Shown in pieces: positions 1-64,000 of a DNA stretch of 64,000 bases. Source of the DNA: Bradyrhizobium sp. MOS002 (GTDB taxonomy: Bacteria; Pseudomonadota; Alphaproteobacteria; Rhizobiales; Xanthobacteraceae); contig NZ_PYFX01000002.1 in assembly GCF_003020115.1 (NCBI RefSeq), positions 124,001-188,000 on the forward strand, written 5' to 3'. The notes beneath the pieces are model-generated. The model saw only the letters and a program-made list of their open reading frames with translations, did not search any database and was not told where the DNA came from. The translations under genes and the position numbers were made by a program. Position 1 is the stretch's first letter; each line of letters starts with the position of its first letter.

Positions 1-342
1 GCCTGCCAAGGCAGCGCCGCCGTGTTCGACGGCCGCATGCGCTACGAGCTCAAGCTCGATTTCAAGCGCGTGGAAAACGTGAAGGCGGAGAAGGGCTATC
101 ACGGCCAGGTCGTGGTCTGCTCGCTGTATTTCGTGCCCATCGCCGGCTACATCCCCGACCGTCCGGTGATCAAATATCTCGCCGCCCAGCGCAACATCGA
201 GGTCGCGTTCGCGCCGATCGCCGGCACGCGCGTCCTGGTCCCGTTCTGGCTGAAAGTGCCGACCCCGCTCGGGCCGGCCATGCTGGAAGCCACGTCCTTC
301 ATCACCAGCGCCCAGCCGCCCAAGGTCGCGAAGACGCAGTAG
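1..342 (+). CDS. DUF3108 domain protein, C-terminal part (5' end outside window)
   Basis: The reading frame is open from base 1 to the TAG at 340-342, so only the last 113 residues are present and the true start lies upstream. The segment carries the beta-rich C-terminal half typical of DUF3108 proteins, including a VVCSLYFVPIAGY stretch and a closing ATSFI strand. DUF3108 members are usually exported proteins of unknown function in proteobacteria. The first in-frame GTG in the window (22-24) is not a credible start because homologous-looking sequence continues before it. No function beyond the family can be given. Confidence 0.75.
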   Translation, partial: ACQGSAAVFDGRMRYELKLDFKRVENVKAEKGYHGQVVVCSLYFVPIAGYIPDRPVIKYLAAQRNIEVAFAPIAGTRVLVPFWLKVPTPLGPAMLEATSFITSAQPPKVAKTQ

Positions 343-364
343 GCGTTGCCCCGGCCTCGCTGCC

Positions 365-443
365 GTAGCCCGGATGAAGCGAAGCGTAATCCGGGGTTCT
401 TCGCTTCGGCTCCCCGTATTCCGCTCCGCTCCATCCGGGCTAC
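365..443. repeat. Palindromic intergenic repeat, GTAGCCCGGATG family
   Basis: Terminal inverted arms GTAGCCCGGATG (365-376) and CATCCGGGCTAC (432-443) enclose two inner inverted segments (GAAGCGAAG..CTTCGCTTC). The whole would fold into a long stem. This layout matches the short palindromic elements scattered between genes in Bradyrhizobium. It follows the DUF3108 stop by 22 bp. Confidence 0.8.
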
Positions 444-832
444 GGCCCTGCCTTTTTAGCGAAAATAAAACCAAGCAATTTCAACGACATGCCTACTGTG
501 TATGGGGTTGTTTTCGCACTTTTTGTTTGGAGGGGGCCGAGGATCGGGGAATCCATTTGACTCCTCCCCGATTCTGATTCGACTCCGCGCCGTCCCCAGC
601 TTTAACGAATCCGCCACCGAAACGTCGCTTGTGCGGCGGGGCAAAACTCCATCTAGTGCAACCCAACAAGCCTCCCGCGACATCTTGCGTGAACGGAACA
701 GGACTCAAGGGGGAGTCAGCGATTCGGCCGCGATTCGTTCTCAACTCGTTCCGAAGCTTAAAGCCAACGGGAAAAGCGTCGCAAAGTGAGACAGTTGCGC
801 GGGATTTGGGGAGACTGCTCCCACACGCTCGG

Positions 833-936
833 TGTCATCGCCCGGCTTGACCGGGCGATCCAGTACGCCGAGGCGCCTGTGGTTGAGCGGAGAAGCCGCG
901 GCGTACTGGATGCCCCGGTCAAGCCGGGGCATGACA
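833..936. repeat. Palindromic intergenic repeat, TGTCATCGCCCGG family
   Basis: The arms TGTCATCGCCCGGCTTGACC and GGTCAAGCCGGGGCATGACA are near-perfect inverted copies, with inner inverted copies of ATCCAGTACGCCG. It is a second repeat family, distinct from the one at 365-443. It ends about 100 bp before the helicase start. Confidence 0.8.
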
Positions 937-1033
937 GCGGAGAAGCCGCAGCGAGGTGACTTCCAGGCGCTTCGCGCCACCGCCCCAAAACAGCACTGAC
1001 ATTCGCCCCAATCGCCATTACCTAATCCCCCAG

Positions 1034-4000
1034 ATGCCTTTTTCCTCCTCCCCCTTCGCTTCCGAGCGGCTCCCCGGCGCCGGCGTCACTGCGGTGCTCG
1101 GCCCCACCAACACCGGCAAGACCCATCTCGCCATCGAGCGGATGCTCGCGCATCCCTCCGGCATGATCGGGCTGCCGCTGCGCCTGCTCGCGCGCGAGGT
1201 CTACAACAAGATCGCCGCACGGGTCGGCCCCGATGCCGTCGCGCTCGTGACCGGCGAGGAGAAGATCAAGCCGAAATCGCCGCGCTACTGGGTCTCGACC
1301 GTCGAGGCGATGCCGCGGGATCTCGACGTCTCGTTCCTCGCCGTCGACGAGGTGCAGATCGCGTCTGATCTGGAACGCGGCCACGTCTTCACCGACCGCA
1401 TCCTCAACCGCCGCGGCCGCGACGAGACGCTGTTGCTGGGCGCTGCGACGATGCGTCCGATCATCGAGCGGCTGCTGCCGGGCGTCTCCATGATCACGCG
1501 GCCGCGCCTGTCGCAGCTGGAATTCGCCGGCGACCGCAAGATCACGCGGCAGCCGCGCCGCACCGCCATCGTCGCGTTCTCGGCCGACGAGGTCTACGCC
1601 ATCGCCGAGCTGATCCGGCGCCAGCATGGCGGTGCCGCCGTGGTGCTGGGCTCGCTGTCGCCGCGCACCCGCAATGCGCAGGTTGCGATGTTCCAGAACG
1701 GCGAGGTCGATTACCTCGTCGCCACCGACGCCGTCGGCATGGGCCTCAATCTCGACGTCGACCACGTCGCCTTCGCTTCCGACCGCAAGTACGACGGCTA
1801 CCAGTTCCGCCGCCTGACGCCGTCCGAATTCGCCCAGATCGCCGGCCGTGCCGGCCGCGCCACCCGCAACGGCACCTTCGGCACCACCGGCCGCTGCGCG
1901 CCGTTCGAGCCCGAGCTCGTCAATGCGCTGCAGAACCACACCTTCGATCCCGTGAAGGTTTTGCAATGGCGCAATTCGAAGCTGGATTTCGCTTCCCTCG
2001 GCGCGCTCCAGGTCTCGCTGAACCTGGCCCCCGGCCATGAGGCGCTGACGCGCGCGCCGATCGCTGAGGACATGCGCGTGCTCGACCACGCCGCCCGCGA
2101 CGCCGAGGTGCGCGATGTCGCGCATGGCAAGGACGCCGTGGAACGGCTGTGGGAGGCCTGCCAGATCCCGGACTACCGAAAACTATCGCCGGCCGCCCAT
2201 GCGGAGCTGGTCACGACGCTCTACGGCTTCCTGATGCGGAAGGGATGCATCCCCGACGCCTGGTTCAGGACCCAGATCGACCAGGCCGACCGCGTCGACG
2301 GCGATATCGACACGCTGTCGGCCCGGATCGCGCAGATTCGCACCTGGACCTTCGTCGCCAACCGCCCCGACTGGCTGAAAGACCCCGAGCGCTGGCAGGG
2401 GATCGCCCGCGAGGTCGAAAATAAATTATCGGATGCGCTCCATGAACGCTTGACTGAGCGTTTCGTTGATCGCCGGACCAGTGTATTGATGCGCCGCCTG
2501 CGGGAGAACACGAGCTTGAATACGGAAATCGGCAAGACCGGCGAAGTCATCGTCGAAGGCCATGTCATCGGCCGCCTCGATGGCTTCACCTTTGCACCGG
2601 ATGCGGCGGAAGCCGGCTCCGATGCGAAAGCGTTGCAGGCTGCAGCGCAGGCCGTGCTCGCCGGCGAGATCAACACGCGCGCCGAAAAACTAGGCAATGC
2701 GCCGGACGAGCAGTTCGTGCTGACCTCGGAAGGCATCATCCGCTGGACCGGCGACGCCGTGGCGCGGCTGTCTGCCGCAGAGGACGCGCTGCATCCGCGC
2801 ATCCGCATCATCTCCGACGAACGCCTCACGGGCGCTCCCCGGGACAAGGTGCAGGCCCGGCTCGACCTCTGGCTCAAGACGCATATCGAAAAGCTGCTCG
2901 GGCCGCTGTTCGAGCTCAGCAAGGCCGAGGACGTCACCGGCATCGCCCGCGGTATCGCCTATCAGCTCGTCGAGGCGCTCGGCGTGCTGGAGCGCCCGAA
3001 GATCGCCAACGAGCTGAAGGACCTCGATCAGCCCTCGCGCGCGACCTTGCGCAAATACGGCGTCCGCTTCGGCGCCTATCACCTCTATTTCCCCGGCCTG
3101 CTCAAGCCGGCCGGGCGTGCGCTGGCCGCGCTGCTCTGGGCGCTGAAGCAGGACAATGTCGATCCCTCCGCGCTGTCGGGCGCGCAGCATCTGGCGAGCT
3201 CCGGCCGCACCTCGTTCCCGGTCGACAAGCAGCTGCCGCGCGATGCCTATCGCGTGCTCGGCTACAAGCAGGCCGGCGAGCGCGCCGTGCGCGTCGACAT
3301 CCTGGAGCGCTTGGCCGATTTGATCCGTCCGGCGCTGGCCTGGCGCGAGAATGCGTCCGGCGAAAAGCCCGCCGGTGCCTTCGACGGCCGCAGTTTTGTC
3401 GTGACGCAGGCGATGACGTCGCTCACCGGTTCGGCCGGCGAAGACTTCGCATCCGTGCTGCGTGCGCTCGGCTATCGCATGGACAAGCGCCCGCCGCTGC
3501 CGGTAAAGCCCGCCGCGGCTGTTGCCGACGCGGCTGTTGTTGAAGCCTCCGGCGAAGAGACGCAAGCAACCGAAACGCCGGTCGAGGACGCCGCAGCGCC
3601 CGCCGACACCGCGATCGAAGCCGCCGCCGAGCCCGTCACCGTCGAAGACGCGCCCGGCATGGAGCAGCACGACGAGCCGGCGCACGACGAGCCGGCGCTT
3701 GAGGCTTCCGTCACGCCGGAAGACGCTCCCGGCATCGCGCCACCTGCGGAAGAGGCTGCGGCACCCGTTGAAGCTGCTGAGGCCGCTCCCGCCGAAACTG
3801 CGCCTGACGAAACTGCGCCTGCCGAGACTGCTGCAACCGAAGCCGCTGCGTCGGCCGATGCGCCTGCGGAGGCCGCGGCCACGCCGGCTGAGCCCGAGCT
3901 CATCGAAGTCTGGCGTCCCGCCGGCCGTCACGACGATCGCAAGCCGCGCCACGAGCGCCATCGCAACCAGCGTCACCAGCCGCGTCCGCAGGCGGCTGCT

Positions 4001-4441
4001 GAAGCCGGCACCGCGCCTGCCGAAGGCGAAGCCGCGCCTGCCGCCGACGGCGAGAAGCGCGGTGAGCGTCATCGTCATGGCGGCGGTCATCGTCGCGATT
4101 CCGGTCGCGATGGCGGCAGGGACTTCCGCAAGCCGCGCGAAGGTGGCGGCGAAGCCGCGCCGCGTCCCGAGGGCCGCGACGACAAGAACCGCCGCTTCGA
4201 GGGCAAGAATGGCGGCAACAAGGACCGCGACAACAAGGGCAAGTTCGGCGGCGATCGCGACAAGGGCCGCGACAACCGTGGCCGCGACCGCGACAAGGGT
4301 CGCGACCGCCAGGGCGGACCGTCGCTGCGCCCCTACGCATCGAGCGCCACCCCGCGCGAGCGCGATCGTCCGGTCGATCCGAACTCGCCCTTCGCGAAGC
4401 TCGCTGCGCTGAAGGAGCAGCTGTCCGGGCGTAAGGAGTGA
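1034..4441 (+). CDS. Suv3-like superfamily 2 RNA/DNA helicase with long disordered C-terminal tail
   Basis: 1135-residue ATP-dependent helicase. Visible motifs are Walker A GPTNTGKT (residues 23-30), Walker B DEVQ (105-108), motif III LGAATMRP, and motif VI QIAGRAGR (268-275) after DAVGMGLNLD. This set is typical of the mitochondrial Suv3/alphaproteobacterial helicase group. From about residue 820 the protein turns low-complexity, first Ala/Glu/Pro-rich and then Arg/Asp/Gly/Lys-rich. That is an acidic-then-basic tail likely to bind RNA or partner proteins. I chose ATG 1034 because the family-like sequence begins there; an in-frame GTG at 956 would add 26 unrelated residues near the repeat. 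The S4 gene follows after 4 bp, so the pair is probably co-transcribed. Role inferred: RNA remodelling or turnover. Confidence 0.9.
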   Translation: MPFSSSPFASERLPGAGVTAVLGPTNTGKTHLAIERMLAHPSGMIGLPLRLLAREVYNKIAARVGPDAVALVTGEEKIKPKSPRYWVSTVEAMPRDLDVSFLAVDEVQIASDLERGHVFTDRILNRRGRDETLLLGAATMRPIIERLLPGVSMITRPRLSQLEFAGDRKITRQPRRTAIVAFSADEVYAIAELIRRQHGGAAVVLGSLSPRTRNAQVAMFQNGEVDYLVATDAVGMGLNLDVDHVAFASDRKYDGYQFRRLTPSEFAQIAGRAGRATRNGTFGTTGRCAPFEPELVNALQNHTFDPVKVLQWRNSKLDFASLGALQVSLNLAPGHEALTRAPIAEDMRVLDHAARDAEVRDVAHGKDAVERLWEACQIPDYRKLSPAAHAELVTTLYGFLMRKGCIPDAWFRTQIDQADRVDGDIDTLSARIAQIRTWTFVANRPDWLKDPERWQGIAREVENKLSDALHERLTERFVDRRTSVLMRRLRENTSLNTEIGKTGEVIVEGHVIGRLDGFTFAPDAAEAGSDAKALQAAAQAVLAGEINTRAEKLGNAPDEQFVLTSEGIIRWTGDAVARLSAAEDALHPRIRIISDERLTGAPRDKVQARLDLWLKTHIEKLLGPLFELSKAEDVTGIARGIAYQLVEALGVLERPKIANELKDLDQPSRATLRKYGVRFGAYHLYFPGLLKPAGRALAALLWALKQDNVDPSALSGAQHLASSGRTSFPVDKQLPRDAYRVLGYKQAGERAVRVDILERLADLIRPALAWRENASGEKPAGAFDGRSFVVTQAMTSLTGSAGEDFASVLRALGYRMDKRPPLPVKPAAAVADAAVVEASGEETQATETPVEDAAAPADTAIEAAAEPVTVEDAPGMEQHDEPAHDEPALEASVTPEDAPGIAPPAEEAAAPVEAAEAAPAETAPDETAPAETAATEAAASADAPAEAAATPAEPELIEVWRPAGRHDDRKPRHERHRNQRHQPRPQAAAEAGTAPAEGEAAPAADGEKRGERHRHGGGHRRDSGRDGGRDFRKPREGGGEAAPRPEGRDDKNRRFEGKNGGNKDRDNKGKFGGDRDKGRDNRGRDRDKGRDRQGGPSLRPYASSATPRERDRPVDPNSPFAKLAALKEQLSGRKE

Positions 4442-4445
4442 GCCC

Positions 4446-4733
4446 ACGACCGAGCGGCAGCGCATCGACAAATGGCTGTGGCACGCGCGGGTGGTGAAGG
4501 CACGCACCTCCGCGGCCGAGCTCGTCGAGTCCGGTCATGTTCGCGTCAACGGCGCACGCGAGAAATCGCGGGGGCATGCGATCAAGATCGGCGACGTGCT
4601 CACCATCGCGCTCGATCGCACCGTGCGCGTCTTGAAAGTCACCGCCTTCAACGAGCGCCGCGGCGATGCCGCCTCGGCCCGTGTGCTCTACGAAGAGCTC
4701 AGCGAAGGCCACCCGAATTCTCAGCGCAATTAA
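4446..4733 (+). CDS. S4-domain RNA-binding protein (Hsp15/RqcP-like), apparent ACG start
   Basis: 95-residue protein with an S4 RNA-binding fold: RIDKWLWHARVVKART at the N-terminus, then GHVRVNG and HAIKIGDVLTIAL. Small S4 proteins of this type bind structured rRNA or stalled 50S subunits; that role here is family inference. No ATG, GTG or TTG precedes the S4 core in this frame. The frame opens after a TGA at 4410-4412, and the first standard start is GTG 4491, which would delete the first helix of the domain. An ACG at 4446 sits 7 nt after AAGGAG (4433-4438), ideal Shine-Dalgarno spacing, and would give ACG-ACC-GAG-CGG, like MTER in relatives. Either the start is a rare ACG or an ATG was mutated. 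Confidence 0.82.
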   Translation, partial: TTERQRIDKWLWHARVVKARTSAAELVESGHVRVNGAREKSRGHAIKIGDVLTIALDRTVRVLKVTAFNERRGDAASARVLYEELSEGHPNSQRN

Positions 4734-4748
4734 TTGCGCTTTGAATTC
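4715..4748. terminator. 34-bp near-perfect palindrome over the S4 stop codon
   Basis: The core AGCGCAATTAATTGCGCT (4723-4740) is a perfect 18-nt palindrome containing the TAA stop at 4731. It is flanked on both sides by GAATTC, giving a 34-nt palindrome with only two mismatched pairs. It may act as a transcription terminator or as a protein-binding site. The following sequence is T-rich but has no clean T-run. Confidence 0.5.
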
Positions 4749-4865
4749 ATTTCTTGGTCGATCAAGCGCATAAAGCCGTCATGATCGACCGTTCCTGAGC
4801 TTGCGGCGCCGGGCCATCCGCGCTACGCAAGCCGCGACTTTTAAAAGAGCTTTTCGGAGCGTTGG

Positions 4866-5204
4866 ATGACTTACGTCGTCACTGAAGCCTGCATCAAGTG
4901 CAAGTACACCGACTGCGTCGAGGTCTGCCCGGTCGACTGTTTCTACGAGGGCGAGAACATGCTCGTCATCCATCCTGACGAGTGCATCGATTGCGGCGTG
5001 TGCGAGCCGGAATGCCCCGCCGATGCCATCAAGCCGGATACGGAACCGGGCCTGGAAAAGTGGCTCACGGTCAACGCCGACTACGCCAAGAGCTGGCCGA
5101 ACATCACCCAGAAGAAAGAATCACCTGCCGACGCCAAGGATTTCGACGGCATGGAGGGCAAGTTCGACAAGTATTTCTCGGCGAACCCCGGCTCCGGCGA
5201 CTAA
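4866..5204 (+). CDS. fdxA: 7Fe-type ferredoxin FdxA
   Basis: 112-residue soluble electron carrier with one [3Fe-4S] and one [4Fe-4S] cluster, as in Azotobacter-type ferredoxin I. Cysteines are arranged as C9-x2-C12-x4-C17-x3-CP, with an extra C25, followed by the second set [12 protein letters not shown]. The C-terminal extension after the cluster domain (about residues 60-112, including WPNITQKKE) is usual for the alphaproteobacterial family. ATG 4866 is preceded by GGAG. The gene stands alone between the S4 palindrome and the CarD promoter. A weak hairpin (CGGCG 5230-5234 with CGCCG 5239-5243) follows the stop. The physiological partner is not evident. Confidence 0.93.
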
Positions 5205-5271
5205 TTCGGGCCAAACTTAACCCTAATAGCGGCGTTACCGCCGAAAACCAGCCCTTAAGACCCCTAAATCA

Positions 5272-5299
5272 TTGATTTTTGCGGGAAATGTGCTATATT
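5272..5299 (+). promoter_or_regulatory. Probable sigma-70-type promoter of carD
   Basis: TTGATT (5272-5277), a 16-nt spacer and TATATT (5294-5299) resemble the -35/-10 consensus at 4/6 and 5/6 positions. Transcription would begin near 5306, about 45 nt before the earliest possible CarD start. The AT-rich patch stands out from the surrounding GC-rich DNA. Confidence 0.55.
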
Positions 5300-5350
5300 G
5301 GGCACATTGAGCCGAACCCTGGTTAGCCCCGTCGGCCCCGTTGGGTTCCC

Positions 5351-6391
5351 GTGAAACCAAATGTCGAACAGGGGCGTGGCAGTTTCCGCGCGCAGGCTGT
5401 GTCACAGAAAACGCGTAAAAAGAGTACTTCAGCGAAGGCTTCCCATAAGGACGCCAAGAAAGTCGCCGCGGCCAGCCGTAGCGCATCCAAGGGTCGGACC
5501 GCGACGAAGGCGCCGGCTGCAAAGTCCTCGAAGAACAAAAGAAGCGCAATGCCTAACAAGACTGCCAAGCCGGCCGCGAAAGCGACCGTTGCCAAGCCTG
5601 TTGCCGCCAAGCCTGCCGCCAAGCCCGCTGTTTCCAAGGCACCCGCTGCCAAGGCTCCCGCTGCCAAGCCCGCCGCGCCGAAGGCTCCTGTTGCTGCTGC
5701 GCCTGCCAAGGCTCCCGTCGCTGCCGCCAAGCCGGCCGTGAAGCCTGCGGCTGTTGCGCCGAAGGTCGAGGAAAAGAAGGTCGTGACCCAGCGTCAGGGC
5801 TTCAAGGCCAACGAATTCGTCGTCTATCCCGCTCACGGCGTCGGCCAGATCCTGGCCATCGAGGAGCAGGAGATCGCCGGCGCGAAGCTCGAGCTGTTCG
5901 TCATCAACTTCATCAAGGACAAGATGACGCTGCGCGTGCCGACCGCCAAGGTCGCCAATGTCGGCATGCGCAAGCTGTCCGAGCCCGCGCTGGTGAAGCG
6001 TGCGCTCGAGACCCTCAAGGGCCGTGCCCGCGTCAAGCGCACCATGTGGTCGCGCCGTGCCCAGGAATACGAAGCGAAGATCAATTCGGGCGACATCGTC
6101 GCGATCGCGGAAGTCGTGCGCGACCTCTATCGCTCCGAGTCGCAGCCCGAGCAGTCCTACAGCGAACGCCAGCTCTATGAAGCCGCGCTCGACCGTCTCT
6201 CCCGCGAGATCGCGGTGGTGCAGCACTCGACCGAGACCGAAGCGGTCAAGGAGATCGAGGCCCAGCTCGCCAAGAGTCCGCGCCGCACCGGCGCCAAGTC
6301 CGAAGCCGCCGAAGGCGAGTCCGATACGGACGCCGAGGGCGACAGCGACGAGACCGATGGCGGCGCCACGGTCGCCGACGAGGCCGCGTAA
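5351..6391 (+). CDS. carD: CarD-family transcription regulator with Lys/Ala-rich N-terminal tail
   Basis: CarD proteins bind the RNA polymerase beta subunit and stabilise open promoter complexes. The CarD RNA-polymerase-interacting domain starts near QGFKANEFVVYPAHGVGQI (about residues 150-170 of the longest frame), followed by the helical DNA-binding part (RALETLKGRARVK, EVVRDLYRSE, ALDRLSREIAVV) and an acidic tail. In front of it lies an unusual basic region: first KKSTSAKASHKDAKKVA-like sequence, then repeated KPAAK/KAPAAK units resembling a histone H1 tail. GTG 5351 is the longest start. GTG 5399 and ATG 5549 are in-frame alternatives, and ATG 5549 gives 280 residues. I kept the long form because the basic composition continues upstream of 5549 and the predicted transcript covers it. 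The start is uncertain. Confidence 0.88.
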   Translation: MKPNVEQGRGSFRAQAVSQKTRKKSTSAKASHKDAKKVAAASRSASKGRTATKAPAAKSSKNKRSAMPNKTAKPAAKATVAKPVAAKPAAKPAVSKAPAAKAPAAKPAAPKAPVAAAPAKAPVAAAKPAVKPAAVAPKVEEKKVVTQRQGFKANEFVVYPAHGVGQILAIEEQEIAGAKLELFVINFIKDKMTLRVPTAKVANVGMRKLSEPALVKRALETLKGRARVKRTMWSRRAQEYEAKINSGDIVAIAEVVRDLYRSESQPEQSYSERQLYEAALDRLSREIAVVQHSTETEAVKEIEAQLAKSPRRTGAKSEAAEGESDTDAEGDSDETDGGATVADEAA

Positions 6392-6420
6392 GCGTCTCCC
6401 GCGTTCATCGCAACAGATCA

Positions 6421-6450
6421 AAAGCCCGGCCGGTTGGCCGGGCTTTTTTT
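6421..6450 (+). terminator. Rho-independent terminator of carD
   Basis: AAGCCCGGCC pairs with GGCCGGGCTT around a GGTT loop, followed directly by a run of seven T. This is a textbook intrinsic terminator 30 bp after the carD stop. Confidence 0.93.
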
Positions 6451-6477
6451 GGCGCGCCGGCTGATCTTGCTCAGTCC

Positions 6478-6557
6478 GTAGGGTGGGTCAGCCGAACGCG
6501 TAACCCACCATGCTGCCGCAAAGAAGTGGTGGGTTACGCTTCGCTAACCCAACCTGC
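6478..6557. repeat. Palindromic intergenic repeat, GTAGGGTGGGT family
   Basis: The left part GTAGGGTGGGTCAGCCGAAC and the right part GCTTCGCTAACCCAACCTGC are imperfect inverted copies. GTAACCCACC and GGTGGGTTAC are inner arms. It lies in the convergent gap between the carD terminator and the end of regR. Confidence 0.78.
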
Positions 6558-6570
6558 AAAGTTGACCAAC

Positions 6571-7104
6571 CTACTTCACCGGCCGCTTCTCGAGCTTCCG
6601 CGCCAGCGTCCGACGGTGCATCCCGAGCCGTCTTGCGGCTTCCGAGATGTTGAAGTCGGTCTCGATCAGCGTCTGGTGGATGCGTTCCCATTCCAGCGTT
6701 TTGATCGATGTCGGCCGGGCGTCGAGCGCGACCTCGGCATTGCCTGCGGCCTTGTTGAAGGCGGCCTCGATGTCGTCGGTGTTCGAGGGCTTTGCCAGAT
6801 AGTGGCATGCGCCGAGCTTGATGGCTTCGACCGCGGTGGAGATGCTGGCAAAGCCCGTCAGCACCACGATCAGCATCTCCGGATCGTGCGTATGCAAAAG
6901 CTCGACGCAGGCCAGCCCCGAGGCGCCGCCGAGCTTGAGGTCGACGACGGCATAGCCGAACGATCGCTCCTCCAGGACTTTCCGCACGTCCTCGATCGAG
7001 GCGGCGAGCACGACCTCGTAGTCGCGGCGTTCGAACGAACGCTTCAGGGTGCGGGCGAAGCCGGCATCGTCCTCGACGACGATGAGCGAACGGTCAGGTG
7101 TCAA
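6571..7104 (-). CDS. regR: RegR/ActR/PrrA-family response regulator
   Basis: 177-residue two-component regulator. The receiver domain has the acidic pocket VEDD, phospho-acceptor D55 (VVDLKLGG), T83 and K105 (YLAKPS). The C-terminal Fis-like helix-turn-helix (NISEAARRLGMHRRTLARKL) is the signature of the RegA/PrrA/ActR/RegR group, which controls respiration, carbon and nitrogen fixation genes in response to redox state. The start is TTG at 7104, overlapping the kinase stop by 11 nt. The residues that follow (TPDRSLIVVEDD) give the usual length. It is the last gene of the cyoABCD-SURF1-regSR run. Confidence 0.93.
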   Translation of the reverse strand: MTPDRSLIVVEDDAGFARTLKRSFERRDYEVVLAASIEDVRKVLEERSFGYAVVDLKLGGASGLACVELLHTHDPEMLIVVLTGFASISTAVEAIKLGACHYLAKPSNTDDIEAAFNKAAGNAEVALDARPTSIKTLEWERIHQTLIETDFNISEAARRLGMHRRTLARKLEKRPVK

Positions 7105-8473
7105 AGCTGCCTCCGATCGCGAGCGTTGCGAGCGGCAGCGTGAGGCGGACCGTAGCGCCGCGCTTCCTGTGGTTCGCGGCGGTCACACTGCCGCCGAGCT
7201 TGCGCACCACGTTCACGACGAGGAACAGGCCGAGCCCACCGCCGGCGCGCCCCTTGCTCGACTGATAGGGCTTTCCGAGCTGTGCCAGCATCTCCGGCGC
7301 AAAGCCGGGGCCGCGATCGCTGATCGACAGCACGAGGTTGTCGCCCTCGCGCTCGGCAACGAGCTCGACCCAGTCGCGCGAGACCTCGTAGGCGTTGTCG
7401 AGCACGTTGAAGATCACCTGCTTCAGCGCGACGTCCGAGACGATCGCGACGTCCTCGCCGAAGGTGTTGACGAAATACAGCGTGCGCGCCGAGCGCGCGT
7501 CGCGCCACTCTTCCACCAGCGCGGTGACGAAAGCCGCCACCGTCGTCGGCGACGATCCCTCGCCGCGGGCTTCACCCGCCGACACCAGGATGCCTGTCAC
7601 GATCGACTTGCAGCGTTGCAGCGAGGTCTCCATCTCCGCGAGATCCTCGGCCAGTTCCTGATCGGCGGCGAGGTCGGGCATGCGGCGCCAATCGCCGAGG
7701 ATGACCGAGAGCGAGGCGAGCGGCGTGCCGAGCTCGTGAGCCGCGCCGGAGGCGAGCAGGCCCATGCGCACGATATGATCCTGCTCGGCGGCATGCTGGC
7801 GCAGCGCCGCCAGATGCGCGTCGCGCTCGCGCAAATTCCTGTTGATGCGGGTGACGAACACCACCAGCAGCACGGCATTGAGCACGAAGCCCAGCAGCAT
7901 GCCGGCAACCGTGAGCGTATAGGTCTCGCTCAGCGGGTTCGGCGGCAGATCGAGCGGCCGGTAGGCGACGGTCAGCCAGACGAAGCTCGCGCAGGTCAGC
8001 GCGACCAGCGACCAGGTCGAGCGGCCATCGAGCAGCACCGCGCCCAGCGTCACCTGGAGCAGGAACAGCGAGGTGAAGGGATTGGTGGCGCCGCCGCTGA
8101 GGTAAAGCTGCGCGGTCAGCGCGGCGACGTCCAGCATGAGGGCGACCAGCAGCTCGTTGTTGGTGATCGCGGCGCGATGGCGCACCCAGACCAGGCTGGA
8201 GATGTTGAGAAATATCAGTGCGCCGATCACCGCGCCCATGCGGGTAAGGGGCAGGGGAATGCCGAGCCAGACATGCACGCCGCCGATGGTCACGATCTGG
8301 CCTACCACTGCGGTCCAGCGCAGCTGGATCAGCAGCGCCATGTTCTTGCGGTTGGTCTCGTCGTCGGTCGGCGCAGCGCCGATCAGCTCGCTGCGCGCGT
8401 CCGCCTGCGATTGCAGTGTGACGGCGTCATGCGTCCTTCCGTCGTCAGGTGGGCTCGACGATCGTTCCAGCAT
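7094..8473 (-). CDS. regS: RegS/RegB/ActS-type redox-sensing membrane histidine kinase
   Basis: 460 residues: about six membrane helices in the first 210 residues, then a cytoplasmic kinase core. The heptapeptide GGATNPF (residues 127-133) matches the GGxxNPF quinone-binding motif of RegB/PrrB. The H-box HELGTP has H246 as phosphorylation site. C288 in QRCKSIV corresponds in position to the redox-active cysteine of RegB. N-box NVLDNAYE and G-boxes DRGPGFAPE and GGGLGLFLV complete the ATPase domain. I start at ATG 8473 rather than the longer frame because upstream residues are not family-like and lie inside the SURF1 gene; the overlap with SURF1 is 29 nt. Inferred role: phosphorylates RegR according to quinone pool and oxygen status. 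Confidence 0.93.
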   Translation of the reverse strand: MLERSSSPPDDGRTHDAVTLQSQADARSELIGAAPTDDETNRKNMALLIQLRWTAVVGQIVTIGGVHVWLGIPLPLTRMGAVIGALIFLNISSLVWVRHRAAITNNELLVALMLDVAALTAQLYLSGGATNPFTSLFLLQVTLGAVLLDGRSTWSLVALTCASFVWLTVAYRPLDLPPNPLSETYTLTVAGMLLGFVLNAVLLVVFVTRINRNLRERDAHLAALRQHAAEQDHIVRMGLLASGAAHELGTPLASLSVILGDWRRMPDLAADQELAEDLAEMETSLQRCKSIVTGILVSAGEARGEGSSPTTVAAFVTALVEEWRDARSARTLYFVNTFGEDVAIVSDVALKQVIFNVLDNAYEVSRDWVELVAEREGDNLVLSISDRGPGFAPEMLAQLGKPYQSSKGRAGGGLGLFLVVNVVRKLGGSVTAANHRKRGATVRLTLPLATLAIGGSFDT

Positions 8474-9302
8474 CTGATCCCGTCCTGCGGGCGACGGCAT
8501 CGGAGCCGCTGGCCGCTTCGTGGACGAAGCCGCTCCAGGGCTCCTTGCGGCGGAACAGCCCGCCGCCGAATGTGACGATAAGTCTGCCGGCCAGCATGAA
8601 CGCCAGGGCAAACCACGTCAGCGCGTAGATCAGGTGGTTATTGGGAAAGCTGATCACGGTCAATCCGCCGATTGGGCCGCCGCCGGATTGTGATCGAGCG
8701 TCGGCATCGATGAAAAAGGGCGCGACGTGGTCGAGGCCGCGTGCCGTCGCAATCGCGGCGACATCCCGCGAGTACCAGCGATTGAGCTGAGGCACGTTGG
8801 TCCTGAGGAATCCGCCTTTTGGCTCCGTCACGCGCAACAGGCCGGTGATCCCGACCTCGCCTTGCGGATTGCCGTCCCGGCGCGTCGACGCGTCGCGCCG
8901 GTCGGACGGCACGAAGCCGCGGTTGACCAGGACCAGCGTGCCGTCGCTACGCTGAAGCGGCGTCAGCACCCAATAGCCCGGACCTTCTTCGGTGACGGCC
9001 TGAACCAGCGTCTCGCGGTCATGCAGGAAATGGCCGGTGACGCTGACGTGCCTGTATTCGTCGTTTGCGGCGGAGACGGTCGGCCATGTCGCCGGCGAGG
9101 GGATCGGCTGCGCCGGGGCGTGAACGCGCTGCTCGACGCGATCGATCAGCGCCAGCTTCCAGGCCCGGCGCTCGATCTGCCAGACGCCGAGCGCGATCAG
9201 AAGTGCGATGGCCGTGAGCGAGAGGACCGTGAGCCACGAGGACGGGCGCGCAGCGTCGCCACGCGTCCCGTTTGCCTTCGTCACGTTCCGGATCTCGGTC
9301 AC
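8445..9302 (-). CDS. SURF1-family oxidase assembly protein
   Basis: 285-residue inner-membrane protein with one N-terminal helix (LTVLSLTAIALLIALGVWQ), a periplasmic domain and a C-terminal helix (LIYALTWFALAFMLAG), the two-helix hairpin layout of SURF1/Shy1. SURF1 helps insert heme a/o into heme-copper oxidase subunit I. Family marks are GVWQIERRAWK near the first helix and VNRGFVP in the middle. The start GTG 9302 overlaps the cyoD stop by 4 nt (GTGA), so translation is probably coupled. Its position directly after cyoD points to assembly of this quinol oxidase. Confidence 0.93.
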   Translation of the reverse strand: MTEIRNVTKANGTRGDAARPSSWLTVLSLTAIALLIALGVWQIERRAWKLALIDRVEQRVHAPAQPIPSPATWPTVSAANDEYRHVSVTGHFLHDRETLVQAVTEEGPGYWVLTPLQRSDGTLVLVNRGFVPSDRRDASTRRDGNPQGEVGITGLLRVTEPKGGFLRTNVPQLNRWYSRDVAAIATARGLDHVAPFFIDADARSQSGGGPIGGLTVISFPNNHLIYALTWFALAFMLAGRLIVTFGGGLFRRKEPWSGFVHEAASGSDAVARRTGSDAGTIVEPT

Positions 9303-9679
9303 TTCATCCCGGTCATCTGGTGGATCGGCATCATGTTGCTGTTGAGGTGGTTCATCACCCACAGCGAACCCGACAGGGCGATCACCACCATGACGATGGT
9401 GAAGATCAGCGCCATCATGCTCCAGCCGTTCTCGGACGTCGTGTTCATATGCAGGAAGTAGATCATGTGCACGACGATTTGCACGACCGCAAAGGCCATG
9501 ATGACCAGCGCGGTGATCTGCTTGCTCGGTAGCGCGCCGCTCATCACCAGCCAGAACGGGATCGCGGTGAGCACGACCGAGAGCACGAAGCCGAGCATGT
9601 AAGTCGAGAACGAGCCGTGGGCGCGGCTGTCGCCGTGGTGATGATCGTCCGCGTGGGCGGCGTGAGTATCGGTGTTCAT
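9299..9679 (-). CDS. cyoD: Cytochrome bo3-type quinol oxidase subunit IV (CyoD)
   Basis: 126-residue membrane protein with a His-rich soluble N-terminus (HAADDHHHG-like), then three helices, including the CyoD-typical [14 protein letters not shown] segment. Subunit IV supports assembly of the CuB site and binding of subunits I and III. ATG 9679 overlaps the cyoC stop by 4 nt (ATGA). A longer upstream frame lies entirely within cyoC and was not used. Confidence 0.93.
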
Positions 9680-10305
9680 CGCAGAACTCCCAGGAGATAG
9701 ACGAAGGTGAAGACGCCGATCCAGACCACGTCCAGGAAGTGCCAGAACATCGACAGGCACATCAGGCGGCGGCGGTTGGCCTCGATCAGGCCGAATTTCC
9801 AGACCTGCACCATCAGGGTCACCAGCCAGATCAGACCGCAGCTGACGTGCAGGCCGTGGGTGCCGACCAGGGTGAAGAAGGCGGACAGGAAGGCGCTGCG
9901 CTGCGGCGTCGCACCCTCATGGATCATGTGAGCGAACTCGGACAGCTCGATGCCGATGAAGGCGGCGCCGAACAGGCCGGTGATCGCCAGCCACATCTGG
10001 GTCTGGGCGGTCTTGTTCTGCTGCATCGTCAGCATGGCGAAGCCGTAGGTGATAGATGACAGTAGCAGCATCGAGGTGTTGACCGCGACCAGCGGCAGTT
10101 CGAACAGATCCTTCGGCGCCGGCCCGGCGGCGTAGTTGCCGCCGAGCACGCCGAAGGTGGCGAACAGGATCGCGAAGATGAGACAGTCGCTCATCAGATA
10201 GATCCAGAAGCCGAGAGAGGTGCTGTAGCCTTCCGGATGCGGGTGTTCGTCGGCGAGGTAGAACACCGGTTCGCCGGCTTGCGTGGGATTGACAGCGACA
10301 GTCAT
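9676..10305 (-). CDS. cyoC: Cytochrome bo3-type quinol oxidase subunit III (CyoC)
   Basis: 209 residues with five membrane helices, as in CyoC (cytochrome c oxidase subunit III has two more N-terminal helices). Characteristic are [20 protein letters not shown] near the N-terminus, SITYGFAML, and the C-terminal [20 protein letters not shown]. Subunit III contributes to stability of the oxidase and has no redox centre. The start ATG 10305 follows the cyoB TAA with no intervening base. Confidence 0.95.
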
Positions 10306-12303
10306 TTACTTGGCTCCGGCGAGCAGTTTGGTGCGCGCGTCTTCGGCCCGGATGACGTCGTCGGCCGGAATGTCGAAATCGCGGTGATAGTTGAAGGTGT
10401 GACCGATGCCGACGGCGAGCATCGCGATGAAGCTCGCGGCCGCAAGCCACCAGATGTACCAGATCAGGCCGAATCCCATCGCGGTGGCGAAGCCGGCGAG
10501 GATGATGCCGGTGCCGGTGCTGCTGGGCATGTGGATCGGCTTGAACCCGGTGAGCGGGCGTTGATAACCGCGCTTCTTCATGTCCCACCACGCGTCATTG
10601 TCGTGAACGACCGGGGTGAAAGCGAAGTTGTAGGCCGGCGGCGGCGAGGAGGTCGCCCATTCCAGCGTGCGCGCATCCCAGGGATCGCCGGTGACGTCCT
10701 TGAGCTGCTCGCGCCTGAGGAAGCTGACGGCGAACTGCATCAGCATCGAGAGGATGCCGAGGAAGACCAGGAAGGCGCCAATGCCGGCGACGATGAACCA
10801 GATCTGCAGGCTCGGGTCGTCGAACACACGGAGCCGGCGGGTCACGCCCATCAGGCCGAGCACATAGAGCGGCATGAAAGCGAGGTAGAAGCCCGTGACC
10901 CAGAACCAGAACGACAGCTTGCCCCAGAACGGGTCGAGCTTGAAGCCGAACGCCTTCGGGAACCAGTAGCCGATACCGGCGAACGCGCCGAACACCACGC
11001 CGCCGATGATCACGTTGTGGAAGTGCGCGATCAGGAACAGGCTGTTGTGCAGGACGAAGTCGGCCGGGGGCACCGCGAGCAGCACGCCGGTCATGCCGCC
11101 GAGCACGAAGGTCAGCATGAACGCGATCGTCCACATCATCGGCAGCTCGAAGCGGATGCGGCCGCGATACATCGTGAACAGCCAGTTGAACATCTTCGCG
11201 CCCGTCGGGATCGAGATGATCATCGTGGTGATGCCGAAGAACGAGTTGACGCTGGCGCCCGACCCCATCGTGAAGAAATGGTGCAGCCAGACCAGGTAGG
11301 ACAGGATGGTGATGACCACCGTGGCGTAGACCATCGAGGTGTAGCCGAACAGCCGCTTGCCCGAGAAGGTCGAGGTCACTTCCGAGAAGATGCCGAAGGC
11401 GGGGAGAACCAGGATGTAGACCTCGGGATGACCCCAGATCCAGATCAGGTTCACGTACATCATCGGGCTGCCGCCGAAATCGTTGGTGAAGAAGTTTGTG
11501 CCGACGTAGCGGTCGAGCGAAAGCAGCGCGAGCACGACGGTCAGAACCGGGAAGGAAGCGACGATCAGCACGTTGGTGCAGAGCGCGGTCCAGGTGAACA
11601 CCGGCATCCGCATCATGGTCATGCCGGGGCACCGCAGCTTGACGATGGTGCAGATCAGGTTGATGCCGGACAGTGTCGTTCCGACGCCCGCGACCTGTAG
11701 TCCCCATATGTAATAGTCGACGCCGACATCCGGACTGTAGCCGATGTTCGACAGCGGCGGATAAGCCAGCCAGCCGGTGCGGGCGAATTCGCCGATGAAG
11801 AGCGAGGCCATCACCAGCACCGCGCCGCCGACCGTCATCCAGAAGCTGAAATTGTTCAGGAACGGGAACGACACGTCGCGCGCACCGATCTGGAGCGGGA
11901 CGACGAAGTTCATCAGGCCGGTGACCAGCGGCATCGCCACGAAGAAGATCATGATCACGCCGTGGGCGGTGAAGACCTGGTCGTAGTGATGCGAGTTGAG
12001 ATAACCCTCCGAGCCGCCGAAGGCGAGCGCCTGCTGCAGCCGCATCATCAGCGCGTCGGCGAAACCGCGCAGCAGCATCACGATGCCGAGGATCATGTAC
12101 ATGATGCCGATGCGCTTGTGGTCGACGCTGGTGAACCACTCGCTCCAGAGATAACCCCAGAGACGGAAATAGGTCAGGCCGGCGAGCATGACGAGGCCGC
12201 CGGTCGCCACCACGGCAAAGGTGCCGACGACGATCGGCTCGTGCAGCGGCAGCGATTCGATGGTGAGCCGGCCGAAGATGAGCTTGAGAAGATCAGGAGA
12301 CAT
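10306..12303 (-). CDS. cyoB: Cytochrome bo3-type quinol oxidase subunit I (CyoB)
   Basis: 665-residue catalytic subunit with about 15 helices. It reduces O2 to water with electrons from ubiquinol and pumps protons. Metal ligands are readable: the low-spin heme His in [14 protein letters not shown], the CuB His and cross-linked Tyr in [12 protein letters not shown], the two CuB His in WLHHFFTMG, and the C-terminal heme His in [14 protein letters not shown]. The N- and C-terminal extensions, longer than in cytochrome c oxidase subunit I, match CyoB. It lies 11 nt after cyoA and directly precedes cyoC. Confidence 0.96.
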
Positions 12304-12314
12304 GCGGGATCTCT

Positions 12315-13475
12315 TTACGAATCTGACTTCGGACGTTGTCCGAGGAAGAAGGACGAGGACTTCAGCGGCGTGAAAGTCGGCCGCTTCAGGCCGGCGCCGA
12401 GCAGCGGCGCGGTGTCGACAGGTGCCGTGATGGAGGCGGTGGTCCTGCCCTGCGGCGCATCGGGCGTGCAGGTGCCGGCGACGAAGGTCGGCTCCGGCCC
12501 AAGCGCCGTGCCGCGGCGGGCATACTTGTCGTAGGCCAGCGGCAGGGTGTTGTTCAGGCCCTCATGGCCGAGGCCGCCCTTGGCGTCGATCGCCATCATC
12601 TCGCTCTGGCACATCTTGCCGGTCTCGACGCACATGTTGAGGATCAGGCGGTAGAGATCGGAATCGACGGTGCCGTAGCGCCGCACCGGCTCGTTCTGGC
12701 TGGGTTTTTCGAGCTGGAGATATTCGGCGCGGCCGAGCGAGCCGCCGCCGGATTTGGCGCTGGCGATCCAGGCGTCGAAGCCCTTGTCGTCGAGGCCCTG
12801 GAAGTTGAAGTGCATCCCGGAGAAGCCGGCGCCGCTGTAGTTCGCCGAAAAGCCCCGGTAGGTGCCGGCGTGGTTCACGACGGCGTGGAGCTTGGTCTCC
12901 ATGCCCGGCATCGCGTAGATCTGGCCTGCCAGCGCGGGGATGTAGAACGAGTTCATCACCGAGGAGGCGGTGATGCGGAAGTTGATGGGGCGATCGACCG
13001 GAGCTGCCAGATCGTTGACAGTGGCGATGCCGTAGTCCGGATAGATAAAGAGCCACTTCCAGTCGAGCGCGACGACGTCGACTTCGAGCGGAGCCTTGGA
13101 CTGGTCCACGGCGCGGTCGGCATGGATGCGGCCGAGCGTGCGATAGGGGTCGAGCAGATGCGTGCCCATCCAGGTCAGCGCGCCCAGGCAAACGATGATC
13201 AAGAGCGGCGCCGACCAGATCACCAGCTCGAGGCTGGTCGAGTGGTCCCATTCCGGCTCGTAGCGGGCGTCGGTGTTGGACTGGCGGTAGCGCCAGGCGA
13301 ACAGCACCGTCAGCGCCATCACGGGGACGACAATCAGGAGCATCAGGACGGTGGAGATGATGACGAGGTCGCGCTGTTGCGCAGCGATATCGCCGGCCGG
13401 CGCCAGCACGACGTAGTTGCAGCCGCTGAGCGCAACCGCCAGGGGTAGCAGCGCCAGGATCTTGAAACGGGACAC
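12315..13475 (-). CDS. cyoA: Cytochrome bo3-type quinol oxidase subunit II (CyoA), lipoprotein
   Basis: 386 residues. The N-terminal signal ends in a lipobox, LSGC, so the protein is a lipid-anchored subunit like E. coli CyoA. Two membrane helices follow, then a periplasmic cupredoxin domain with [16 protein letters not shown] and GMHFNFQG. The CuA cysteine pair of cytochrome c oxidases is absent from the loop where it would lie ([17 protein letters not shown]), which marks a quinol rather than cytochrome c oxidase. I chose GTG 13475, which puts a short basic segment before the hydrophobic signal. The longer frame to 13562 would add 29 residues across the palindromic promoter region. It is the first gene of the seven-gene run. 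Confidence 0.93.
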
Positions 13476-13542
13476 GGGCCGAGCCTTATGAGAATGAGTT
13501 TCTTTTGCGGGGCCAAGGGGTAGCTGCGGCGCAACAATCCGG

Positions 13543-13565
13543 ACATTGGACAATTTGTCCAATGT
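13543..13565. promoter_or_regulatory. Perfect 23-nt palindrome between cyoA and the MHS permease: likely operator
   Basis: ACATTGGACAA - T - TTGTCCAATGT is a perfect inverted repeat with a single central base. It lies 67 bp before the cyoA start (minus) and 92 bp before the permease start (plus). Outer flanks GCAACAATCC (13531-13540) and GGATGTTGC (13574-13582) are also roughly inverted. No T-run follows, so a regulator-binding site fits better than a terminator. The regulator is unknown. The left arm with its flank (CGGACATT) resembles half of the RegR box as I recall it, but the rest does not match. Confidence 0.65.
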
Positions 13566-13657
13566 TGCAGTGCGGGATGTTGCGCCAGACAGGACTAGAT
13601 TGCCTGGCGCCTCGCCGGGCGGTCGGCTTTGGTTTTCAGGACGTTAAGGGCGCGCGA

Positions 13658-14983
13658 ATGGCGATGGCACAGACCCCCGCAATGGCAGACCACTCGGGCG
13701 AACACGGCCACGACCAGGCCAGTCCCGGCGAGATCGCTATCGGCGTCATCATCGGCCGCACCTCGGAATTCTTCGACTTCTTCGTTTTCGCGATCGCTTC
13801 GGTGATCGTCTTCCCGCGCCTGGTGTTCCCGTTCACGAGCGAGCTGACCGGCACCCTCTATTCCTTCATGATCTTCGCACTGGCCTTCATGGCCCGGCCG
13901 ATCGGCACCGTCATTTTCATGACGGTCGACCGCGAGTACGGCAAGACGGCCAAGCTGATCTCGGCGCTGTTCCTGCTCGGCACCGCCACCGTCGCGATCG
14001 CGTTCCTGCCCGGCTATCACGAGATCGGCGTCGCGGCGATCTGGCTGCTGGCGCTGGCGCGCATCGCACAGGGTCTGGCCTGGGGCGGCGCCTGGGACGG
14101 CATGGCCTCGCTGCTGGCGCTGAACGCGCCGCCTTCGCAGCGCGGCTGGTACGCGATGGTGCCGCAGCTTGGCGCGCCGCTCGGTCTGATCGTGGCGAGC
14201 GGGCTGTTCGCCTATTTCGCCGGGAATCTTTCGGCCGACGATTTCTTCGACTGGGGCTGGCGCTATCCGTTCTTCGTCGCCTTCGCCATCAACGTCGTGG
14301 CGCTGTTCGCGCGCCTGCGTATGGTGACGACGGAAGAATATGCCTCGCTGTTCGAGACCCGCGAATTGCAGCCCTCGCGCATCTCCGAGACCGTGGCGCG
14401 CGAAGGCCAGAACATCATGCTCGGTGCGTTTGCGCCGCTGGCAAGCTTTGCGCTGTTCCACATGGTCACGGTGTTTCCGCTGTCCTGGGTGTTCCTGTTC
14501 ACCCGCGAAAGCCCGGTGCGCTTCCTGATCATCGAGATCGTCGCCGCCGTGTTCGGCGTCGGCGCGATCGTGCTCTCCGGCGTCATCGCCGACCGCGTCG
14601 GCCGCAAGTCGCTGCTGATGGGATCGGCGATCGCGATCGCGATCTATAGCGGCTTTGCCCCGCAGCTGCTCGATGCCGGCGCGTTCGGCGAGACCATCTA
14701 CATGGTGATCGGCTTCATCCTGCTCGGCCTGTCGTTCGGCCAGTCGTCGGGCGCGATCGCCTCGAACTTCAAGCAGGCCTACCGCTACACGGCCTCGGCG
14801 CTGACCTCCGACATGGCGTGGCTGTTCGGCGCCGGTTTCGCGCCGCTGGTGGCGCTTCTGCTTGCGACCAATCTCGGCGTCATCGCCTCGGGTGCGTACC
14901 TGCTGTCAGGCGCGTTCTGGACCCTGCTCGCGCTCTGGCTCAGCGGCCAGCGCGAGGCCGGCGATATGGACGCGGGCGGTTAG
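13658..14983 (+). CDS. MHS-family (metabolite:H+ symporter) MFS permease
   Basis: 441-residue permease with 12 predicted helices. MHS features are the opening ASPGEIAIGVIIGRTSEFFDFF with acidic residues in helix 1, the cytoplasmic motif MTVDREYGKTAKL between helices 2 and 3, and DRVGRKSLLMG between helices 8 and 9. The family imports organic acids, betaines or sugars with protons; the substrate cannot be read from sequence. ATG 13658 has TAAGGG 7 nt upstream, so I prefer it to the longer frame from 13505, which would cross the palindrome. It is divergent from cyoA, sharing its control region. Confidence 0.9.
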   Translation: MAMAQTPAMADHSGEHGHDQASPGEIAIGVIIGRTSEFFDFFVFAIASVIVFPRLVFPFTSELTGTLYSFMIFALAFMARPIGTVIFMTVDREYGKTAKLISALFLLGTATVAIAFLPGYHEIGVAAIWLLALARIAQGLAWGGAWDGMASLLALNAPPSQRGWYAMVPQLGAPLGLIVASGLFAYFAGNLSADDFFDWGWRYPFFVAFAINVVALFARLRMVTTEEYASLFETRELQPSRISETVAREGQNIMLGAFAPLASFALFHMVTVFPLSWVFLFTRESPVRFLIIEIVAAVFGVGAIVLSGVIADRVGRKSLLMGSAIAIAIYSGFAPQLLDAGAFGETIYMVIGFILLGLSFGQSSGAIASNFKQAYRYTASALTSDMAWLFGAGFAPLVALLLATNLGVIASGAYLLSGAFWTLLALWLSGQREAGDMDAGG

Positions 14984-14995
14984 GGCTCACCCCAA

Positions 14996-15129
14996 CGTCG
15001 TCCTGGCGAAAGCCAGGACCCATTACCCCGCCCGTTCATTGTGAAGCACGCTGGAGCTACCAGCGTGCCTGTTCCAGTATCCTGTGGTTATGGGTCCCGG
15101 ATCTGCGCTTACGCTTGTCCGGGACGACG
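14996..15129. repeat. Palindromic repeat A (CGTCGTCCCGGCGAAGGCC family), copy 1
   Basis: The element starts CGTCGTCCTGGCGAAAGCCA and ends in GTCCGGGACGACG, with ACCCAT and ATGGGT as inner arms. Five further copies lie in this window at 23029, 29779, 47877, 49646 and 52118. This copy is more diverged on its right arm (ATCTGCGCTTACGC). Confidence 0.82.
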
Positions 15130-15193
15130 GCGGAATTTGTGGCTCCAGATCCCGAGCTAAGCGCGCCCGGGATGACGCGCGCTTAGCGCAGCC

Positions 15194-16693
15194 TCAATCC
15201 GCCACAACCTTCACACGATCGCGCACCTTCACCTGCGCGTTGCGATCGAGCCCATTGAGCACGCGGAAACGCTCGGCCGGGTGGTCGACGCCGGCCATGC
15301 GGTGGGAGAGCGATTCCACGGTGTCGCCGGGCTGCACGGTAATGACCTTGATGCGCAGCGGGCGCGCGGCCTGGATCTCGTCGAGCGTCAGGCGGCGGAA
15401 TGAACCGACGGTCTCGCGCGCATTGCGCTCGCTCTCGGTCGACTTCTGCCGTGCCGCGAAGATGAAGCGGTAGACGTCGCTGCCGAAGCGCAGCGCATAG
15501 ACCTTGAATTGCCACTGGTCGCCCTTGGCGGTGGCGGACGCAGCCGGAAAACCGTTGATGGTGATGTCCTCGATGGAGGCCTTCTCGACGCCCTCCATCC
15601 AGCCGGAATTCAGGTAATCGCCGAGCGACTGTTCGGCCGGCACCCGCACGACGTCGAAACGCATCGCCTGCGAGCCGCCGTCGCGCACGCCGATCACGGC
15701 CTGCGCGGTGTTGTCGAGCGTAAAATTGTCCGGCGCCTGGAAGGTGAAGCCGAGCTTCGGATGCAGGAAGCGCCTGCCGCGGACAAAACCTTCGCTGGGG
15801 TCTTCGCCGTAGACGAGATTGTCGATCGCGGCGAGATAGGTCTCGCGGTCGCGCTCGCCGCCCTCTGGCGCTGCGTATTGCCGCGCGATGGTCTGCGCGT
15901 TCTGCACGCGCTCGGGCGTTGCCGGATGCGACGAGGTGAAATCCTGCGCGCGCGGATCGAGCGAGGTCTTGCCGACCTTCAGCTCGGCATTGCGCTCCAT
16001 CGCCGAGAGAAAGCGTGCGGCACCATAAGGGTCGAAATGGGCCTTGGCGGAGATGCCGACGCCGACGCCGTCGGCCTCGAACTCCTGATTGCGCGAAAAG
16101 CTCGCCATGGTCAGCTTGGTCTTGGCGAGCGCCAGCGCGGTGAGATCGGGGTCGTTGCTCATGTCGGTGACGACGCGGGTGACGATCGCGGCCTGGCGGG
16201 CCTGGTCCTCGCGCATCGCGGCGTGCTTGGACAGCACGTGCGCCATCTCGTGGCTGAGCACGGAGGACAATTCCGACGTATCGCTCGCCAGCGCAAGCAG
16301 GCCGCGCGTGACATAGAGCTGGCCGTTCGGCAGCGCGAAGGCGTTCACCGCGCCGGAATTGAGGATCGTGACCCGGTAACCCTGGTCGGGGCGGTCGGAC
16401 GCCGCGACCAGCCGGTCGACGGTCTTGCTGACGAGCGATTCGAGCCTGGGGTCGTCATAGGTGCCGCCATAGCTCGCCAGGATGCGCTCGTGCTCCTTCT
16501 CGGTGGCGGGAGTCTGCGCGACGGCCGGCTTCGGCTTGGGCATCGCGACGGTCGGCGGGGCCGCCGCGGTCTGGAATCGGCCCATGTCGCCGCAACCGGC
16601 AAGGGCTGCACCCAGCACGAGGCATAGCGCAGCCGGCGCTGCCCGCAGGCGGCGGCGTTCACCTCGTCCGTGCCGTCCTAGCACCCCATTCAC
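15194..16693 (-). CDS. M48-family metalloprotease lipoprotein (BepA/YfgC-like) with LysM-like C-terminus
   Basis: 499 residues. The lipobox LAGC (C34) follows a basic, hydrophobic signal, so it is a membrane-anchored envelope protease. Zinc site: HEMAH (H148, H152) with the third ligand E204 in the EFEAD segment, the normal M48 arrangement. After the protease domain there is a beta-rich segment and a C-terminal LysM-like module (VQPGDTVESLSHRM...RFRVLNGL), which would bind peptidoglycan. M48 relatives such as BepA degrade misassembled outer-membrane proteins; that role is inference. The start is GTG 16693, and GTG at residue 4 is also possible. The nuclease-like gene lies upstream on the same strand, 26 bp away. 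Confidence 0.9.
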   Translation of the reverse strand: MNGVLGRHGRGERRRLRAAPAALCLVLGAALAGCGDMGRFQTAAAPPTVAMPKPKPAVAQTPATEKEHERILASYGGTYDDPRLESLVSKTVDRLVAASDRPDQGYRVTILNSGAVNAFALPNGQLYVTRGLLALASDTSELSSVLSHEMAHVLSKHAAMREDQARQAAIVTRVVTDMSNDPDLTALALAKTKLTMASFSRNQEFEADGVGVGISAKAHFDPYGAARFLSAMERNAELKVGKTSLDPRAQDFTSSHPATPERVQNAQTIARQYAAPEGGERDRETYLAAIDNLVYGEDPSEGFVRGRRFLHPKLGFTFQAPDNFTLDNTAQAVIGVRDGGSQAMRFDVVRVPAEQSLGDYLNSGWMEGVEKASIEDITINGFPAASATAKGDQWQFKVYALRFGSDVYRFIFAARQKSTESERNARETVGSFRRLTLDEIQAARPLRIKVITVQPGDTVESLSHRMAGVDHPAERFRVLNGLDRNAQVKVRDRVKVVAD

Positions 16694-16719
16694 GTCGCTT
16701 AACCCGTGCCTGGCCCCTT

Positions 16720-17490
16720 TTAGGGCCTTACCCCTGTCGGCTCGTTTGCGCCCAGCAACTCGATTTGTCCCACGAGGCGTACATCGATACGCGGCCCCGT
16801 ATTCCCCTCAGCCCAGCCCCGGACGCGAACATTTCTATTTTCCAAGGACTTAAGGGCGATCCCGGCGCTTTCGAACGCGGGTACCATGCGCTTTGAAATA
16901 GTCACGGCGAAGCCGCGTGTCCAGTTTCGTCCGAAGTTGAGGTAGGTCATTGCCCCAGCTTGCCGGACCGACAGGACTTTGCCCTCGACCACCACAAAAC
17001 GCCCGATCCCCGCCAAAATATCGTCCGGACTTTCCGCGTTTTTTATGGCCGACGGGTCAGCCCAGTTGCCCTTTTTTTGGCGCCTCGCCTCGGCCTCCGA
17101 CGCCATCAGCGCGGCCGCGCAGTCTTTATCGGCGATCTCGGCGGAGACGATGGCGTCGCCCTGGGCGAGGAGCGTGGCCTGTACCGAGGTGTCGCTCTCG
17201 CCGATGAACAGGATCGCGCCTTGCCGGCCATAGCGGTCGGGCGTGTCCTCCGCGCTCCGCGGAGTCACGTCGCGTCCGACGAGCAGCGAGGTCAGCGCCT
17301 GCTTTGTCGTCGATATCGCCTCGATCCCGGTGAGGCGGATTTCCCGGCCGTCATCGAGACGTACACTGCGGGCATCGACGATGACGGCGACGCGGCCTTC
17401 GCCTTGCGCCTCGAATTGGCACGGCGTGGCGAACGCAGTGCGACCCGCGACGAGAAGAAGTGCGACGATGATGTGAAGCAGTCGCGTCAC
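16720..17490 (-). CDS. Secreted staphylococcal-nuclease-fold (SNase/TNase) protein
   Basis: 256 residues with an N-terminal signal (LLHIIVALLLVAGRTAFA, then TPCQF). The OB-fold nuclease core is seen in VRLDDGREIRLTGIEA and DRYGRQGAILFI, which align with the SNase strands carrying R35 and R87. The residue aligned to catalytic E43 appears to be Ser (RLTGIEAIS versus the RLLLVDTPE pattern), so hydrolytic activity is doubtful. The C-terminal half is a second beta-rich domain (EGKVLSVRQAGAMTYLNFG) found in alphaproteobacterial relatives. I start at GTG 17490, since the longer frame runs back into a palindromic repeat (17568-17643). No strong Shine-Dalgarno is visible. Confidence 0.78.
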   Translation of the reverse strand: MTRLLHIIVALLLVAGRTAFATPCQFEAQGEGRVAVIVDARSVRLDDGREIRLTGIEAISTTKQALTSLLVGRDVTPRSAEDTPDRYGRQGAILFIGESDTSVQATLLAQGDAIVSAEIADKDCAAALMASEAEARRQKKGNWADPSAIKNAESPDDILAGIGRFVVVEGKVLSVRQAGAMTYLNFGRNWTRGFAVTISKRMVPAFESAGIALKSLENRNVRVRGWAEGNTGPRIDVRLVGQIELLGANEPTGVRP

Positions 17491-17833
17491 GTGGCCCGGA
17501 GAGGTTGCATTGCGCTCTAGCTTTAACCCAAGCGTAGCCGGTCGCGAAGAGGCTTCTTCACACTCCCTCGTTGCGAGCGCAGCGAAGCAATCCAGACTGT
17601 CACCGCGGAGGAATTCTGGATTGCTTCGCTGCGCTCGCAACGACAGCGTGGAAACCTTTCGCCGCGCCCCACCATTCCGCTTTGCGGAAAACATACGCGG
17701 CAATCGTGCTCGCGTGTCGCCCCTTGCGCTTGCTGCGCTGTCGCGCATGCGGCATGATTGCGGCAACAGCGATTGCCAAGAGCAATAACCAAGCCGCCAT
17801 CAGAGTACGGCGCGATAAGGGAGGTCTTTTTCC
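17491..17833. other. Divergent intergenic region with repeat B copy 1
   Basis: It separates the nuclease-like gene (minus) from the binding-protein gene (plus). It contains palindromic repeat B (17568-17643) and a small hairpin TTCCGC-TTT-GCGGAA (17675-17689). A GGGAGG lies just before ATG 17834. A 66-codon minus-strand frame (17600-17800) with an N-terminal hydrophobic helix ends inside the repeat; it is treated as doubtful. Confidence 0.55.
17568..17643. repeat. Palindromic repeat B (TCATTGCGAGC..GAAGCAATCCAG family), copy 1
   Basis: Arms TCGTTGCGAGCGCAGCGAAG and CTTCGCTGCGCTCGCAACGA flank inverted GCAATCCAGA/TCTGGATTGC. Copies 2 and 3 lie at 19044 and 27306. Confidence 0.82.
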
Positions 17834-19039
17834 ATGAAGCATGTTTTGTCGGGCATTTTTGCTGCTGCGCTGGCGCTGAGTGCAAGCGCCGTGCAGGCCC
17901 AGGACAAGCCGCCACTGAAGATCGGCGGCATCCTCGACATGTCGAGTCTGTATGCCGACATCACCGGCCCCGGCAGCGAGACCGCGGCCAAGATGGCCGT
18001 GGAGGACTTTGGCGGCGAGGTGCTCGGCCGCAAGATCCAGGTGCTGGCTGCCGACCATCAGAACAAGGCCGATCTCTCCGCCAACATCGCCCGCGACATG
18101 CTCGATAATCAGGGCGTCGAGATGATCTACGACGTCGCGGCCTCCGCGACCGCACTTGCCGCCGGCGAGATCGCGAAAGCGCGCAACAAGATCATCATGT
18201 TCAACGGCCCGGGCTCGATCCGCCTTACCAACGAGGCCTGCGGTCCCTATACCATTCACTACGTGTTCGACACCTACGGCCAGGCCAATGTGACCGGCCT
18301 TGCGGCCGTGAAGTCGGGCCTCGACACCTGGTACTTCCTCACCGCCGACTACGCCTTCGGCCAGGATCTGGAGAAAGACACCAGCGCCGTCGTGACCAAG
18401 ACCGGCGGCAAGGTGCTCGGCAGCGTGCGCCATCCGCTCAACACGTCGGATTTTTCGTCGTTCCTGCTCCAGGCCCAAGCTTCGAAGGCAAAGGTGATCG
18501 GGCTTGCGAACGCCGGCGGCGACACCGTCAACGCCATCAAGCAGGCGGCCGAGTTCGGCATCACCAAGGGCGGCCAGAAGGTCTCGCCGCTGCTGGCCTT
18601 CGTGACCGACATCGACTCGATCGGGCTCGAGACCGCACAGGGCCTGTTGCTGGCGGAAGCCTTCTATTGGGATCTGAACGACGACACCCGCGCATTCTCG
18701 AAGCGCTTCCAGGAGCGCATGAAGCGGCCGCCGACTTCGGCGCAAGCCGGTGTCTATTCGTCCGTGACGCACTACCTGAAGGCGGTGAAGGCGGCCGGCA
18801 CGACGGATGCCGCAACCGTCATGAAGGTGATGAAGGAGACGCCGATCAACGACTTCTTCGCCAAGAACGGCAAGATCCGAGAGGACGGCCGCATGCTGCA
18901 CGACATGTACCTGTTCGAGGTCAAGAAGCCGTCGGAATCCAAGGGCCGCTGGGACGACTACAAGCTGCTCGCCACCGTGCCCGGCAGCGAGGCGTTCCAG
19001 TCGCTGGAACAGTCGCGCTGCCCGCTGGTGAAGAAATAA
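17834..19039 (+). CDS. LivK-type ABC transporter substrate-binding protein
   Basis: 401 residues with a clear signal peptide (HVLSGIFAAALALSASAVQA, cleaved before QDKPP). The two-lobed periplasmic binding fold of the branched-chain amino acid/aromatic acid group is seen in KIGGILDMSSLYADITGPG and YFLTADYAFGQDLEKD. In rhizobia such proteins often bind aromatic or carboxylic acids rather than leucine. No livH/M/G/F permease or ATPase genes are nearby, so it is an orphan that would rely on a distant transporter. Downstream are enoyl-CoA hydratase, VOC and acyl-CoA synthetase genes on the same strand, suggesting it supplies their substrate. A GGGAGG precedes the ATG. Confidence 0.9.
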   Translation: MKHVLSGIFAAALALSASAVQAQDKPPLKIGGILDMSSLYADITGPGSETAAKMAVEDFGGEVLGRKIQVLAADHQNKADLSANIARDMLDNQGVEMIYDVAASATALAAGEIAKARNKIIMFNGPGSIRLTNEACGPYTIHYVFDTYGQANVTGLAAVKSGLDTWYFLTADYAFGQDLEKDTSAVVTKTGGKVLGSVRHPLNTSDFSSFLLQAQASKAKVIGLANAGGDTVNAIKQAAEFGITKGGQKVSPLLAFVTDIDSIGLETAQGLLLAEAFYWDLNDDTRAFSKRFQERMKRPPTSAQAGVYSSVTHYLKAVKAAGTTDAATVMKVMKETPINDFFAKNGKIREDGRMLHDMYLFEVKKPSESKGRWDDYKLLATVPGSEAFQSLEQSRCPLVKK

Positions 19040-19043
19040 GCCT

Positions 19044-19130
19044 CGTCATTGCGAGGAGCGAAGCGACGAAGCAATCCAGGCTGTCTCTGCGGAAACATTT
19101 CTGGATTGCTTCGCTTCGCTCGCAATGACG
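19044..19130. repeat. Palindromic repeat B, copy 2
   Basis: CGTCATTGCGAGGAGCGAAG at the left and CTTCGCTCGCAATGACG at the right, with inner AGCAATCCAG/CTGGATTGCT arms. It fills the gap between the binding-protein and hydratase genes. Confidence 0.85.
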
Positions 19131-19173
19131 AACGTCGATAGACCGAGCCAAGCAACAACAAGGGAGACGCCCC

Positions 19174-19965
19174 ATGAGCAACGACATGGTCCTGCAGAAG
19201 CTCGAAGGCGGGCTGCTCACCATCACCATGAACCGTCCTGAGCGGAAGAACGCGCTCAACCCGGACATGGTCGCTGGGCTGGTCGTGGCGGCGCGGCGCG
19301 CTGCGGATGATCCGGAGGTGCGCGCGGTCTTGTTCAAGGGCGCGGGCGGTAGCTTCTGCGTCGGCGGCGACGTCAAGTCGATGGCCGAGGGCCGGGCACC
19401 GCTGCCGTTCGAAGTGAAGATGGCGAACCTGCGCCGTGGCATGGAGGTGTCGCGTATCCTGCACCAGATGCCAAAGCCCGTGGTGGCGCAGCTCGACGGC
19501 GCTGCGGCCGGCGCGGGTCTGTCGATGGCGCTGTCGTGCGACCTCCGTGTCGCCTCCGAATCCTGCAAGATCACGACCGCCTTCGCAAAAGTCGGCTTCT
19601 CCGGCGATTACGGCGGCACCTATTTCCTCACCCAGCTGCTGGGCAGCGCGCGGGCGCGCGAGCTCTATCTGACCTCGCCGGTGCTGACGGCTAAGGAAGC
19701 GCATGCAATCGGCATGGTGACGAAGGTCGTCCCCGACGCCGAGATCGACACCGCCGCGCACGAGCTCGCGCTGTCGCTGGCGCAGGGCCCCTCGATCGCG
19801 CTCGGCTTCATCAAGCGCAACATCAACAATGCCGAGCATCTGGCGCTGGAGGATTGCTTCGACGGCGAGGCGATCCACCACACCCGCTGCAGCGACACCG
19901 AGGATCACAAGGAGGCCGCCAAGGCGTTCGTCGAGAAGCGCAAGCCGACCTTCAAGGGCGCATGA
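19174..19965 (+). CDS. Enoyl-CoA hydratase/isomerase family protein
   Basis: 263-residue crotonase-fold enzyme: MNRPERKNALNPDM near the start, oxyanion-hole segments SFCVGGDVKS and LDGAAAGAGLSMALSCDLR, and FAKVGFSGDYGGTYFLTQLLG. The second usual catalytic Glu position is Asp-Tyr-Gly-Gly here, as in many degradative crotonases, so the exact reaction (hydration, isomerisation, ring opening) is open. The C-terminus ends with EAAKAFVEKRKPTFKG. AGGGAGA precedes ATG 19174. The stop overlaps the next gene by 4 nt, so the two are translationally coupled. Confidence 0.92.
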   Translation: MSNDMVLQKLEGGLLTITMNRPERKNALNPDMVAGLVVAARRAADDPEVRAVLFKGAGGSFCVGGDVKSMAEGRAPLPFEVKMANLRRGMEVSRILHQMPKPVVAQLDGAAAGAGLSMALSCDLRVASESCKITTAFAKVGFSGDYGGTYFLTQLLGSARARELYLTSPVLTAKEAHAIGMVTKVVPDAEIDTAAHELALSLAQGPSIALGFIKRNINNAEHLALEDCFDGEAIHHTRCSDTEDHKEAAKAFVEKRKPTFKGA

Positions 19966-20720
19966 CGATGGCGCCCTATATGCGGTTGCGGCAGATCTGC
20001 CTGGTCGCGCCGCAGCTCGCGCCAGTGATCGCGGACATCGCCGACATCATGGGCCTCAGTGTCTGCTACCGCGATGGCAACGTTGCGAAATACGGCCTGG
20101 AGAACGCGCTGCTGCCGGTCGACACGATCCTGCTGGAGGTGGTCGCGCCGTTCAAGGACGGCACCACGGCCGGTCGCTTCATCGAGAAGAGCGGCGGCCG
20201 CGGCGGCTACATGGCGATCTTCTGCTGCAACGATCCCGACGAGCGCGGCCGTAACGCCAACGCGCTCGGCGTACGCACCGCCAACGTCATCGACCATGCG
20301 CCCTATCACGGCGTGCAGCTCCATCCCCGCGACTGCCGCGCCGCCTTCATCGAGTTCAACCACACCGACGGCAGCGACGACATCCTGGGCGCGTATCCGC
20401 CGGCGGGCCCCGACTGGCAAAAATTCATCCGTAAGGATGTAACGCAGGCGCTGACTTGCGTGGAGCTGCAGAGTCCGGATCCGATGGGACTGGCCGAGCA
20501 TTGGGGCAAGATCATCGGTGTTGCGCCGAGTGGCGAAGCCGAACTGAAGTTGCCCAACGCAACATTCCGCTTCGTGAAGGGCGCCAACGAAATCATGAGC
20601 GCGCTGGAGTTTCGGGTCACTGATGTTGCCGGCGTGCTGCATGCCGCCAGGGCGAAGGGACATGCCGTTGCAGGCAACGAGTTCTTACTGGGCGGCGTGA
20701 CGTTCCGGATTGCTGCTTGA
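19962..20720 (+). CDS. VOC/glyoxalase-like protein
   Basis: 252 residues with the paired beta-alpha-beta-beta-beta modules of the vicinal oxygen chelate fold: MRLRQICLVAPQLAPVIADI at the start, LEVVAPFKDGTTAGRF, and the second half TCVELQSPDPMGLAEHWGKI. Metal ligands are not obvious in the usual places, so it may not be a metalloenzyme. Its ATG 19962 overlaps the hydratase TGA (ATGA); a second ATG at 19968 is possible. Function unknown; the neighbours suggest CoA-ester catabolism. Confidence 0.8.
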   Translation: MTMAPYMRLRQICLVAPQLAPVIADIADIMGLSVCYRDGNVAKYGLENALLPVDTILLEVVAPFKDGTTAGRFIEKSGGRGGYMAIFCCNDPDERGRNANALGVRTANVIDHAPYHGVQLHPRDCRAAFIEFNHTDGSDDILGAYPPAGPDWQKFIRKDVTQALTCVELQSPDPMGLAEHWGKIIGVAPSGEAELKLPNATFRFVKGANEIMSALEFRVTDVAGVLHAARAKGHAVAGNEFLLGGVTFRIAA

Positions 20721-20744
20721 GCTCTTGCCTTCGTAGCTCCCAAC

Positions 20745-20872
20745 CCGTCATCCTGAGGTGCGAGCTGTACGGTGCATAGCACCGTGCAGGGAGCCTCGAA
20801 GGATGAGCGGCCCGGCCGGTGGCCGTTCATCCTTCGAGGCCTCCGCTACGCTCCGGCACCTCAGGATGACGG
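20745..20872. repeat. Palindromic repeat C (CCGTCATCCTGAGGTGC family), copy 1
   Basis: CCGTCATCCTGAGGTGC..GCCTCGAAGGATGA on the left is inverted as TCATCCTTCGAGGC..GCACCTCAGGATGACGG on the right. A related copy lies at 47775-47856. Confidence 0.85.
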
Positions 20873-20897
20873 GTAGAGATAAGAGCAAGGATTCAAC

Positions 20898-23012
20898 ATG
20901 CCGCATCCGCTCGATAGCTTCTTTGCACCCGCCAGCATCGCGCTGATCGGCGCCTCGCGCGATCACGAGAAGATTCCGGGCCGGCTGCTGTCGATGTTGC
21001 GCAAGAACGAGTACCCCGGAAAGATCTATCCGGTGAACCCGAACTATGCCGAGATCGACGGCCTCATTTGCTACGAATCGATCACGGAGATCGGCGCGCC
21101 GATCGATCTCGCAATCATCATGATCCCCGCCCGCGCGGTGCTTGCCGCGCTCGAGCAATGCGCCGCCGTCGGCGTGAAGAATGCCGTGATCATCTCCTCC
21201 GGCTTTGCCGAGGAGGGCGGGGAGAGCGCGGCGATGCAGGATTCGATCGCGGCGCTGGCAAGTCGGACCGGTATGCGGATTTCCGGTCCGAACGCCGAGG
21301 GCTTTTTCAGCCAGATGCAGCGCGTGGCGGCGACGTTCAGTCCCGCCGTGGACGTCAAGCCGGGCGTAGTGCCGCTGGTCGCCACGACGAAGCGGATCGG
21401 CATCGTCGCGCAGAGCGGCGGCATTGGCTTTGCGTATTATCATCGCGCCAGCGCGCTCGGCATTGCCGTGAGCTATGTCGTCAGTGCCGGCAACGAATCC
21501 GATCTCGGGGCCGGCGAGTTCCTGGATTACATGGTGCAGGACGCTGCCACCGACGTGATCCTGCTGTTCATCGAAGGCATTCGCGACGTCGACAAGTTTC
21601 TCGCGGCAGCACGGCGGGCAGCCGAGCTGAAAAAGCCTGTCATCGTGACGAAGGTCGGCCGCTCCGGCGCCGGGATGCGCGCGGCCGCCTCGCACACCGC
21701 GAGCATGGCCGGATGGTCGGCGGCTTATGACGCCGTGTTCGCCAAATATGGCTTCATCGTCTCCAACGACCTCGACGAGGCACTGACGATCGCAGCGGTG
21801 CTCGCGAGCAATCCGTTGCCGAAAGGCGATCGCGTCGCCGTCGTCACCGTCTCCGGCGGTGCCGGCATCTGGGGCGCAGATGCCGTGGCGCTGCAAGGCT
21901 TGCAGGTGCCGGAGCTCTCCGAGAAAGTCCAGACGGAGATCAAGGCGCTGATGCCGTCCTACGGCACTGCGCGCAACCCGATCGACGTCACGGCGCAGGG
22001 CGTGACCTCGGGCGGCCTGCAGAAGAGCGTCGATGTGCTCACCGCGTCCGACGAGATCGACGCGATCCTGGTCGTGCTGTCGCTGTCGAGCGAAGTCCGC
22101 AAGCCCTTCAGGGAAGCCGAGCTGACGCCGGTGCTGGCCGCGCAGCACAAACCGGTGGTGTTCTATTCCTACACGGTGCCGTCCGATTTCGCGCGGCGCG
22201 AGCTCGCCAAATCCGGCGTCGTGGTGCTCTCGGGTCTCACCCATGTCGGCGTCGCGATGCGGCAGCTCGTCGACTACGCCAACTTCAAACTGCGGAAGCC
22301 TCCGGACGGGGCACAAGTCCCCGTGCGGGACATCTCCGCGCACCTGCAATCGCCGACTCTCTCGGAAGCTGACAGCAAGGCGTTGCTCCGCGCCGCGGGT
22401 ATTGCGCTGCCGGACGAAGTGCTGGTGAAGGACAAGGGCGAGCTCGACGAAGCCGTGGCCCGCGTCGGCTTTCCGCTGGTGATGAAGATCCAGTCGCCGG
22501 ACATCGCGCACAAGAGCGAGGTCGGCGGCGTGCGCGTCAACATCACCACCAAGGGCGAAGTGTTTCTGGCGTTCGAGGCGCTGCTCGACAACGCGCGCAA
22601 GCACAGGCCTGAGGCGGCGATTCAGGGTGTGCTGGTCTGCCCGATGGCCGAGCGGGGCGTCGAGATCATCATCGGCACGATGACGGACAAGACGTTCGGG
22701 CCGATGGTGATGGTGGGCCTCGGCGGCATCACGACGGAGCTATTCCGCGACGTCGTCTACCGCCCGGCGCCGGTGAGCGCGGAAGAAGCCGGAACGATGC
22801 TGGCGCGCTTGAAAGCCGCGCCGCTGCTGACAGGATTTCGCGGGGCGGCGAAGGCGGATGTTGCGGCCGTGTCGCAGTTGATCGCGGATATCTCCGTGCT
22901 CGCCGCGCGGCATGCAGAGGAGATCGCGGAGGTCGATCTCAACCCGGTGCTGGTGCACGCCGAAGGGCAGGGTGTGACGATCGTGGATGCGCTGGTGGTT
23001 GGGAGGAGATAG
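20898..23012 (+). CDS. ADP-forming acyl-CoA synthetase (CoA-binding, ligase-CoA and ATP-grasp domains)
   Basis: 704 residues in the one-chain order of NDP-forming acyl-CoA synthetases: CoA-binding Rossmann domain (ASIALIGASRDHEKIPG, near residues 12-30), succinyl-CoA-ligase-like domains with the phospho-His segment AAASHTASMAG, and a C-terminal ATP-grasp domain (LVMKIQSPDIAHKSEVGGV; GGITTELFRDV; EIAEVDLNPVLVH). The enzyme makes an acyl-CoA from a free acid with ATP going to ADP and Pi. Members act on acetate, propionate, aryl acids or ferulate, so the substrate is undetermined. It sits downstream of the hydratase/VOC pair and would provide the activation step of this cluster. Confidence 0.92.
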   Translation: MPHPLDSFFAPASIALIGASRDHEKIPGRLLSMLRKNEYPGKIYPVNPNYAEIDGLICYESITEIGAPIDLAIIMIPARAVLAALEQCAAVGVKNAVIISSGFAEEGGESAAMQDSIAALASRTGMRISGPNAEGFFSQMQRVAATFSPAVDVKPGVVPLVATTKRIGIVAQSGGIGFAYYHRASALGIAVSYVVSAGNESDLGAGEFLDYMVQDAATDVILLFIEGIRDVDKFLAAARRAAELKKPVIVTKVGRSGAGMRAAASHTASMAGWSAAYDAVFAKYGFIVSNDLDEALTIAAVLASNPLPKGDRVAVVTVSGGAGIWGADAVALQGLQVPELSEKVQTEIKALMPSYGTARNPIDVTAQGVTSGGLQKSVDVLTASDEIDAILVVLSLSSEVRKPFREAELTPVLAAQHKPVVFYSYTVPSDFARRELAKSGVVVLSGLTHVGVAMRQLVDYANFKLRKPPDGAQVPVRDISAHLQSPTLSEADSKALLRAAGIALPDEVLVKDKGELDEAVARVGFPLVMKIQSPDIAHKSEVGGVRVNITTKGEVFLAFEALLDNARKHRPEAAIQGVLVCPMAERGVEIIIGTMTDKTFGPMVMVGLGGITTELFRDVVYRPAPVSAEEAGTMLARLKAAPLLTGFRGAAKADVAAVSQLIADISVLAARHAEEIAEVDLNPVLVHAEGQGVTIVDALVVGRR

Positions 23013-23028
23013 TAGTCGCAATTAACGC

Positions 23029-23152
23029 CGTCGTCCCGGCGAAGGCCGGGACCCTTAACCACAGGCAGTGGTTTGGCGATGACTCGTAGTTACCAGCGTC
23101 GCGCGACAACTGCTCCCTCGGGGTATGGGTCCCGGCCTTCGCCGGGACGACA
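23029..23152. repeat. Palindromic repeat A, copy 2
   Basis: CGTCGTCCCGGCGAAGGCCG at the left and CGGCCTTCGCCGGGACGACA at the right, with GGGACCC/GGGTCCC inner arms. It lies between the convergent synthetase and hydratase genes. Confidence 0.88.
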
Positions 23153-23200
23153 GCGGAGATTGTGGAGACGATAGAGCAACACGGCGAAACGCTGCCGCAA

Positions 23201-24019
23201 TCACCGCCCCCTGAAATTCGCCGTCCGCCGCTCCTCGGTCGCCTTCACGCCTTCCTTGAAGTCTTCCGTCGCGCGCAGCCGGGTCTGCTCCTCGAGCTCG
23301 TGATTGGTCGCCGCCATCACGCGATCGGCGAGGCCGGCGCGCATCGTCGCGCGGGTGGAGACGAGGCCGAGCGGGGAGCATTCGGCGATTTCGCCGGCGA
23401 GCTTCAGTGCGGCCGCCTTGACCTGGTCCTGCGGCACGAGTTCGTTGGCGAGGCCCCATTTGAAGGCCTCTTCGCCGGTGACGCGGCGGCTGGTGTAGAA
23501 CATCAGCTCGGCGTTGTTCTTGCCGATCAGCTCGGGCAGCGTCACGGTCAGGCCGAAGCCGGGATGGAAGCCGAGCTTTGTAAAGTTCGCGGAGAAGCGC
23601 GCTTCGGGGCAGGTGACCCGGAAGTCCGCGGACACCGCGAGGCCCAATCCGCCGCCGATCGCGGCGCCCTGCACGGCCGCGACGATCGGCTTCTTGGCGC
23701 GGAAGATGCGCACGGCCTGGATGTAGAGATGGTTGATCGCCCCGAGGCTGTCGGCCGGATCGCCCTTGGCCGTCTTATCGGCTTCGCGCGCCTCCTGCGC
23801 CTGCCGTGCCGGATCCTGGAAATTCGCGCCGGCGCAAAATGCTTTGCCCTGCGCCGACAGCACCGAACTGCGGATCTCGATGTCGCGATCGAACTCGTCG
23901 AGCGCGTCCGCGATCTGGTTGATCAGCGATATGTCGAAGAAGTTCAGCGGCGGGCGGCGGATCTCGATGGTGCCGACGTGACCAACTTTTTCGACGCCGA
24001 TATCTTTATAGGTGCTCAT
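23201..24019 (-). CDS. Enoyl-CoA hydratase/isomerase family protein
   Basis: 272-residue crotonase-fold enzyme with oxyanion segments KAFCAGANFQ and VQGAAIGGGLGLAVSADFR and the active-site region FTKLGFHPGFGLTVTLPELIG. The residue after GF is His-Pro-Gly-Phe rather than a Glu-bearing loop, so the precise activity is uncertain. It is the last of three minus-strand genes (acyl-CoA dehydrogenase pair, then this hydratase), 15 bp after the dehydrogenase stop. That is the order expected for one beta-oxidation round: dehydrogenate, then hydrate. Confidence 0.9.
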   Translation of the reverse strand: MSTYKDIGVEKVGHVGTIEIRRPPLNFFDISLINQIADALDEFDRDIEIRSSVLSAQGKAFCAGANFQDPARQAQEAREADKTAKGDPADSLGAINHLYIQAVRIFRAKKPIVAAVQGAAIGGGLGLAVSADFRVTCPEARFSANFTKLGFHPGFGLTVTLPELIGKNNAELMFYTSRRVTGEEAFKWGLANELVPQDQVKAAALKLAGEIAECSPLGLVSTRATMRAGLADRVMAATNHELEEQTRLRATEDFKEGVKATEERRTANFRGR

Positions 24020-24034
24020 GATGTCCTCGAAGAG

Positions 24035-25195
24035 TTAGCGCAAGCCAAGCCCGCGGGCGATGATGCCGCGCAGCACCTCGGTGGTGCCGCCCTGGATGGT
24101 GAGTTTCGGCGCGGTCTTGATCGCGAAGTCGAGCTGCCGCTCCAGCGTCTCGCGGTTGGTCGCGGTCTCCTCGACGAAGGCGGCGAGATCGCGCACGCGG
24201 TGCGGAAGCTGCTGCTCCCACACCGTGCCGATGTCCTTGACGATGGAGGCCTCGACGACCGGCTCCTTGCCGGCTTGCAGCATGCCCGCGACCGAGACCG
24301 ACATGCGCCGCATGGTGTGGAGCTGCGCCACCAGCCGGCCGATGCCTTCGGCACTGCGGGTGTCCGGATTGGGACCAACCGCGCGAACCAGCTCGGTCAG
24401 CACGTAATAGGTCTCCAGGAAGCGCTCGGGGCCCGAGCGCTCATAAGCGAGCTCGCTCGTCGCCTGCTTCCAGGCGCCGTCGACTTCGCCGAGCACATGA
24501 TCGTCAGGCACGAAGAAATCGGTGAAGACGACCTCGTTGAACTCGTACTGGCCGGTGATCTGGCCGATCGGGTTCACCTGGATGCCGGGCTGCTTCATCT
24601 TGACCAGGAACTGGGTCAGGCCGTGACGGCGGTTTTCCTTGGTCGGCTGCGACGTCCGGAAGATCGCGATCATGTAGTCGGCGATGTGCGCCGACGAGGT
24701 CCAGATCTTGGTGCCGTTGATGAGATAGCCGCCGTCGGTTTTGGTCGCTCGCGTCTTCGCGGCGAACAGGTCGGAGCCGGAGTTCGGCTCGCTCATACCG
24801 ATCGCAAAGCAGATCTCGCCGCGGCAAATGCGCGGCAGGATGTCCATCTTGATGTGCTCAGGCGCGTATTTGATCAGCACCGGCCCGCTCTGGCGGTCGG
24901 CGACGAAGAAGCGCCGCGTCGGCGCGTTGGCGACGCGCATCTCCTCCGTCACCACGTAACGTTCGAGGAACGAGCGCTCCTGGCCGCCATATTTCTTCGG
25001 CCATGTCATGCCGAGCCAACCCTTGGCGCCGACCCGGCGGGAAAATTCCGGCGCGTCGGTGTCTTCGCGGTTGGGCTTGTGCGGATCGAAGGTGCCGGCG
25101 GCGATTTCCTCGGCGAGGAAGGCGCGCACTTCCTTGCGCAATTGCTCGCATTTCTCGGGCAGACGGATCGGATCGAAACGGAGGGCAGCGGTCAT
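24035..25195 (-). CDS. Acyl-CoA dehydrogenase, large/alpha-type subunit
   Basis: 386-residue flavoprotein of the acyl-CoA dehydrogenase family, with ICFAIGMSEPNSGSDLFA (FAD/substrate loop), NGTKIWTSSAHIADY, and C-terminal QGGTTEVLRGIIARGLGL. A Glu in ELAYERSGPER could be the catalytic base, by analogy with FadE26-type subunits. ATG 25195 fits the family start; a longer frame to 25237 adds only leader. It is directly downstream of a second, shorter dehydrogenase gene, which suggests a two-subunit enzyme. Reaction: alpha,beta-desaturation of an acyl-CoA with electrons to ETF. Confidence 0.92.
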   Translation of the reverse strand: MTAALRFDPIRLPEKCEQLRKEVRAFLAEEIAAGTFDPHKPNREDTDAPEFSRRVGAKGWLGMTWPKKYGGQERSFLERYVVTEEMRVANAPTRRFFVADRQSGPVLIKYAPEHIKMDILPRICRGEICFAIGMSEPNSGSDLFAAKTRATKTDGGYLINGTKIWTSSAHIADYMIAIFRTSQPTKENRRHGLTQFLVKMKQPGIQVNPIGQITGQYEFNEVVFTDFFVPDDHVLGEVDGAWKQATSELAYERSGPERFLETYYVLTELVRAVGPNPDTRSAEGIGRLVAQLHTMRRMSVSVAGMLQAGKEPVVEASIVKDIGTVWEQQLPHRVRDLAAFVEETATNRETLERQLDFAIKTAPKLTIQGGTTEVLRGIIARGLGLR

Positions 25196-25212
25196 TGTTG
25201 TCTCGTCCCTGA

Positions 25213-26277
25213 TCAGCGCGAAGCCACGAGGGGCCACAATTCGTCGGCGCCGCGGTTTGCGACGAGCTTGCCGAGCTCGACGGCCCAGTGGCTTTCCGAA
25301 CCGAAATCGTCGCGCCAGGCCAGTGCCCGCAGCGAATAGCGGTGCAGGATGTGCTCCAGGGTGAAGCCGATCGCACCGTGGACCTGATGCGCGATGGCGC
25401 CGCCCTTTTCCGCGGCTTCCGCGCAGCGGATTTTTGCCGAGGCGGCTTCGAGGTAGACCGCGTCGTCGAACGACTTTGCGTTGGCGATAGCGTCAGCCGC
25501 GGAGGTCGCTGCGGCAAGGGCGGCAGCAGACTCGCCGGCAAGGCGGGCGAGATTGTGTTGCACTGCCTGGAATTTCGAGATCTTCTTCTCGAACGCGACG
25601 CGCTCGTTGGAATAGCGCACGGAGATGTCGAGCATCGATTCCAGCGCGCCCGCGATCTGAAGGCTGCGCGCGACGCCGCCCATCAGCATCATTGTGGTCT
25701 GGTCAAAGCCGCTCGGGGCGGGCTTGATGGCGACCGGCTGAACCTTGTCGAGCGTGACGGTGTCGCTGTGGTCGTAGCCGACATTGAGGCCGGTCTCGAT
25801 CCGACCCTTGCTCGCATCGACCAGCGCGATCGAGGCGCCGTCCTTGCCGTGGACCAGCACTGCGAAGTGCCTTGCCGCCTTTGCGAAGGGCACGCCGCGG
25901 GCGCGGCCGGAGAGCGCACCATCGGCATCGCGCGTGATCCGATCCTTCGGGGATGCAGGCAGCACCGTCATTTCGCCCTCGGGGGATGCGATCTTCGCCT
26001 GCGCCAGCAGCCAGCCGGCGAGCATGGTCTCTGCCAGGGGAACCGCGACTGCGAAACGGCCGGCCGCATTCAGCAGCGCAAAGCCGTCGGCCAGGCTCGC
26101 GCCGGAGCCGCCGAGATCGTCCGGCACCCAGGCCAACGGCAAGCCGGCCTCGCTCAGCGCCTGCCAGAGTGGCGCCTGCCATGAATCCTTCTTGTCGTTG
26201 TTGACGGTCTGCGGATCGGCGAGATCGGCGAAGATTTTCTCCGCGGTCTCGACGACGATATTGTCACTCTCCGCCAC
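25213..26277 (-). CDS. Acyl-CoA dehydrogenase, small/beta-type subunit
   Basis: 354 residues. The C-terminal half is dehydrogenase-like (RVAFEKKISKFQAVQHNLA, IAHQVHGAIGFTLEHILHRY), while the N-terminal half is short and lacks the standard SEP-x-GSD loop. That pattern is known from the non-catalytic or FAD-binding partner in heteromeric enzymes of steroid and related catabolism (FadE27/ChsE-type). GTG 26277 was chosen because GGGGA lies just upstream and the first residues (AESDNIVVETAEKIF) are family-like. It is 17 bp before the larger subunit gene. Pairing as a heterotetramer is inferred. Confidence 0.88.
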   Translation of the reverse strand: MAESDNIVVETAEKIFADLADPQTVNNDKKDSWQAPLWQALSEAGLPLAWVPDDLGGSGASLADGFALLNAAGRFAVAVPLAETMLAGWLLAQAKIASPEGEMTVLPASPKDRITRDADGALSGRARGVPFAKAARHFAVLVHGKDGASIALVDASKGRIETGLNVGYDHSDTVTLDKVQPVAIKPAPSGFDQTTMMLMGGVARSLQIAGALESMLDISVRYSNERVAFEKKISKFQAVQHNLARLAGESAAALAAATSAADAIANAKSFDDAVYLEAASAKIRCAEAAEKGGAIAHQVHGAIGFTLEHILHRYSLRALAWRDDFGSESHWAVELGKLVANRGADELWPLVASR

Positions 26278-26439
26278 AGCGTTCCCCGTGTTTTGGCATT
26301 GGCGCATCCGGCCCCCGTGGGGGTCGGCGCGCAGGTTCTTCTTGCGCCCGATGATCCGAAAAAGCCATGGCCCTGACAAGCGTTGATCGCAGGTCAACCT
26401 GCGGCGCGGGCATGGGCGATGAGCTAATTCCGCTTAGCG

Positions 26440-26472
26440 GAGTTTGCTCGATTTGCAGGCCGCCGCAAACTC
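26440..26472. promoter_or_regulatory. Inverted repeat upstream of the SDR gene
   Basis: GAGTTTGC (26440-26447) and GCAAACTC (26465-26472) form an 8-bp inverted repeat 44 bp before the SDR start. A smaller CCGCTTAGCGG hairpin lies just to its left. It sits in the divergent gap between the dehydrogenase pair and the SDR gene and might be an operator. Confidence 0.35.
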
Positions 26473-26516
26473 GCTAAACAGAACGTCGATAGTCAATCAA
26501 GGGGAAGGAAATCCGG

Positions 26517-27302
26517 ATGGCAAAGGACAGTTTGTGCGCAATCGTGACGGGGTCCGCCTCCGGCCTGGGTGCTGCGACCGCGGAAATTCTCGCACGGAGC
26601 GGGGCGCGGCTCGTCATCAACTATTCCTCGAGCCAGAAGGACGCGGAGGCGACCGCGGAGCTGTGCCGCAAGGCGGGCTCACCGGAAGTTCTGGTCGCGC
26701 AGGGCGACGTCTCGAAGGATGACGATTGCCGCAAGATCGTTGCGGCAGCTGGCGGCTGGGGCCGGCTCGACGTGCTCGTCAACAATGCCGGCACCACCAA
26801 GCATGTCGCCCATGCCGATCTCGACGGATTGTCGGCGGAGGATTTCCAGCGCCTCTACGGCGTCAACACCATCGGCCCGTTCCAGATGGTGCGCGCGGCG
26901 CGCAGCCTGCTCGAGGCCGGCGCCAAGGCCTCGGGGCGGCCGTCCGCCGTGGTCAACATCTCCTCGGTCGCCGGCATCAGCGGCGTCGGATCGTCGATCG
27001 CCTATGCCGCAAGCAAGGGCGCGCTCAACACGATGACGCTGTCGCTGTCGCGCGCGCTGGCGCCGCTGATCCGCGTCAACACGGTGTGTCCCGGCTATAT
27101 CGATACGCCCTGGTTCACCAAGGGCCGCGGCGAGGCGGGCGCCAAGCAGGTGCGCGACAGCGTCGTGGCGAAGGTGCCGCTGAAGGTCGCATCATCGGCG
27201 GAAGACATCGCGCAGCTCGTCTGCTTCCTGGCAATGCCGGCCTCCAGCAACATGACCGGCGAGGTCGTGCGCATGGATGCGGGGATGCATTTGGTGACGT
27301 GA
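26517..27302 (+). CDS. Short-chain dehydrogenase/reductase
   Basis: 261-residue classical SDR: cofactor motif TGSASGLGAA (about residues 11-20), NNAG (VLVNNAGTTK), active-site Ser in VVNISSVAG, and YAASK holding catalytic Tyr and Lys. NYSSSQKD after the second strand suggests NADP(H) preference. The C-terminal GEVVRMDAGMHL is normal. It would oxidise or reduce a hydroxy/keto group, possibly a 3-hydroxyacyl-CoA, given the divergent dehydrogenase/hydratase genes. GGGGAAGG lies a few bases before ATG 26517. Confidence 0.92.
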   Translation: MAKDSLCAIVTGSASGLGAATAEILARSGARLVINYSSSQKDAEATAELCRKAGSPEVLVAQGDVSKDDDCRKIVAAAGGWGRLDVLVNNAGTTKHVAHADLDGLSAEDFQRLYGVNTIGPFQMVRAARSLLEAGAKASGRPSAVVNISSVAGISGVGSSIAYAASKGALNTMTLSLSRALAPLIRVNTVCPGYIDTPWFTKGRGEAGAKQVRDSVVAKVPLKVASSAEDIAQLVCFLAMPASSNMTGEVVRMDAGMHLVT

Positions 27303-27305
27303 AGT

Positions 27306-27392
27306 CGTCATTGCGAGCGAAGCGAAGCAATCCAGACTGCCTCCAAGGCAACACTCTGGATTGCTTCGTCGCAAGAGCTCCTCGCAATGACG
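27306..27392. repeat. Palindromic repeat B, copy 3
   Basis: CGTCATTGCGAGCGAAGCGA at the left and GAGCTCCTCGCAATGACG at the right, with GCAATCCAGA/CTGGATTGC inner arms, 4 bp after the SDR stop. Confidence 0.85.
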
Positions 27393-27431
27393 ATGTGGAG
27401 GCCGTGTGCCTTCCCCAGACGCCTTGGCGTG

Positions 27432-27704
27432 CTACCCCTTGATCACGCCGCTCGCCACCAGCCGGTGCCAGATGAACAGCACCACCACGGCGCCGATAGT
27501 AGCCATGATGAAGCCCGCGCCCTGGTCGGGACTATAGTGCCCGATGGCCTGGCCGATGAAGGTGGCGAGAAACGCGCCGGCGATGCCGAGGATGGTGGTG
27601 AGGATGAAGCCGCTCGGATTGTTCGGTCCCGGCGCCAGCCAACGCGCGATCAGGCCGGCGATGAAGCCGACGACGATGATCCACAACAAGCCACCCATGC
27701 TCAT
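27432..27704 (-). CDS. GlsB/YeaQ/YmgE-family stress membrane protein
   Basis: 90 residues with three predicted helices and the family glycine pattern: GGLLWIIVVGFIAGLIARWL, then GFILTTILGIAGAFLATFIG, then a last helix FIMATIGAVVVLFIWHRL. The family is small, membrane-embedded and often stress-induced; molecular function is unknown. It lies 33 bp downstream of the YidB-like gene on the same strand. Confidence 0.9.
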   Translation of the reverse strand: MSMGGLLWIIVVGFIAGLIARWLAPGPNNPSGFILTTILGIAGAFLATFIGQAIGHYSPDQGAGFIMATIGAVVVLFIWHRLVASGVIKG

Positions 27705-27737
27705 GTCCGTGCTTCCCTCGGTTTGACTAAACTAAAA

Positions 27738-28319
27738 TCAGACTCTGCCCGCGATCTCTTGCTCGGTCGGCAGCCGTCCGTCCGGCGTCAGATGATCGAC
27801 CACCTGCGGCAGATACTGGCTGAGGCCCGAGAGCAGCTCGTCACGCGACAGGCCGCTCTGGGCGGACAGGCTCTCGATCTGGTCGGCGCCGAGCGCATTG
27901 GCGAGATCGCCTGGCGCGATCGCCTTGTTCTCGCCCTTGCCGACCCAGGTATTGGCGGCATCGCCATGACCGCTCTGCTGGAGCTGGTTGAGGAGATCGC
28001 CGAGCCCGCCGCTGAGCACGCTGCCGGCTGCGCCGCCCGCGAGCAGGCCGCCAAGGCCGCCCTTCAACAGGTCACCGAGGCCGCCGCCAGCGCCCGCGTT
28101 CACCGGCGGAGGGAGATGCGTCGGCGTCGGTGCCGGGGACGGTTGCGGCGCGCTGCCGGTCTGGCTGCCGCTCAAATGCTTGAATGCCTTCCAGGCGAGC
28201 AGGCCAAGGAGCGCCATGGTCATGGGCGACATGCCGCCGCTGGATGAGGATTGTGAACTCGGCGTGCTTTGGCCGCGCGGGCCGTTCTGCATGCCGTTGA
28301 GGACGTCGAGCAAACCCAT
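27738..28319 (-). CDS. YidB-like DUF937 protein
   Basis: 193 residues. The N-terminus MGLLDVLNGMQNG and the C-terminal four-helix region (LGDLLNQLQQSGHGDAANTW, GENKAIAPGDLANALG, LSRDELLSGLSQYLPQVVDHL) are the DUF937/YidB signature. A glycine/proline-rich linker (about residues 55-85) joins the two. The function of the family is unknown. It is likely co-transcribed with the YeaQ-like gene downstream. Confidence 0.88.
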   Translation of the reverse strand: MGLLDVLNGMQNGPRGQSTPSSQSSSSGGMSPMTMALLGLLAWKAFKHLSGSQTGSAPQPSPAPTPTHLPPPVNAGAGGGLGDLLKGGLGGLLAGGAAGSVLSGGLGDLLNQLQQSGHGDAANTWVGKGENKAIAPGDLANALGADQIESLSAQSGLSRDELLSGLSQYLPQVVDHLTPDGRLPTEQEIAGRV

Positions 28320-28480
28320 GGCGTTCTCCTGTGGCGCTTTCTTGCCGGTAACAAGCCCCGTTCGAAAACATATGAGGCCGTCATGACGGTTACAAGGCGA
28401 TTGCGCCGCAACTGCGGGAATGGGCAGCAGGCACAGCCTCTGCTATCGAGGGCAGACCGTTAAGGGGGCAAGCCAAGGTG

Positions 28481-29479
28481 ATGACGGATCGACCGATCGT
28501 GGTGGCCGGCGCGGGCGCCATCGGATGTTTCGTCGGCGGCACCCTCGCGGCTGCGGGCCGCCGTGTCGCGTTCTTGGTGCGGCCGCGGGTGAAGACCGAG
28601 ATCGAGCGGTTCGGCCTGCTTCTGACCGATTTCGACGGCTCCGAGAAGAAGCTCGACCCGGGCCAGCTCGCGCTGTCGGAAGATCCCGCGATCTTCCACA
28701 GCGCCGGCATCGTGCTGGTCACGGTGAAGAGCGCCGATACTGCCGCTGTCGCCGATCAGATCGCGCAGCATGCGCCGCAGGACGCCGTCATCGTCTCGCT
28801 GCAAAACGGCGTTGGCAATGTCGCGGTTTTGCGCGAGCGCCTCGGCGGCCGCCGCGTGCTCGCCGGCATGGTGCCTTTCAACGTGGTCGGGATGGGCGAG
28901 GGCCGCTTCCACCGCTCGACCTCCGGCGACATTCATGTCGGCGAAGACGACGCGAACACCGCCGCAGCGCTGTGGGTGCCGGGGCTCGCCATGCGCGCGA
29001 GCCGCGACATCACCGGCGTGCAATGGGGCAAGCTGATCATCAATTTGAACAACGCGCTCAGCGCCTTGTCCGATATGCCGCTCGCCGCGCAATTGGCGAA
29101 CCGCGAATGGCGAAGGCTGTTCGCCGACCAGATGGCGGAGGGGCTGGCTGCGATGAGGGCCGCCGGCATCACACCGGTTTCGGCGACACCGATCCCTTCG
29201 TCCTGGACGCCCACTCTGCTGAGACTGCCTGATCCGATTTTCAACCTGATCCTGGGAAGGACCATGAAGATCGATCCCGAGGCGCGTTCCTCTATGTGGC
29301 AGGATTTGAAGCAGGGCCGCAAGACCGAGATCGACTATCTCCAGGGCGCGATCATCGCGCTCGCCGAGCAGAACAGTATCGACGTGCCGCTGTCGCGCCG
29401 CATTGTTGCGCTGATCAAGGAGGCCGAGAGCGCGGGCAAGGGCTCGCCGCGGCTGACGCCGCAGCAGATTCGCGGGTAA
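28481..29479 (+). CDS. Ketopantoate reductase-family NADP-dependent dehydrogenase (PanE-like), paralogue 1
   Basis: 332 residues with N-terminal Rossmann motif GAGAIGCFVGG and the helical C-terminal domain of the PanE/ApbA family. Conserved parts are LVTVKSADT, SLQNGVGN (Asn-Gly) and WGKLIINLNNALSAL, where Lys is the catalytic residue. Classical PanE makes pantoate for CoA synthesis, but this family has many paralogues with other 2-keto acids as substrates. A second member lies at 39174. ATG 28481 or the adjacent GTG 28478 can start it; AAGG precedes. Confidence 0.88.
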   Translation: MTDRPIVVAGAGAIGCFVGGTLAAAGRRVAFLVRPRVKTEIERFGLLLTDFDGSEKKLDPGQLALSEDPAIFHSAGIVLVTVKSADTAAVADQIAQHAPQDAVIVSLQNGVGNVAVLRERLGGRRVLAGMVPFNVVGMGEGRFHRSTSGDIHVGEDDANTAAALWVPGLAMRASRDITGVQWGKLIINLNNALSALSDMPLAAQLANREWRRLFADQMAEGLAAMRAAGITPVSATPIPSSWTPTLLRLPDPIFNLILGRTMKIDPEARSSMWQDLKQGRKTEIDYLQGAIIALAEQNSIDVPLSRRIVALIKEAESAGKGSPRLTPQQIRG

Positions 29480-29515
29480 CGCATGAGTGCAGGCTGCGCG
29501 ACGGGAGGAGCAACG

Positions 29516-29731
29516 ATGAAGCGTCGTCTGATGTTCGGATTCGCGCTGGCCGTGCTCTGCACCGCGTCCTCGGTCGCGGAGGCCCGGCCGCCGACGGTCA
29601 TGAACTCTCCCGGCTATGACAGGCGATTGCAGGAGAGCAGGTCGCAATTGGGTAATTCACCGACGACAACGGCGCCGGTGAATGCCACGGTAGCAACTCC
29701 CAAGCGCAGCAAGAAGAAGCCTCCGAACTGA
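29516..29731 (+). CDS. Small secreted protein, unknown function
   Basis: 71 residues: signal peptide (KRRLMFGFALAVLCTASSVAEA), then a short Ser/Thr/Pro-rich segment ending in a basic KRSKKKPPN tail. ATG 29516 has GGAGGAG at ideal distance, which decides it over an upstream ATG at 29483. No recognisable domain. It follows the ketopantoate-reductase-like gene by 36 bp. Confidence 0.65.
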   Translation: MKRRLMFGFALAVLCTASSVAEARPPTVMNSPGYDRRLQESRSQLGNSPTTTAPVNATVATPKRSKKKPPN

Positions 29732-29778
29732 GGCGCGGCTTTGGGTGTGAGTTGGACGGCTTAGACCACATCTTCAGT

Positions 29779-29902
29779 CGTCGTCCTGGCGAAGGCCGGG
29801 ACCCATAACCACCGAATTGCATTTGGCCAAGACTCGCGGTTACCAGTCTCTCGCCACAACTACTCCCTGTGGTTATGGGTCGCGGCCTTCGCCGGGACGA
29901 CG
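29779..29902. repeat. Palindromic repeat A, copy 3
   Basis: CGTCGTCCTGGCGAAGGCCG at the left and CGGCCTTCGCCGGGACGACG at the right, with ACCCATAACC/GGTTATGGGT inner arms, between convergent genes. Confidence 0.88.
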
Positions 29903-29941
29903 GCGGAGGGTGTAGCTCTGCCGGAATGACACCAAAGAAGC

Positions 29942-30574
29942 TCAGCCCTTCTTCGCGGGCTTGCTCGGCGTCGGGCTGAACAGCTTCTTGATATCGTTCA
30001 ATCCATCCGACAGTCGCGGCCATTCGCAGGAGAACGAGCCCTTGGTGCAGGGTGCGCCCTTCGGCCGCGGCCGCGCGTCGCCGATGGTGGCCTGCTGGAC
30101 TTTCGGCCGCTCGACCGGCACGGGCACGCGCTCGACCTCGGTTCGCAACGCGACCTGCTGGAGCTGCTGCAGCTGTTGTTCCTGCTGCTCGCGCTGCTGG
30201 CGCGCGGTGGCCTGCGCGGCTTCATTGCTGCGGCGCTGATTGGCGAGATAGGCGGTGTAGGATTCGTCGATCTTCTTCTGCTCCTCCGGCGTCGGATTGG
30301 GGCCGGCGATGTCGAAGGTGCGGTCCTGGAGGAAATCGTAATAGGAATAGCCGCCGCCTGCCTTGCGCCGGCCGGCGAATTTGGCATTGCAGTCGGCAAG
30401 CGCAGCCGTCTTCTCGGATTTGGTCGTGGCTTTCTCGGCGGCGTCGGCGCAGGCCTCGAAGTCAACAGGCGCGCGCTTCCACCATTGTGCCTGGGCATGC
30501 GACGGCGCCAGCAGAAAAAATCCTGCTGCGGCAACGACAAGCGCCGCACGACGCGATGCAACTACGTCCGACAT
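29942..30574 (-). CDS. Secreted protein with Gln-rich coiled coil, unknown function
   Basis: 210 residues: signal peptide ending SHAQA-QWWKR, a cysteine pair (FEACADAAEK, ALADCNAKF), then a long Gln/Glu/Arg helix (RQQREQQEQQLQQLQQVA, about residues 124-142) predicted as a coiled coil. A second cysteine pair follows (APCTKGSFSCEW). The C-terminus is basic (SKPAKKG). The family is not recognised. A periplasmic location with two disulfides is inferred. Confidence 0.75.
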   Translation of the reverse strand: MSDVVASRRAALVVAAAGFFLLAPSHAQAQWWKRAPVDFEACADAAEKATTKSEKTAALADCNAKFAGRRKAGGGYSYYDFLQDRTFDIAGPNPTPEEQKKIDESYTAYLANQRRSNEAAQATARQQREQQEQQLQQLQQVALRTEVERVPVPVERPKVQQATIGDARPRPKGAPCTKGSFSCEWPRLSDGLNDIKKLFSPTPSKPAKKG

Positions 30575-30782
30575 TCTACGAGAGCATTCCTTGCAAAACT
30601 CAACCCAAACTGAGTCGGGCTGATTTTTGCCCCTTTATGGCCGGCTTGTCACCCATGGAACCCGGGAATTTCATGGCTGCGATGCTGACATTTTTTGCTT
30701 GACGTGGCGCAGGAGTCACAGCGTCACTTCATCCTGCGCTCGCCTCATTGGCGACGCCAAGAAAACGAAGTGGAAACGCCTG

Positions 30783-32300
30783 ATGCTGCTGCCCCTGTCC
30801 GACGTGCCGCGCTGGTACGCCGAGCGCAAACCGCAAGGCACGATCGCCGTCCGTCACGGGCAGGATACGCTGACATGGGACGCGCTTGAGCGCGGCGCCA
30901 ACCGGCGCGCGCGGGCGTTCATGGCCAAGGGCGTCAAGCCCGGCGACTTCGTCGCGATCGGTTTGCCCAACGGCAATGCGTTCTTCGAGACCTCGTTTGC
31001 GGTGTGGAAATGCGGAGCGACGCCGACCTCGCTGTCATGGCGGCTGCCGCGCGGCGAAGCCGCCGCGGTGCTCGACATTCTGAAGCCGGCGCTGGTGGTC
31101 GGCGGCGAAGCCGACTGGAACGCGCCGAACCGTCTGCCGGCGGATTTCGTGCCGGAAGGATTTTCGGACGAGCCGCTCAGTCCACCGGTGGCGCGCTACT
31201 GGAAAGCCATGACCAGCGGCGGATCGACCGGGCGGCCGAAGGTGATCCTCGATCACCAGCCGGCGGTGATCGACACGGGCGCCACGCCGCCGCTCAACAT
31301 CCCCTTCGGCGTCTCGCTGCTCAATCCCGGTCCGCTCTATCACAATGCGCCGTTCATCGTGTCGCATTACGCGCTGTTCACCGGCGGCCAGCTCACCGGC
31401 CTCGTCAAGTTCGATGCCGAGGAGGCGCTACGGCAAATCGCGCGCGAGCGCGTGCAATGGGTCAATTTCGTGCCGACCATGATGCACCGGATCTGGGCGC
31501 TGCCGGAGCACGTGCGCAACGCCTACGATGTGACGAGCCTGCAGACCGTCTTCCACATGGCGGCTCCGATGCCACCCTGGCTGAAGGAGAACTGGATCGC
31601 ATGGCTCGGGCCTGAGCGGATCTGGGAGCTCTATGGCGGCACTGAGCGACAAGGCTCCTGCATCATCTCCGGCACGGAATGGCTGACGCACAAGGGCTCG
31701 GTCGGCAAGATCGGCGAGACGGCGCGCTTGCGCATCATTGGCGAAGACGGCAACGACGTCGCGCCGGGCGAGAGCGGCGAGATCTATTTCCTCAACAATG
31801 ACGGCAAGGATGCGACCTATCACTATCTCGGCGCCGAGCCGAAGCGCCGCGCCGACGGCTGGGAATCGCTCGGCGATATCGGCAGGCTGGATGCGGAAGG
31901 CTACCTTTATCTCGGTGACCGTCTCGCCGACATGGTGCTGCGCGGCGGCGCCAACATCTATCCCGCCGAGGTCGAAGCCGCCGTCTCCGAGAGCCCCGGC
32001 GTGCGCTCCTGCGTTGTGGTGGGATTGCCCGATCCTGAACTGGGCCAGCGCGTGCATGCCATCATCGAGCCGGAGGGCGATGCGGACGGTCAGGCCATCG
32101 CCGACGGCATGGCCGATTTCCTGAAAGAGAGGCTCAGCCGCTACAAGCATCCGGAAAGTTTCGAGCTCGTCAGCGCCCCGCCGCGCGACGATTCCGGAAA
32201 AGTTCGCCGTACGCTGTTGCGCGACGAGCGCGCAACATGGATGAAGGAGGGGCGCGCCTTCCGGATTTGGCCGGCGAAGGCGCGGGCGGACGCAGAGTAA
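30783..32300 (+). CDS. AMP-forming acyl-CoA ligase (bile-acid/aryl-CoA ligase-like)
   Basis: 505-residue ANL-superfamily enzyme: P-loop TSGGSTGRPKVIL, ELYGGTERQG (A5), SLGDIGRLDAEGYLYLGDR (A7/A8) and a C-terminal PPRDDSGKVRRTLL with the catalytic Lys. The compact N-terminus and YGGTE rather than YGMTE resemble ligases for bulky acids (bile acids, aryl or terpenoid acids). It activates an acid to its CoA thioester with ATP to AMP. ATG 30783 was preferred; the longer frame from 30627 adds a segment without family character. It begins the ligase/RraA/cupin/Bug cluster. Confidence 0.88.
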   Translation: MLLPLSDVPRWYAERKPQGTIAVRHGQDTLTWDALERGANRRARAFMAKGVKPGDFVAIGLPNGNAFFETSFAVWKCGATPTSLSWRLPRGEAAAVLDILKPALVVGGEADWNAPNRLPADFVPEGFSDEPLSPPVARYWKAMTSGGSTGRPKVILDHQPAVIDTGATPPLNIPFGVSLLNPGPLYHNAPFIVSHYALFTGGQLTGLVKFDAEEALRQIARERVQWVNFVPTMMHRIWALPEHVRNAYDVTSLQTVFHMAAPMPPWLKENWIAWLGPERIWELYGGTERQGSCIISGTEWLTHKGSVGKIGETARLRIIGEDGNDVAPGESGEIYFLNNDGKDATYHYLGAEPKRRADGWESLGDIGRLDAEGYLYLGDRLADMVLRGGANIYPAEVEAAVSESPGVRSCVVVGLPDPELGQRVHAIIEPEGDADGQAIADGMADFLKERLSRYKHPESFELVSAPPRDDSGKVRRTLLRDERATWMKEGRAFRIWPAKARADAE

Positions 32301-32343
32301 AGGGCACACGCCAAGTAAGACAATGACGGAAGGATTTTGGGAC

Positions 32344-32982
32344 ATGACCATCACCATCGCCGCGAACTCTGTGCCGAAGCCGCCGGCCGAGATCATCGAG
32401 GGTTTTCGCGGTGCGCCGACCTCGGTCATTTCGGACAATCTCGGCCGGCTGCCGGGCGCAGTGGGGCTCAAGCCCTATCACCGCGGCGCCAAGCTGGTGG
32501 GCACGGCCTTCACGGTCCGCACCCGTCCCGGCGACAATCTCGCCATCCACCGCGCGCTCGAGCTTGTGGGCCCCGGCGACGTCATCGTGGTCGATGGCGG
32601 GGGCGATGAGACCCGCGCGCTGGTCGGCGAGATCATGAAGAACATCGCGCAGTGGCGCAAAGCCGAAGGCTATGTCATCGACGGCGCGATCCGCGACGTC
32701 GCGGCGTTCGCGGCCGATGACTTTCCCTGTTATGCCCGCGCGGTGATCCACCGCGGCCCCTATAAGAACGGCCCCGGCGAGATCAACGTGCCCGTCTCAA
32801 TCGGCGGCAGCGTGATCTCGCCCGGCGACATCGTCGTCGGCGACGAGGACGGCGTGGTGTCTTTTGCCGCCGCCGGTGCTGCGGTGCTGCTCGACGCCGT
32901 GCGGGCCCAGGTCGCGCGCGAAGAGGAGACGCTGAAGGCGATTCGCGAGGGCCGTTATCAGGGCTCGTATGGCAAATCCTGA
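32344..32982 (+). CDS. RraA-family protein / HMG-oxaloacetate-type aldolase
   Basis: 212 residues with the RraA fold: VISDNLGRLPGAVGL, GTAFTVRTRPGDNLA, DVIVVDGGGDETRALVGEI, and DGAIRDVAAF, which holds the Gly-x2-Arg-Asp metal/substrate motif of 4-hydroxy-4-methyl-2-oxoglutarate aldolases. Such aldolases end protocatechuate or gallate meta-cleavage routes. True RraA RNase E inhibitors lack these active-site residues, so an enzymatic role is more likely. ATG 32344 is 43 bp after the ligase stop; ATG 32323 is an alternative. Confidence 0.85.
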   Translation: MTITIAANSVPKPPAEIIEGFRGAPTSVISDNLGRLPGAVGLKPYHRGAKLVGTAFTVRTRPGDNLAIHRALELVGPGDVIVVDGGGDETRALVGEIMKNIAQWRKAEGYVIDGAIRDVAAFAADDFPCYARAVIHRGPYKNGPGEINVPVSIGGSVISPGDIVVGDEDGVVSFAAAGAAVLLDAVRAQVAREEETLKAIREGRYQGSYGKS

Positions 32983-33010
32983 TCAGCGAAAAAAAGAAAG
33001 GGAGGATGGC

Positions 33011-33382
33011 GTGAGCCAGAAGGACGAATTCCACAATCTCGACGATACCGGCGACGGGCTGTTTCGCGAGCTCGCGGCGGGGGTGACCACGCGCATCTTC
33101 TCCGGCGAGCAGGCGATGCTGTCGGTGGTGACGCTGGCGCCGCATGCACAAGGCACGCTGCACCATCATCCCGAGGAGCAATGGGGCGTGCTGCTCGACG
33201 GCTCTGCCATCCGCGTCCAGGGCGATGAGGAGATTGCCGTGAAGAAGGGCGATTTCTGGCGCACGCCCGGCAACGTGCCGCACACCATGCGCGCCGGCCC
33301 CGACGGCGCCCGCGTGCTGGACATCTTTAGTCCACCGCGGCCAGAATACAGAAAAGCGGGATCCGGTTTCGGAACGACTTAA
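33011..33382 (+). CDS. Cupin-domain protein
   Basis: 123 residues with a single cupin barrel: AQGTLHHHPEEQWGVLLDG carries the His cluster and Glu of motif 1, and PGNVPHTMRAG carries the His of motif 2. Metal-binding is likely; whether it is a dioxygenase, isomerase or sensor is open. GTG 33011 is 5 nt after GGGAGG, which decides it over the longer frame overlapping the aldolase gene. The aldolase gene ends 28 bp upstream. Confidence 0.85.
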   Translation: MSQKDEFHNLDDTGDGLFRELAAGVTTRIFSGEQAMLSVVTLAPHAQGTLHHHPEEQWGVLLDGSAIRVQGDEEIAVKKGDFWRTPGNVPHTMRAGPDGARVLDIFSPPRPEYRKAGSGFGTT

Positions 33383-33429
33383 AGCGCCAAGAGCAAAAGC
33401 CGGGCGCGAGAAAACAGGGGAGGGATAAC

Positions 33430-34386
33430 ATGACGATCACACGACGCACGCTGCTCGCAGCGCCGGCTATTCTCGCAATGACGCCGGCGTTGGCGCAGGC
33501 TTCAAAAATCACGCTGGTGGTGCCGTTTCCGCCGGGCGGATCGACCGACGCGATGGCGCGGCTGCTCCAGAGCCATCTGCAAACCAAGCTCAACCGCATC
33601 GTCATTGTCGAGAACAAGTCGGGCGCCGCCGGAGCGCTCGGCGCGGCGCAGGTCGCCAAGAGCCCGCCTGACGGCTCGACGTTCCTGGTCACCTTCGATT
33701 CCCACGCGGTGATCCCCTCCATCCTCGACAAGCCGCCCGTCGATGTCGAGCGCGAACTGATGCCGGTGTTGCTGGTGGGCACCGCGCCCTACGTGATCGC
33801 CGCAGGCGCGGGCCGTCCCTACAAGAGCTTTGCCGACGTGGTGGCGGCCTGCAAGGCGACACCCGGCGCGGTGAAATACGCCTCCGTCGGCATCGGCACG
33901 CTCGGCCATCTCGCCATGACCGTGCTCGGCAACAAGGCCGGCGTCGAGATCATGCACGTGCCCTATCGCGGCGGTGGCCCCGCGATGAACGACGTGCTCG
34001 GCGGCCATGTCGATCTGATCGCGGGCTCGGCGGCGCTGGTCGCAGCGCAGCTCGGCACCAACATGCTGCGTCCGATCCTGCAGCTCGGCCGCGAGCGGCT
34101 GCCCGGCCTGCCGGATACGCCGACCGCGATCGAGGCGGGCTTTCCGGATTTCGAGACGCTGGCCTGGTGGGGCATCTTCGCGCCCACGGGCACGCCGCCG
34201 GACATCGTCGCCGGCCTCGCGACGGCGTCCAAGGAGATCCTGAGCGAGCCCGCCACCGCCGCCCAGCTCAAGGAAACGCAGCAGATGACGCTGCTGCTCG
34301 AGGATGGCCCCGCTTTCAAGACCTTCTTCGACAAGCAGGTCGCCATTTGGGGCAAGGTGGTGAAGGACAACAATATCAGGGCGTGA
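33430..34386 (+). CDS. Bug/TctC-type tripartite tricarboxylate transporter binding protein
   Basis: 318 residues: twin-Arg-like start TITRRTLLAAPAILAMTPALA as signal, then ITLVVPFPPGGSTDAMAR and KSGAAGALGAAQVAKSPPDG, the Bug hallmarks. These proteins catch carboxylated solutes in the periplasm. The membrane partners TctA/TctB are absent here, as is usual for the many orphan Bug genes of this order. It is 47 bp downstream of the cupin gene, so it probably delivers the substrate of this cluster. Confidence 0.92.
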   Translation: MTITRRTLLAAPAILAMTPALAQASKITLVVPFPPGGSTDAMARLLQSHLQTKLNRIVIVENKSGAAGALGAAQVAKSPPDGSTFLVTFDSHAVIPSILDKPPVDVERELMPVLLVGTAPYVIAAGAGRPYKSFADVVAACKATPGAVKYASVGIGTLGHLAMTVLGNKAGVEIMHVPYRGGGPAMNDVLGGHVDLIAGSAALVAAQLGTNMLRPILQLGRERLPGLPDTPTAIEAGFPDFETLAWWGIFAPTGTPPDIVAGLATASKEILSEPATAAQLKETQQMTLLLEDGPAFKTFFDKQVAIWGKVVKDNNIRA

Positions 34387-34397
34387 GGCGACCGGCA

Positions 34398-34425
34398 GCC
34401 CTCCGCATTGAGCAACGCGGAGGGC
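34398..34425 (+). terminator. Hairpin after the Bug gene
   Basis: GCCCTCCGC (34398-34406) pairs perfectly with GCGGAGGGC (34417-34425), 11 bp after the stop, followed by TT only. It is a probable terminator of the cluster. Confidence 0.65.
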
Positions 34426-34483
34426 TTCCGATCCCGCCTCCGCTTTGATATGAAGCCCCGGTAACCCGCTCTGCGGGTTCCGC

Positions 34484-34560
34484 GGTCCCGTAGCTCAGCC
34501 GGATAGAGCGACGGTTTCCTAAACCGTAGGTCGGAAGTTCGAGTCTTCCCGGGATCGCCA
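34484..34560 (+). tRNA. tRNA-Arg (anticodon CCT)
   Basis: 77-nt cloverleaf with the acceptor stem GGTCCCG/CGGGATC, D-arm GCTCAGCCGGATAGAGC, anticodon stem ACGGT/ACCGT around loop TTCCTAA (anticodon CCT, reads AGG), T-loop GTTCGAGTC, and encoded CCA at 34558-34560. AGG is a rare codon in this GC-rich genome. Confidence 0.96.
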
Positions 34561-34692
34561 GTTTTTCATCAGTCGCCGTCACGGTTTGCCACGCCGATCG
34601 GCGCAAAAATTGCTAGAAGCAAACGGCTTCCTTGCTGGCCCGGCTGATGTGCCCGCCAGCCACGCCCCACTATATCCCATCCGGAGACCACA

Positions 34693-35832
34693 ATGCCTTT
34701 CGACTTGATCCTGCGCGGCGGCCGTGTGGTCGACCCGTCCCAGAAGCTCGATGCCGTGACCGATGTCGCCTTTTCCGGCGGCAAGGTCGCTGCGATCGGC
34801 ACCGGGCTCAAGGCCGATCCGGGCACGGACGTGCGCGACGTGTCTCGCTACATCGTGACTCCGGGACTGATCGATCTCCACACCCATGTTTATTGGGGCG
34901 GCACGTCACTCGGCATCGATGCCGAGGAATTTTGCCGCCTCTCCGGCGTCACCACCGCGGTCGATACCGGCAGCGCGGGGCCCGGCAATTTCGCGGGCTT
35001 CCGCAAGCATGTGATCGAGCCGAGCCAGGTCCGCATTCTCGCTTATCTGCACGTCTCGCATGCCGGCATTTTCGGCTTCTCGCACCGGATCATGGTCGGC
35101 GAGAGCGAGGAGCTGCGGCTGATGAACCCGATCGAGGCGGCCAAGGTGGCCGACGCCAACCGCGACCTCATCGTCGGCATCAAGGTGCGCGTGGGCTTGC
35201 ACTCGTCGGGCACGTCAGGCGTCGTGCCGCTCGATATCGCGCTCGAGGTTGCGAACGAGGTCGGCATGCCCCTGATGGCGCATATCGACCATCCGCCGCC
35301 GAGCTACGAGGAGGTGCTGGCGCGCCTGCGCCCCGGCGACGTGCTCACCCATGCGTTCCGGCCCTTCCCCAACACGCCCGCGACCGCGCAGGGCACGGTG
35401 AAGCGGGCGGTGCTCGACGCGCGCGAGCGCGGCGTGCTGTTCGACATCGGCCACGGCAAGGGCTCGTTCGCGTTCAAGACCGCGCGCGCCATGCTCGCCA
35501 ACGGCTTCTATCCGGACACGATCTCGTCCGACATTCATCAGCTCTGCATCGACGGCCCGGCCTTCGATCAGGTGACGACCCTGTCGAAGTTCCTGTGCAT
35601 GGGCATGCCGCTGTCCGACGTCATCGCAACCTCGACGGTCAACGCCGCGATGGCGCTGCGGCGGCCCGAGCTCGGCAGCCTCAAGCCGGGCAGCGTCGGC
35701 GACGCCACGCTGATCTCGGTGAGGGAAGGCCAGTTCGACTATGAGGACGTCGTCGGCGAACACCTGACCGGCGACCGCAAGATCGTCTCGGAAGGCGTCG
35801 TCATCGGCGGCCGCTGGTGGCATCCGAATTGA
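34693..35832 (+). CDS. Amidohydrolase/deacetylase-family metallohydrolase
   Basis: 379 residues of the amidohydrolase superfamily. Metal-site residues are DLHTHVYWGG (HxH), GIKVRVG (possible carboxylated Lys), MAHIDHPP, DIGHGKGSF and SSDIHQL (final Asp), with the surrounding beta-sandwich RGGRVVDPSQKL and GSVGDATLISV. It resembles the EF_0837/AHA_3915-type deacetylase or dihydroorotase-like group, whose substrates are often N-acyl or cyclic amides. It stands alone between the tRNA and a convergent gene, so the true substrate is open. Confidence 0.88.
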   Translation: MPFDLILRGGRVVDPSQKLDAVTDVAFSGGKVAAIGTGLKADPGTDVRDVSRYIVTPGLIDLHTHVYWGGTSLGIDAEEFCRLSGVTTAVDTGSAGPGNFAGFRKHVIEPSQVRILAYLHVSHAGIFGFSHRIMVGESEELRLMNPIEAAKVADANRDLIVGIKVRVGLHSSGTSGVVPLDIALEVANEVGMPLMAHIDHPPPSYEEVLARLRPGDVLTHAFRPFPNTPATAQGTVKRAVLDARERGVLFDIGHGKGSFAFKTARAMLANGFYPDTISSDIHQLCIDGPAFDQVTTLSKFLCMGMPLSDVIATSTVNAAMALRRPELGSLKPGSVGDATLISVREGQFDYEDVVGEHLTGDRKIVSEGVVIGGRWWHPN

Positions 35833-35869
35833 TCGGTGCCGGCCGGGGATTTCGGGGCGTCACGGTCTG

Positions 35870-35894
35870 GCAGGCGGCAGCATTGTCCGCCTGC
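35870..35894. terminator. Hairpin between convergent genes
   Basis: GCAGGCGG (35870-35877) pairs with CCGCCTGC (35887-35894) between the amidohydrolase end and the end of the NlpC/P60-like gene. It probably stops transcription from both sides. Confidence 0.6.
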
Positions 35895-37102
35895 TATTGT
35901 GCGGCCCTTTTGCGTTGCTCGGCTGCGAGACAGTCGTTCTCCTTTTGAAAGAGGCCGAGCAATCGCGCGCTGACGTTAAGCAAAGGCTGCTGCATAGCCG
36001 CGAGGTAGTCGAAGGTCCGCCAATTCCCGCTGCCCCGATATAGTGCCAAAGTCTGGATGTCCGTCGTTCGTGAAATGGCGTCGTTCTGAAACGAGATGAT
36101 CGAGGACTCGGCAACCTGTTTGTGGAAGTTCAGGGAATCCGTGTCCAAGTGCGCGAGATGTTCTTCGCTCGGCTCGAAACGCGCGGCGAACATTGGTTCC
36201 GCGATCTCGCGAGCGTCCGCGACACCGATCGATGCAAGCGTTCGGCGCATGTACTCCTGGCAGAAGTCGTGCCGCACCAGCTCGTCGTGCACGGCCAGGT
36301 CGAGGCCGGGAGACTTGTCGTTCCTCAGCTCCTTCTCGAGCTCGTAGAAGCTTCGAGCGCTGACGCCGAGGGCCGCCAGTTCGCGCTGGACTGGCTCGCT
36401 CTGCAGGATCTTTATCTTCGTGCGCACTTCCCAATGCGCCGTTCGTTCAAAATGCGAACCGTCGTCCAGATAATACATCAATGGACCGTCGATCCTGACG
36501 GCTCGCAGCGCGAGGTCGGTGACATCGCGCAGAATGTCGGATTTCAACAGATCGCCCGGTGCGATTTCACCCGGCGTCTTGCCGGGCAATAGCGGGCATC
36601 TGGCCTCCTCATAGGCCTGCGCTACCAGCTCTGAACAGAACAGGTCTCCGCGCCCTTTCTTGCGGAAGGCGGCGATCCGCGCACCGATTGCCCCGGACAG
36701 CGAATAGTCGCGCGAGAAATATTGGTGCCCACGATTCGCAGCCGATTGTGCACGCCACGGCCCATCCACGACGTCGAGATTGAGCCTGAGGAGCTTCACG
36801 TTGCTCCTCGAGCGTACTCCAGTCGGACCGAGAGCTAATCTGCAGACCCCGGTTCCAACCGCTTCGATCATCAAGCCTGGCTCGACGCACAGAGCCGCGT
36901 GACTGAACGGTGTCCGGCTCCCCGCCCGGATCGCGGTACTTATGAACGTCGAAGGATCAAGCAGGTTCAGCGGAACTCTGGTGAGAAGGATGTCGCCGGG
37001 GCAGACGAGCTTTGGAATGAAGACGAAAGCCCTTTCCGAAGATGTCCCGCTGGACCATGGTGCGCCCGGGGATGGCATCTTGGCCGTACGTTGATTTCCC
37101 AT
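35894..37102 (-). CDS. Circularly permuted NlpC/P60-like cysteine hydrolase (YiiX/YebB-like) with C-terminal helical extension
   Basis: 402 residues. The N-terminal 170 residues fit permuted papain-like hydrolases: PGDILLTRVPLN, His in FSHAALCVEPGLMIEA (H68), and the nucleophile Cys in GDLFCSELVAQAYEE (C156). His before Cys is the permuted order. The rest (about residues 200-402) is helical with no domain I recognise. There is no signal peptide. Base composition looks slightly less GC-rich than the neighbours, and no operon partner is seen. Possible roles are amide or thioester hydrolysis or lipid modification. Confidence 0.75.
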   Translation of the reverse strand: MGNQRTAKMPSPGAPWSSGTSSERAFVFIPKLVCPGDILLTRVPLNLLDPSTFISTAIRAGSRTPFSHAALCVEPGLMIEAVGTGVCRLALGPTGVRSRSNVKLLRLNLDVVDGPWRAQSAANRGHQYFSRDYSLSGAIGARIAAFRKKGRGDLFCSELVAQAYEEARCPLLPGKTPGEIAPGDLLKSDILRDVTDLALRAVRIDGPLMYYLDDGSHFERTAHWEVRTKIKILQSEPVQRELAALGVSARSFYELEKELRNDKSPGLDLAVHDELVRHDFCQEYMRRTLASIGVADAREIAEPMFAARFEPSEEHLAHLDTDSLNFHKQVAESSIISFQNDAISRTTDIQTLALYRGSGNWRTFDYLAAMQQPLLNVSARLLGLFQKENDCLAAEQRKRAAQ

Positions 37103-37189
37103 GACATTCCGCCCGTCCTTTGCCTGACGTCGGACGACGTTAGCATGCCGCCGCGATGATCGCAGCCATTGGCGTTCTATCCTGTCATG

Positions 37190-38335
37190 CTACAACGACC
37201 TGGCGATCAACAGCTTCATGATCTCGTTCGTCCCGCCATAGATCTTCTGGATGCGGGAATCGATGAAGATGCGCGAGATCGGATATTCCTGCATGTAGCC
37301 GTAGCCGCCGAACAGCTGCAGGCATTCGTCGGCGGTCTCGACCTGCTTCTCCGAGCACCAGTATTTCGCCATCGACGCGGTGACGGTGTCGAGGTCCTTT
37401 GCGACCAGCCGCTCGATGCACCAGTCGACGAAGACGCGCGCGATCATCGCTTCGGTCTTGCGCTCGGCGAGCTTGAAGGCGGTGTTCTGGAAATCCATCA
37501 GCGGCTTGCCGAACGCCTTTCGTTCCTTGGTGTAGTCGACGGTGAGTTTGATCGCGCGCTCCATCGCGGCGACCGCGCCGACCGCGAGCGCGAGGCGCTC
37601 CTGCGGCAATTGCTGCATCAGCTGCACGAAACCCTGGCCCTCCTCGCCGCCGAGCAAATTGTCCGGCGGGACCGCGACGTTGTCGAAGAACAGCTCGGAC
37701 GTGTCGGAGGCATGCAGGCCGATCTTGTCGAGGTTGCGCCCGCGCTTGTATCCATCCGCGCCTGCGGTCTCGACCACGATCAGCGAAATGCCCTTGGCGC
37801 CGACATCGCCGGTGCGCGCGACCACGATGACGAGATCGGCGGCCTGGCCGTTGGTGATGAACGTCTTCTGTCCGTTGATGACGTAGGTGTTGCCCTGCTT
37901 CCTGGCCGTGGTTTTGACGGCCTGCAAATCCGAGCCGGTGCCGGGCTCGGTCATGGCGATGGCGCCGATCATCTCGCCACTTGCCATCTTCGGCAGCCAA
38001 CGCTTCTTCTGCTCTTCCGAGCCGTAATTGAGGATGTAGTGCGCGACGATGGCGCTGTGCACGGAGACACCGGTCGTCAGCTCCGGTACCGTGCTTTCGA
38101 GGTCGTCGAGCACGGCGGCATCATAGGCGAAAGTCGCGCCCAACCCGCCATATTCCTCCGGCACGCTTGCCAGCAGCGCGCCCATCTCGCCGAGCCCGCG
38201 CCAGGCAAAGCGGTCGACCATCTTCTGCTCGCGCCATTTTTCGGCATGCGGGGCCAGATCCTTGGCAAGATATTTCCGAAACTGGTCGCGGAAGATTTCG
38301 AGCTCTTCGGTCATCCAGGAGGAGCGGTAGGACAT
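37190..38335 (-). CDS. Acyl-CoA dehydrogenase
   Basis: 381 residues with a complete ACAD layout: MIGAIAMTEPGTGSDLQAVK, NGQKTFITNGQAADLVI, RKAFGKPLMDFQNTAFKLA, and the C-terminal QLFGGYGYMQEYPISRIF followed by IYGGTNEIMKLLIARSL. The Glu in GGTNE fits the catalytic position of medium/short-chain enzymes. It desaturates an acyl-CoA and passes electrons to ETF. ATG 38335 gives the usual length; the longer frame adds 23 leader residues. It is divergent from the alpha/beta hydrolase gene. Confidence 0.93.
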   Translation of the reverse strand: MSYRSSWMTEELEIFRDQFRKYLAKDLAPHAEKWREQKMVDRFAWRGLGEMGALLASVPEEYGGLGATFAYDAAVLDDLESTVPELTTGVSVHSAIVAHYILNYGSEEQKKRWLPKMASGEMIGAIAMTEPGTGSDLQAVKTTARKQGNTYVINGQKTFITNGQAADLVIVVARTGDVGAKGISLIVVETAGADGYKRGRNLDKIGLHASDTSELFFDNVAVPPDNLLGGEEGQGFVQLMQQLPQERLALAVGAVAAMERAIKLTVDYTKERKAFGKPLMDFQNTAFKLAERKTEAMIARVFVDWCIERLVAKDLDTVTASMAKYWCSEKQVETADECLQLFGGYGYMQEYPISRIFIDSRIQKIYGGTNEIMKLLIARSL

Positions 38336-38361
38336 GGTCACCTCGGTCAATGCGGTTTGCC

Positions 38362-38399
38362 GGCTTGGTAGGCCAGGGCTTGGTAGGCTATGGCTTGGC
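38362..38399. repeat. Short tandem repeat GGCTTGGTAGGC in the divergent promoter region
   Basis: GGCTTGGTAGGC occurs at 38362 and again, shifted by 15 bp, followed by a partial third GGCTTGGC. It lies 26 bp before the dehydrogenase start and may affect expression or bind a regulator. Confidence 0.5.
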
Positions 38400-38476
38400 G
38401 GCAATTATTGTGTTTTCAGGCTGCGCCCGTGACGCTACCAAGGCGACCGGAGCAGCGTCTATCGGGATCGTTGATT

Positions 38477-39169
38477 GTGGCTGTCAAAACCCAAACCGTC
38501 AAAACCCAAGAGCTCAAGCTCGACATCGCGCGCATCGGCACGGTGTCAGCGATCCTGATCCAGCCGGACAATGCGCGCGCCTGTTACGTGCTGGCGCATG
38601 GCGCCGGCGCAGGGATGCGGCATGCATCGATGGACAAGATTTCGGAGGGACTCGCTGCTCGCGGCATCGCGACCTTCCGCTTCAATTTTCCCTACATGGA
38701 GAACAGGCTGGGCCGTCCCGACCAGCCGGCGGTCGCCCACGCCACGATCCGCGCGGCAGTCGAGGAAGCCGCCCGGCTCTGCCCCGACTTGAAGCTCGTC
38801 GCCGGCGGAAAATCGTTCGGTGGTCGCATGACCTCGCAGGCGCAATCGAAGACTCCACTGCCTGATGTCAAAGGGCTCGCTTTCCTCGCCTTTCCCCTGC
38901 ACGCCGACAAGAAGCCGTCGACCGAGCGCGCCGAGCACCTGGCCCGTGTCGAGATCCCGATGCTGTTCCTGCAAGGCACCCGCGACGGGCTCGCCGACCT
39001 GGGCCTCCTCAAGCCGGTCGTCGCGGCGCTTGGTCCGAAGGCGACGCTGCATGAGGTCGAAGGTGGCGATCATTCCTTCGCGGTGCTGAAAAAGTCGGGC
39101 CGCAGCAATGAAGAGGCGCTGACAGAGGTGCTTGATACGCTCGCGGCCTGGATCGACAAACTCGCTTGA
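38477..39169 (+). CDS. Small alpha/beta hydrolase (KANL3/Tex30 or dienelactone-hydrolase-like)
   Basis: 230 residues. The core ACYVLAHGAGAGMRHASMD, nucleophile elbow LVAGGKSFGGRMT (Ser in KSFGG) and late His in EGGDHSFAVLKKSG give a plausible Ser-Asp-His triad, with the acid near QGTRDGLADL. The family is poorly characterised. The N-terminus has a repeated VKTQ pair from a GTCAAAACCCAA duplication. GTG 38477 is the likeliest start; TTG 38471 is possible. Confidence 0.82.
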   Translation: MAVKTQTVKTQELKLDIARIGTVSAILIQPDNARACYVLAHGAGAGMRHASMDKISEGLAARGIATFRFNFPYMENRLGRPDQPAVAHATIRAAVEEAARLCPDLKLVAGGKSFGGRMTSQAQSKTPLPDVKGLAFLAFPLHADKKPSTERAEHLARVEIPMLFLQGTRDGLADLGLLKPVVAALGPKATLHEVEGGDHSFAVLKKSGRSNEEALTEVLDTLAAWIDKLA

Positions 39170-39173
39170 AATC

Positions 39174-40148
39174 TCACGACGAATAAAGCCCTTTGTCGCG
39201 CGCCTTCTGGATCGCGAGCGCTGCAATGAGATCGAGGGTCGGCGTCGACAGGCCGGCGGCGCGCGCGAAGGCGGCGGGCGCCCTGACCAGCACGTCGATC
39301 TCCATGGCGCGGCCGAGCTCGTAATCCTGCAGCAGCGACGGCTTGTGATTGGGGGCGGGGCCGCTGCGCGATACGCGCTTGACCTCGGGAATGAAGTGCT
39401 GGGCGATCTCGTTGGCCTCGTTCAGCATCCGCGGAATGACGTCCGCAAAGGCGGGGTCATCGCGCACGCCGCGCGCGGTCTGGCCGGTGAGCAGGCACAG
39501 CACCGACAGCGACATGTTGGTCAGCAGCTTTGACCAGATCGCCTCGCGGATATCGGCGATCGGCGGCGATTCCAGCCGCGCGTCGTTGAAAACACCGCGG
39601 AGCGTCGTGATGCGCTCGCAATTGCGATCGTCGCATTCGCCGATCAGCAGGCGATTGCGGTCCGGCGTCAGGTTCTGCACCACGCCGGGCGCGGTCACCT
39701 CGTTGGAGGAGAAGACCACGCCGCCGACGATCCGCTCTTTCGGAATGCAGGCGCGCAACCGCCCGCCGGGGTCGAGGAAGGAAATGTCGGGCGGGGTCGG
39801 GTGCCGCGGCGGCAGGCCGATCCCGTACCACCAGGGAATGCCGTTCTGCGCAAAGACGATCGCGGTGTCCTCCTGAAGCAGCGGCTTGAGGCTGGAGACC
39901 AGCCCGGTCAGTGCGGTCGCCTTCAAGGTGCTGATCACAACGTCCTGGGGCCCGAGCTGGGCCGGATCGCCTGACGCGTTCACCTTGGCGGAAACCTCGG
40001 AATCGCCGACGCGCAGCTTGAGGCCGTTGGCCCGGACCGCTTCCAGGTGAGCGCCGCGCATCACGCACGAGACCTCGTGGCCGGCGCGGGCCAGCCTGAC
40101 CGCGATATGGCTGCCGACGGCGCCCGCGCCGAAAATGCAGATGCGCAT
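39174..40148 (-). CDS. Ketopantoate reductase-family dehydrogenase, paralogue 2
   Basis: 324 residues: MRICIFGAGAVGSHIAVRLA at the N-terminus (NADPH site), VVISTLKATAL, IVFAQNGIPWWYG, and WSKLLTNMSLSVLC with the catalytic Lys. It is PanE-like but carries an insertion (PRHPTPPDISFLDPGGRLRA, near residues 115-134) not found in typical PanE, suggesting a larger 2-keto acid substrate. The start is ATG 40148; upstream residues in the longer frame are not family-like. It is convergent with the hydrolase gene, 4 bp apart. Confidence 0.88.
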   Translation of the reverse strand: MRICIFGAGAVGSHIAVRLARAGHEVSCVMRGAHLEAVRANGLKLRVGDSEVSAKVNASGDPAQLGPQDVVISTLKATALTGLVSSLKPLLQEDTAIVFAQNGIPWWYGIGLPPRHPTPPDISFLDPGGRLRACIPKERIVGGVVFSSNEVTAPGVVQNLTPDRNRLLIGECDDRNCERITTLRGVFNDARLESPPIADIREAIWSKLLTNMSLSVLCLLTGQTARGVRDDPAFADVIPRMLNEANEIAQHFIPEVKRVSRSGPAPNHKPSLLQDYELGRAMEIDVLVRAPAAFARAAGLSTPTLDLIAALAIQKARDKGLYSS

Positions 40149-40302
40149 GTGATGTCCGTCCCTGATCCCTTGATGCCGCCCTGCGGCAGCATGACACAAG
40201 CCGCCATGCGATGGACGCGGCTGCCCTACGCTCGAAAGATATGGATCAAGGCGCGAAGCCTCGGTCATAGTGCGCGCCAAACAAACGAGCGGAGGAATAC
40301 CG

Positions 40303-41106
40303 ATGACCGACAGCCCCGTCCTGTGGACCCTGGATGCGCGTGGGGTTGCGACCGTCACGTTGAACCGTCCCGAAGTGAACAATGCCTATGACGGCGCATT
40401 GATCGCGGGCGTGCTCGCGGCCATGGACGATCTCGGCAGCAAGCCCAACCTTCGCGTGGTCGTGCTCCGGGGCAATGGCAAGCATTTCCAGGCTGGCGCC
40501 GACCTCAAATGGATCAACGGCGTGCGGCCGCAATCGACCGAGGCCAACGAGGCGGCGTCGCGTGCGACGTTCGAGGCGGTGCAGCGGCTCAACACGCTGC
40601 CGATCCCGACGGTCGCGCTGGTGCAGGGCGGCTGCTTTGGCGGCGGCACCGGCGTGATCGCAGCCTGCGACGTCGTGATTGCGGCGGACAACGCCCTGTT
40701 CTCAATCACCGAAGTGCGCTGGGGTCTGACCGCGGCCATCATCATCCCGCAGCTCTGCGATGCCATTGGTGTGCGGCAAGTCCGCCGCTACGCGCTGACA
40801 GGTGAACGTTTCGGCGCCGAGGACGCCCGCCGCATCGGCCTCGTCCACGAGGTGGTGCCGCTCGCCGATCTCGAGGCCGCCGGCGCCAAGGTGGTCGAGC
40901 AGTTGCTTGCCAATGGACCCGAAGCGATGGCCGAGACCAAGCGCCTCGCGCTGGAGAGCTCGTTCGGCGGAATGGCGGTGGACGATGCCGCCTACAAGCG
41001 GCTCGTGCATCTGCATTCGCTGAAGCGACAGAGTGCAGAAGCCGCGGAAGGGTTGGCGTCGTTCGCCGAAAAGCGCGCGGCGAATTGGAGCGGCGGCAAG
41101 GTCTGA
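40303..41106 (+). CDS. Enoyl-CoA hydratase/isomerase family protein
   Basis: 267 residues. Crotonase markers are TLNRPEVNNAYDGALI, GKHFQAGADLKWI, VQGGCFGGGTGVIAACDVV and SITEVRWGLTAAIIIPQL, where EVRWG holds the Glu typical of methylglutaconyl-CoA or enoyl-CoA hydratases. ATG 40303 follows GGAGGA at the right distance. It is divergent from paralogue 2 of the ketopantoate reductase family. The fatty-acid versus amino-acid pathway is not resolved by sequence. Confidence 0.9.
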   Translation: MTDSPVLWTLDARGVATVTLNRPEVNNAYDGALIAGVLAAMDDLGSKPNLRVVVLRGNGKHFQAGADLKWINGVRPQSTEANEAASRATFEAVQRLNTLPIPTVALVQGGCFGGGTGVIAACDVVIAADNALFSITEVRWGLTAAIIIPQLCDAIGVRQVRRYALTGERFGAEDARRIGLVHEVVPLADLEAAGAKVVEQLLANGPEAMAETKRLALESSFGGMAVDDAAYKRLVHLHSLKRQSAEAAEGLASFAEKRAANWSGGKV

Positions 41107-41184
41107 GCGCGCCGCTCAGCGGCAGCCCGATACGATCTGCATCGTGCATCATCCCCAAATCTTGTCCGCGGGACCGATTCGAAT

Positions 41185-41202
41185 CCCCGTAATTCCGCGG
41201 GG
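41185..41202 (+). terminator. Weak hairpin after the hydratase gene
   Basis: CCCCG (41185-41189) pairs with CGGGG (41198-41202) in the gap before the DctP gene, followed by CCGTCCTT. The stem is short, so this is tentative. Confidence 0.35.
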
Positions 41203-41268
41203 CCGTCCTTAAGAGTTCAATCATTCCCGGCCATTATGGTTACGACAATTGTCACGCCATGGTGTCGA

Positions 41269-42255
41269 ATGCGCAGAGAAGTTCTGGGATTTTGGAAGGC
41301 CGGATCGATCGTCGCGGCGGCAACGCTGCTGGTCCTGCATCCGGTTGCCGCTTCACCTCGGCTGGTCTCTCTGGCGTTCAATTCCCAGCTTGGGAGCCCG
41401 CAGCAGATCGGGGCGGATGAGTTTCGCCAGAAGCTGGTGGCATTGGCCGGCAAGCACATCGTGATCGACCAGCGCGCCACCAATGCGCTCGGTAGCGAGA
41501 ACGCCATTCTCGCGGCGACGCAGTCCGGCGCCGTCGATATGGCGGTGCTGTCGGGTTCGGTGGTCAGTGCGGTCGTCCCCGAACTCGGCGTGTTCGACAT
41601 TCCTTTCCTGTTTCGCGATACGGCTCACGCCAAGGCCGTGGCGCAAGGTCCGGCCGGCGCGGCAATCGCCGCCAAATTCGGCGATAAGGGGCTGACCTTG
41701 CTGGCGATTGGCCGACAGGGCTTCCGCAACGTCACGAATTCCAAACGGCCCGTTCGCACGCCCGAGGATATCAAGGGTCTGAAGATCCGTGTCATCCCGA
41801 ATCCGATCTATCAGATGACGTTCAAGGCGCTCGGTGCCGAAGTGGTCCCGATGGAATTTCCGCTGGTCTATACCGCGCTCAAGGACGGCCGGCTCGATGG
41901 GCAGGAAAATCCGGTGCCAACCATTGCCGGCTCCCGTCTCTATGAAGTCCAGAAATACCTCACATTGACCGGCCACTTCTTCGCGCCGATCGTGTTCATC
42001 GCCAACCGTGCCATGTTCGAGCAGCTCAGTCCGGCCGACCAGGCCACGCTGATCGCGCAGGCAAAGGCGGGGGCGGAGGCGACATGGCAGGCAAAGCTCG
42101 ATGCCGCGTCGCTCGAGCAGGTGCGCAACGGCGGCATGGACGTGATCGAGAAATTCGATCGCCAGCCCTTCGTCGACGCGGTCAAGCCGCTCGATCAGGA
42201 GTTCGAGAAGCGGTTCGGCAAGGATCTGCTCGCCACCATCCGGTCCACCCAGTAA
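41269..42255 (+). CDS. DctP-type TRAP solute-binding protein without its permease
   Basis: 328 residues: signal [22 protein letters not shown], then TRAP-family segments [73 protein letters not shown] (read in two parts) and [10 protein letters not shown]. The Arg in KIRV and the Asn in the GQENP loop contact carboxylate ligands in the family. No dctQ/dctM gene is near; instead a chemoreceptor follows after 16 bp. ATG 41269 gives a normal signal peptide; ATG 41236 would extend it. Confidence 0.88.
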
Positions 42256-42271
42256 GGATTTCGGGATTCCA

Positions 42272-44308
42272 ATGAAATTATCGCACATGATGTCCCGGGT
42301 CGGCGTCCGTCCGCGCGTGTTTGGCGGTTTCGCGCTGGTTCTGAGCTTTCTGGTCCTGCTCGCGGGCTTCGCCGTGGTCCAGGTCGAGCGGATCGGCGGG
42401 ACGGTCAATGACCTCGTTACCAGCGCTGCTGGCGACGCCGGCATGTCGCAGGCGCGTGCCGCGCTCTTGGAAGCGAACTCGGCGGTCGAGAAATTCATCC
42501 GGACCTGGAATGTCGGCGACAAGGATGCCGCAGCCAAGGCGATCGACGGCGTGGGCAAACTGGCCGATCAGGCCGATCGGCAATTCGGCAAGCTGCAAGC
42601 GATCGCGGAAGGCATCGGCCCGGTCAAGACGGCGCTGGAAACCTATCGTTCGTCGTTCACCGCGGCGGCAGATGCCGCGGATCGGCTGCGCGCCGCCACC
42701 ACGAAGGCCGACGCCCAGGGCGCGGCCGCCGGCCTCAATGTCAGCGGCATTCAGGTTGCGCTTGCCAATCGCTCGGATGATGCGGAGCGGCTTGTCAACC
42801 CGATGCGCCTGGCCGGCGTTGTCGACGCGCTGCGCGTCACCGTGATGCGCTATGGGGCCACTTTGTCGACGGGCGATGCCGACGACGCCAAGCAGGCGTT
42901 GTCCTACGCCCAGTTGGCGATCGCAGACACCGAGGCTGAGCTGGCGACAGCGGACGCCCCCAAATTGAAGACGCTGGTCGCAGCACTCAAGACCGCGATC
43001 GCCGCCGACGCGACGGCGCTCGAAGAGGTCATCAAGGTCGCCGCCGATCTGCGCGCCAGGCAGGCCGAACTGAAGAAGGCGAGCGCGGCGATCGACGATC
43101 AGGTCAACAAGATCAATGCAAAGCTCGGCACCGTGCGCGCCGAGCAGGGTGACAAGACCTCGGCAGCGGTCGATCAAACCAAACAGACAGTTATCGCGAC
43201 CGCGGCCGGCGCGCTGCTGCTGGGCGCGGTGCTCGCATGGTTGATCGGAGCCAGCGTATCCGGCCCAATTCGCGGCATGACGGACCGGATGCAATCGCTG
43301 GCGGCGGGCGAGCTCGATGAGCCGATTCCGGGCGGCGAATCGCGTGACGAAATCGGCCGCATGGCGCGTGCCGTCGAGGTATTCCGCGAAAATGCACTGG
43401 CGGTTCGTCGCATGGAAGGTGAGGCCACGTCCCAGCGCGAAGCCGCCGAGGCCGACCGTGCCCGCATGATGTCTGATCTTGCCGGCCGCTTCGAGCAGGG
43501 CATGCAGGGGGTGATCGCCGGTGTCGGTGGCCGCGCCGACGACATGGGGCGCAGCGCCGAGGAGTTGGCAAAAGTCGCCGAGCGTGGTCGCGGGCTCGCC
43601 GAAGCGGTCGCGACCCGCGCCGAGCAGGCATCGATGAACGTGCAGACCGTCGCCTCCGCCACCCAGCAACTCGCGGCCTCCATCCGTGAAATCTCGAGCC
43701 AGGTGCACCGCTCCGTCGCGGTCTCGAATCGGGCGACCGACGAGACCAACCGCACCTCCGATTTGATCCATGGGCTGTCGGATGCGGCTGAAAAGATCGG
43801 CACCATCATTCAATTGATTCAGGCCATCGCCAGTCAGACCAATCTGCTGGCGCTGAACGCGACCATCGAAGCGGCGCGCGCCGGTGACGCCGGCCGGGGC
43901 TTCGCGATCGTCGCCAGCGAGGTCAAGAGTCTCGCGACCCAGACAGCGCAGGCGACCGAGCAGATCGCCAGCCAGATCGCGACGATCCAGAGCGCGACCG
44001 GCCAATCGGTCCAGGCGATCAAGCAGTTCGGCACCACCGTCAAGGAAATGGCCGACATCGCCACCGCGATCGCCGCGGCGGTCGAAGAGCAGGGCGCGGC
44101 AACGGGCGAAATCGCGCGCAACGTCGAAGAGGCGGCCAACGGCACCACGGCGGTGACGCAGGAGATCGGTCAGGTGCGCGCGGTGGCGGGCGAGACCGAT
44201 GCCGGTGCCGAAGCCGCTCTTACGGTCGCGGCAGCCCTGAAGCAGCAGGCGGATTCAATGAAGTCGAACGTCGACGATTTCCTCCACACTATCCGCTCGG
44301 CGGCCTGA
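42272..44308 (+). CDS. Methyl-accepting chemotaxis protein with large (HBM-sized) periplasmic domain
   Basis: 678 residues: TM1 about 16-38, an all-helical periplasmic domain about 40-305, TM2 about 307-329, HAMP, then the signalling coiled coil with the conserved tip [20 protein letters not shown] (about 519-540). The ~265-residue sensor is the size of helical bimodular (HBM) domains such as McpS, which sense organic acids. No C-terminal NWETF-like pentapeptide is present. Adjacency to the orphan DctP protein suggests that DctP loaded with ligand docks on this receptor. Confidence 0.93.
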
Positions 44309-44352
44309 ATTCCCGGAGACATCGGCGATTCCGCGGGTGCCAACGAAACGGC

Positions 44353-45237
44353 CTACAGCACCGGCGACAGCGAGCTCTTCAATTCGCGCAATAGCGCCTG
44401 AACCGCTGCAGCCTGGACCCGTCGCTCGGGAATGGTGGCCTTGACCCATAAATCGGGGATTGGAAAATCCGGCAACACGACCTGCAACGTGCCTTGGCGG
44501 AGTGCCTCTTCCGCAAGGTAGTGCGAGATGAAGGCGATGCCGTTGCCGGCGATCGCGCTTTTCACGAGCACGTGGCCCTCGTTCGAACTCAACAGCGGCC
44601 GCACCTGAACGGTGATACGGTCGCGCGGCCCATCGAACACCCAGTCCGGGCCGGTGGGAAGAAAACTCAGGCAACGATGATCGACCAGATCGCGCGGGTG
44701 TCGCGGCATGCCGTGCGTGCTGAGATAGGCCGGCGACGCGCACAACAAGCGCTTCAATCGGCATAGGGGTTCGTCGACCACACCGCCGAAAGAATGCGGG
44801 AACGCACCGATGGCGATATCGAAGCCTTCCGTCACCGGATCGACGGGACGGTCGATCAGAACGATTTCGAGTTTCAGCTTCGGGTTTTGGGTCTGGAATG
44901 CGCTGAACACATCGGCAAGCCGGGCGATCGTCAGCGATGTCGGTGCCTTGATGCGCAGATGGTCGATAAGATCATGTCCTTTCTCGCCCATGCGCGACAG
45001 GAGATCGCCGACATCGGCGACGACGCTCCGCGCCCGGTGGACATATTCCTGGCCGGCCGCGGTCAGGCGCAATTGCCGCGTCGAGCGATGAAACAGCGGC
45101 GTGCCGATCCGTGTCTCCAATTGGGTGACCCGTTTTGCGACCACCGAAGTCGCGACGTCGAGCTTTCTTGCCGCGGCGGAAAATCCGGCCGCGTCCGCGG
45201 TGGCGAGGAACGCCTGAAGGTTTACCAGGATGTCCAT
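44353..45237 (-). CDS. LysR-family transcription regulator
   Basis: 294 residues with an N-terminal winged helix (LVNLQAFLATADAAGFSAAARKLDVATSVVAKRVTQLE, in overlapping segments) and a two-lobed effector domain (LRIKAPTSLTIARLADV, GVVDEPLCRLKRLLCASPAYL). The N-terminus is typical of the CrgA-like subgroup. It is divergent from the FAD oxidoreductase gene at 45350 with a 112-bp gap, the classical arrangement for LysR control of the neighbouring operon. Confidence 0.92.
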   Translation of the reverse strand: MDILVNLQAFLATADAAGFSAAARKLDVATSVVAKRVTQLETRIGTPLFHRSTRQLRLTAAGQEYVHRARSVVADVGDLLSRMGEKGHDLIDHLRIKAPTSLTIARLADVFSAFQTQNPKLKLEIVLIDRPVDPVTEGFDIAIGAFPHSFGGVVDEPLCRLKRLLCASPAYLSTHGMPRHPRDLVDHRCLSFLPTGPDWVFDGPRDRITVQVRPLLSSNEGHVLVKSAIAGNGIAFISHYLAEEALRQGTLQVVLPDFPIPDLWVKATIPERRVQAAAVQALLRELKSSLSPVL

Positions 45238-45349
45238 CTCTAGCCTTTCGCGATTCGAGAAAGGTGATCCCTTATTTTGGTAGATTGTAGTCTGACTTGC
45301 GTTAATTCATAGTCGGCCCAAGCAAGAGATTTCAGGGACAGGACGCGCC

Positions 45350-46714
45350 ATGCAGGCCACGACGATCGAAGAACCGGCGCGCCAGGTGCCGCTCTACGGC
45401 GAATATGAAGTTGTCGTCCTCGGCGGCGGTCCGGCCGGTATCGTGGCGGCGGCCTCAGCTGCGCGCGCGGGGCGGAAGACGCTCCTGATCGAGCGCTACG
45501 GCTTTCTTGGCGGCATGGGGACCGCTGCCGGCGTCACCAACTTTTGTGGTTTGCATGGCAATGTGTACGGCCAGGCCCACCGGCTGGTGCAGGGCATGGC
45601 GTCCGAGCTGTTGGCGCGGATTGACCATTTGAACGGCCTCAACGCGCCGCATCTGATCCTCGGCAAGGTCTTCGCCCAGGCCTACGACACCGCCGCTTAC
45701 AAGATCGCGGCCGACCAACTGCTCGCCAGTCACAAGGTGCACATCCTCTTCCACGCGCTCGGTGCCGGCGTCGTGATGGGCAACGATCGGCGCATCGATG
45801 CGCTGATGGTCGAGACCAAGGCCGGCCGGCGGGCGGTGCGGTCGGAGATCTTCATCGATTGCTCCGGCGACGGCGATCTCGCGGTCTGGGCCGGCGCGCC
45901 GTTCGAATTCGGCGACGAGCACGGTCATCCGATGTACCCGTCGATGATGCTCCGTCTCAACGGCATCGATCCCGCGAAGGCCGGCGATGCCTGGCGCACC
46001 ATCCCGCAATTGATGGAGCAGGCCACCGCAGCCGGCACCCACACATTCCCGCGCAAGAGCGCGATCGTGCGGCCGCAGAAATCCGGCATCGAATGGCGGG
46101 TGAACTTCACGCAAGTGGCGCGCGAGGACGGCCATGCCATCAACGGCATCGAGCCTGACGATCTCACCCGCGGCGAGATCGAGGGCCGCAAGCAGGCGCT
46201 TGCGGCGTTCGAATTCCTGCGCACCGTGCCGGGCTTTGAAAAATCCTACATCGTCGACCTGCCGCCGCAGCTCGGCATCCGCGAAACCCGCCGCATCACG
46301 GGCGGCTATCAGCTCAGCGGCGAGGATGTGCTCGGCTGCGCCTCGTTCGAGGATTCCATCGGGGTCAATGGCTGGCCGATCGAGGCCCATGTTCCCGGCG
46401 ACGTCGTCTTCACCTTCCCGCCGATCCCGGAATCGCGCGGCTATAACGAGCTGCCTTACCGCATGCTGGTGCCCGAAGGGGTCGATAATCTGCTGGTCGC
46501 CGGCCGCTGCGCCTCGATGACCCATGAGGGCCAATCGGCGGCCCGGGTCTCCGGTGCCTGTTTTGTGATGGGAGAGGCGGCCGGTTCCGCCGCCGCGCTG
46601 GCGCTCTCCGGAAACCGGATCCCACGTGACATCCCTGTTGAAAAGCTGCAGGAAACGTTGAAACAACAGGGCGCCTTCATCGGACGGGACCAGCCCGTGC
46701 CCGAAGGCCTGTAA
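45350..46714 (+). CDS. FAD-dependent oxidoreductase of the FAD_oxidored (PF12831-type) family
   Basis: 454 residues. Dinucleotide motif VVVLGGGPAGIVAA (about residues 21-34), then LIERYGFLGGMGTAAGVT, DCSGDGDLAVWAGAP and the closing NLLVAGRCASMTHEGQSAARV. This family has one FAD and no disulfide pair; substrates are unknown in most members. It is followed after 33 bp by an SsuA-like binding protein and then an ABC transporter, so the oxidised compound is probably imported by that system under LysR control. Confidence 0.88.
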   Translation: MQATTIEEPARQVPLYGEYEVVVLGGGPAGIVAAASAARAGRKTLLIERYGFLGGMGTAAGVTNFCGLHGNVYGQAHRLVQGMASELLARIDHLNGLNAPHLILGKVFAQAYDTAAYKIAADQLLASHKVHILFHALGAGVVMGNDRRIDALMVETKAGRRAVRSEIFIDCSGDGDLAVWAGAPFEFGDEHGHPMYPSMMLRLNGIDPAKAGDAWRTIPQLMEQATAAGTHTFPRKSAIVRPQKSGIEWRVNFTQVAREDGHAINGIEPDDLTRGEIEGRKQALAAFEFLRTVPGFEKSYIVDLPPQLGIRETRRITGGYQLSGEDVLGCASFEDSIGVNGWPIEAHVPGDVVFTFPPIPESRGYNELPYRMLVPEGVDNLLVAGRCASMTHEGQSAARVSGACFVMGEAAGSAAALALSGNRIPRDIPVEKLQETLKQQGAFIGRDQPVPEGL

Positions 46715-46747
46715 CCGACTGCAAGATAACGACGGCGAGGAAACGAA

Positions 46748-47752
46748 ATGACCGGGATTGTGCGGCTCGCGCTAGCTGGCCTGATGGCGATCACAGCGAT
46801 GGGCACCGCCCGAGCCGAGGACGCGCTGAAGGCCAGAATCGGCGTGCTCAGGCTATCCTCCTCCGCGCCGGTCTTCATCGCGCAGGACAAGGGCTATTTC
46901 CGCGAGGCTGGCCTCGATGTCGAGCTGAAATTCTTCGATGCGGCGCAGCCGATCGCGGTGGCCACCACCTCCGGCGACATCGATTTCGGCGTCACCGCCT
47001 TCACCGCCGGCCTCTACAATCTCGCCGGCAAGGGCGTGCTGAAGGTGATCGGCGGCATGAGCCGCGAGAAGGCCGGCTATCCCCTGATCGGCTATTTCGC
47101 CAGCAACAACGCCTATGCGAGCGGCCTGAAGACGCCGAAGGACCTCGCGGGCAAGCGCGTGGCGATGACGCAGGTCGGCTCCTCCTTTCACTATTCGCTC
47201 GGCCTGCTTGCCGACAAATACGGCTTCAAGCTCGCCGACGTGAAGATCGTGCCGCTGCAATCGCTGTCGAATGCGGCAGCCGCGCTGAAGGGCGAGACCG
47301 TGGATGCAGCGCTGCTGCCGATCTCCACCGCGCGAAAGCTGATAGACGACGGCGGTGCGAAGTTTCTCGGCTGGGTCGGCGACGAGACACCCTGGCAATT
47401 GGGCGCGGTGTTCGCCTCACCGAAGACGCTGACCAACAAGGTGCTGGTGACGAAGCTGCTCGGCGCTTTGGCAAAGGCCGACCGCGAATATCACGACGTC
47501 ATCCTTGCCACGATGAAGGACGGTGTCGCGCCGATCAATGACAAGACAAAGCCGCTGCTGGAGATCATCGCCAAGTATACGAACCTCCCGGTCGAGCAGG
47601 TGGTCGGCAATTGCGCCTACATCGATCCCGACGGCAAGCTGGATGTGAAAAACGTCGACAACCAGATCAAATGGCTCCAGGAGCAGGGTTTTGCCGACAA
47701 GGGCTTCGATGCGAATGCGATCATCGCCAAGGAATTTGTGCAGGCGGATTGA
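46748..47752 (+). CDS. NMT1/SsuA-like ABC substrate-binding protein
   Basis: 334 residues with a signal ALAGLMAITAMGTARA and the type 2 periplasmic binding fold: IGVLRLSSSAPVFIAQDKGYF, LDVELKFFDAAQP and ISTARKLIDDGG. The family binds sulfonates, nitrate, taurine or pyrimidine precursors. It is the binding subunit of the transporter encoded by the ATPase (48030) and permease (48796), although two palindromic repeats separate it from them. Confidence 0.92.
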   Translation: MTGIVRLALAGLMAITAMGTARAEDALKARIGVLRLSSSAPVFIAQDKGYFREAGLDVELKFFDAAQPIAVATTSGDIDFGVTAFTAGLYNLAGKGVLKVIGGMSREKAGYPLIGYFASNNAYASGLKTPKDLAGKRVAMTQVGSSFHYSLGLLADKYGFKLADVKIVPLQSLSNAAAALKGETVDAALLPISTARKLIDDGGAKFLGWVGDETPWQLGAVFASPKTLTNKVLVTKLLGALAKADREYHDVILATMKDGVAPINDKTKPLLEIIAKYTNLPVEQVVGNCAYIDPDGKLDVKNVDNQIKWLQEQGFADKGFDANAIIAKEFVQAD

Positions 47753-47774
47753 TGCATCGTTCTCCTAACCATCT

Positions 47775-47856
47775 CCGTCATCCTGAGGTGCTCGACTTGC
47801 GGCGCGCCGCAAGTCGAGCCTCGAAGGATGCACGGCCCGGATGCAGCCGGGCCGTC
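47775..47856. repeat. Palindromic repeat C, copy 2 (partial)
   Basis: CCGTCATCCTGAGGTGCTCG..CTCGAAGGATG matches the left half of copy 1 (20745). The right arm is missing and replaced by a CGGCCCGG..CCGGGCCG hairpin. An inner CTCGACTTGC/GCAAGTCGAG palindrome is intact. Confidence 0.75.
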
Positions 47857-47876
47857 GCTATTGCAAGGCCCTCGGT

Positions 47877-48015
47877 GTCGTCCCGGCGAAGGCCGGGACC
47901 CATACGCCGAGTGGGAGTTGTGGCGCAAAGTAGTCATCGCCTGTCTTCGCCAAATTCAATTTGGTGGTTATGGGTCCCGGCCCCCGTGCGCAATCGCGCA
48001 CTAGGCCGGGACGAC
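47877..48015. repeat. Palindromic repeat A, copy 4
   Basis: GTCGTCCCGGCGAAGGCCGG at the left; the right arm contains TGCGCAATCGCGCA and ends CCGGGACGAC. It ends 15 bp before the ATPase start, so it occupies the 5' region of that gene. Confidence 0.85.
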
Positions 48016-48029
48016 ACTGAGGCCATGAC

Positions 48030-48795
<766 letters not shown>

Positions 48796-48803
<8 letters not shown>

Positions 48804-49620
48804 TCGCGCGCCAGTGGGAACATCTGCGAAGGATGAAACGGTCCGGCGCGTCCGCTTTCGCGGCACCGGCTTCGTGCCGGCGAGCAGCCGTTTCGGCGGC
48901 TGGATCGCGCTCGCGCTGGTCATTGCGATCTGGCAGGCCGCCGGCAGCACCGGCCTCGTCAATCCGCTGTTCCTGCCGCCGCCATCGGCGATCGCGCGGG
49001 CGATCTACCAGCTCGCGATCTCGGGCGCGCTGTGGCATCACCTTTCCGCGTCGCTCCTGCGCATCGGTGTCGGCTGGCTGCTCGGCACGGCTGCCGGTGT
49101 CGCGGTTGGCTTTGCCATCGGCCTGTCGCGTCTGGCGCGCAGCGTCGGCATCACCTTCATCTCGGCGCTGTTCCCGATCCCGAAGATCGCGCTGCTGCCG
49201 CTGTTGATCCTCTGGCTCGGTATCGGCGAAGAGCCGAAGATCGCGACCATTGCGCTCGGCGTGTTCTTTTCGACCGCGATCTCGGTCTATAGCGGCGTCG
49301 ACGCGGTGCCGCGCAACCTGATCCGCATGGCGCAGAGCTTCAACGTGCCGTTCGCGACCATCGTGCGCAAGGTGGTCTGGCCGGGCGCGCTGCCCGCGAT
49401 TCTCGCCGGCTTTCGCATCACGTCGTCGGTGGCGCTGCTGCTCGTCGTCAGCGCCGAGATGATCGGCGCGCAATACGGCATCGGCGCGTTCGTGCTTCAG
49501 GCCGGCAATTTGATGCAGACGGATCAGCTGCTCGCGGGCGTGGTGATCCTGTCGGTGTTTGGGTTGATGGTGGGAAGGGTGATCAACTGGCTGGAGATAC
49601 GGCTGCTGCACTGGCGGTGA
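48796..49620 (+). CDS. SsuC/TauC-like ABC transporter permease
   Basis: 274 residues with six predicted helices (GWIALALVIAIWQAAG at the start) and the EAA-type loop ARVPFATIVRKVVWPGALPAIL, here IRMAQSFNVPFATIVRKVVW, which contacts the ATPase. It translocates the ligand delivered by the protein at 46748. It is fused in translation with the ATPase gene by an 8-nt overlap. Confidence 0.93.
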
Positions 49621-49645
49621 GGCTGGCTCGCACCGCAATCTCCGC

Positions 49646-49780
49646 CGTCGTCCCGGCGAAGGCCGGGACCCATACCGCGTGATTTATCGGGAAAGGGCGG
49701 TGTTCGTACCGAAGAACAACTAAGAGCCTTCGCCAAACTTCTCCCTGGGGTTATGGGTCCCGGCGTTCGCCGGGACGACA
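49646..49780. repeat. Palindromic repeat A, copy 5
   Basis: CGTCGTCCCGGCGAAGGCCG at the left and GCGTTCGCCGGGACGACA at the right, between the permease end and the dioxygenase end. Confidence 0.88.
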
Positions 49781-49806
49781 GGGGAGAGCGTGGCCAGCAG
49801 CGTGCC

Positions 49807-50847
49807 TCACGCATTCCCGCGATCTTCCCGGAACAAATCCAGCTTCTGCTGCACGGGTCGATCCGAGAAGCTGAACAGCACCGCGTCCATGTCGGCCTCG
49901 TGCGTGACCCATTGCCAGCTCGGCACCACGAACAAATCGCGCGGGCCCCATTCGAAGGTCGCGTCCCCGATGCGGGTGCGGCCGTGGCCTTCGATCGGAC
50001 AGAACACGGTTGCGTCCGTCGCGCGATAGCGCGCGGTCTTGAAACCCTTCGGCAGCAGCTGGATGAACGTGCCGATGGTCGGCATCGCGAAGTCGCCGGT
50101 TTCGGGATTGCTGAACTTCAGCTTCAGCCCGTGACAGGCGTCCCACTCCTGGCTCGCGCGAGCTTTCTCCAGTGCCTCGCGCGTGTAGGCATAGGGATAG
50201 CTGAAGATCGGCGAGGTCTTCGAGCTCCGCTTCACGTCGACCGGCAACAGATTGTGGCCGTAGCGCGCAAAGCTGTCGCCGGCGGGCCTTGTAATCTTCT
50301 GCTGGTCCTCGTTGGAGCCTTCCGCGAAGGAGCAGTCGAAGAACTGCACCAGCGGAATGTCGAGACCGTCGAGCCAGAACATCGGCTGGTCGGTCTCGTT
50401 GGAATGATCGTGCCAGGTCATCGACGGCGTGATGATGAAGTCGCCGGGCTCCATCGCGGTGCGCTCGCCGTCGACCGCGGTGTGGGCGCCCTTGCCTTCG
50501 AGCACGAAGCGCAGCGCCGACTGGCTGTGCCGGTGGGCGGGCGCGACATCGCCGGGCACCACCATCTGCACGCCGGCATAGAGCGACGTGGTGATTTTCG
50601 ACTGCCCGCGCAGGCCGGGATTTTCCAGCACCAGCACGCGCCGCTCGGCTTCTTTCGCCGTGATCAGCTTGCCGGCTTCGGTCATGTAGTCGCGGATAAC
50701 GTCGAATTTCCACAGATGCGGCCGGCAGGCGCTCTTCGGCTCCGGCGTGATCAAATCGCTCATGACGGTCCAGAGCGCGGTGAGATTCTCGCCGTCGATC
50801 TTCTTGTAGAACGCCTCGCGTTCCGGCGTCTTGGTCACGGCTTCCAT
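49807..50847 (-). CDS. Gentisate 1,2-dioxygenase-like bicupin
   Basis: 346 residues with two cupin domains. The first has AHRHSQSALRFVLEG (H105, H107) and WHDHSNE (H146, H148), the Fe(II) site of gentisate dioxygenases, which open the ring of gentisate to maleylpyruvate. The second cupin (GRTRIGDATFEWGPRDLFVV) lacks an obvious His set. A 5-hydroxyanthranilate or related substrate is an alternative. A promoter with -35 TTGACG and -10 TATACT lies 27 bp upstream inside the conserved operator. It is divergent from the isomerase gene. Confidence 0.9.
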   Translation of the reverse strand: MEAVTKTPEREAFYKKIDGENLTALWTVMSDLITPEPKSACRPHLWKFDVIRDYMTEAGKLITAKEAERRVLVLENPGLRGQSKITTSLYAGVQMVVPGDVAPAHRHSQSALRFVLEGKGAHTAVDGERTAMEPGDFIITPSMTWHDHSNETDQPMFWLDGLDIPLVQFFDCSFAEGSNEDQQKITRPAGDSFARYGHNLLPVDVKRSSKTSPIFSYPYAYTREALEKARASQEWDACHGLKLKFSNPETGDFAMPTIGTFIQLLPKGFKTARYRATDATVFCPIEGHGRTRIGDATFEWGPRDLFVVPSWQWVTHEADMDAVLFSFSDRPVQQKLDLFREDRGNA

Positions 50848-50872
50848 GGTGCGGCTCCCGTCGTTGTTTTGT

Positions 50873-50899
50873 TGATTGACAGTATACTTACGATCTAGG
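50873..50899. promoter_or_regulatory. Conserved 27-nt operator, site 1 (likely MarR-binding)
   Basis: Matches site 2 (55046-55072) at 26 of 27 positions; the only difference is one G/T. The core AGTATACT-like AGTATACTTAC holds the palindrome AGTATACT and the -10 of the dioxygenase promoter, so a bound protein would block it. It lies in the divergent gap between dioxygenase and isomerase genes. Confidence 0.82.
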
Positions 50900-50908
50900 T
50901 AGCGTCAA
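50881..50908 (-). promoter_or_regulatory. Promoter of the gentisate dioxygenase gene
   Basis: Read on the minus strand: -35 TTGACG (50908-50903), 16-nt spacer, -10 TATACT (50886-50881). Transcription would start near 50874, about 27 nt before the ATG. It overlaps operator site 1. Confidence 0.65.
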
Positions 50909-50941
50909 CGTGGCGAACAAGAATGAAACGGGAGGGTTCCG

Positions 50942-51574
50942 ATGAAGCTGCACGGTTATTTCCGCTCCAGCGCCGCCTACCGGGTACGAATCGCGCTGAA
51001 CCTCAAGGGCCTCGGTGCCGAGCACCTGCCGCATCACCTTCGCAAAGGCGAGCAATGCGCGCCCGCCTATCTCGCCATCAATCCGCAGGGCCTGGTGCCC
51101 GCGTTGGAGAACGATGCAGGCGCGGTGCTGACCCAATCGGTCGCCATCATCGAATGGCTCGACGAAACCCATTCCAACCCGCCGCTGCTGCCGAAGGATG
51201 CGTTGCAGCGCGCCAAGGTGAGGGCGTTCGCGCTGGCGATCGCCTGCGATACTCACCCCGTGCAGAATCTGAAGGTGCTGGCGCGGCTGCGCGAGCTCGG
51301 GCTGCCTGAGGAGAAGGTTCAGGACTGGGCGGCCTGGGTCAACCGCGAGGGGCTCGCGGCCTGCGAGACGCTGATCAGGGACGAGCCCGGCCCGTTCTGC
51401 TTCGGTGAAGCGCCGACGCTCGCCGATCTCTGCCTCGTGCCGCAACTCGCCAATGCGCGCCGCTTCGGCGTTGACGTTTCCGCCTATCCGCGTCTGCTCG
51501 GGGCGGAAGCTGCGGCCAAGACGCTGCCGGCGTTCGCCGACGCCGCGCCGGAGAAGCAGCCCGATGCCGAGTAA
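50942..51574 (+). CDS. maiA: Zeta-class GST: maleylpyruvate or maleylacetoacetate isomerase
   Basis: 210 residues. YFRSSAAYRVRIALNLKG has the SSxxYRVRIAL signature of zeta glutathione transferases, followed by INPQGLVPALE and the all-helical C-terminal domain (EAPTLADLCLVPQ). With the gentisate dioxygenase next door, the best reading is glutathione-dependent maleylpyruvate-to-fumarylpyruvate isomerase; MaiA of tyrosine catabolism is the alternative. GGGAGG precedes the ATG. Its end overlaps the MarR gene by 11 nt. Confidence 0.85.
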   Translation: MKLHGYFRSSAAYRVRIALNLKGLGAEHLPHHLRKGEQCAPAYLAINPQGLVPALENDAGAVLTQSVAIIEWLDETHSNPPLLPKDALQRAKVRAFALAIACDTHPVQNLKVLARLRELGLPEEKVQDWAAWVNREGLAACETLIRDEPGPFCFGEAPTLADLCLVPQLANARRFGVDVSAYPRLLGAEAAAKTLPAFADAAPEKQPDAE

Positions 51575-52073
51575 GCCGCTTCCGATCACGATAGACGCGG
51601 TTTATGCCGCGCCGGGCTATCTGTTCCGGCGCATGCAGCAGATCGCGGTCTCGATCTTCATGGCGGAGTGCAAGGCGTTCGACCTGACGCCGGTGCAATA
51701 CGCGGCGCTGATCGCGATCCACACCCATCCCGGCATCGACGCGACGCGGCTGTCCGCGGTGATCGCCTTCGACCGCTCCACGCTCGGCAGCGTGATCGAG
51801 CGGCTTCAGGCCAAGGATTTTGTCGAGCGGAGGCCGGCGCCGGAAGACAAGCGGATCAAGCTGCTCTATTTGACAAAATCAGGCGCGGCGATCCTGCGCG
51901 ACATTATCCCCGCCGTCGAACGCGCCCAGGCGCGGATGCTCGAGCCGCTCAAGCCGGCGGACCGCAAAGCGCTGATGGGGCTCCTGGTGCAGCTCGTCGA
52001 TCTCAACAACGAGGCGTCGCGGGTGCCGCTACGAGCGGAGGACGCGCTGGAGCATCTGGGGAAGACGGGGTGA
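51564..52073 (+). CDS. MarR-family regulator
   Basis: 169 residues of the MarR winged-helix fold: FRRMQQIAVSIFMAEC, LTPVQYAALIAIHTHPG, DRSTLGSVIERLQAKDFVER and PAPEDKRIKLLYLTKSG (beta wing). MarR proteins bind small palindromes and release them with an aromatic ligand. It overlaps the isomerase gene by 11 nt and is the only regulator in the gentisate-type cluster, so it is the natural candidate to bind the 27-nt sites at 50873 and 55046. The ATG at 51564 gives the family start. Confidence 0.9.
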   Translation: MPSKPLPITIDAVYAAPGYLFRRMQQIAVSIFMAECKAFDLTPVQYAALIAIHTHPGIDATRLSAVIAFDRSTLGSVIERLQAKDFVERRPAPEDKRIKLLYLTKSGAAILRDIIPAVERAQARMLEPLKPADRKALMGLLVQLVDLNNEASRVPLRAEDALEHLGKTG

Positions 52074-52117
52074 GGGGGGATGTGAGTTTGTGACGATAGA
52101 GGCGCCTCATCCTCAGT

Positions 52118-52257
52118 GTCGTCCCGGCCTAGTGCGCGATTGCGCACGGGGGCCGGCACCCATACGCCGAGGCAGCGGTGACAGCGCGAGAAGGTCATTG
52201 CCTGTCTTCGCCAAACCAAATTCGGTGGTTATGGGTCCCGGCCTTCGCCGGGACGAC
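52118..52257. repeat. Palindromic repeat A, copy 6
   Basis: GTCGTCCCGGCCTAGTGCGC at the left and GGCCTTCGCCGGGACGAC at the right, with a TGCGCGATTGCGCA hairpin as seen in copy 4. Confidence 0.85.
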
Positions 52258-52282
52258 AGCGAGAGTGTGGTTACAGCCTTCC

Positions 52283-53896
52283 TCACATCCTCAACAACGC
52301 CTGCCGGTCGATCTTCCCCGTGCCCGTCTTCGGCAGCTCGTCGATGAAGATCACTTCACGCGGATATTTGTAGGGAAGCAGCTTGCCCTTGACGTAGTCC
52401 TGTAGCCTGCGGGTCGCCTCGCTCTGGTCGGCGGCGCGGCTGTTCATCACGACGACCGCCTTCAGCGTCATGCGCCGGTCCGGCAGCTCGGCGGCGAACA
52501 CCGCGCATTCGCGGATGTCGGGGTGGTCGGCGAGGCACAGCTCGACCTCGAGCGGGTAGACCCACTGGCCGGAGATCTTGATGAGATCGTCGGCGCGGCC
52601 GCGGAAGAAATGAAAGCCGTCGGCGTCGCGGACGAAGCGGTCGCCGGTGTAGATCCAGCCGCCCTGCCGAATCGTTTCGGCGGATTTGTCCGGCCGGTTC
52701 CAGTACAGCGGCGTGTTGGAATCGCCGCGCACCCACAAGATGCCTTCCTCGTCGTCGGCGACATCGCGGCCGTCCTTGTCGCGCAACGCGACCTCGTAGC
52801 CGGGCACGCGCAGGCCGGCGGCGCCGAGCTTTTTCCGCTCAGGGCGGTTGGAGAGATAGATGTGCAGCACCTCGGTAGAGCCAAGGCCTTCGACGATCTC
52901 GAGACCGGTGAGCGTCTTCCAGCCGTTGAAAACGTCGGCCGAGAGCACTTCGGCAGCAGAGAGCGCCATGCGCAGCGACGAGAAGTCGGTCTTGTCGGCA
53001 CCCTCGGCCTTGGTCAGCGACGTGTAAAGCGTCGGCAGGCCGAAGAAGACAGTCGGCTTGTACTGCGCGATCGCCGAAAAGATCGCCGCGGGTTTCGGCT
53101 GGCCCGGCAACAGCAGCGTCGTGGCGCCCGCCGAGAACGGGAAGGTGATCGCGTTGCCGAAGCCATAGGCGAAGAAGATCTTCGGCACCGAGAAGCAGAT
53201 GTCGTCCGGCGTCAGCTTCAAGACGTTCTGCGCAAAGGCGGCCTCGCTATAGGCCATGTCGTGCTGGAGATGCACGATGCCCTTGGGCCGGCCGGTCGAT
53301 CCGGACGAGTACATCCAGAACGCCATCTCGTTGCGATGCGTGTCGGCTTCCGCGAGCTCAGTTGGAAATTGCGGGAGCCAGCCGGCGGCAGGAATGGCGT
53401 TCGGTGCGGCGTGATCGCCCACCGCGCCATTGACGACGACCAGCGTATGCAGGGCGGTGTCCTTGCAAGCTTCAGCGTTGAAACGTGCACAGAACTCGGC
53501 ATCCGCCACCGCGACAGAAGCGCCGGAATCGGCGAGATAGAATTGCAGCAGATCCGGCGGCGTCAGCGTGTTGATCAGCAGCGGTACGAGGCCGGCGCGC
53601 ACCGCGCCGAAGAACGCGGCCGGATAGGCCGGCGTATCATCGAGGAACAGCAGCACGCGATCGCCGCGCTTGAGGCCCAGCGAGGCAAAGCCATTGCCCC
53701 AGCGGCAGGCTTCCGCGCAGAGCTCGGCATAGGTGCGCGTACCCGCGGGGCCAAGGAGCGCGAGCTTGTCGCCGCTTCCTGTTGCGAGATTGTCGAACAG
53801 CACGCGGCTGGCATTGTAGACCTGCGGAACGGCGAAGCCGATCTCGCGCGCGCCGGCGCAGTCGGCGGGCACCTGGTCGTCGATCTGGGCGCTCAT
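52283..53896 (-). CDS. Benzoate/salicylate-type CoA ligase (AMP-forming)
   Basis: 537 residues. Motifs: MYSSGSTGRPKGIVH (P-loop), GLGSTEVLHIYLS (A5), YTGDRFVRDADGFHFFRGR (A7/A8), PKTGTGKIDRQALL (C-terminal Lys). The segment layout and length fit the benzoate-CoA ligase group (BadA/BclA-like). It would make the CoA thioester of an aromatic acid, the substrate for the hydroxylase encoded upstream. Its ATG overlaps the hydroxylase stop by 4 nt (ATGA), so the two are coupled. Confidence 0.9.
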   Translation of the reverse strand: MSAQIDDQVPADCAGAREIGFAVPQVYNASRVLFDNLATGSGDKLALLGPAGTRTYAELCAEACRWGNGFASLGLKRGDRVLLFLDDTPAYPAAFFGAVRAGLVPLLINTLTPPDLLQFYLADSGASVAVADAEFCARFNAEACKDTALHTLVVVNGAVGDHAAPNAIPAAGWLPQFPTELAEADTHRNEMAFWMYSSGSTGRPKGIVHLQHDMAYSEAAFAQNVLKLTPDDICFSVPKIFFAYGFGNAITFPFSAGATTLLLPGQPKPAAIFSAIAQYKPTVFFGLPTLYTSLTKAEGADKTDFSSLRMALSAAEVLSADVFNGWKTLTGLEIVEGLGSTEVLHIYLSNRPERKKLGAAGLRVPGYEVALRDKDGRDVADDEEGILWVRGDSNTPLYWNRPDKSAETIRQGGWIYTGDRFVRDADGFHFFRGRADDLIKISGQWVYPLEVELCLADHPDIRECAVFAAELPDRRMTLKAVVVMNSRAADQSEATRRLQDYVKGKLLPYKYPREVIFIDELPKTGTGKIDRQALLRM

Positions 53897-55032
53897 GCCT
53901 GGTCCCCGCCGTTCTTGGCGGCTTCGTAGCGCGCCATGAACCCCGGCGACATCGTGCGCAGGCGAGAGTCGTCGATGCGGCCCGAGCGGGTGATGTAGCT
54001 ATAGGCAAAGTCCATCAGGCCTTGCTGCATGTGCTGAGCAAAGTGCTCGTACCAGAAAGCGCTGGTCCGCGCGGCGTTGACGAGCTTCTGCACCACCGGC
54101 TTTCGTGCGGCCTGGTAGCGATGCAGGGCGGTGGACAGATGCGCATCCGACTCCAGCGCCTTGACCAGCGCAATGGCGTCCTCGATCGCGAGCCGCGTGC
54201 CCGAGCCGATCGAGAAATGCGCCGAGTGCAGGGCGTCGCCGAGCAGCACCATGTTCTTGAACGACCAGTGCTCGTTCCAGACCCAGGGGAAGTTGCGCCA
54301 GACCGATTTGTTCGAGACCAGCGAGCGGCCGCCGAGCGTGTCGGCAAACACCTCCTCGCAGACGCCCTTGGACTGCTCCACATCCTTGTAGGCGAAACCG
54401 TAGGCCTGCCAGGTCGAGTGGTCGCATTCGACCAGGAACGTGCTCATGGTCGGCGAGTAGCGGTAGTGGTGGGCGTTGAAGGCGCCGCGGTCGGTCTTCA
54501 CGAAAGTCTGCGACAGCGTGTCGAAGCGCTTCGAGGTGCCGTACCAGACGAACTTGTTGGAGGAGTAGGACAGCGAGGTGCCGAAATCGCCCTCGAAGGC
54601 GCGGCGCACCAGCGAGTTCAACCCGTCGGCGGCGACGATCAGATCGTGGCCGTTGAGCTGGTCGATCCCATGAATTGGCGTGTCGAAGCGCGGGGTGACG
54701 CCGGCATCGAGCGCGCGCTGCTGCAGGAATCGCAAGAGCTCGAGCCGGCCGATCGAGGAGAAGCCGACACCGTCGATGGCGACGCTATCGCCGCCCAGGT
54801 TCAGCGTGATGTTCTCCCAGCTCTCCATGTGCGGCGCGATCGCGTCGACCGTCTCGGGGTCGTCGGCGCGCAAAAATTCCAGCGCCTGGTCCGAGAACAC
54901 GACGCCAAAGCCCCAGGTCGCGTCGGCCGGGTTCTGTTCGAACAGGTCGACCTGATCCTCGGGGTGACGCTTCTTCCAGAGATAGGCGAAGTAGAGCCCA
55001 CCGGGCCCCCCGCCAATCACGGCGATCCGCAA
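53893..55032 (-). CDS. FAD-dependent aryl-CoA monooxygenase (salicylyl-CoA 5-hydroxylase-like)
   Basis: 379 residues: FAD motif VIGGGPGGLYFAYLW (about 5-19) and the second FAD segment GDALHSAHFSIGSGTRLAIE, which is the pattern of salicylyl-CoA 5-hydroxylase and aminobenzoyl-CoA monooxygenases. It would place OH para to the existing hydroxyl, giving gentisyl-CoA, or act on an anthraniloyl-CoA-like ester. The TTG start at 55032 follows GGGAGGA; operator site 2 lies 13 bp upstream. No separate reductase is needed for this flavoprotein class. Confidence 0.88.
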   Translation of the reverse strand: MRIAVIGGGPGGLYFAYLWKKRHPEDQVDLFEQNPADATWGFGVVFSDQALEFLRADDPETVDAIAPHMESWENITLNLGGDSVAIDGVGFSSIGRLELLRFLQQRALDAGVTPRFDTPIHGIDQLNGHDLIVAADGLNSLVRRAFEGDFGTSLSYSSNKFVWYGTSKRFDTLSQTFVKTDRGAFNAHHYRYSPTMSTFLVECDHSTWQAYGFAYKDVEQSKGVCEEVFADTLGGRSLVSNKSVWRNFPWVWNEHWSFKNMVLLGDALHSAHFSIGSGTRLAIEDAIALVKALESDAHLSTALHRYQAARKPVVQKLVNAARTSAFWYEHFAQHMQQGLMDFAYSYITRSGRIDDSRLRTMSPGFMARYEAAKNGGDQA

Positions 55033-55045
55033 CGTCTGTCCTCCC

Positions 55046-55072
55046 TGATTGACAGTATACTTACTATCTAGG
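55046..55072. promoter_or_regulatory. Conserved 27-nt operator, site 2 (likely MarR-binding)
   Basis: Matches site 1 (50873-50899) at 26 of 27 positions. On the minus strand it carries TATACT (55059-55054) as a possible -10, only 22 nt from the TTG start of the hydroxylase. The upstream -35 (TAGTCT) is weak, so this promoter may need activation or be tightly controlled. Confidence 0.82.
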
Positions 55073-55147
55073 GGTAGACTAATGTGCTCCGGCTTCCCGC
55101 GCCAGCGGAATTATCGGCGAAGCGCGCGGCACGCCGAAGCTCATGCC

Positions 55148-55170
55148 TGGACACGCGTTTGGCGCGTGTC
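55148..55170. terminator. Strong hairpin between the Cys-repeat gene and the hydroxylase promoter
   Basis: GGACACGCG (55148-55156) and CGCGTGTCC (55162-55170) form a perfect 9-bp stem with a 5-nt loop. No T-run follows; it probably marks the end of transcription of the Cys-repeat gene. Confidence 0.55.
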
Positions 55171-55274
55171 CGAAGCAGTGACGTGCGAAGCATAGACAAA
55201 CCGCGCCGGCTTGGCCATCCGCAGGTCAGCTCACCAGCGCCGTGGTGCGGCGGGCCGCCGGATGGCTCGCTTCT

Positions 55275-56120
55275 CTAGCGTGCAGCAAACGGCGCCAGCA
55301 CGTCCTTGCAGGCGGGCGACAGCGAAGCGGCATTGTTGGCAACGCATTGGATGATCCGACCGCCACCTGGCGCCACGCTGCCGCACAGCGTGCGGACATC
55401 CTCGCGACATGCGGACTGGACGATGAACAGCTCTTCGCGTGGCCGCAGCGGGCGCAGCACGATCACGGCAGGCGCGGCTGCCGGTGCAGCTGCCGCCGCA
55501 GGAGCGGCGCCCGCAGGTGCCGCCGTTGCTGCCGCGCCACCGCCGGCCGCGGCGCTCACGGCCTTCTCGCAGGCCGGCGAAACCTTTGCCTTGTTCTTCT
55601 CGAGGCATTCGAGTGCGGGCGCGCCGCCCGGCGGCACGCTGGCGCACACCTTGGGATAATCGGCGCGGCACGCGCTCTTGACGGCAGCGACCTGCGCGCT
55701 GCTCGGCTGTTTGGCTGCAGCGGGCTTGGGCGCGGCTGCGGCAGCCGGCTTTGCGGCGGGAGCGGTGTCAGCCTTCGGTGCGGCGGGCGCGGTCTCCGCC
55801 TTGGGTGCAGCCTCCTTGGGTGCAGCTTCGGTCTTCGGCGCGGCTTCGGTCTTCGGCGCCGCAGCTGGCTCGACGGCGCGAACCGCGGTTTGGCATCCCG
55901 ATGACAGGCTGGACATGTTCTTCTGCAGGCATTGATAGGCTTCCACGCCGCCGGGCGTGACGCTCGAACAGTGCGCCATGAAGTCCGAGCGGCATGCGGA
56001 GCGGATCGCGCTCTTCTGCGCCTCGGTCGGTGCTTGTGCGAATGCGCCTGCTGCAGTTGCGAAGAGAGCCGCCGCCAGCAACGCCCCGCGTGCTGACGTA
56101 TGTTTCAACGTGTTGAACAT
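55275..56120 (-). CDS. Secreted protein with three cysteine-rich repeats and Ala/Pro/Lys linkers
   Basis: 281 residues: a signal peptide (LLAAALFATAAGAFAQA), then three modules with identical cysteine spacing C-x7-C-x12-C-x11-C. Module 1 has C43, C51, C64, C76; module 2 has C151, C159, C172, C184; module 3 has C238, C246, C259, C271. The modules resemble the eukaryotic GLG1-type cysteine-rich repeat. Ala/Pro/Lys linkers (repeated APKTEA/APKA units) join them. It is probably periplasmic with two disulfides per module. Function unknown. I chose ATG 56120; the longer frame starts 27 codons earlier. Confidence 0.85.
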   Translation of the reverse strand: MFNTLKHTSARGALLAAALFATAAGAFAQAPTEAQKSAIRSACRSDFMAHCSSVTPGGVEAYQCLQKNMSSLSSGCQTAVRAVEPAAAPKTEAAPKTEAAPKEAAPKAETAPAAPKADTAPAAKPAAAAAPKPAAAKQPSSAQVAAVKSACRADYPKVCASVPPGGAPALECLEKNKAKVSPACEKAVSAAAGGGAAATAAPAGAAPAAAAAPAAAPAVIVLRPLRPREELFIVQSACREDVRTLCGSVAPGGGRIIQCVANNAASLSPACKDVLAPFAAR

Positions 56121-56271
56121 CCGAGTGAATTCCTGCCCTGTCGGTGACGCCGACAATTTTTTCAAATGTGATGCAAACAATCGTCGCGGGTGACGCCGCA
56201 TGCGGCATCATTGGCCGCCTCGACCTCTACCGCAAGTAGATATTGCCGTCGCAATTGCGACGCAACTAAAA

Positions 56272-56348
56272 CATGTTCCGGAAAACTGTGCTGCGTTTTT
56301 CCCTTACGCAAACGCGGAACGCGTTTGCGCGGAGATCATGCTCAAACA
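56272..56348. repeat. Palindromic repeat G (ATGTTCCGGAAAA..GATCATGC family), copy 1
   Basis: Left ACATGTTCCGGAAAACTGTG, right GGAGATCATGCTCAAACAA. Inside it a perfect hairpin CGCAAACGCG-GAA-CGCGTTTGCG (56307-56329). It lies just after the stop of the reductase gene (minus strand). Confidence 0.7.
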
Positions 56349-56356
56349 ATACGTCC

Positions 56357-57358
56357 TCAGAGCTTGACCATGCGCTTGCCGCGGTTCTCGCCCGCCAGCA
56401 ATCCGATCAGCGCCTTCGGCGTGTTCTCGAGGCCGTCGATGATGTCCTCCTGCACCTTCAGCTTGCCGGATGTGACCCAGGCCTGGAGGTCGGCGAGCGC
56501 ACGTTGGCTTTCCTTCATGTAGTCCATCACGATGAAGCCCTGCATGACGAGCCGCTTCACCACGATCAGGCCGGGCACGCCGCGCGGGCCGTGTGCTGAG
56601 GGCGCGCCGTCATATTGCGAGATCGCGCCGCAGCAGGCGATGCGGCCGTAATTGTTCATCTGCGGCAGGCAGGCTTCGAGAATGTCGCCGCCGACATTGT
56701 CGAAATAGACGTCGATGCCCTTCGGAGCCGCCGCGCGCAACGCCTTGAACACCGCGCCGTCCTTGTAGTCGACGGCGGCATCGAAGCCGAGCTCGGAGGT
56801 CAGCCAGCTGCACTTGTCGGCGCCGCCGGCGATGCCGATGACGCGGCATCCTTTGATCTTCGCGATCTGCCCGACGATCGAGCCGACCGAACCTGCGGCA
56901 GCGGAGACCACGACCGTCTCGCCCTCTTTGGGCTTGCCGATCTCCAGCAAGCCGAAATAGGCGGTGAGGCCGGCGATGCCGAACACGCTGAGCAGATGCG
57001 TCATCGGCTCGAGCTTCGGCATCTTGGTGAGTTGCTTGGCAGGCACTGCCGCCAACTCCTGCCAGCCGGTGTCGCCGAACACGATGTCGCCTGGCGCAAG
57101 CCCCGGCGCCTTGGAGCTGATGACCTCGGCGATGGCGCCGCCGGCCATCACGCTGTTGGCTTCGACTGCTGAACGATAGGTCGCGCCGTGCATCCAGGCG
57201 CGGTTGGCGGCGTCGAGCGAGATGTAACGCACGCGTAGCAGGGCCTCGCCGTCCTTCGGCTCAGGCATCGCACCTTCGACCATCTTGAAGTGCTCTGGGC
57301 CGAGCTTGCCGCTGGGCTTTTCCACCAGAAGAATCTGGCGATTGACGCTGCCACTCAT
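56357..57358 (-). CDS. NADP-dependent oxidoreductase (CurA/prostaglandin-reductase-like MDR)
   Basis: 333 residues of the zinc-free medium-chain reductase family. It opens SVNRQILLVEKPSGKLGPEH, has RAWMHGATYRSAVEANSVM and the cofactor motif VVVSAAAGSVGSIVGQIAK, then YFDNVGGDILEACLPQMNNYGRI. The family reduces alpha,beta-unsaturated ketones or aldehydes with NADPH; the physiological substrate is unclear. It is a single gene with a divergent symporter upstream (208 bp away). Confidence 0.9.
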   Translation of the reverse strand: MSGSVNRQILLVEKPSGKLGPEHFKMVEGAMPEPKDGEALLRVRYISLDAANRAWMHGATYRSAVEANSVMAGGAIAEVISSKAPGLAPGDIVFGDTGWQELAAVPAKQLTKMPKLEPMTHLLSVFGIAGLTAYFGLLEIGKPKEGETVVVSAAAGSVGSIVGQIAKIKGCRVIGIAGGADKCSWLTSELGFDAAVDYKDGAVFKALRAAAPKGIDVYFDNVGGDILEACLPQMNNYGRIACCGAISQYDGAPSAHGPRGVPGLIVVKRLVMQGFIVMDYMKESQRALADLQAWVTSGKLKVQEDIIDGLENTPKALIGLLAGENRGKRMVKL

Positions 57359-57566
57359 GATGTTTCCCCTTCGCTTGTTTGACGATTATTGATGCAGCTG
57401 CCGCAAGAAAAACGTGCAAGCCGCATTCGTTGTGCGCTGCATGAAGGCTAGATCGCGAGCGCCGGTTGCGCAACGGGAACATCCGCCCGGCGATCGCACG
57501 CCAAGCGTGTTGCGTCATCGTCATATCTGCGACATCATGAAGCGGCCGATGTAGCGGGGGTATTCA

Positions 57567-58862
57567 ATGTCGAACAGGTTTACGCAATTCATTCTGGTGG
57601 CGATGGTGCTGGGCATCATCATGGGCGCGGCGATCTACAATCTCCTGCCCGACACACGGGGCGACTGGGCCTCGTCCATCAACCTGATCGCCGTGATTTT
57701 CCTGCGCCTGATCAAGATGATCATCGCGCCGCTGGTGTTTGCGACCCTGGTCGGCGGCATTGCTCATATGGGTTCGGGCTCCAAGCTCGGTCGCATCTTC
57801 GCCAAGACCATGGGCTGGTTCATCAGCGCCTCTTTCGTCTCGCTGATGCTCGGTCTCGTGATGGTCAATCTGCTACAGCCCGGCGCGAATTTCCCCGGTA
57901 CGCTGCCTGACAAGGCGCAGTCGACCGGTCTGCCGGTTTCCGCCTTCTCGATCGAAAAATTCCTGACCCATCTGATCCCGACCTCGATCGCGGATGCGAT
58001 GGCGCAGAACGAGATTTTGCAGATCGTGATCTTTGCCGTGTTCTTTTCGGTCGCGATGGGCTCGATGCCCGAGCGCTCCAAGCCGATCCTGGCGCTGATC
58101 GACGACATCGGCCACATCATGCTCAAGGTGACGGGCTATGTGATGCTGTTTGCGCCGTTCGCTGTCTGGGCCGCCATCACCGCGACGGTTGCGAAGAACG
58201 GCCTGCTGGTGCTCTGGAAGCTCATCGTCTTCATGGGTGGCTTCTATCTCTCGCTCGCGCTGCTGTGGGGCATCCTGGTGGTCGTGGGCTTCATCGTGAT
58301 CGGGCCACGCTACGCCCATCTGCTGAAGCTGATCCGCGAGCCGCTGATGATCGCGTTCTCGACCGCGAGCTCTGAAGCGGCCTATCCGAAAACCCTGGAG
58401 GGGCTGAACAAGTTCGGCGCCTCATCGCGGATATCGAGCTTCGTGCTGCCGCTCGGCTATTCCTTCAATCTCGACGGCACGATGATGTACTGCACCTTCG
58501 CGAGCGTCTTCATCGCGCAGAGCTATCACATCGACATGCCGCTCGGCACGCAGCTCGCGATGCTGGCGACCCTGATGATCACCTCGAAGGGCGTTGCCGG
58601 CGTGCCGCGCGCCTCCCTCGTGGTGATCGCCTCGACGCTGTCGCAGTTCGGCATTCCCGAGGCGGGGCTGTTGATGATCATGGGCATCGACACCTTCCTC
58701 GACATGGGCCGCAGCGCCACCAACGTGATCGGCAACACGCTCGCGACCTCGGTCGTGGCCAAGTGGGAAGGCGAGCTCGGGCCCGAGCACGAGCTTGAAC
58801 CGGGCGATGCCGTGCCGGGTGACATGATCCCCGGCGAAGTGCCTGCGATGGCCGGCCATTGA
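57567..58862 (+). CDS. Dicarboxylate/amino acid:cation symporter (DAACS, GltP/DctA-like)
   Basis: 431 residues with eight helices and two re-entrant loops. Conserved parts: RLIKMIIAPLVFATLVGGIA, the serine-rich hairpin TASSEAAYPKTLEGL, SFNLDGTMMYCTFASVFIAQ and GIDTFLDMGRSATNVIGNTLAT, whose Asp and Asn bind substrate and Na+/H+. Imports glutamate, aspartate or C4-dicarboxylates; which is not decided. GGGGG precedes ATG 57567. The next gene, a periplasmic binding protein, starts 12 bp after its stop. Confidence 0.93.
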   Translation: MSNRFTQFILVAMVLGIIMGAAIYNLLPDTRGDWASSINLIAVIFLRLIKMIIAPLVFATLVGGIAHMGSGSKLGRIFAKTMGWFISASFVSLMLGLVMVNLLQPGANFPGTLPDKAQSTGLPVSAFSIEKFLTHLIPTSIADAMAQNEILQIVIFAVFFSVAMGSMPERSKPILALIDDIGHIMLKVTGYVMLFAPFAVWAAITATVAKNGLLVLWKLIVFMGGFYLSLALLWGILVVVGFIVIGPRYAHLLKLIREPLMIAFSTASSEAAYPKTLEGLNKFGASSRISSFVLPLGYSFNLDGTMMYCTFASVFIAQSYHIDMPLGTQLAMLATLMITSKGVAGVPRASLVVIASTLSQFGIPEAGLLMIMGIDTFLDMGRSATNVIGNTLATSVVAKWEGELGPEHELEPGDAVPGDMIPGEVPAMAGH

Positions 58863-58874
58863 TCGGAGTGCATC

Positions 58875-59795
58875 ATGCGCCTTTCAATGGCGATATCGGG
58901 CGGCCTCTGGCTGGCAGCATGCCTGCTGGCCACGGGTGCCTCCGCCCAGACCGGTGGCAGCGAAGGGCTTAGCCCGACGCTGTCGGCGATCAAGACAGCG
59001 CACACCGTGCGGCTCGGCTATCGCGAGAGCTCGCCGCCGTTCTCCTTCCTCGACCAGGCCAACCGGCCGATCGGCTACAGCCTCGAGCTCTGCGAGGCTA
59101 TCGTCGAGGAGATCGGCGTCGAGGTCGACGATCCCAATCTCAAGATCGCCTACGTCAAGGTCACCTCGGATGACCGCATCGACGCCGTGCTCCAGAACAA
59201 GATCGACCTGGAATGCGGCTCGACCACGGCCAATGCCGAACGCGGCAAGCGTGTCGCTTTCTCACCGCTGATGTTCGTCGCCGGCACCAAGCTGATGGTG
59301 CCGAAGGCGTCCAGCGTCCAATCACTGACTGACCTGAAGGGCAAGACTATCGTGGTGACGAAGGGCACCACCAACGAGCAGGCCATCCAGGCGGCCGACA
59401 AGAAGTCTTCGTTGGGGCTGACCATCGTTGTCGGTGCCGATCATGAACAGTCGTACCAGATGCTCGTCGACGGCAAGTCCGATGCGTTCGCGACCGACGA
59501 CATCCTGCTGTCCAGCCTGATCGTGCGCCACAAGGCACAGGACAAGTTTCGCGTCACCGGCGATTACCTGTCCTACGACCCCTACGGCATCATGTTCCGC
59601 AAGGGCGAACCGCAGTTGACGGCGGTGGTCGATCGCACCTTCCGCAAGCTCGGCTCCAACCACGACCTCGTCCCGCTCTACAACAAATGGTTCACCGCAA
59701 GACTTCCGACCGGCGAACGGCTCAACGTGCCGATCTCGCTGCAGCTGGAGGAAGCCTTCAAGGCGATGGACGATTCCGCCAGCGCGAACAACTAG
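58875..59795 (+). CDS. GltI-like ABC-type amino-acid binding protein, orphan
   Basis: 306 residues: signal GGLWLAACLLATGASAQ, then the type 2 binding fold (HTVRLGYRESSPPFSFLDQ; ECGSTTANAERGKRVAFSP; DLKGKTIVVTKGTTNEQ; DAFATDDILLSSL). This pattern fits polar or acidic amino-acid binders (GltI/BztA group). No ABC permease or ATPase is near; instead it is in an operon with a secondary symporter. Confidence 0.9.
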   Translation: MRLSMAISGGLWLAACLLATGASAQTGGSEGLSPTLSAIKTAHTVRLGYRESSPPFSFLDQANRPIGYSLELCEAIVEEIGVEVDDPNLKIAYVKVTSDDRIDAVLQNKIDLECGSTTANAERGKRVAFSPLMFVAGTKLMVPKASSVQSLTDLKGKTIVVTKGTTNEQAIQAADKKSSLGLTIVVGADHEQSYQMLVDGKSDAFATDDILLSSLIVRHKAQDKFRVTGDYLSYDPYGIMFRKGEPQLTAVVDRTFRKLGSNHDLVPLYNKWFTARLPTGERLNVPISLQLEEAFKAMDDSASANN

Positions 59796-59864
59796 CGCCT
59801 GCCCGACGAGCGCCGCTGCGCCCTCTCCCCAAGGTGAGTGGGCGCAGCAACGATCAGCGCGCGC

Positions 59865-60230
59865 TCACGCGCCCGCGGGCACCTGGTCCAGAAATCCCGT
59901 GATGCTCCTGATGCGGCCGTCCTTCAGTACGGCGAAATCCGTCCCCTTGATCGGACTATCGATGCCATCGGGACCAAGGCCCCAACTGAAGCGGACATGA
60001 TCGCCGTAGCCGTTGGGCTCGCCGATCAGCTTGAACTTGAAGTCGGGGAAGCGCTGCTGCACGCCTGCGATCAACGCATCGACGCCGTCATGGCCGTCGC
60101 CCTTCATGAGGGGATCGACATAGCTCGCATCCGCCGCCCAGTTCTGGCTCAACAGTTCGCGCCGGCGGCCGGCTGCGCGTTCATTCCAGAGATCGATGTA
60201 GCGGCGGGCGATGGTGATGGGGTCGGTCAT
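59865..60230 (-). CDS. SnoaL/NTF2-like protein
   Basis: 121 residues, one cone-shaped alpha+beta domain: DPITIARRYIDLWNERAAGRR (helices), ADASYVDPLMKGDGHDGV, FKFKLIGEPNGYGDHVRFSWGLGP. Family members are isomerases, cyclases or simple binding proteins; the substrate is unknown. No operon partner is certain. Confidence 0.88.
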   Translation of the reverse strand: MTDPITIARRYIDLWNERAAGRRRELLSQNWAADASYVDPLMKGDGHDGVDALIAGVQQRFPDFKFKLIGEPNGYGDHVRFSWGLGPDGIDSPIKGTDFAVLKDGRIRSITGFLDQVPAGA

Positions 60231-60314
60231 GGTCGTCTCCTTCGATGGCGCCGTGTCGTTCGGCTGACCTGACTATCGAAGGTTTGCGCGCGCTGATCGA
60301 TTACCTCGGAGGTC

Positions 60315-60365
60315 ATGCGCATAATCCGGGAAAGTGTGAAGCGGTTTCCCGATCGGATCATGCGC
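60315..60365. repeat. Palindromic repeat G, copy 2
   Basis: GCGCATAATCCGGGAAA at the left and CGGTTTCCCGATCGGATCATGCGC at the right, split here into inverted ends GCGCAT.ATCCG and CGGAT.ATGCGC. It lies between the SnoaL-like and RidA genes. Confidence 0.7.
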
Positions 60366-60395
60366 CGACAAGCGCGCGCAAATGTCGTCGCGAAC

Positions 60396-60746
60396 TTACT
60401 TCGCCGCCGTGACCATGATTTCGACGGTGTATTGTGCTGCCGCGAGCTTGGCTTCGACGGTGGCGCGTGCCGGTGTGTTGCCGGGCGAGACCCAGGCGTC
60501 CCACACCGCGTTCATCTCGCCAAACGTCTTCATGTCGGTGATGTAGATCGTGGCCGAAAGAAGTTTGGACTTGTCAGTGCCGGCCTTGGCGAGATGGCTG
60601 TCGATGGTCGCCAGGATGTCCTGGGTCTGCTTCGTCACGCTTTCGCCGGCGGCGTTGTTGGCGACGACACCGGCGAGATAGACGGTGTTGCCGTGCACGA
60701 CGACCTGGCTCATGCGCGGGCCGGTTTCAAGACGCTGAATGCTCAT
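60396..60746 (-). CDS. RidA/YjgF-family protein
   Basis: 116 residues, single RidA domain: MSIQRLETGPRMSQVVVHGN, TVYLAGVVANNAAGESVTKQ, NTPARATVEAKLAAAQYTVE. The Arg in PARAT is the residue that binds the carboxylate of imine intermediates in deaminating RidA proteins. The start ATG 60746 fits the family; a longer frame adds a His/Cys-rich leader from the repeated upstream DNA. Confidence 0.92.
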   Translation of the reverse strand: MSIQRLETGPRMSQVVVHGNTVYLAGVVANNAAGESVTKQTQDILATIDSHLAKAGTDKSKLLSATIYITDMKTFGEMNAVWDAWVSPGNTPARATVEAKLAAAQYTVEIMVTAAK

Positions 60747-60803
60747 TGGGGTCTCCTTCGAATGGCGGCCCTGTCTAGCGCAGCGGCCTTGTCCGTGCCA
60801 CCC

Positions 60804-60834
60804 CGGGCACGCATGCGTTGCCGGGCACGCATGC
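60804..60834. repeat. Direct repeat CGGGCACGCATGC upstream of ridA-like gene
   Basis: CGGGCACGCATGC occurs at 60804-60816 and 60822-60834, 18 bp apart, followed by another ATGCATGCAT run. It lies 58 bp before the RidA start and might be a regulator-binding region. Confidence 0.5.
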
Positions 60835-60860
60835 ATCGGTGGCTATGCATGCATCGCGCT

Positions 60861-61778
60861 TCAAGGAAACTGGCCGAAGAACGTCCAGATTGTCTCGGCG
60901 GCGTCGATGTCGCCGTTCTGCGATCCGAGCAAGCTGGCGGCGACCTTCGGGAAGCGGGCATCCGGCGAAAATCCGGGCATGCGGTGACCGCCTTGATTGA
61001 TGCGATAAAGCACGACGTCGTGCCCCCCAGGACAGCGCGAGGAAATCCGTGTCACCGTGGACTGGTCTGCGGGCGCCCTGTCGGGCAAATCGGTCGTGTC
61101 GGCATTGTCGGTCTCGCAGCCGTTGAGCTTGCGCCAGAACGCAAGCGTCTCGTCGGTGGACCAGAACCCGTCTGCGGCATAATAGCTCGATCCGCGGCCG
61201 CCCTCGTAGGGGACCAGCGGATCGGCCGTGCCGTTCATCAGCAGCATCGGCAGCGGCCGCGACGGATGGCATGTGACTGCCGTCTCATCGGTGAGATTCA
61301 TGCTCACGCTCGCGCCGGCAGCAAACAGATCAGCGCGGGCGCAGACCAGCGTCATCGCCATGGCGCCGCCGTTGGAGATGCCGGTGACATAAACGCGGCG
61401 AGGGTCGGCGGTGCCGCTCGCCACCAGCTTCTCGACGAGCTTTGCGATGAAGGCGACGTCGTCGGTGCCCGCGGGCGGGCCACGGAGCGCCGGTCCCGCC
61501 TTGGTCCTCGCATCGGCCCATGCGTGGTTGAGGCCATCGGGAAACACCACGGCAAACCCTTCGCGCTTTGCGACCTGCGGCCACGCCGTCCGCGTCATCA
61601 TGTCGGCGCCGCGCTGGGTCTTGCCATGCAGCACGACCACGAGCGGCACGAGCCGCTTCGCCGGCAGTTGCACAGCGTAGGACCGCTTCACGCCGTCGAT
61701 GTCGATCGTATCGGCGGACGCGCCCGAGGCGGCGGCCAATGCCGCAACAAACGCCGCGATGCGCATCCGCCGCCGCAT
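60861..61778 (-). CDS. Secreted PHB-depolymerase-family esterase (LpqC-like)
   Basis: 305 residues: signal AAFVAALAAASGASA, then the alpha/beta hydrolase core with the oxyanion segment VVVLHGKTQRGADMM, nucleophile elbow VTGISNGGAMAM (S135), acid near NGTADPLVPY and the late His in NQGGHRMPGF. The family hydrolyses feruloyl or polyester bonds outside or in the periplasm. Its ATG is 3 bp after the FAD dehydrogenase stop, so the two are one operon. Confidence 0.9.
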   Translation of the reverse strand: MRRRMRIAAFVAALAAASGASADTIDIDGVKRSYAVQLPAKRLVPLVVVLHGKTQRGADMMTRTAWPQVAKREGFAVVFPDGLNHAWADARTKAGPALRGPPAGTDDVAFIAKLVEKLVASGTADPRRVYVTGISNGGAMAMTLVCARADLFAAGASVSMNLTDETAVTCHPSRPLPMLLMNGTADPLVPYEGGRGSSYYAADGFWSTDETLAFWRKLNGCETDNADTTDLPDRAPADQSTVTRISSRCPGGHDVVLYRINQGGHRMPGFSPDARFPKVAASLLGSQNGDIDAAETIWTFFGQFP

Positions 61779-61781
61779 GAT

Positions 61782-63452
61782 CTAGCCCACCGCCTGCGCC
61801 GCGGCGCGGCCCGCATTGCGGCCCGAGAACAGGCAGCCGCCGAGGAATGTGCCTTCCAGCGAGCGATAGCCGTGCACGCCGCCGCCGCCGAAGCCGGCGG
61901 CTTCGCCCACCGCATAGAGGCCGGGGATGACGCTGCCCTCGTCGCCGAACACGCGCGAAGAGAGGTCGGTCTCGAAACCGCCCAAGGTCTTGCGGGTGAG
62001 GATGTTGAGCTTGACCGCGATCAGCGGCCCTTGCGCGGGATCGAGGATACGGTGAGGGGAGGCGGTGCGGATCAGCCTGTCGCCGATATAGCGCCGCGCA
62101 TTGTGGATGTTCATCACCTGCGCATCCTTGACGTAAGGGTTGGCGATCTCCCGGTCGCGCGCCTCGATCTGCATCCTGATGTGCTCGAGCTTGAGGAGGT
62201 CGCTGCCGGCCAGCTTGTTCATGGCCGCAACGAGATCCTCGATCTTGTCGCGCACGATGAAGTCGACACCATGGCTTTTGAACGCTTCCACCGGCGCCGG
62301 CGCGCCCTTGTTGGTGGCGCGCTTGATCGTCATGCGCCAGCTCTTGCCGGTGAGGTCGGGGTTCTGCTCCGATCCCGACAGCGCAAACTCCTTCTTGATG
62401 ATGCTCTGGGTCAGGATGAACCAGGAATAATCGTACCCGGTGGACATGATGTATTGGAGCTGGCCGAGCGTGTCGGAGCCGGGGAAGAGAGGCGCAGGCA
62501 AGCGCGTGCCGGTGGCGTCGAACCACATCGAGGAGGGTCCGGGCAGGATGCGGATGCCGTGGCGCGGCCAGATCGGTGACCAGTTCTGGATGCCTTCGAC
62601 ATAATGCCACATGCGGTCGCGGTTGATCAGCCGCGCGCCTGATGTCTCGGTGATGCCGATCATGCGGCCGTCGACATGCTCGGGCACGCCTGAGATCATG
62701 AATTTCGGCGGCGCGCCGAGCCGCTTCGGCCAATTCTGCCGCACCAGCTCGTGATTGCCGCCGATGCCGCCGGACGCCACGATCACGGCTTGCGCCTTCA
62801 ACGCAAACTCACCGACGACATTGCGCGATGAGCTCTTGCCGCGCTCGACATTGTCGGCGGCGAGAATGGCGCCGCCGACGCCCTCCACCGTGCCGTTGGT
62901 GATCGAGAGCGCATCGACGCGATGGCGGAACCTGAAGCTCAGCCGGCCGCTTCTGACGGCCTCGCGCGCGCGGCGTTCGAACGGCTCGACGATGCCGGGC
63001 CCGGTGCCCCAGGTGACATGAAAGCGCGGCACCGAATTGCCGTGACCCATCGCGTCATAGCCGCCGCGCTCGGCCCATCCGACCACAGGGAAGATGCGAT
63101 GGCCCATCGCGCGCAGCCAGGCGCGCTTCTCGCCGGCCGCGAACGCCACATAGGCCTCGGCCCATTGCCGCGGCCAGAAATCCTCGTCGCGGTCGAAGCC
63201 GGCGGTGCCGAGCCAGTCCTGCATCGCAAGGTCGAAGGAATCCTTGATGCCGAGCCGGCGCTGCTCCGGCGAATTAACCAGGAACAATCCGCCGAACGAC
63301 CAGAACGCCTGGCCGCCGAGCGACTGCTCGCCCTCCTGATCGACCACGATCACGCGCTTGCCGGCGTCCGCGATCTCGGTTGCGGCCACGAGGCCCGACA
63401 GTCCGGCGCCGACAACGATGACGTCAGTCTCTTCAGCCATTTGTTCGGCCAT
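61782..63452 (-). CDS. FAD-binding dehydrogenase (COG3573-type, ketosteroid-dehydrogenase-like)
   Basis: 556 residues: FAD motif DVIVVGAGLSGLVAATEIAD, VDQEGEQSLGGQAFWSFGG, second domain VASGGIGGNHELVRQNWP and closing GLYAVGEAAGFGGGGVHGYR. It is in the succinate dehydrogenase/fumarate reductase flavoprotein superfamily, near the group of unknown dehydrogenases that includes 3-ketosteroid dehydrogenases. The substrate is unknown. The start ATG 63452 follows GGAGGGGG; ATG 63440 is an alternative. It is the first gene of an operon with the esterase. Confidence 0.9.
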   Translation of the reverse strand: MAEQMAEETDVIVVGAGLSGLVAATEIADAGKRVIVVDQEGEQSLGGQAFWSFGGLFLVNSPEQRRLGIKDSFDLAMQDWLGTAGFDRDEDFWPRQWAEAYVAFAAGEKRAWLRAMGHRIFPVVGWAERGGYDAMGHGNSVPRFHVTWGTGPGIVEPFERRAREAVRSGRLSFRFRHRVDALSITNGTVEGVGGAILAADNVERGKSSSRNVVGEFALKAQAVIVASGGIGGNHELVRQNWPKRLGAPPKFMISGVPEHVDGRMIGITETSGARLINRDRMWHYVEGIQNWSPIWPRHGIRILPGPSSMWFDATGTRLPAPLFPGSDTLGQLQYIMSTGYDYSWFILTQSIIKKEFALSGSEQNPDLTGKSWRMTIKRATNKGAPAPVEAFKSHGVDFIVRDKIEDLVAAMNKLAGSDLLKLEHIRMQIEARDREIANPYVKDAQVMNIHNARRYIGDRLIRTASPHRILDPAQGPLIAVKLNILTRKTLGGFETDLSSRVFGDEGSVIPGLYAVGEAAGFGGGGVHGYRSLEGTFLGGCLFSGRNAGRAAAQAVG

Positions 63453-63735
63453 GTGCTTCCCCCTCCATGTGTTTCCCCCTCCACAGGTTCCCCCCTGTAG
63501 TTGCCCGGGATTGAAGCCGCCGGTTGCAACTGAGATCAAGAGTATGGCGCGTAAGACATCGTTAACTTGTTCCACTTCGGGATAAAGTCCGTCTGAGTGC
63601 AGCGCCGGCGCAACACTGGATTTGAATTTGTTTTGACCGAGCCGGCATGCCTAGACAAAACCGCGGTTACGACAGACCCTAGCAGGGCATCACCACCTGA
63701 CACGCAGATTCGAATTCGACTGGGGGCGGGGGACA

Positions 63736-64000
63736 ATGAAGTTTCTGACGGGGTTGCTCGCGGCGGTTCTCCTGATCGCGGGCATGGGGGCTTCTCACGC
63801 GGTGGTTCGGATCGCGGATGACCGCGGCGGCCGGATCGGAACCTACGTCGACAAGTACCAGGACCTGCGCCAGTCCGGTGACACCGTCATCATCGACGGT
63901 CTCTGCGCCTCGGCCTGCACCATCGTCCTCGGCGCCATCCCGTCCGACCGGATCTGTGTGACCTCGCACGCCACGCTGGGCTTCCACGCCGCGTGGGATT
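63736..64000 (+). CDS. Secreted ClpP/COG3904-like protein, 5' part (cut by window edge)
   Basis: The frame is open from ATG 63736 to the end of the window (88 complete codons), with no stop because it is truncated. A GGGGGCGGGGGAC Shine-Dalgarno-like stretch precedes it. The product has a signal (LTGLLAAVLLIAGMGASHA), then VVRIADDRGGRIGTYVD and the segment IDGLCASACTIVLGA, where Ser in CASACT sits like the nucleophile of ClpP-fold proteins, and later LGFHAAWD with a possible catalytic His. It probably encodes a periplasmic serine-protease-like protein. Confidence 0.7.
   Translation, partial: MKFLTGLLAAVLLIAGMGASHAVVRIADDRGGRIGTYVDKYQDLRQSGDTVIIDGLCASACTIVLGAIPSDRICVTSHATLGFHAAWD

Follow-up and report, generated by a model that had tools for sequence, protein, structure and literature searches.

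A palindrome over two promoters of a Bradyrhizobium gentisate gene cluster as candidate operator of the local MarR-family regulator

The gentisate locus and its paired sites

Within the window, the whole 64,000-nucleotide stretch of Bradyrhizobium sp. MOS002 DNA that was analysed, genes for gentisate cleavage, isomerization, aromatic-acid activation and FAD-dependent oxygenation are located around a gene of the MarR family (Table 1). The start of marR overlaps the stop of the isomerase gene, and the two are therefore probably co-transcribed. The encoded regulator carries the winged helix-turn-helix MarR domain, and its best solved relatives are 6pcp and PcaV (4fht); those of the ligase are benzoate-CoA ligases. 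The monooxygenase resembles the N-terminal half of salicylyl-CoA 5-hydroxylase. Its best model describes a bifunctional protein of 768 positions, of which the match spans the first half only, with a score below the cut-off of 1078 bits; the enzyme is thus salicylyl-CoA 5-hydroxylase-like rather than a member of that family. A LysR gene (44353-45237) is also present in the window, 5.6 kb off and beside an FAD oxidoreductase gene, away from both sites described below.

Table 1. Features of the gentisate locus (positions within the window)
Feature	Position	Strand	Basis
Gentisate 1,2-dioxygenase	49807..50847	-	Equivalog model TIGR02272, 627 bits (cut-off 442)
Operator 1 (putative)	50874..50895		22-bp inverted repeat, GATTGACAGTATACTTACGATC on +
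Sigma-70 promoter predicted for the gentisate dioxygenase gene	50881..50908	-	TTGACG, 16 nt, TATACT; 10/12
Maleylacetoacetate/maleylpyruvate isomerase, GST type, either substrate	50942..51574	+	TIGR01262, 260 bits (cut-off 171)
MarR-family regulator	51564..52073	+	PF12802, 47.1 bits (cut-off 27); PF01047, 45.6 bits (cut-off 24.6)
Benzoate-CoA-ligase family protein	52283..53896	-	Subfamily model TIGR02262, 489 bits (cut-off 375)
FAD monooxygenase, TTG start	53893..55032	-	PF01494; best NCBIfam model NF006101, 399 bits
Operator 2 (putative)	55047..55068		22-bp inverted repeat, GATTGACAGTATACTTACTATC on +

The 27-nt sequences at 50873-50899 and 55046-55072, spaced 4173 bp apart, are identical on the plus strand at 26 of 27 positions, with a single G/T difference. 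The original prediction of such a pair about 4.1 kb apart is thereby verified, as are its statements that each site contains a -10-like TATACT on the minus strand and that a MarR gene lies between them. When up to three mismatches were allowed, the 27-mer matched twice in the window and never in 100 shuffles. What both sites share as a unit is an inverted repeat of 22 bp, GATNGNNAGTATRCTNNCNATC, which has its centre between AGTA and TACT and contains the minus-strand -10 hexamer; because AGTATACT is palindromic, TATACT is present on both strands. Eight of the 11 pairs of the repeat are symmetric at operator 1, and likewise at operator 2.

At the gentisate dioxygenase promoter, operator 1 overlaps both the -10 hexamer and the predicted start, in a gap common with the divergent isomerase-marR genes. 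Operator 2 overlaps the -10-like TATACT that belongs to the monooxygenase and ligase genes. The dioxygenase promoter was the sole promoter-like match between 49500 and 55400, which alone is weak evidence because shuffles average 0.6 such matches; its TTGACG stretch is high in information content when 75 loci are compared. For the monooxygenase promoter at the 55-kb site, the same scan returned neither a promoter-like match nor a -35 match.

Copies elsewhere in the genome

Many random copies in the genome, which would have spoken against a shared operator, did not turn up. Within two mismatches, the 22-bp palindrome has no copy in the 7.58-Mb genome beyond the two window sites. Similarly, ATNGNCAGTATRCTGNCNAT with up to one mismatch occurs at these two sites only, and at two mismatches in three more places (C2:142872, C23:196174 and C34:544138), the first two of which have no assigned gene and the last of which sits at a MarR paralogue. 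At three mismatches, 48 forward matches were obtained against 4 for the reversed control, which indicates that the reversed control is a poor yardstick for this pattern; the one such place that was looked at (C32:7776) has no convincing gene adjoining it.

It had also been suggested that further sites might reveal the missing thioesterase and hydrolase genes, which the scans did not bear out; unlinked hydrolases are encoded at C14:15484 and C7:73682. All 12 FAA-hydrolase regions have at least four mismatches to the 20-nt pattern, and two of them (L164 and L165) contain a 10-nt core with one mismatch but lack the arms. A direct scan found no site at the best thioesterase homologue, which is 35% identical; it was the one place scanned directly among 20 of the thioesterase family, the others being covered by the genome-wide patterns.

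Conservation within Bradyrhizobium

Both sites are retained in relatives. The 16-nt core of the monooxygenase site is perfect in 71 of 80 loci and within two mismatches in 77, and that of the dioxygenase site is within three mismatches in 73 of the 75 loci with a dioxygenase gene. Across these loci, the operator and the -35 hexamer of the dioxygenase site are conserved against drifting flanks. Its symmetry reaches 9 of 11 pairs in 42 of the 75 loci, and the CTGTCAA stretch downstream of the -10 is conserved, with AGTATRCTGTCAA found in all 75. More divergent sites also occur, with at least three mismatches at one or both sites in L080, L090, L091 and L092, and likewise at other dioxygenase sites. 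In the 75 relatives having both sites, the two have between 18 and 26 of the 27 positions in common (24 or fewer in 65), and the 26/27 identity found here is unusually high by comparison. At the level of genomes, the palindrome with up to one mismatch was detected in 32 of 40 from the genus and in none by the reversed control; the eight genomes without it were counted regardless of cluster presence. A third palindrome in one genome (G036) was set aside as it lies inside a called reading frame.

The core beyond the genus

The core CAGTATRCTG (up to one mismatch) was found upstream of 28 of the 38 MarR homologues whose identity is 43.5% or more (1.0 expected); among the 53 less similar homologues, it was found upstream of 3 (1.6 expected). 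Related sequences inflate these counts, and the identity bins were chosen after an earlier core-scan result was known. For the remaining 10 of the 38 closer homologues, the 900 bp upstream contain no core. Presence of the core clusters on the MarR tree, with 8 changes against a shuffled mean of 25.4 and none of 500 shuffles as low. Outside the genus, L108, L110, L111, L118 and L123 have the core in the gap that separates divergently read isomerase and dioxygenase genes; these are all five loci of this arrangement among L108-L128. Single cores also occur downstream of the MarR start (L112 and L113) and close to where a different called gene starts (L140, the region of L109). No core was found at L116, where a MarR gene of 46% identity adjoins a dioxygenase gene, or at L234 (49%).

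The paralogue on contig C34 is 48% identical to the window MarR, has the core at its own gene and faces a phenol-hydroxylase-type gene. We take this to be a mob-like layout, the likeness to MobR being one of gene layout. In most of the mob-like relatives, two cores are present at a distance of 15 bp, as against a single palindrome per promoter in the window.

Regulatory interpretation

We consider it very probable that the MarR repressor encoded between the two sites uses both as its operators. The proposal of one regulon with a MarR-type operator gains computational support from the position of the palindrome over the promoters, its conservation in the genus, its restriction to two genomic places within two mismatches, and the tracking of this MarR branch by the core, into other families and to the paralogue. 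The palindromic form of the repeat is as expected for a dimeric regulator, and its conserved placement over the -10 fits, at the level of sequence, the palindromic operator within a regulated promoter that characterizes the family.

Operators of another regulator, namely the LysR protein, an IclR protein or the C34 paralogue, are an unlikely explanation. In other families, too, the core goes with the local type of MarR gene, in the gap from isomerase to dioxygenase gene, and its presence tracks MarR identity, which argues against such a reading even though the paralogue, whose own gene bears this core, may plausibly cross-bind. The proximity of the LysR gene is offset by its place beside the FAD oxidoreductase gene, away from the sites, and an IclR gene is present in a related cluster (L134); together these two genes suggest that a second regulator is possible.

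It is less probable still that the sites are simply two similar sigma-70 promoters, kept for polymerase without a regulator. TATACT is present in both, with a good -35 at the dioxygenase site, but the conserved arms and CTGTCAA are dispensable to polymerase, the monooxygenase promoter is without a good -35, and MarR genes in other families again have a palindrome with this core. The high identity of the pair in this genome could also reflect a dispersed repeat or recent copying of one promoter onto the other, which we regard as scarcely credible given two genomic places only and the retention of both sites in relatives. Across the genus, the majority letter differs between the two sites at several positions, which suggests that the sites are old and separate.

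Under regulation by the local MarR protein, a dimer would occupy each 22-bp inverted repeat, with the -10 hexamer at its centre, and would exclude RNA polymerase from the dioxygenase promoter and the monooxygenase-ligase promoter. As operator 1 lies in the gap from which isomerase and marR are read divergently, the repressor probably autoregulates. When an aromatic acid is present, a ligand would free MarR from the operators and turn on both pathway arms: acid activation and hydroxylation through the ligase and monooxygenase, and ring cleavage and isomerization through the dioxygenase and isomerase. As the likely ligand, the gene contexts favour a hydroxybenzoate in free form (gentisate or its precursor, for instance) over a CoA ester. 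More speculatively, CAGTATRCTG might be a common code of the gentisate MarR branch, with its single 22-bp palindrome, and the mob-like branch, so that in one genome two hydroxybenzoate pathways would be connected through repressors that cross-bind and distinguish sites by their spacing and copy number; we hold this rather doubtful.

The circuit is an ordinary switch in kind, mapped here in detail. Its value lies in a defined, testable candidate operator for an aromatic-acid MarR branch that is widespread in Bradyrhizobium and other families. Ligands of such regulators are described as hard to find (review PMC5487221), and a defined operator opens the way to direct assays of binding and release. 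It could also allow regulon prediction from sequence data. How bacteria of soil and roots turn on the breakdown of salicylate-like plant compounds may become clearer as well.

Comparison with known systems

In the accessible parts of the open-licence literature among the matches listed (PMC4737184, PMC6191541, PMC3572157, PMC6837509, PMC13215587, PMC5487221, PMC10458429), neither this operator nor any MarR regulon of the gentisate cluster in Bradyrhizobium is named. MobR of Comamonas testosteroni is a MarR repressor of the 3-hydroxybenzoate hydroxylase gene (PMC6191541) with 3-hydroxybenzoate as ligand (PMC4737184). The window MarR is placed alike, as a putative repressor of a hydroxybenzoate pathway, but its cluster is of the gentisate/CoA type, and each promoter there has one palindrome. 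PcaV of Streptomyces coelicolor, a repressor of an aromatic-acid ring-cleavage operon best induced by protocatechuate (PMC5487221), shares the theme of ring cleavage and some sequence likeness (E 5e-13), yet is distant in sequence and controls another pathway. BpsR of Bordetella (6pcp) is, by sequence, the closest of the solved relatives. Nicotinic acid metabolism is one of the processes it represses, and its exact DNA sequence is called unclear (PMC6837509); its pathway and ligand differ from those proposed here. MhbR of Burkholderia xenovorans LB400 is encoded by a MarR gene adjoining gentisate genes, and its predicted palindrome, ATTGTTTCACAAACTAAT, located before the transporter gene mhbT, is unlike that of the window (PMC3572157). 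CouR of Rhodococcus jostii RHA1, also a MarR repressor, uses one inverted repeat for divergent promoters and more copies at other promoters of its regulon; its operator, cATTGA-N5-TCAATg, lies over the -35 and its ligand is p-coumaroyl-CoA (PMC4737184), whereas the window operator lies over the -10 and its regulator more likely responds to a free acid.

Anatomy of the two sites

A single regulon with a MarR-type operator, as the original prediction read a 27-nt sequence recurring at both promoters of the pathway, is supported by computation. The near-identical pair was confirmed in its place at both promoters, and 0 of 100 shuffles hold one. It forms family D12 of the 21 direct-repeat families that a repeat finder reported in the window; dispersed GC-rich elements make up several of these families. 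The minus-strand sequences of the sites are GATCGTAAGTATACTGTCAATC and GATAGTAAGTATACTGTCAATC; both are inverted repeats around AGTA/TACT with symmetry at 8 of 11 pairs, and the centre of each is a -10 TATACT. At the dioxygenase site, a -35 TTGACG lies 16 nt upstream of the -10. GGGAGG and then a TTG codon follow close behind the monooxygenase site, which suggests a very short leader there. A dimer bound to the inverted repeat would lie over both the -10 and the start.

Features of the gene cluster and its surroundings in the window
Feature	Position	Strand	Remark
LysR-family regulator gene	44353-45237		divergent from FAD oxidoreductase gene
FAD oxidoreductase and ABC transporter genes	45350-49620		adjoin cluster
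Gentisate 1,2-dioxygenase	49807-50847	-	
Dioxygenase-side site	50873-50899		
GST-type isomerase	50942-51574	+	overlaps MarR gene
MarR gene	51564-52073	+	
Benzoate-CoA-ligase family gene	52283-53896	-	
FAD monooxygenase	53893-55032	-	
Monooxygenase-side site	55046-55072		
GC-rich repeats around GGTCCCGGCCTTCGCCGGGACGAC	23121, 29871, 49749, 52227		dispersed; inverted copies too

The ABC transporter resembles the aliphatic-sulfonate/taurine type, synteny of its genes holds in most of the relatives compared, and it possibly takes up the aromatic substrate. The LysR protein might act as a second regulator in this area.

Conservation within Bradyrhizobium

The putative MarR-type operator was followed through 80 Bradyrhizobium loci, the best 80 of 165 confirmed. 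On the monooxygenase side, the 160 bp before the gene match the 16-nt core at best with 0, 1, 2, 4 or 5 mismatches in 71, 3, 3, 2 and 1 loci, respectively; this neighbourhood is conserved more generally, and its footprint is therefore less telling. On the dioxygenase side, the 75 loci with the gene show 0-5 mismatches upstream in 8, 41, 10, 14, 1 and 1 cases (in the remaining five, no dioxygenase was matched within the locus stretch compared), the palindrome and the TTGACG stretch carry high information, which drops outside them, and AGTATRCTGTCAA is present in 75/75 sites. Across the genus, the palindrome occurs at no more than one mismatch in 32 of 40 genomes and the reversed pattern in 0/40.

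In four loci the stretch from monooxygenase to MarR yields no CoA-ligase match, and an operator match is retained before the monooxygenase; it is perfect in L040 and L057, with 2 mismatches in L078 and 4 in L080. One record under the title Frankia sp. RB7 holds this Bradyrhizobium locus (monooxygenase 94% identity) and is probably mislabelled or contaminated.

Putative operator core and MarR relatedness

The comparison took in 91 MarR homologues from the order (29-100% identity, among the matches listed), comprising 30 loci of the original search, 60 picked down the list and the paralogue region of the window genome, and looked for the core CAGTATRCTG, from which each window site differs by one mismatch, in a stretch beginning 900 bp before the start of MarR. 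In identity bins set after the core list had been seen, with near relatives counted separately, the core at no more than one mismatch was found in 9/9 loci at MarR identities of at least 80% (shuffled expectation 0.37), 3/4 at about 55-79% (0.10), 16/25 at 43.5-55% (0.50), 3/29 at 38-43.5% (0.80) and 0/24 below 38% (0.77); exact cores numbered 4, 0, 14, 2 and 0 in the same order, against expectations of 0-0.03. On a quick MarR tree of 90 rows with many open forks, the paralogue region omitted, core absence required 8 changes (shuffled mean 25.4) and exact-core presence 11 (shuffled mean 17.5), and none of 500 shuffles reached so low a number in either case.

Outside the genus, the core lies inside the divergent isomerase/dioxygenase gap in all five loci with such a gap (L108, L110, L111, L118, L123), and is exact in two of them. 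No core lies upstream in L116, L125 or L127, where a dioxygenase gene neighbours a MarR with 40-46% identity. A phylum-wide MarR search matched 44 of 398 genomes and added 14 loci, with the core upstream in L233 (same genus), L235 and L236, downstream in L238, and absent from the remaining 10. Another family's L138 carries three operator-like cores, at 3607, 5517 and 8484, on a stretch with a MarR gene of 56% identity among them, which suggests a larger regulon in that locus's genome.

The window genome (7.58 Mb, 70 contigs) encodes a second MarR on contig C34 with 48% identity to the first. It is divergent (L129 9625-12113) from a phenol-hydroxylase-type gene of the phenol 2-monooxygenase subfamily (1090 bits, cut-off 560). 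The aligned start of this MarR is preceded by two cores, at 22 and 37 bp, with a spacing of 15 bp; the longest reading frame, from TTG, would take in both, and the true start therefore probably lies further in. Twelve more MarR genes of the order set share this 15-bp pair. The branch is tentatively named MobR, from gene layout rather than sequence.

Missing genes and ligand

It had been suggested that further operator sites might reveal the missing thioesterase and hydrolase genes. This was not borne out: the nearest hydrolases (contigs C14, 55%; C7, 52%) and thioesterase (C12:377261, 35%) of the window genome have no operator nearby. Seen from its sites, the regulon comprises two sites and three transcription units. 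L134, which belongs to another family, has an IclR gene and a 4HBT_2 thioesterase in the interval from MarR to the monooxygenase-ligase genes, and L135 has an FAA hydrolase directly after the dioxygenase.

In locus L136, a 3-hydroxybenzoate 6-monooxygenase (570 bits, cut-off 459) adjoins MarR, isomerase and dioxygenase; the 16-kb region holds no ligase homologue, and its sole match to the window monooxygenase is weak and within that same gene. The MarR branch therefore probably serves, in addition, a cluster with a peripheral enzyme for a free acid, and a CoA ester would be a less likely general ligand of the branch.

Comparison with known MarR systems

The proposed switch is well defined but ordinary, and the branch-wide operator core is the freshest part of the findings. 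The main text of a review on MarR in plant-interacting bacteria mentions neither Bradyrhizobium nor gentisate (PMC10458429). Palindromes are described as the DNA targets of MarR dimers, and a single CouR operator serves divergent promoters (PMC4737184, PMC5487221). MobR responds to 3-hydroxybenzoate (PMC6191541), a CoA route in Massilia leads from salicylate towards gentisate via sdgC (PMC13215587), and structures are available for BpsR (6PCP, 6PCO; PMC6837509). The palindrome predicted for MhbR of LB400 differs from the one described here (PMC3572157).
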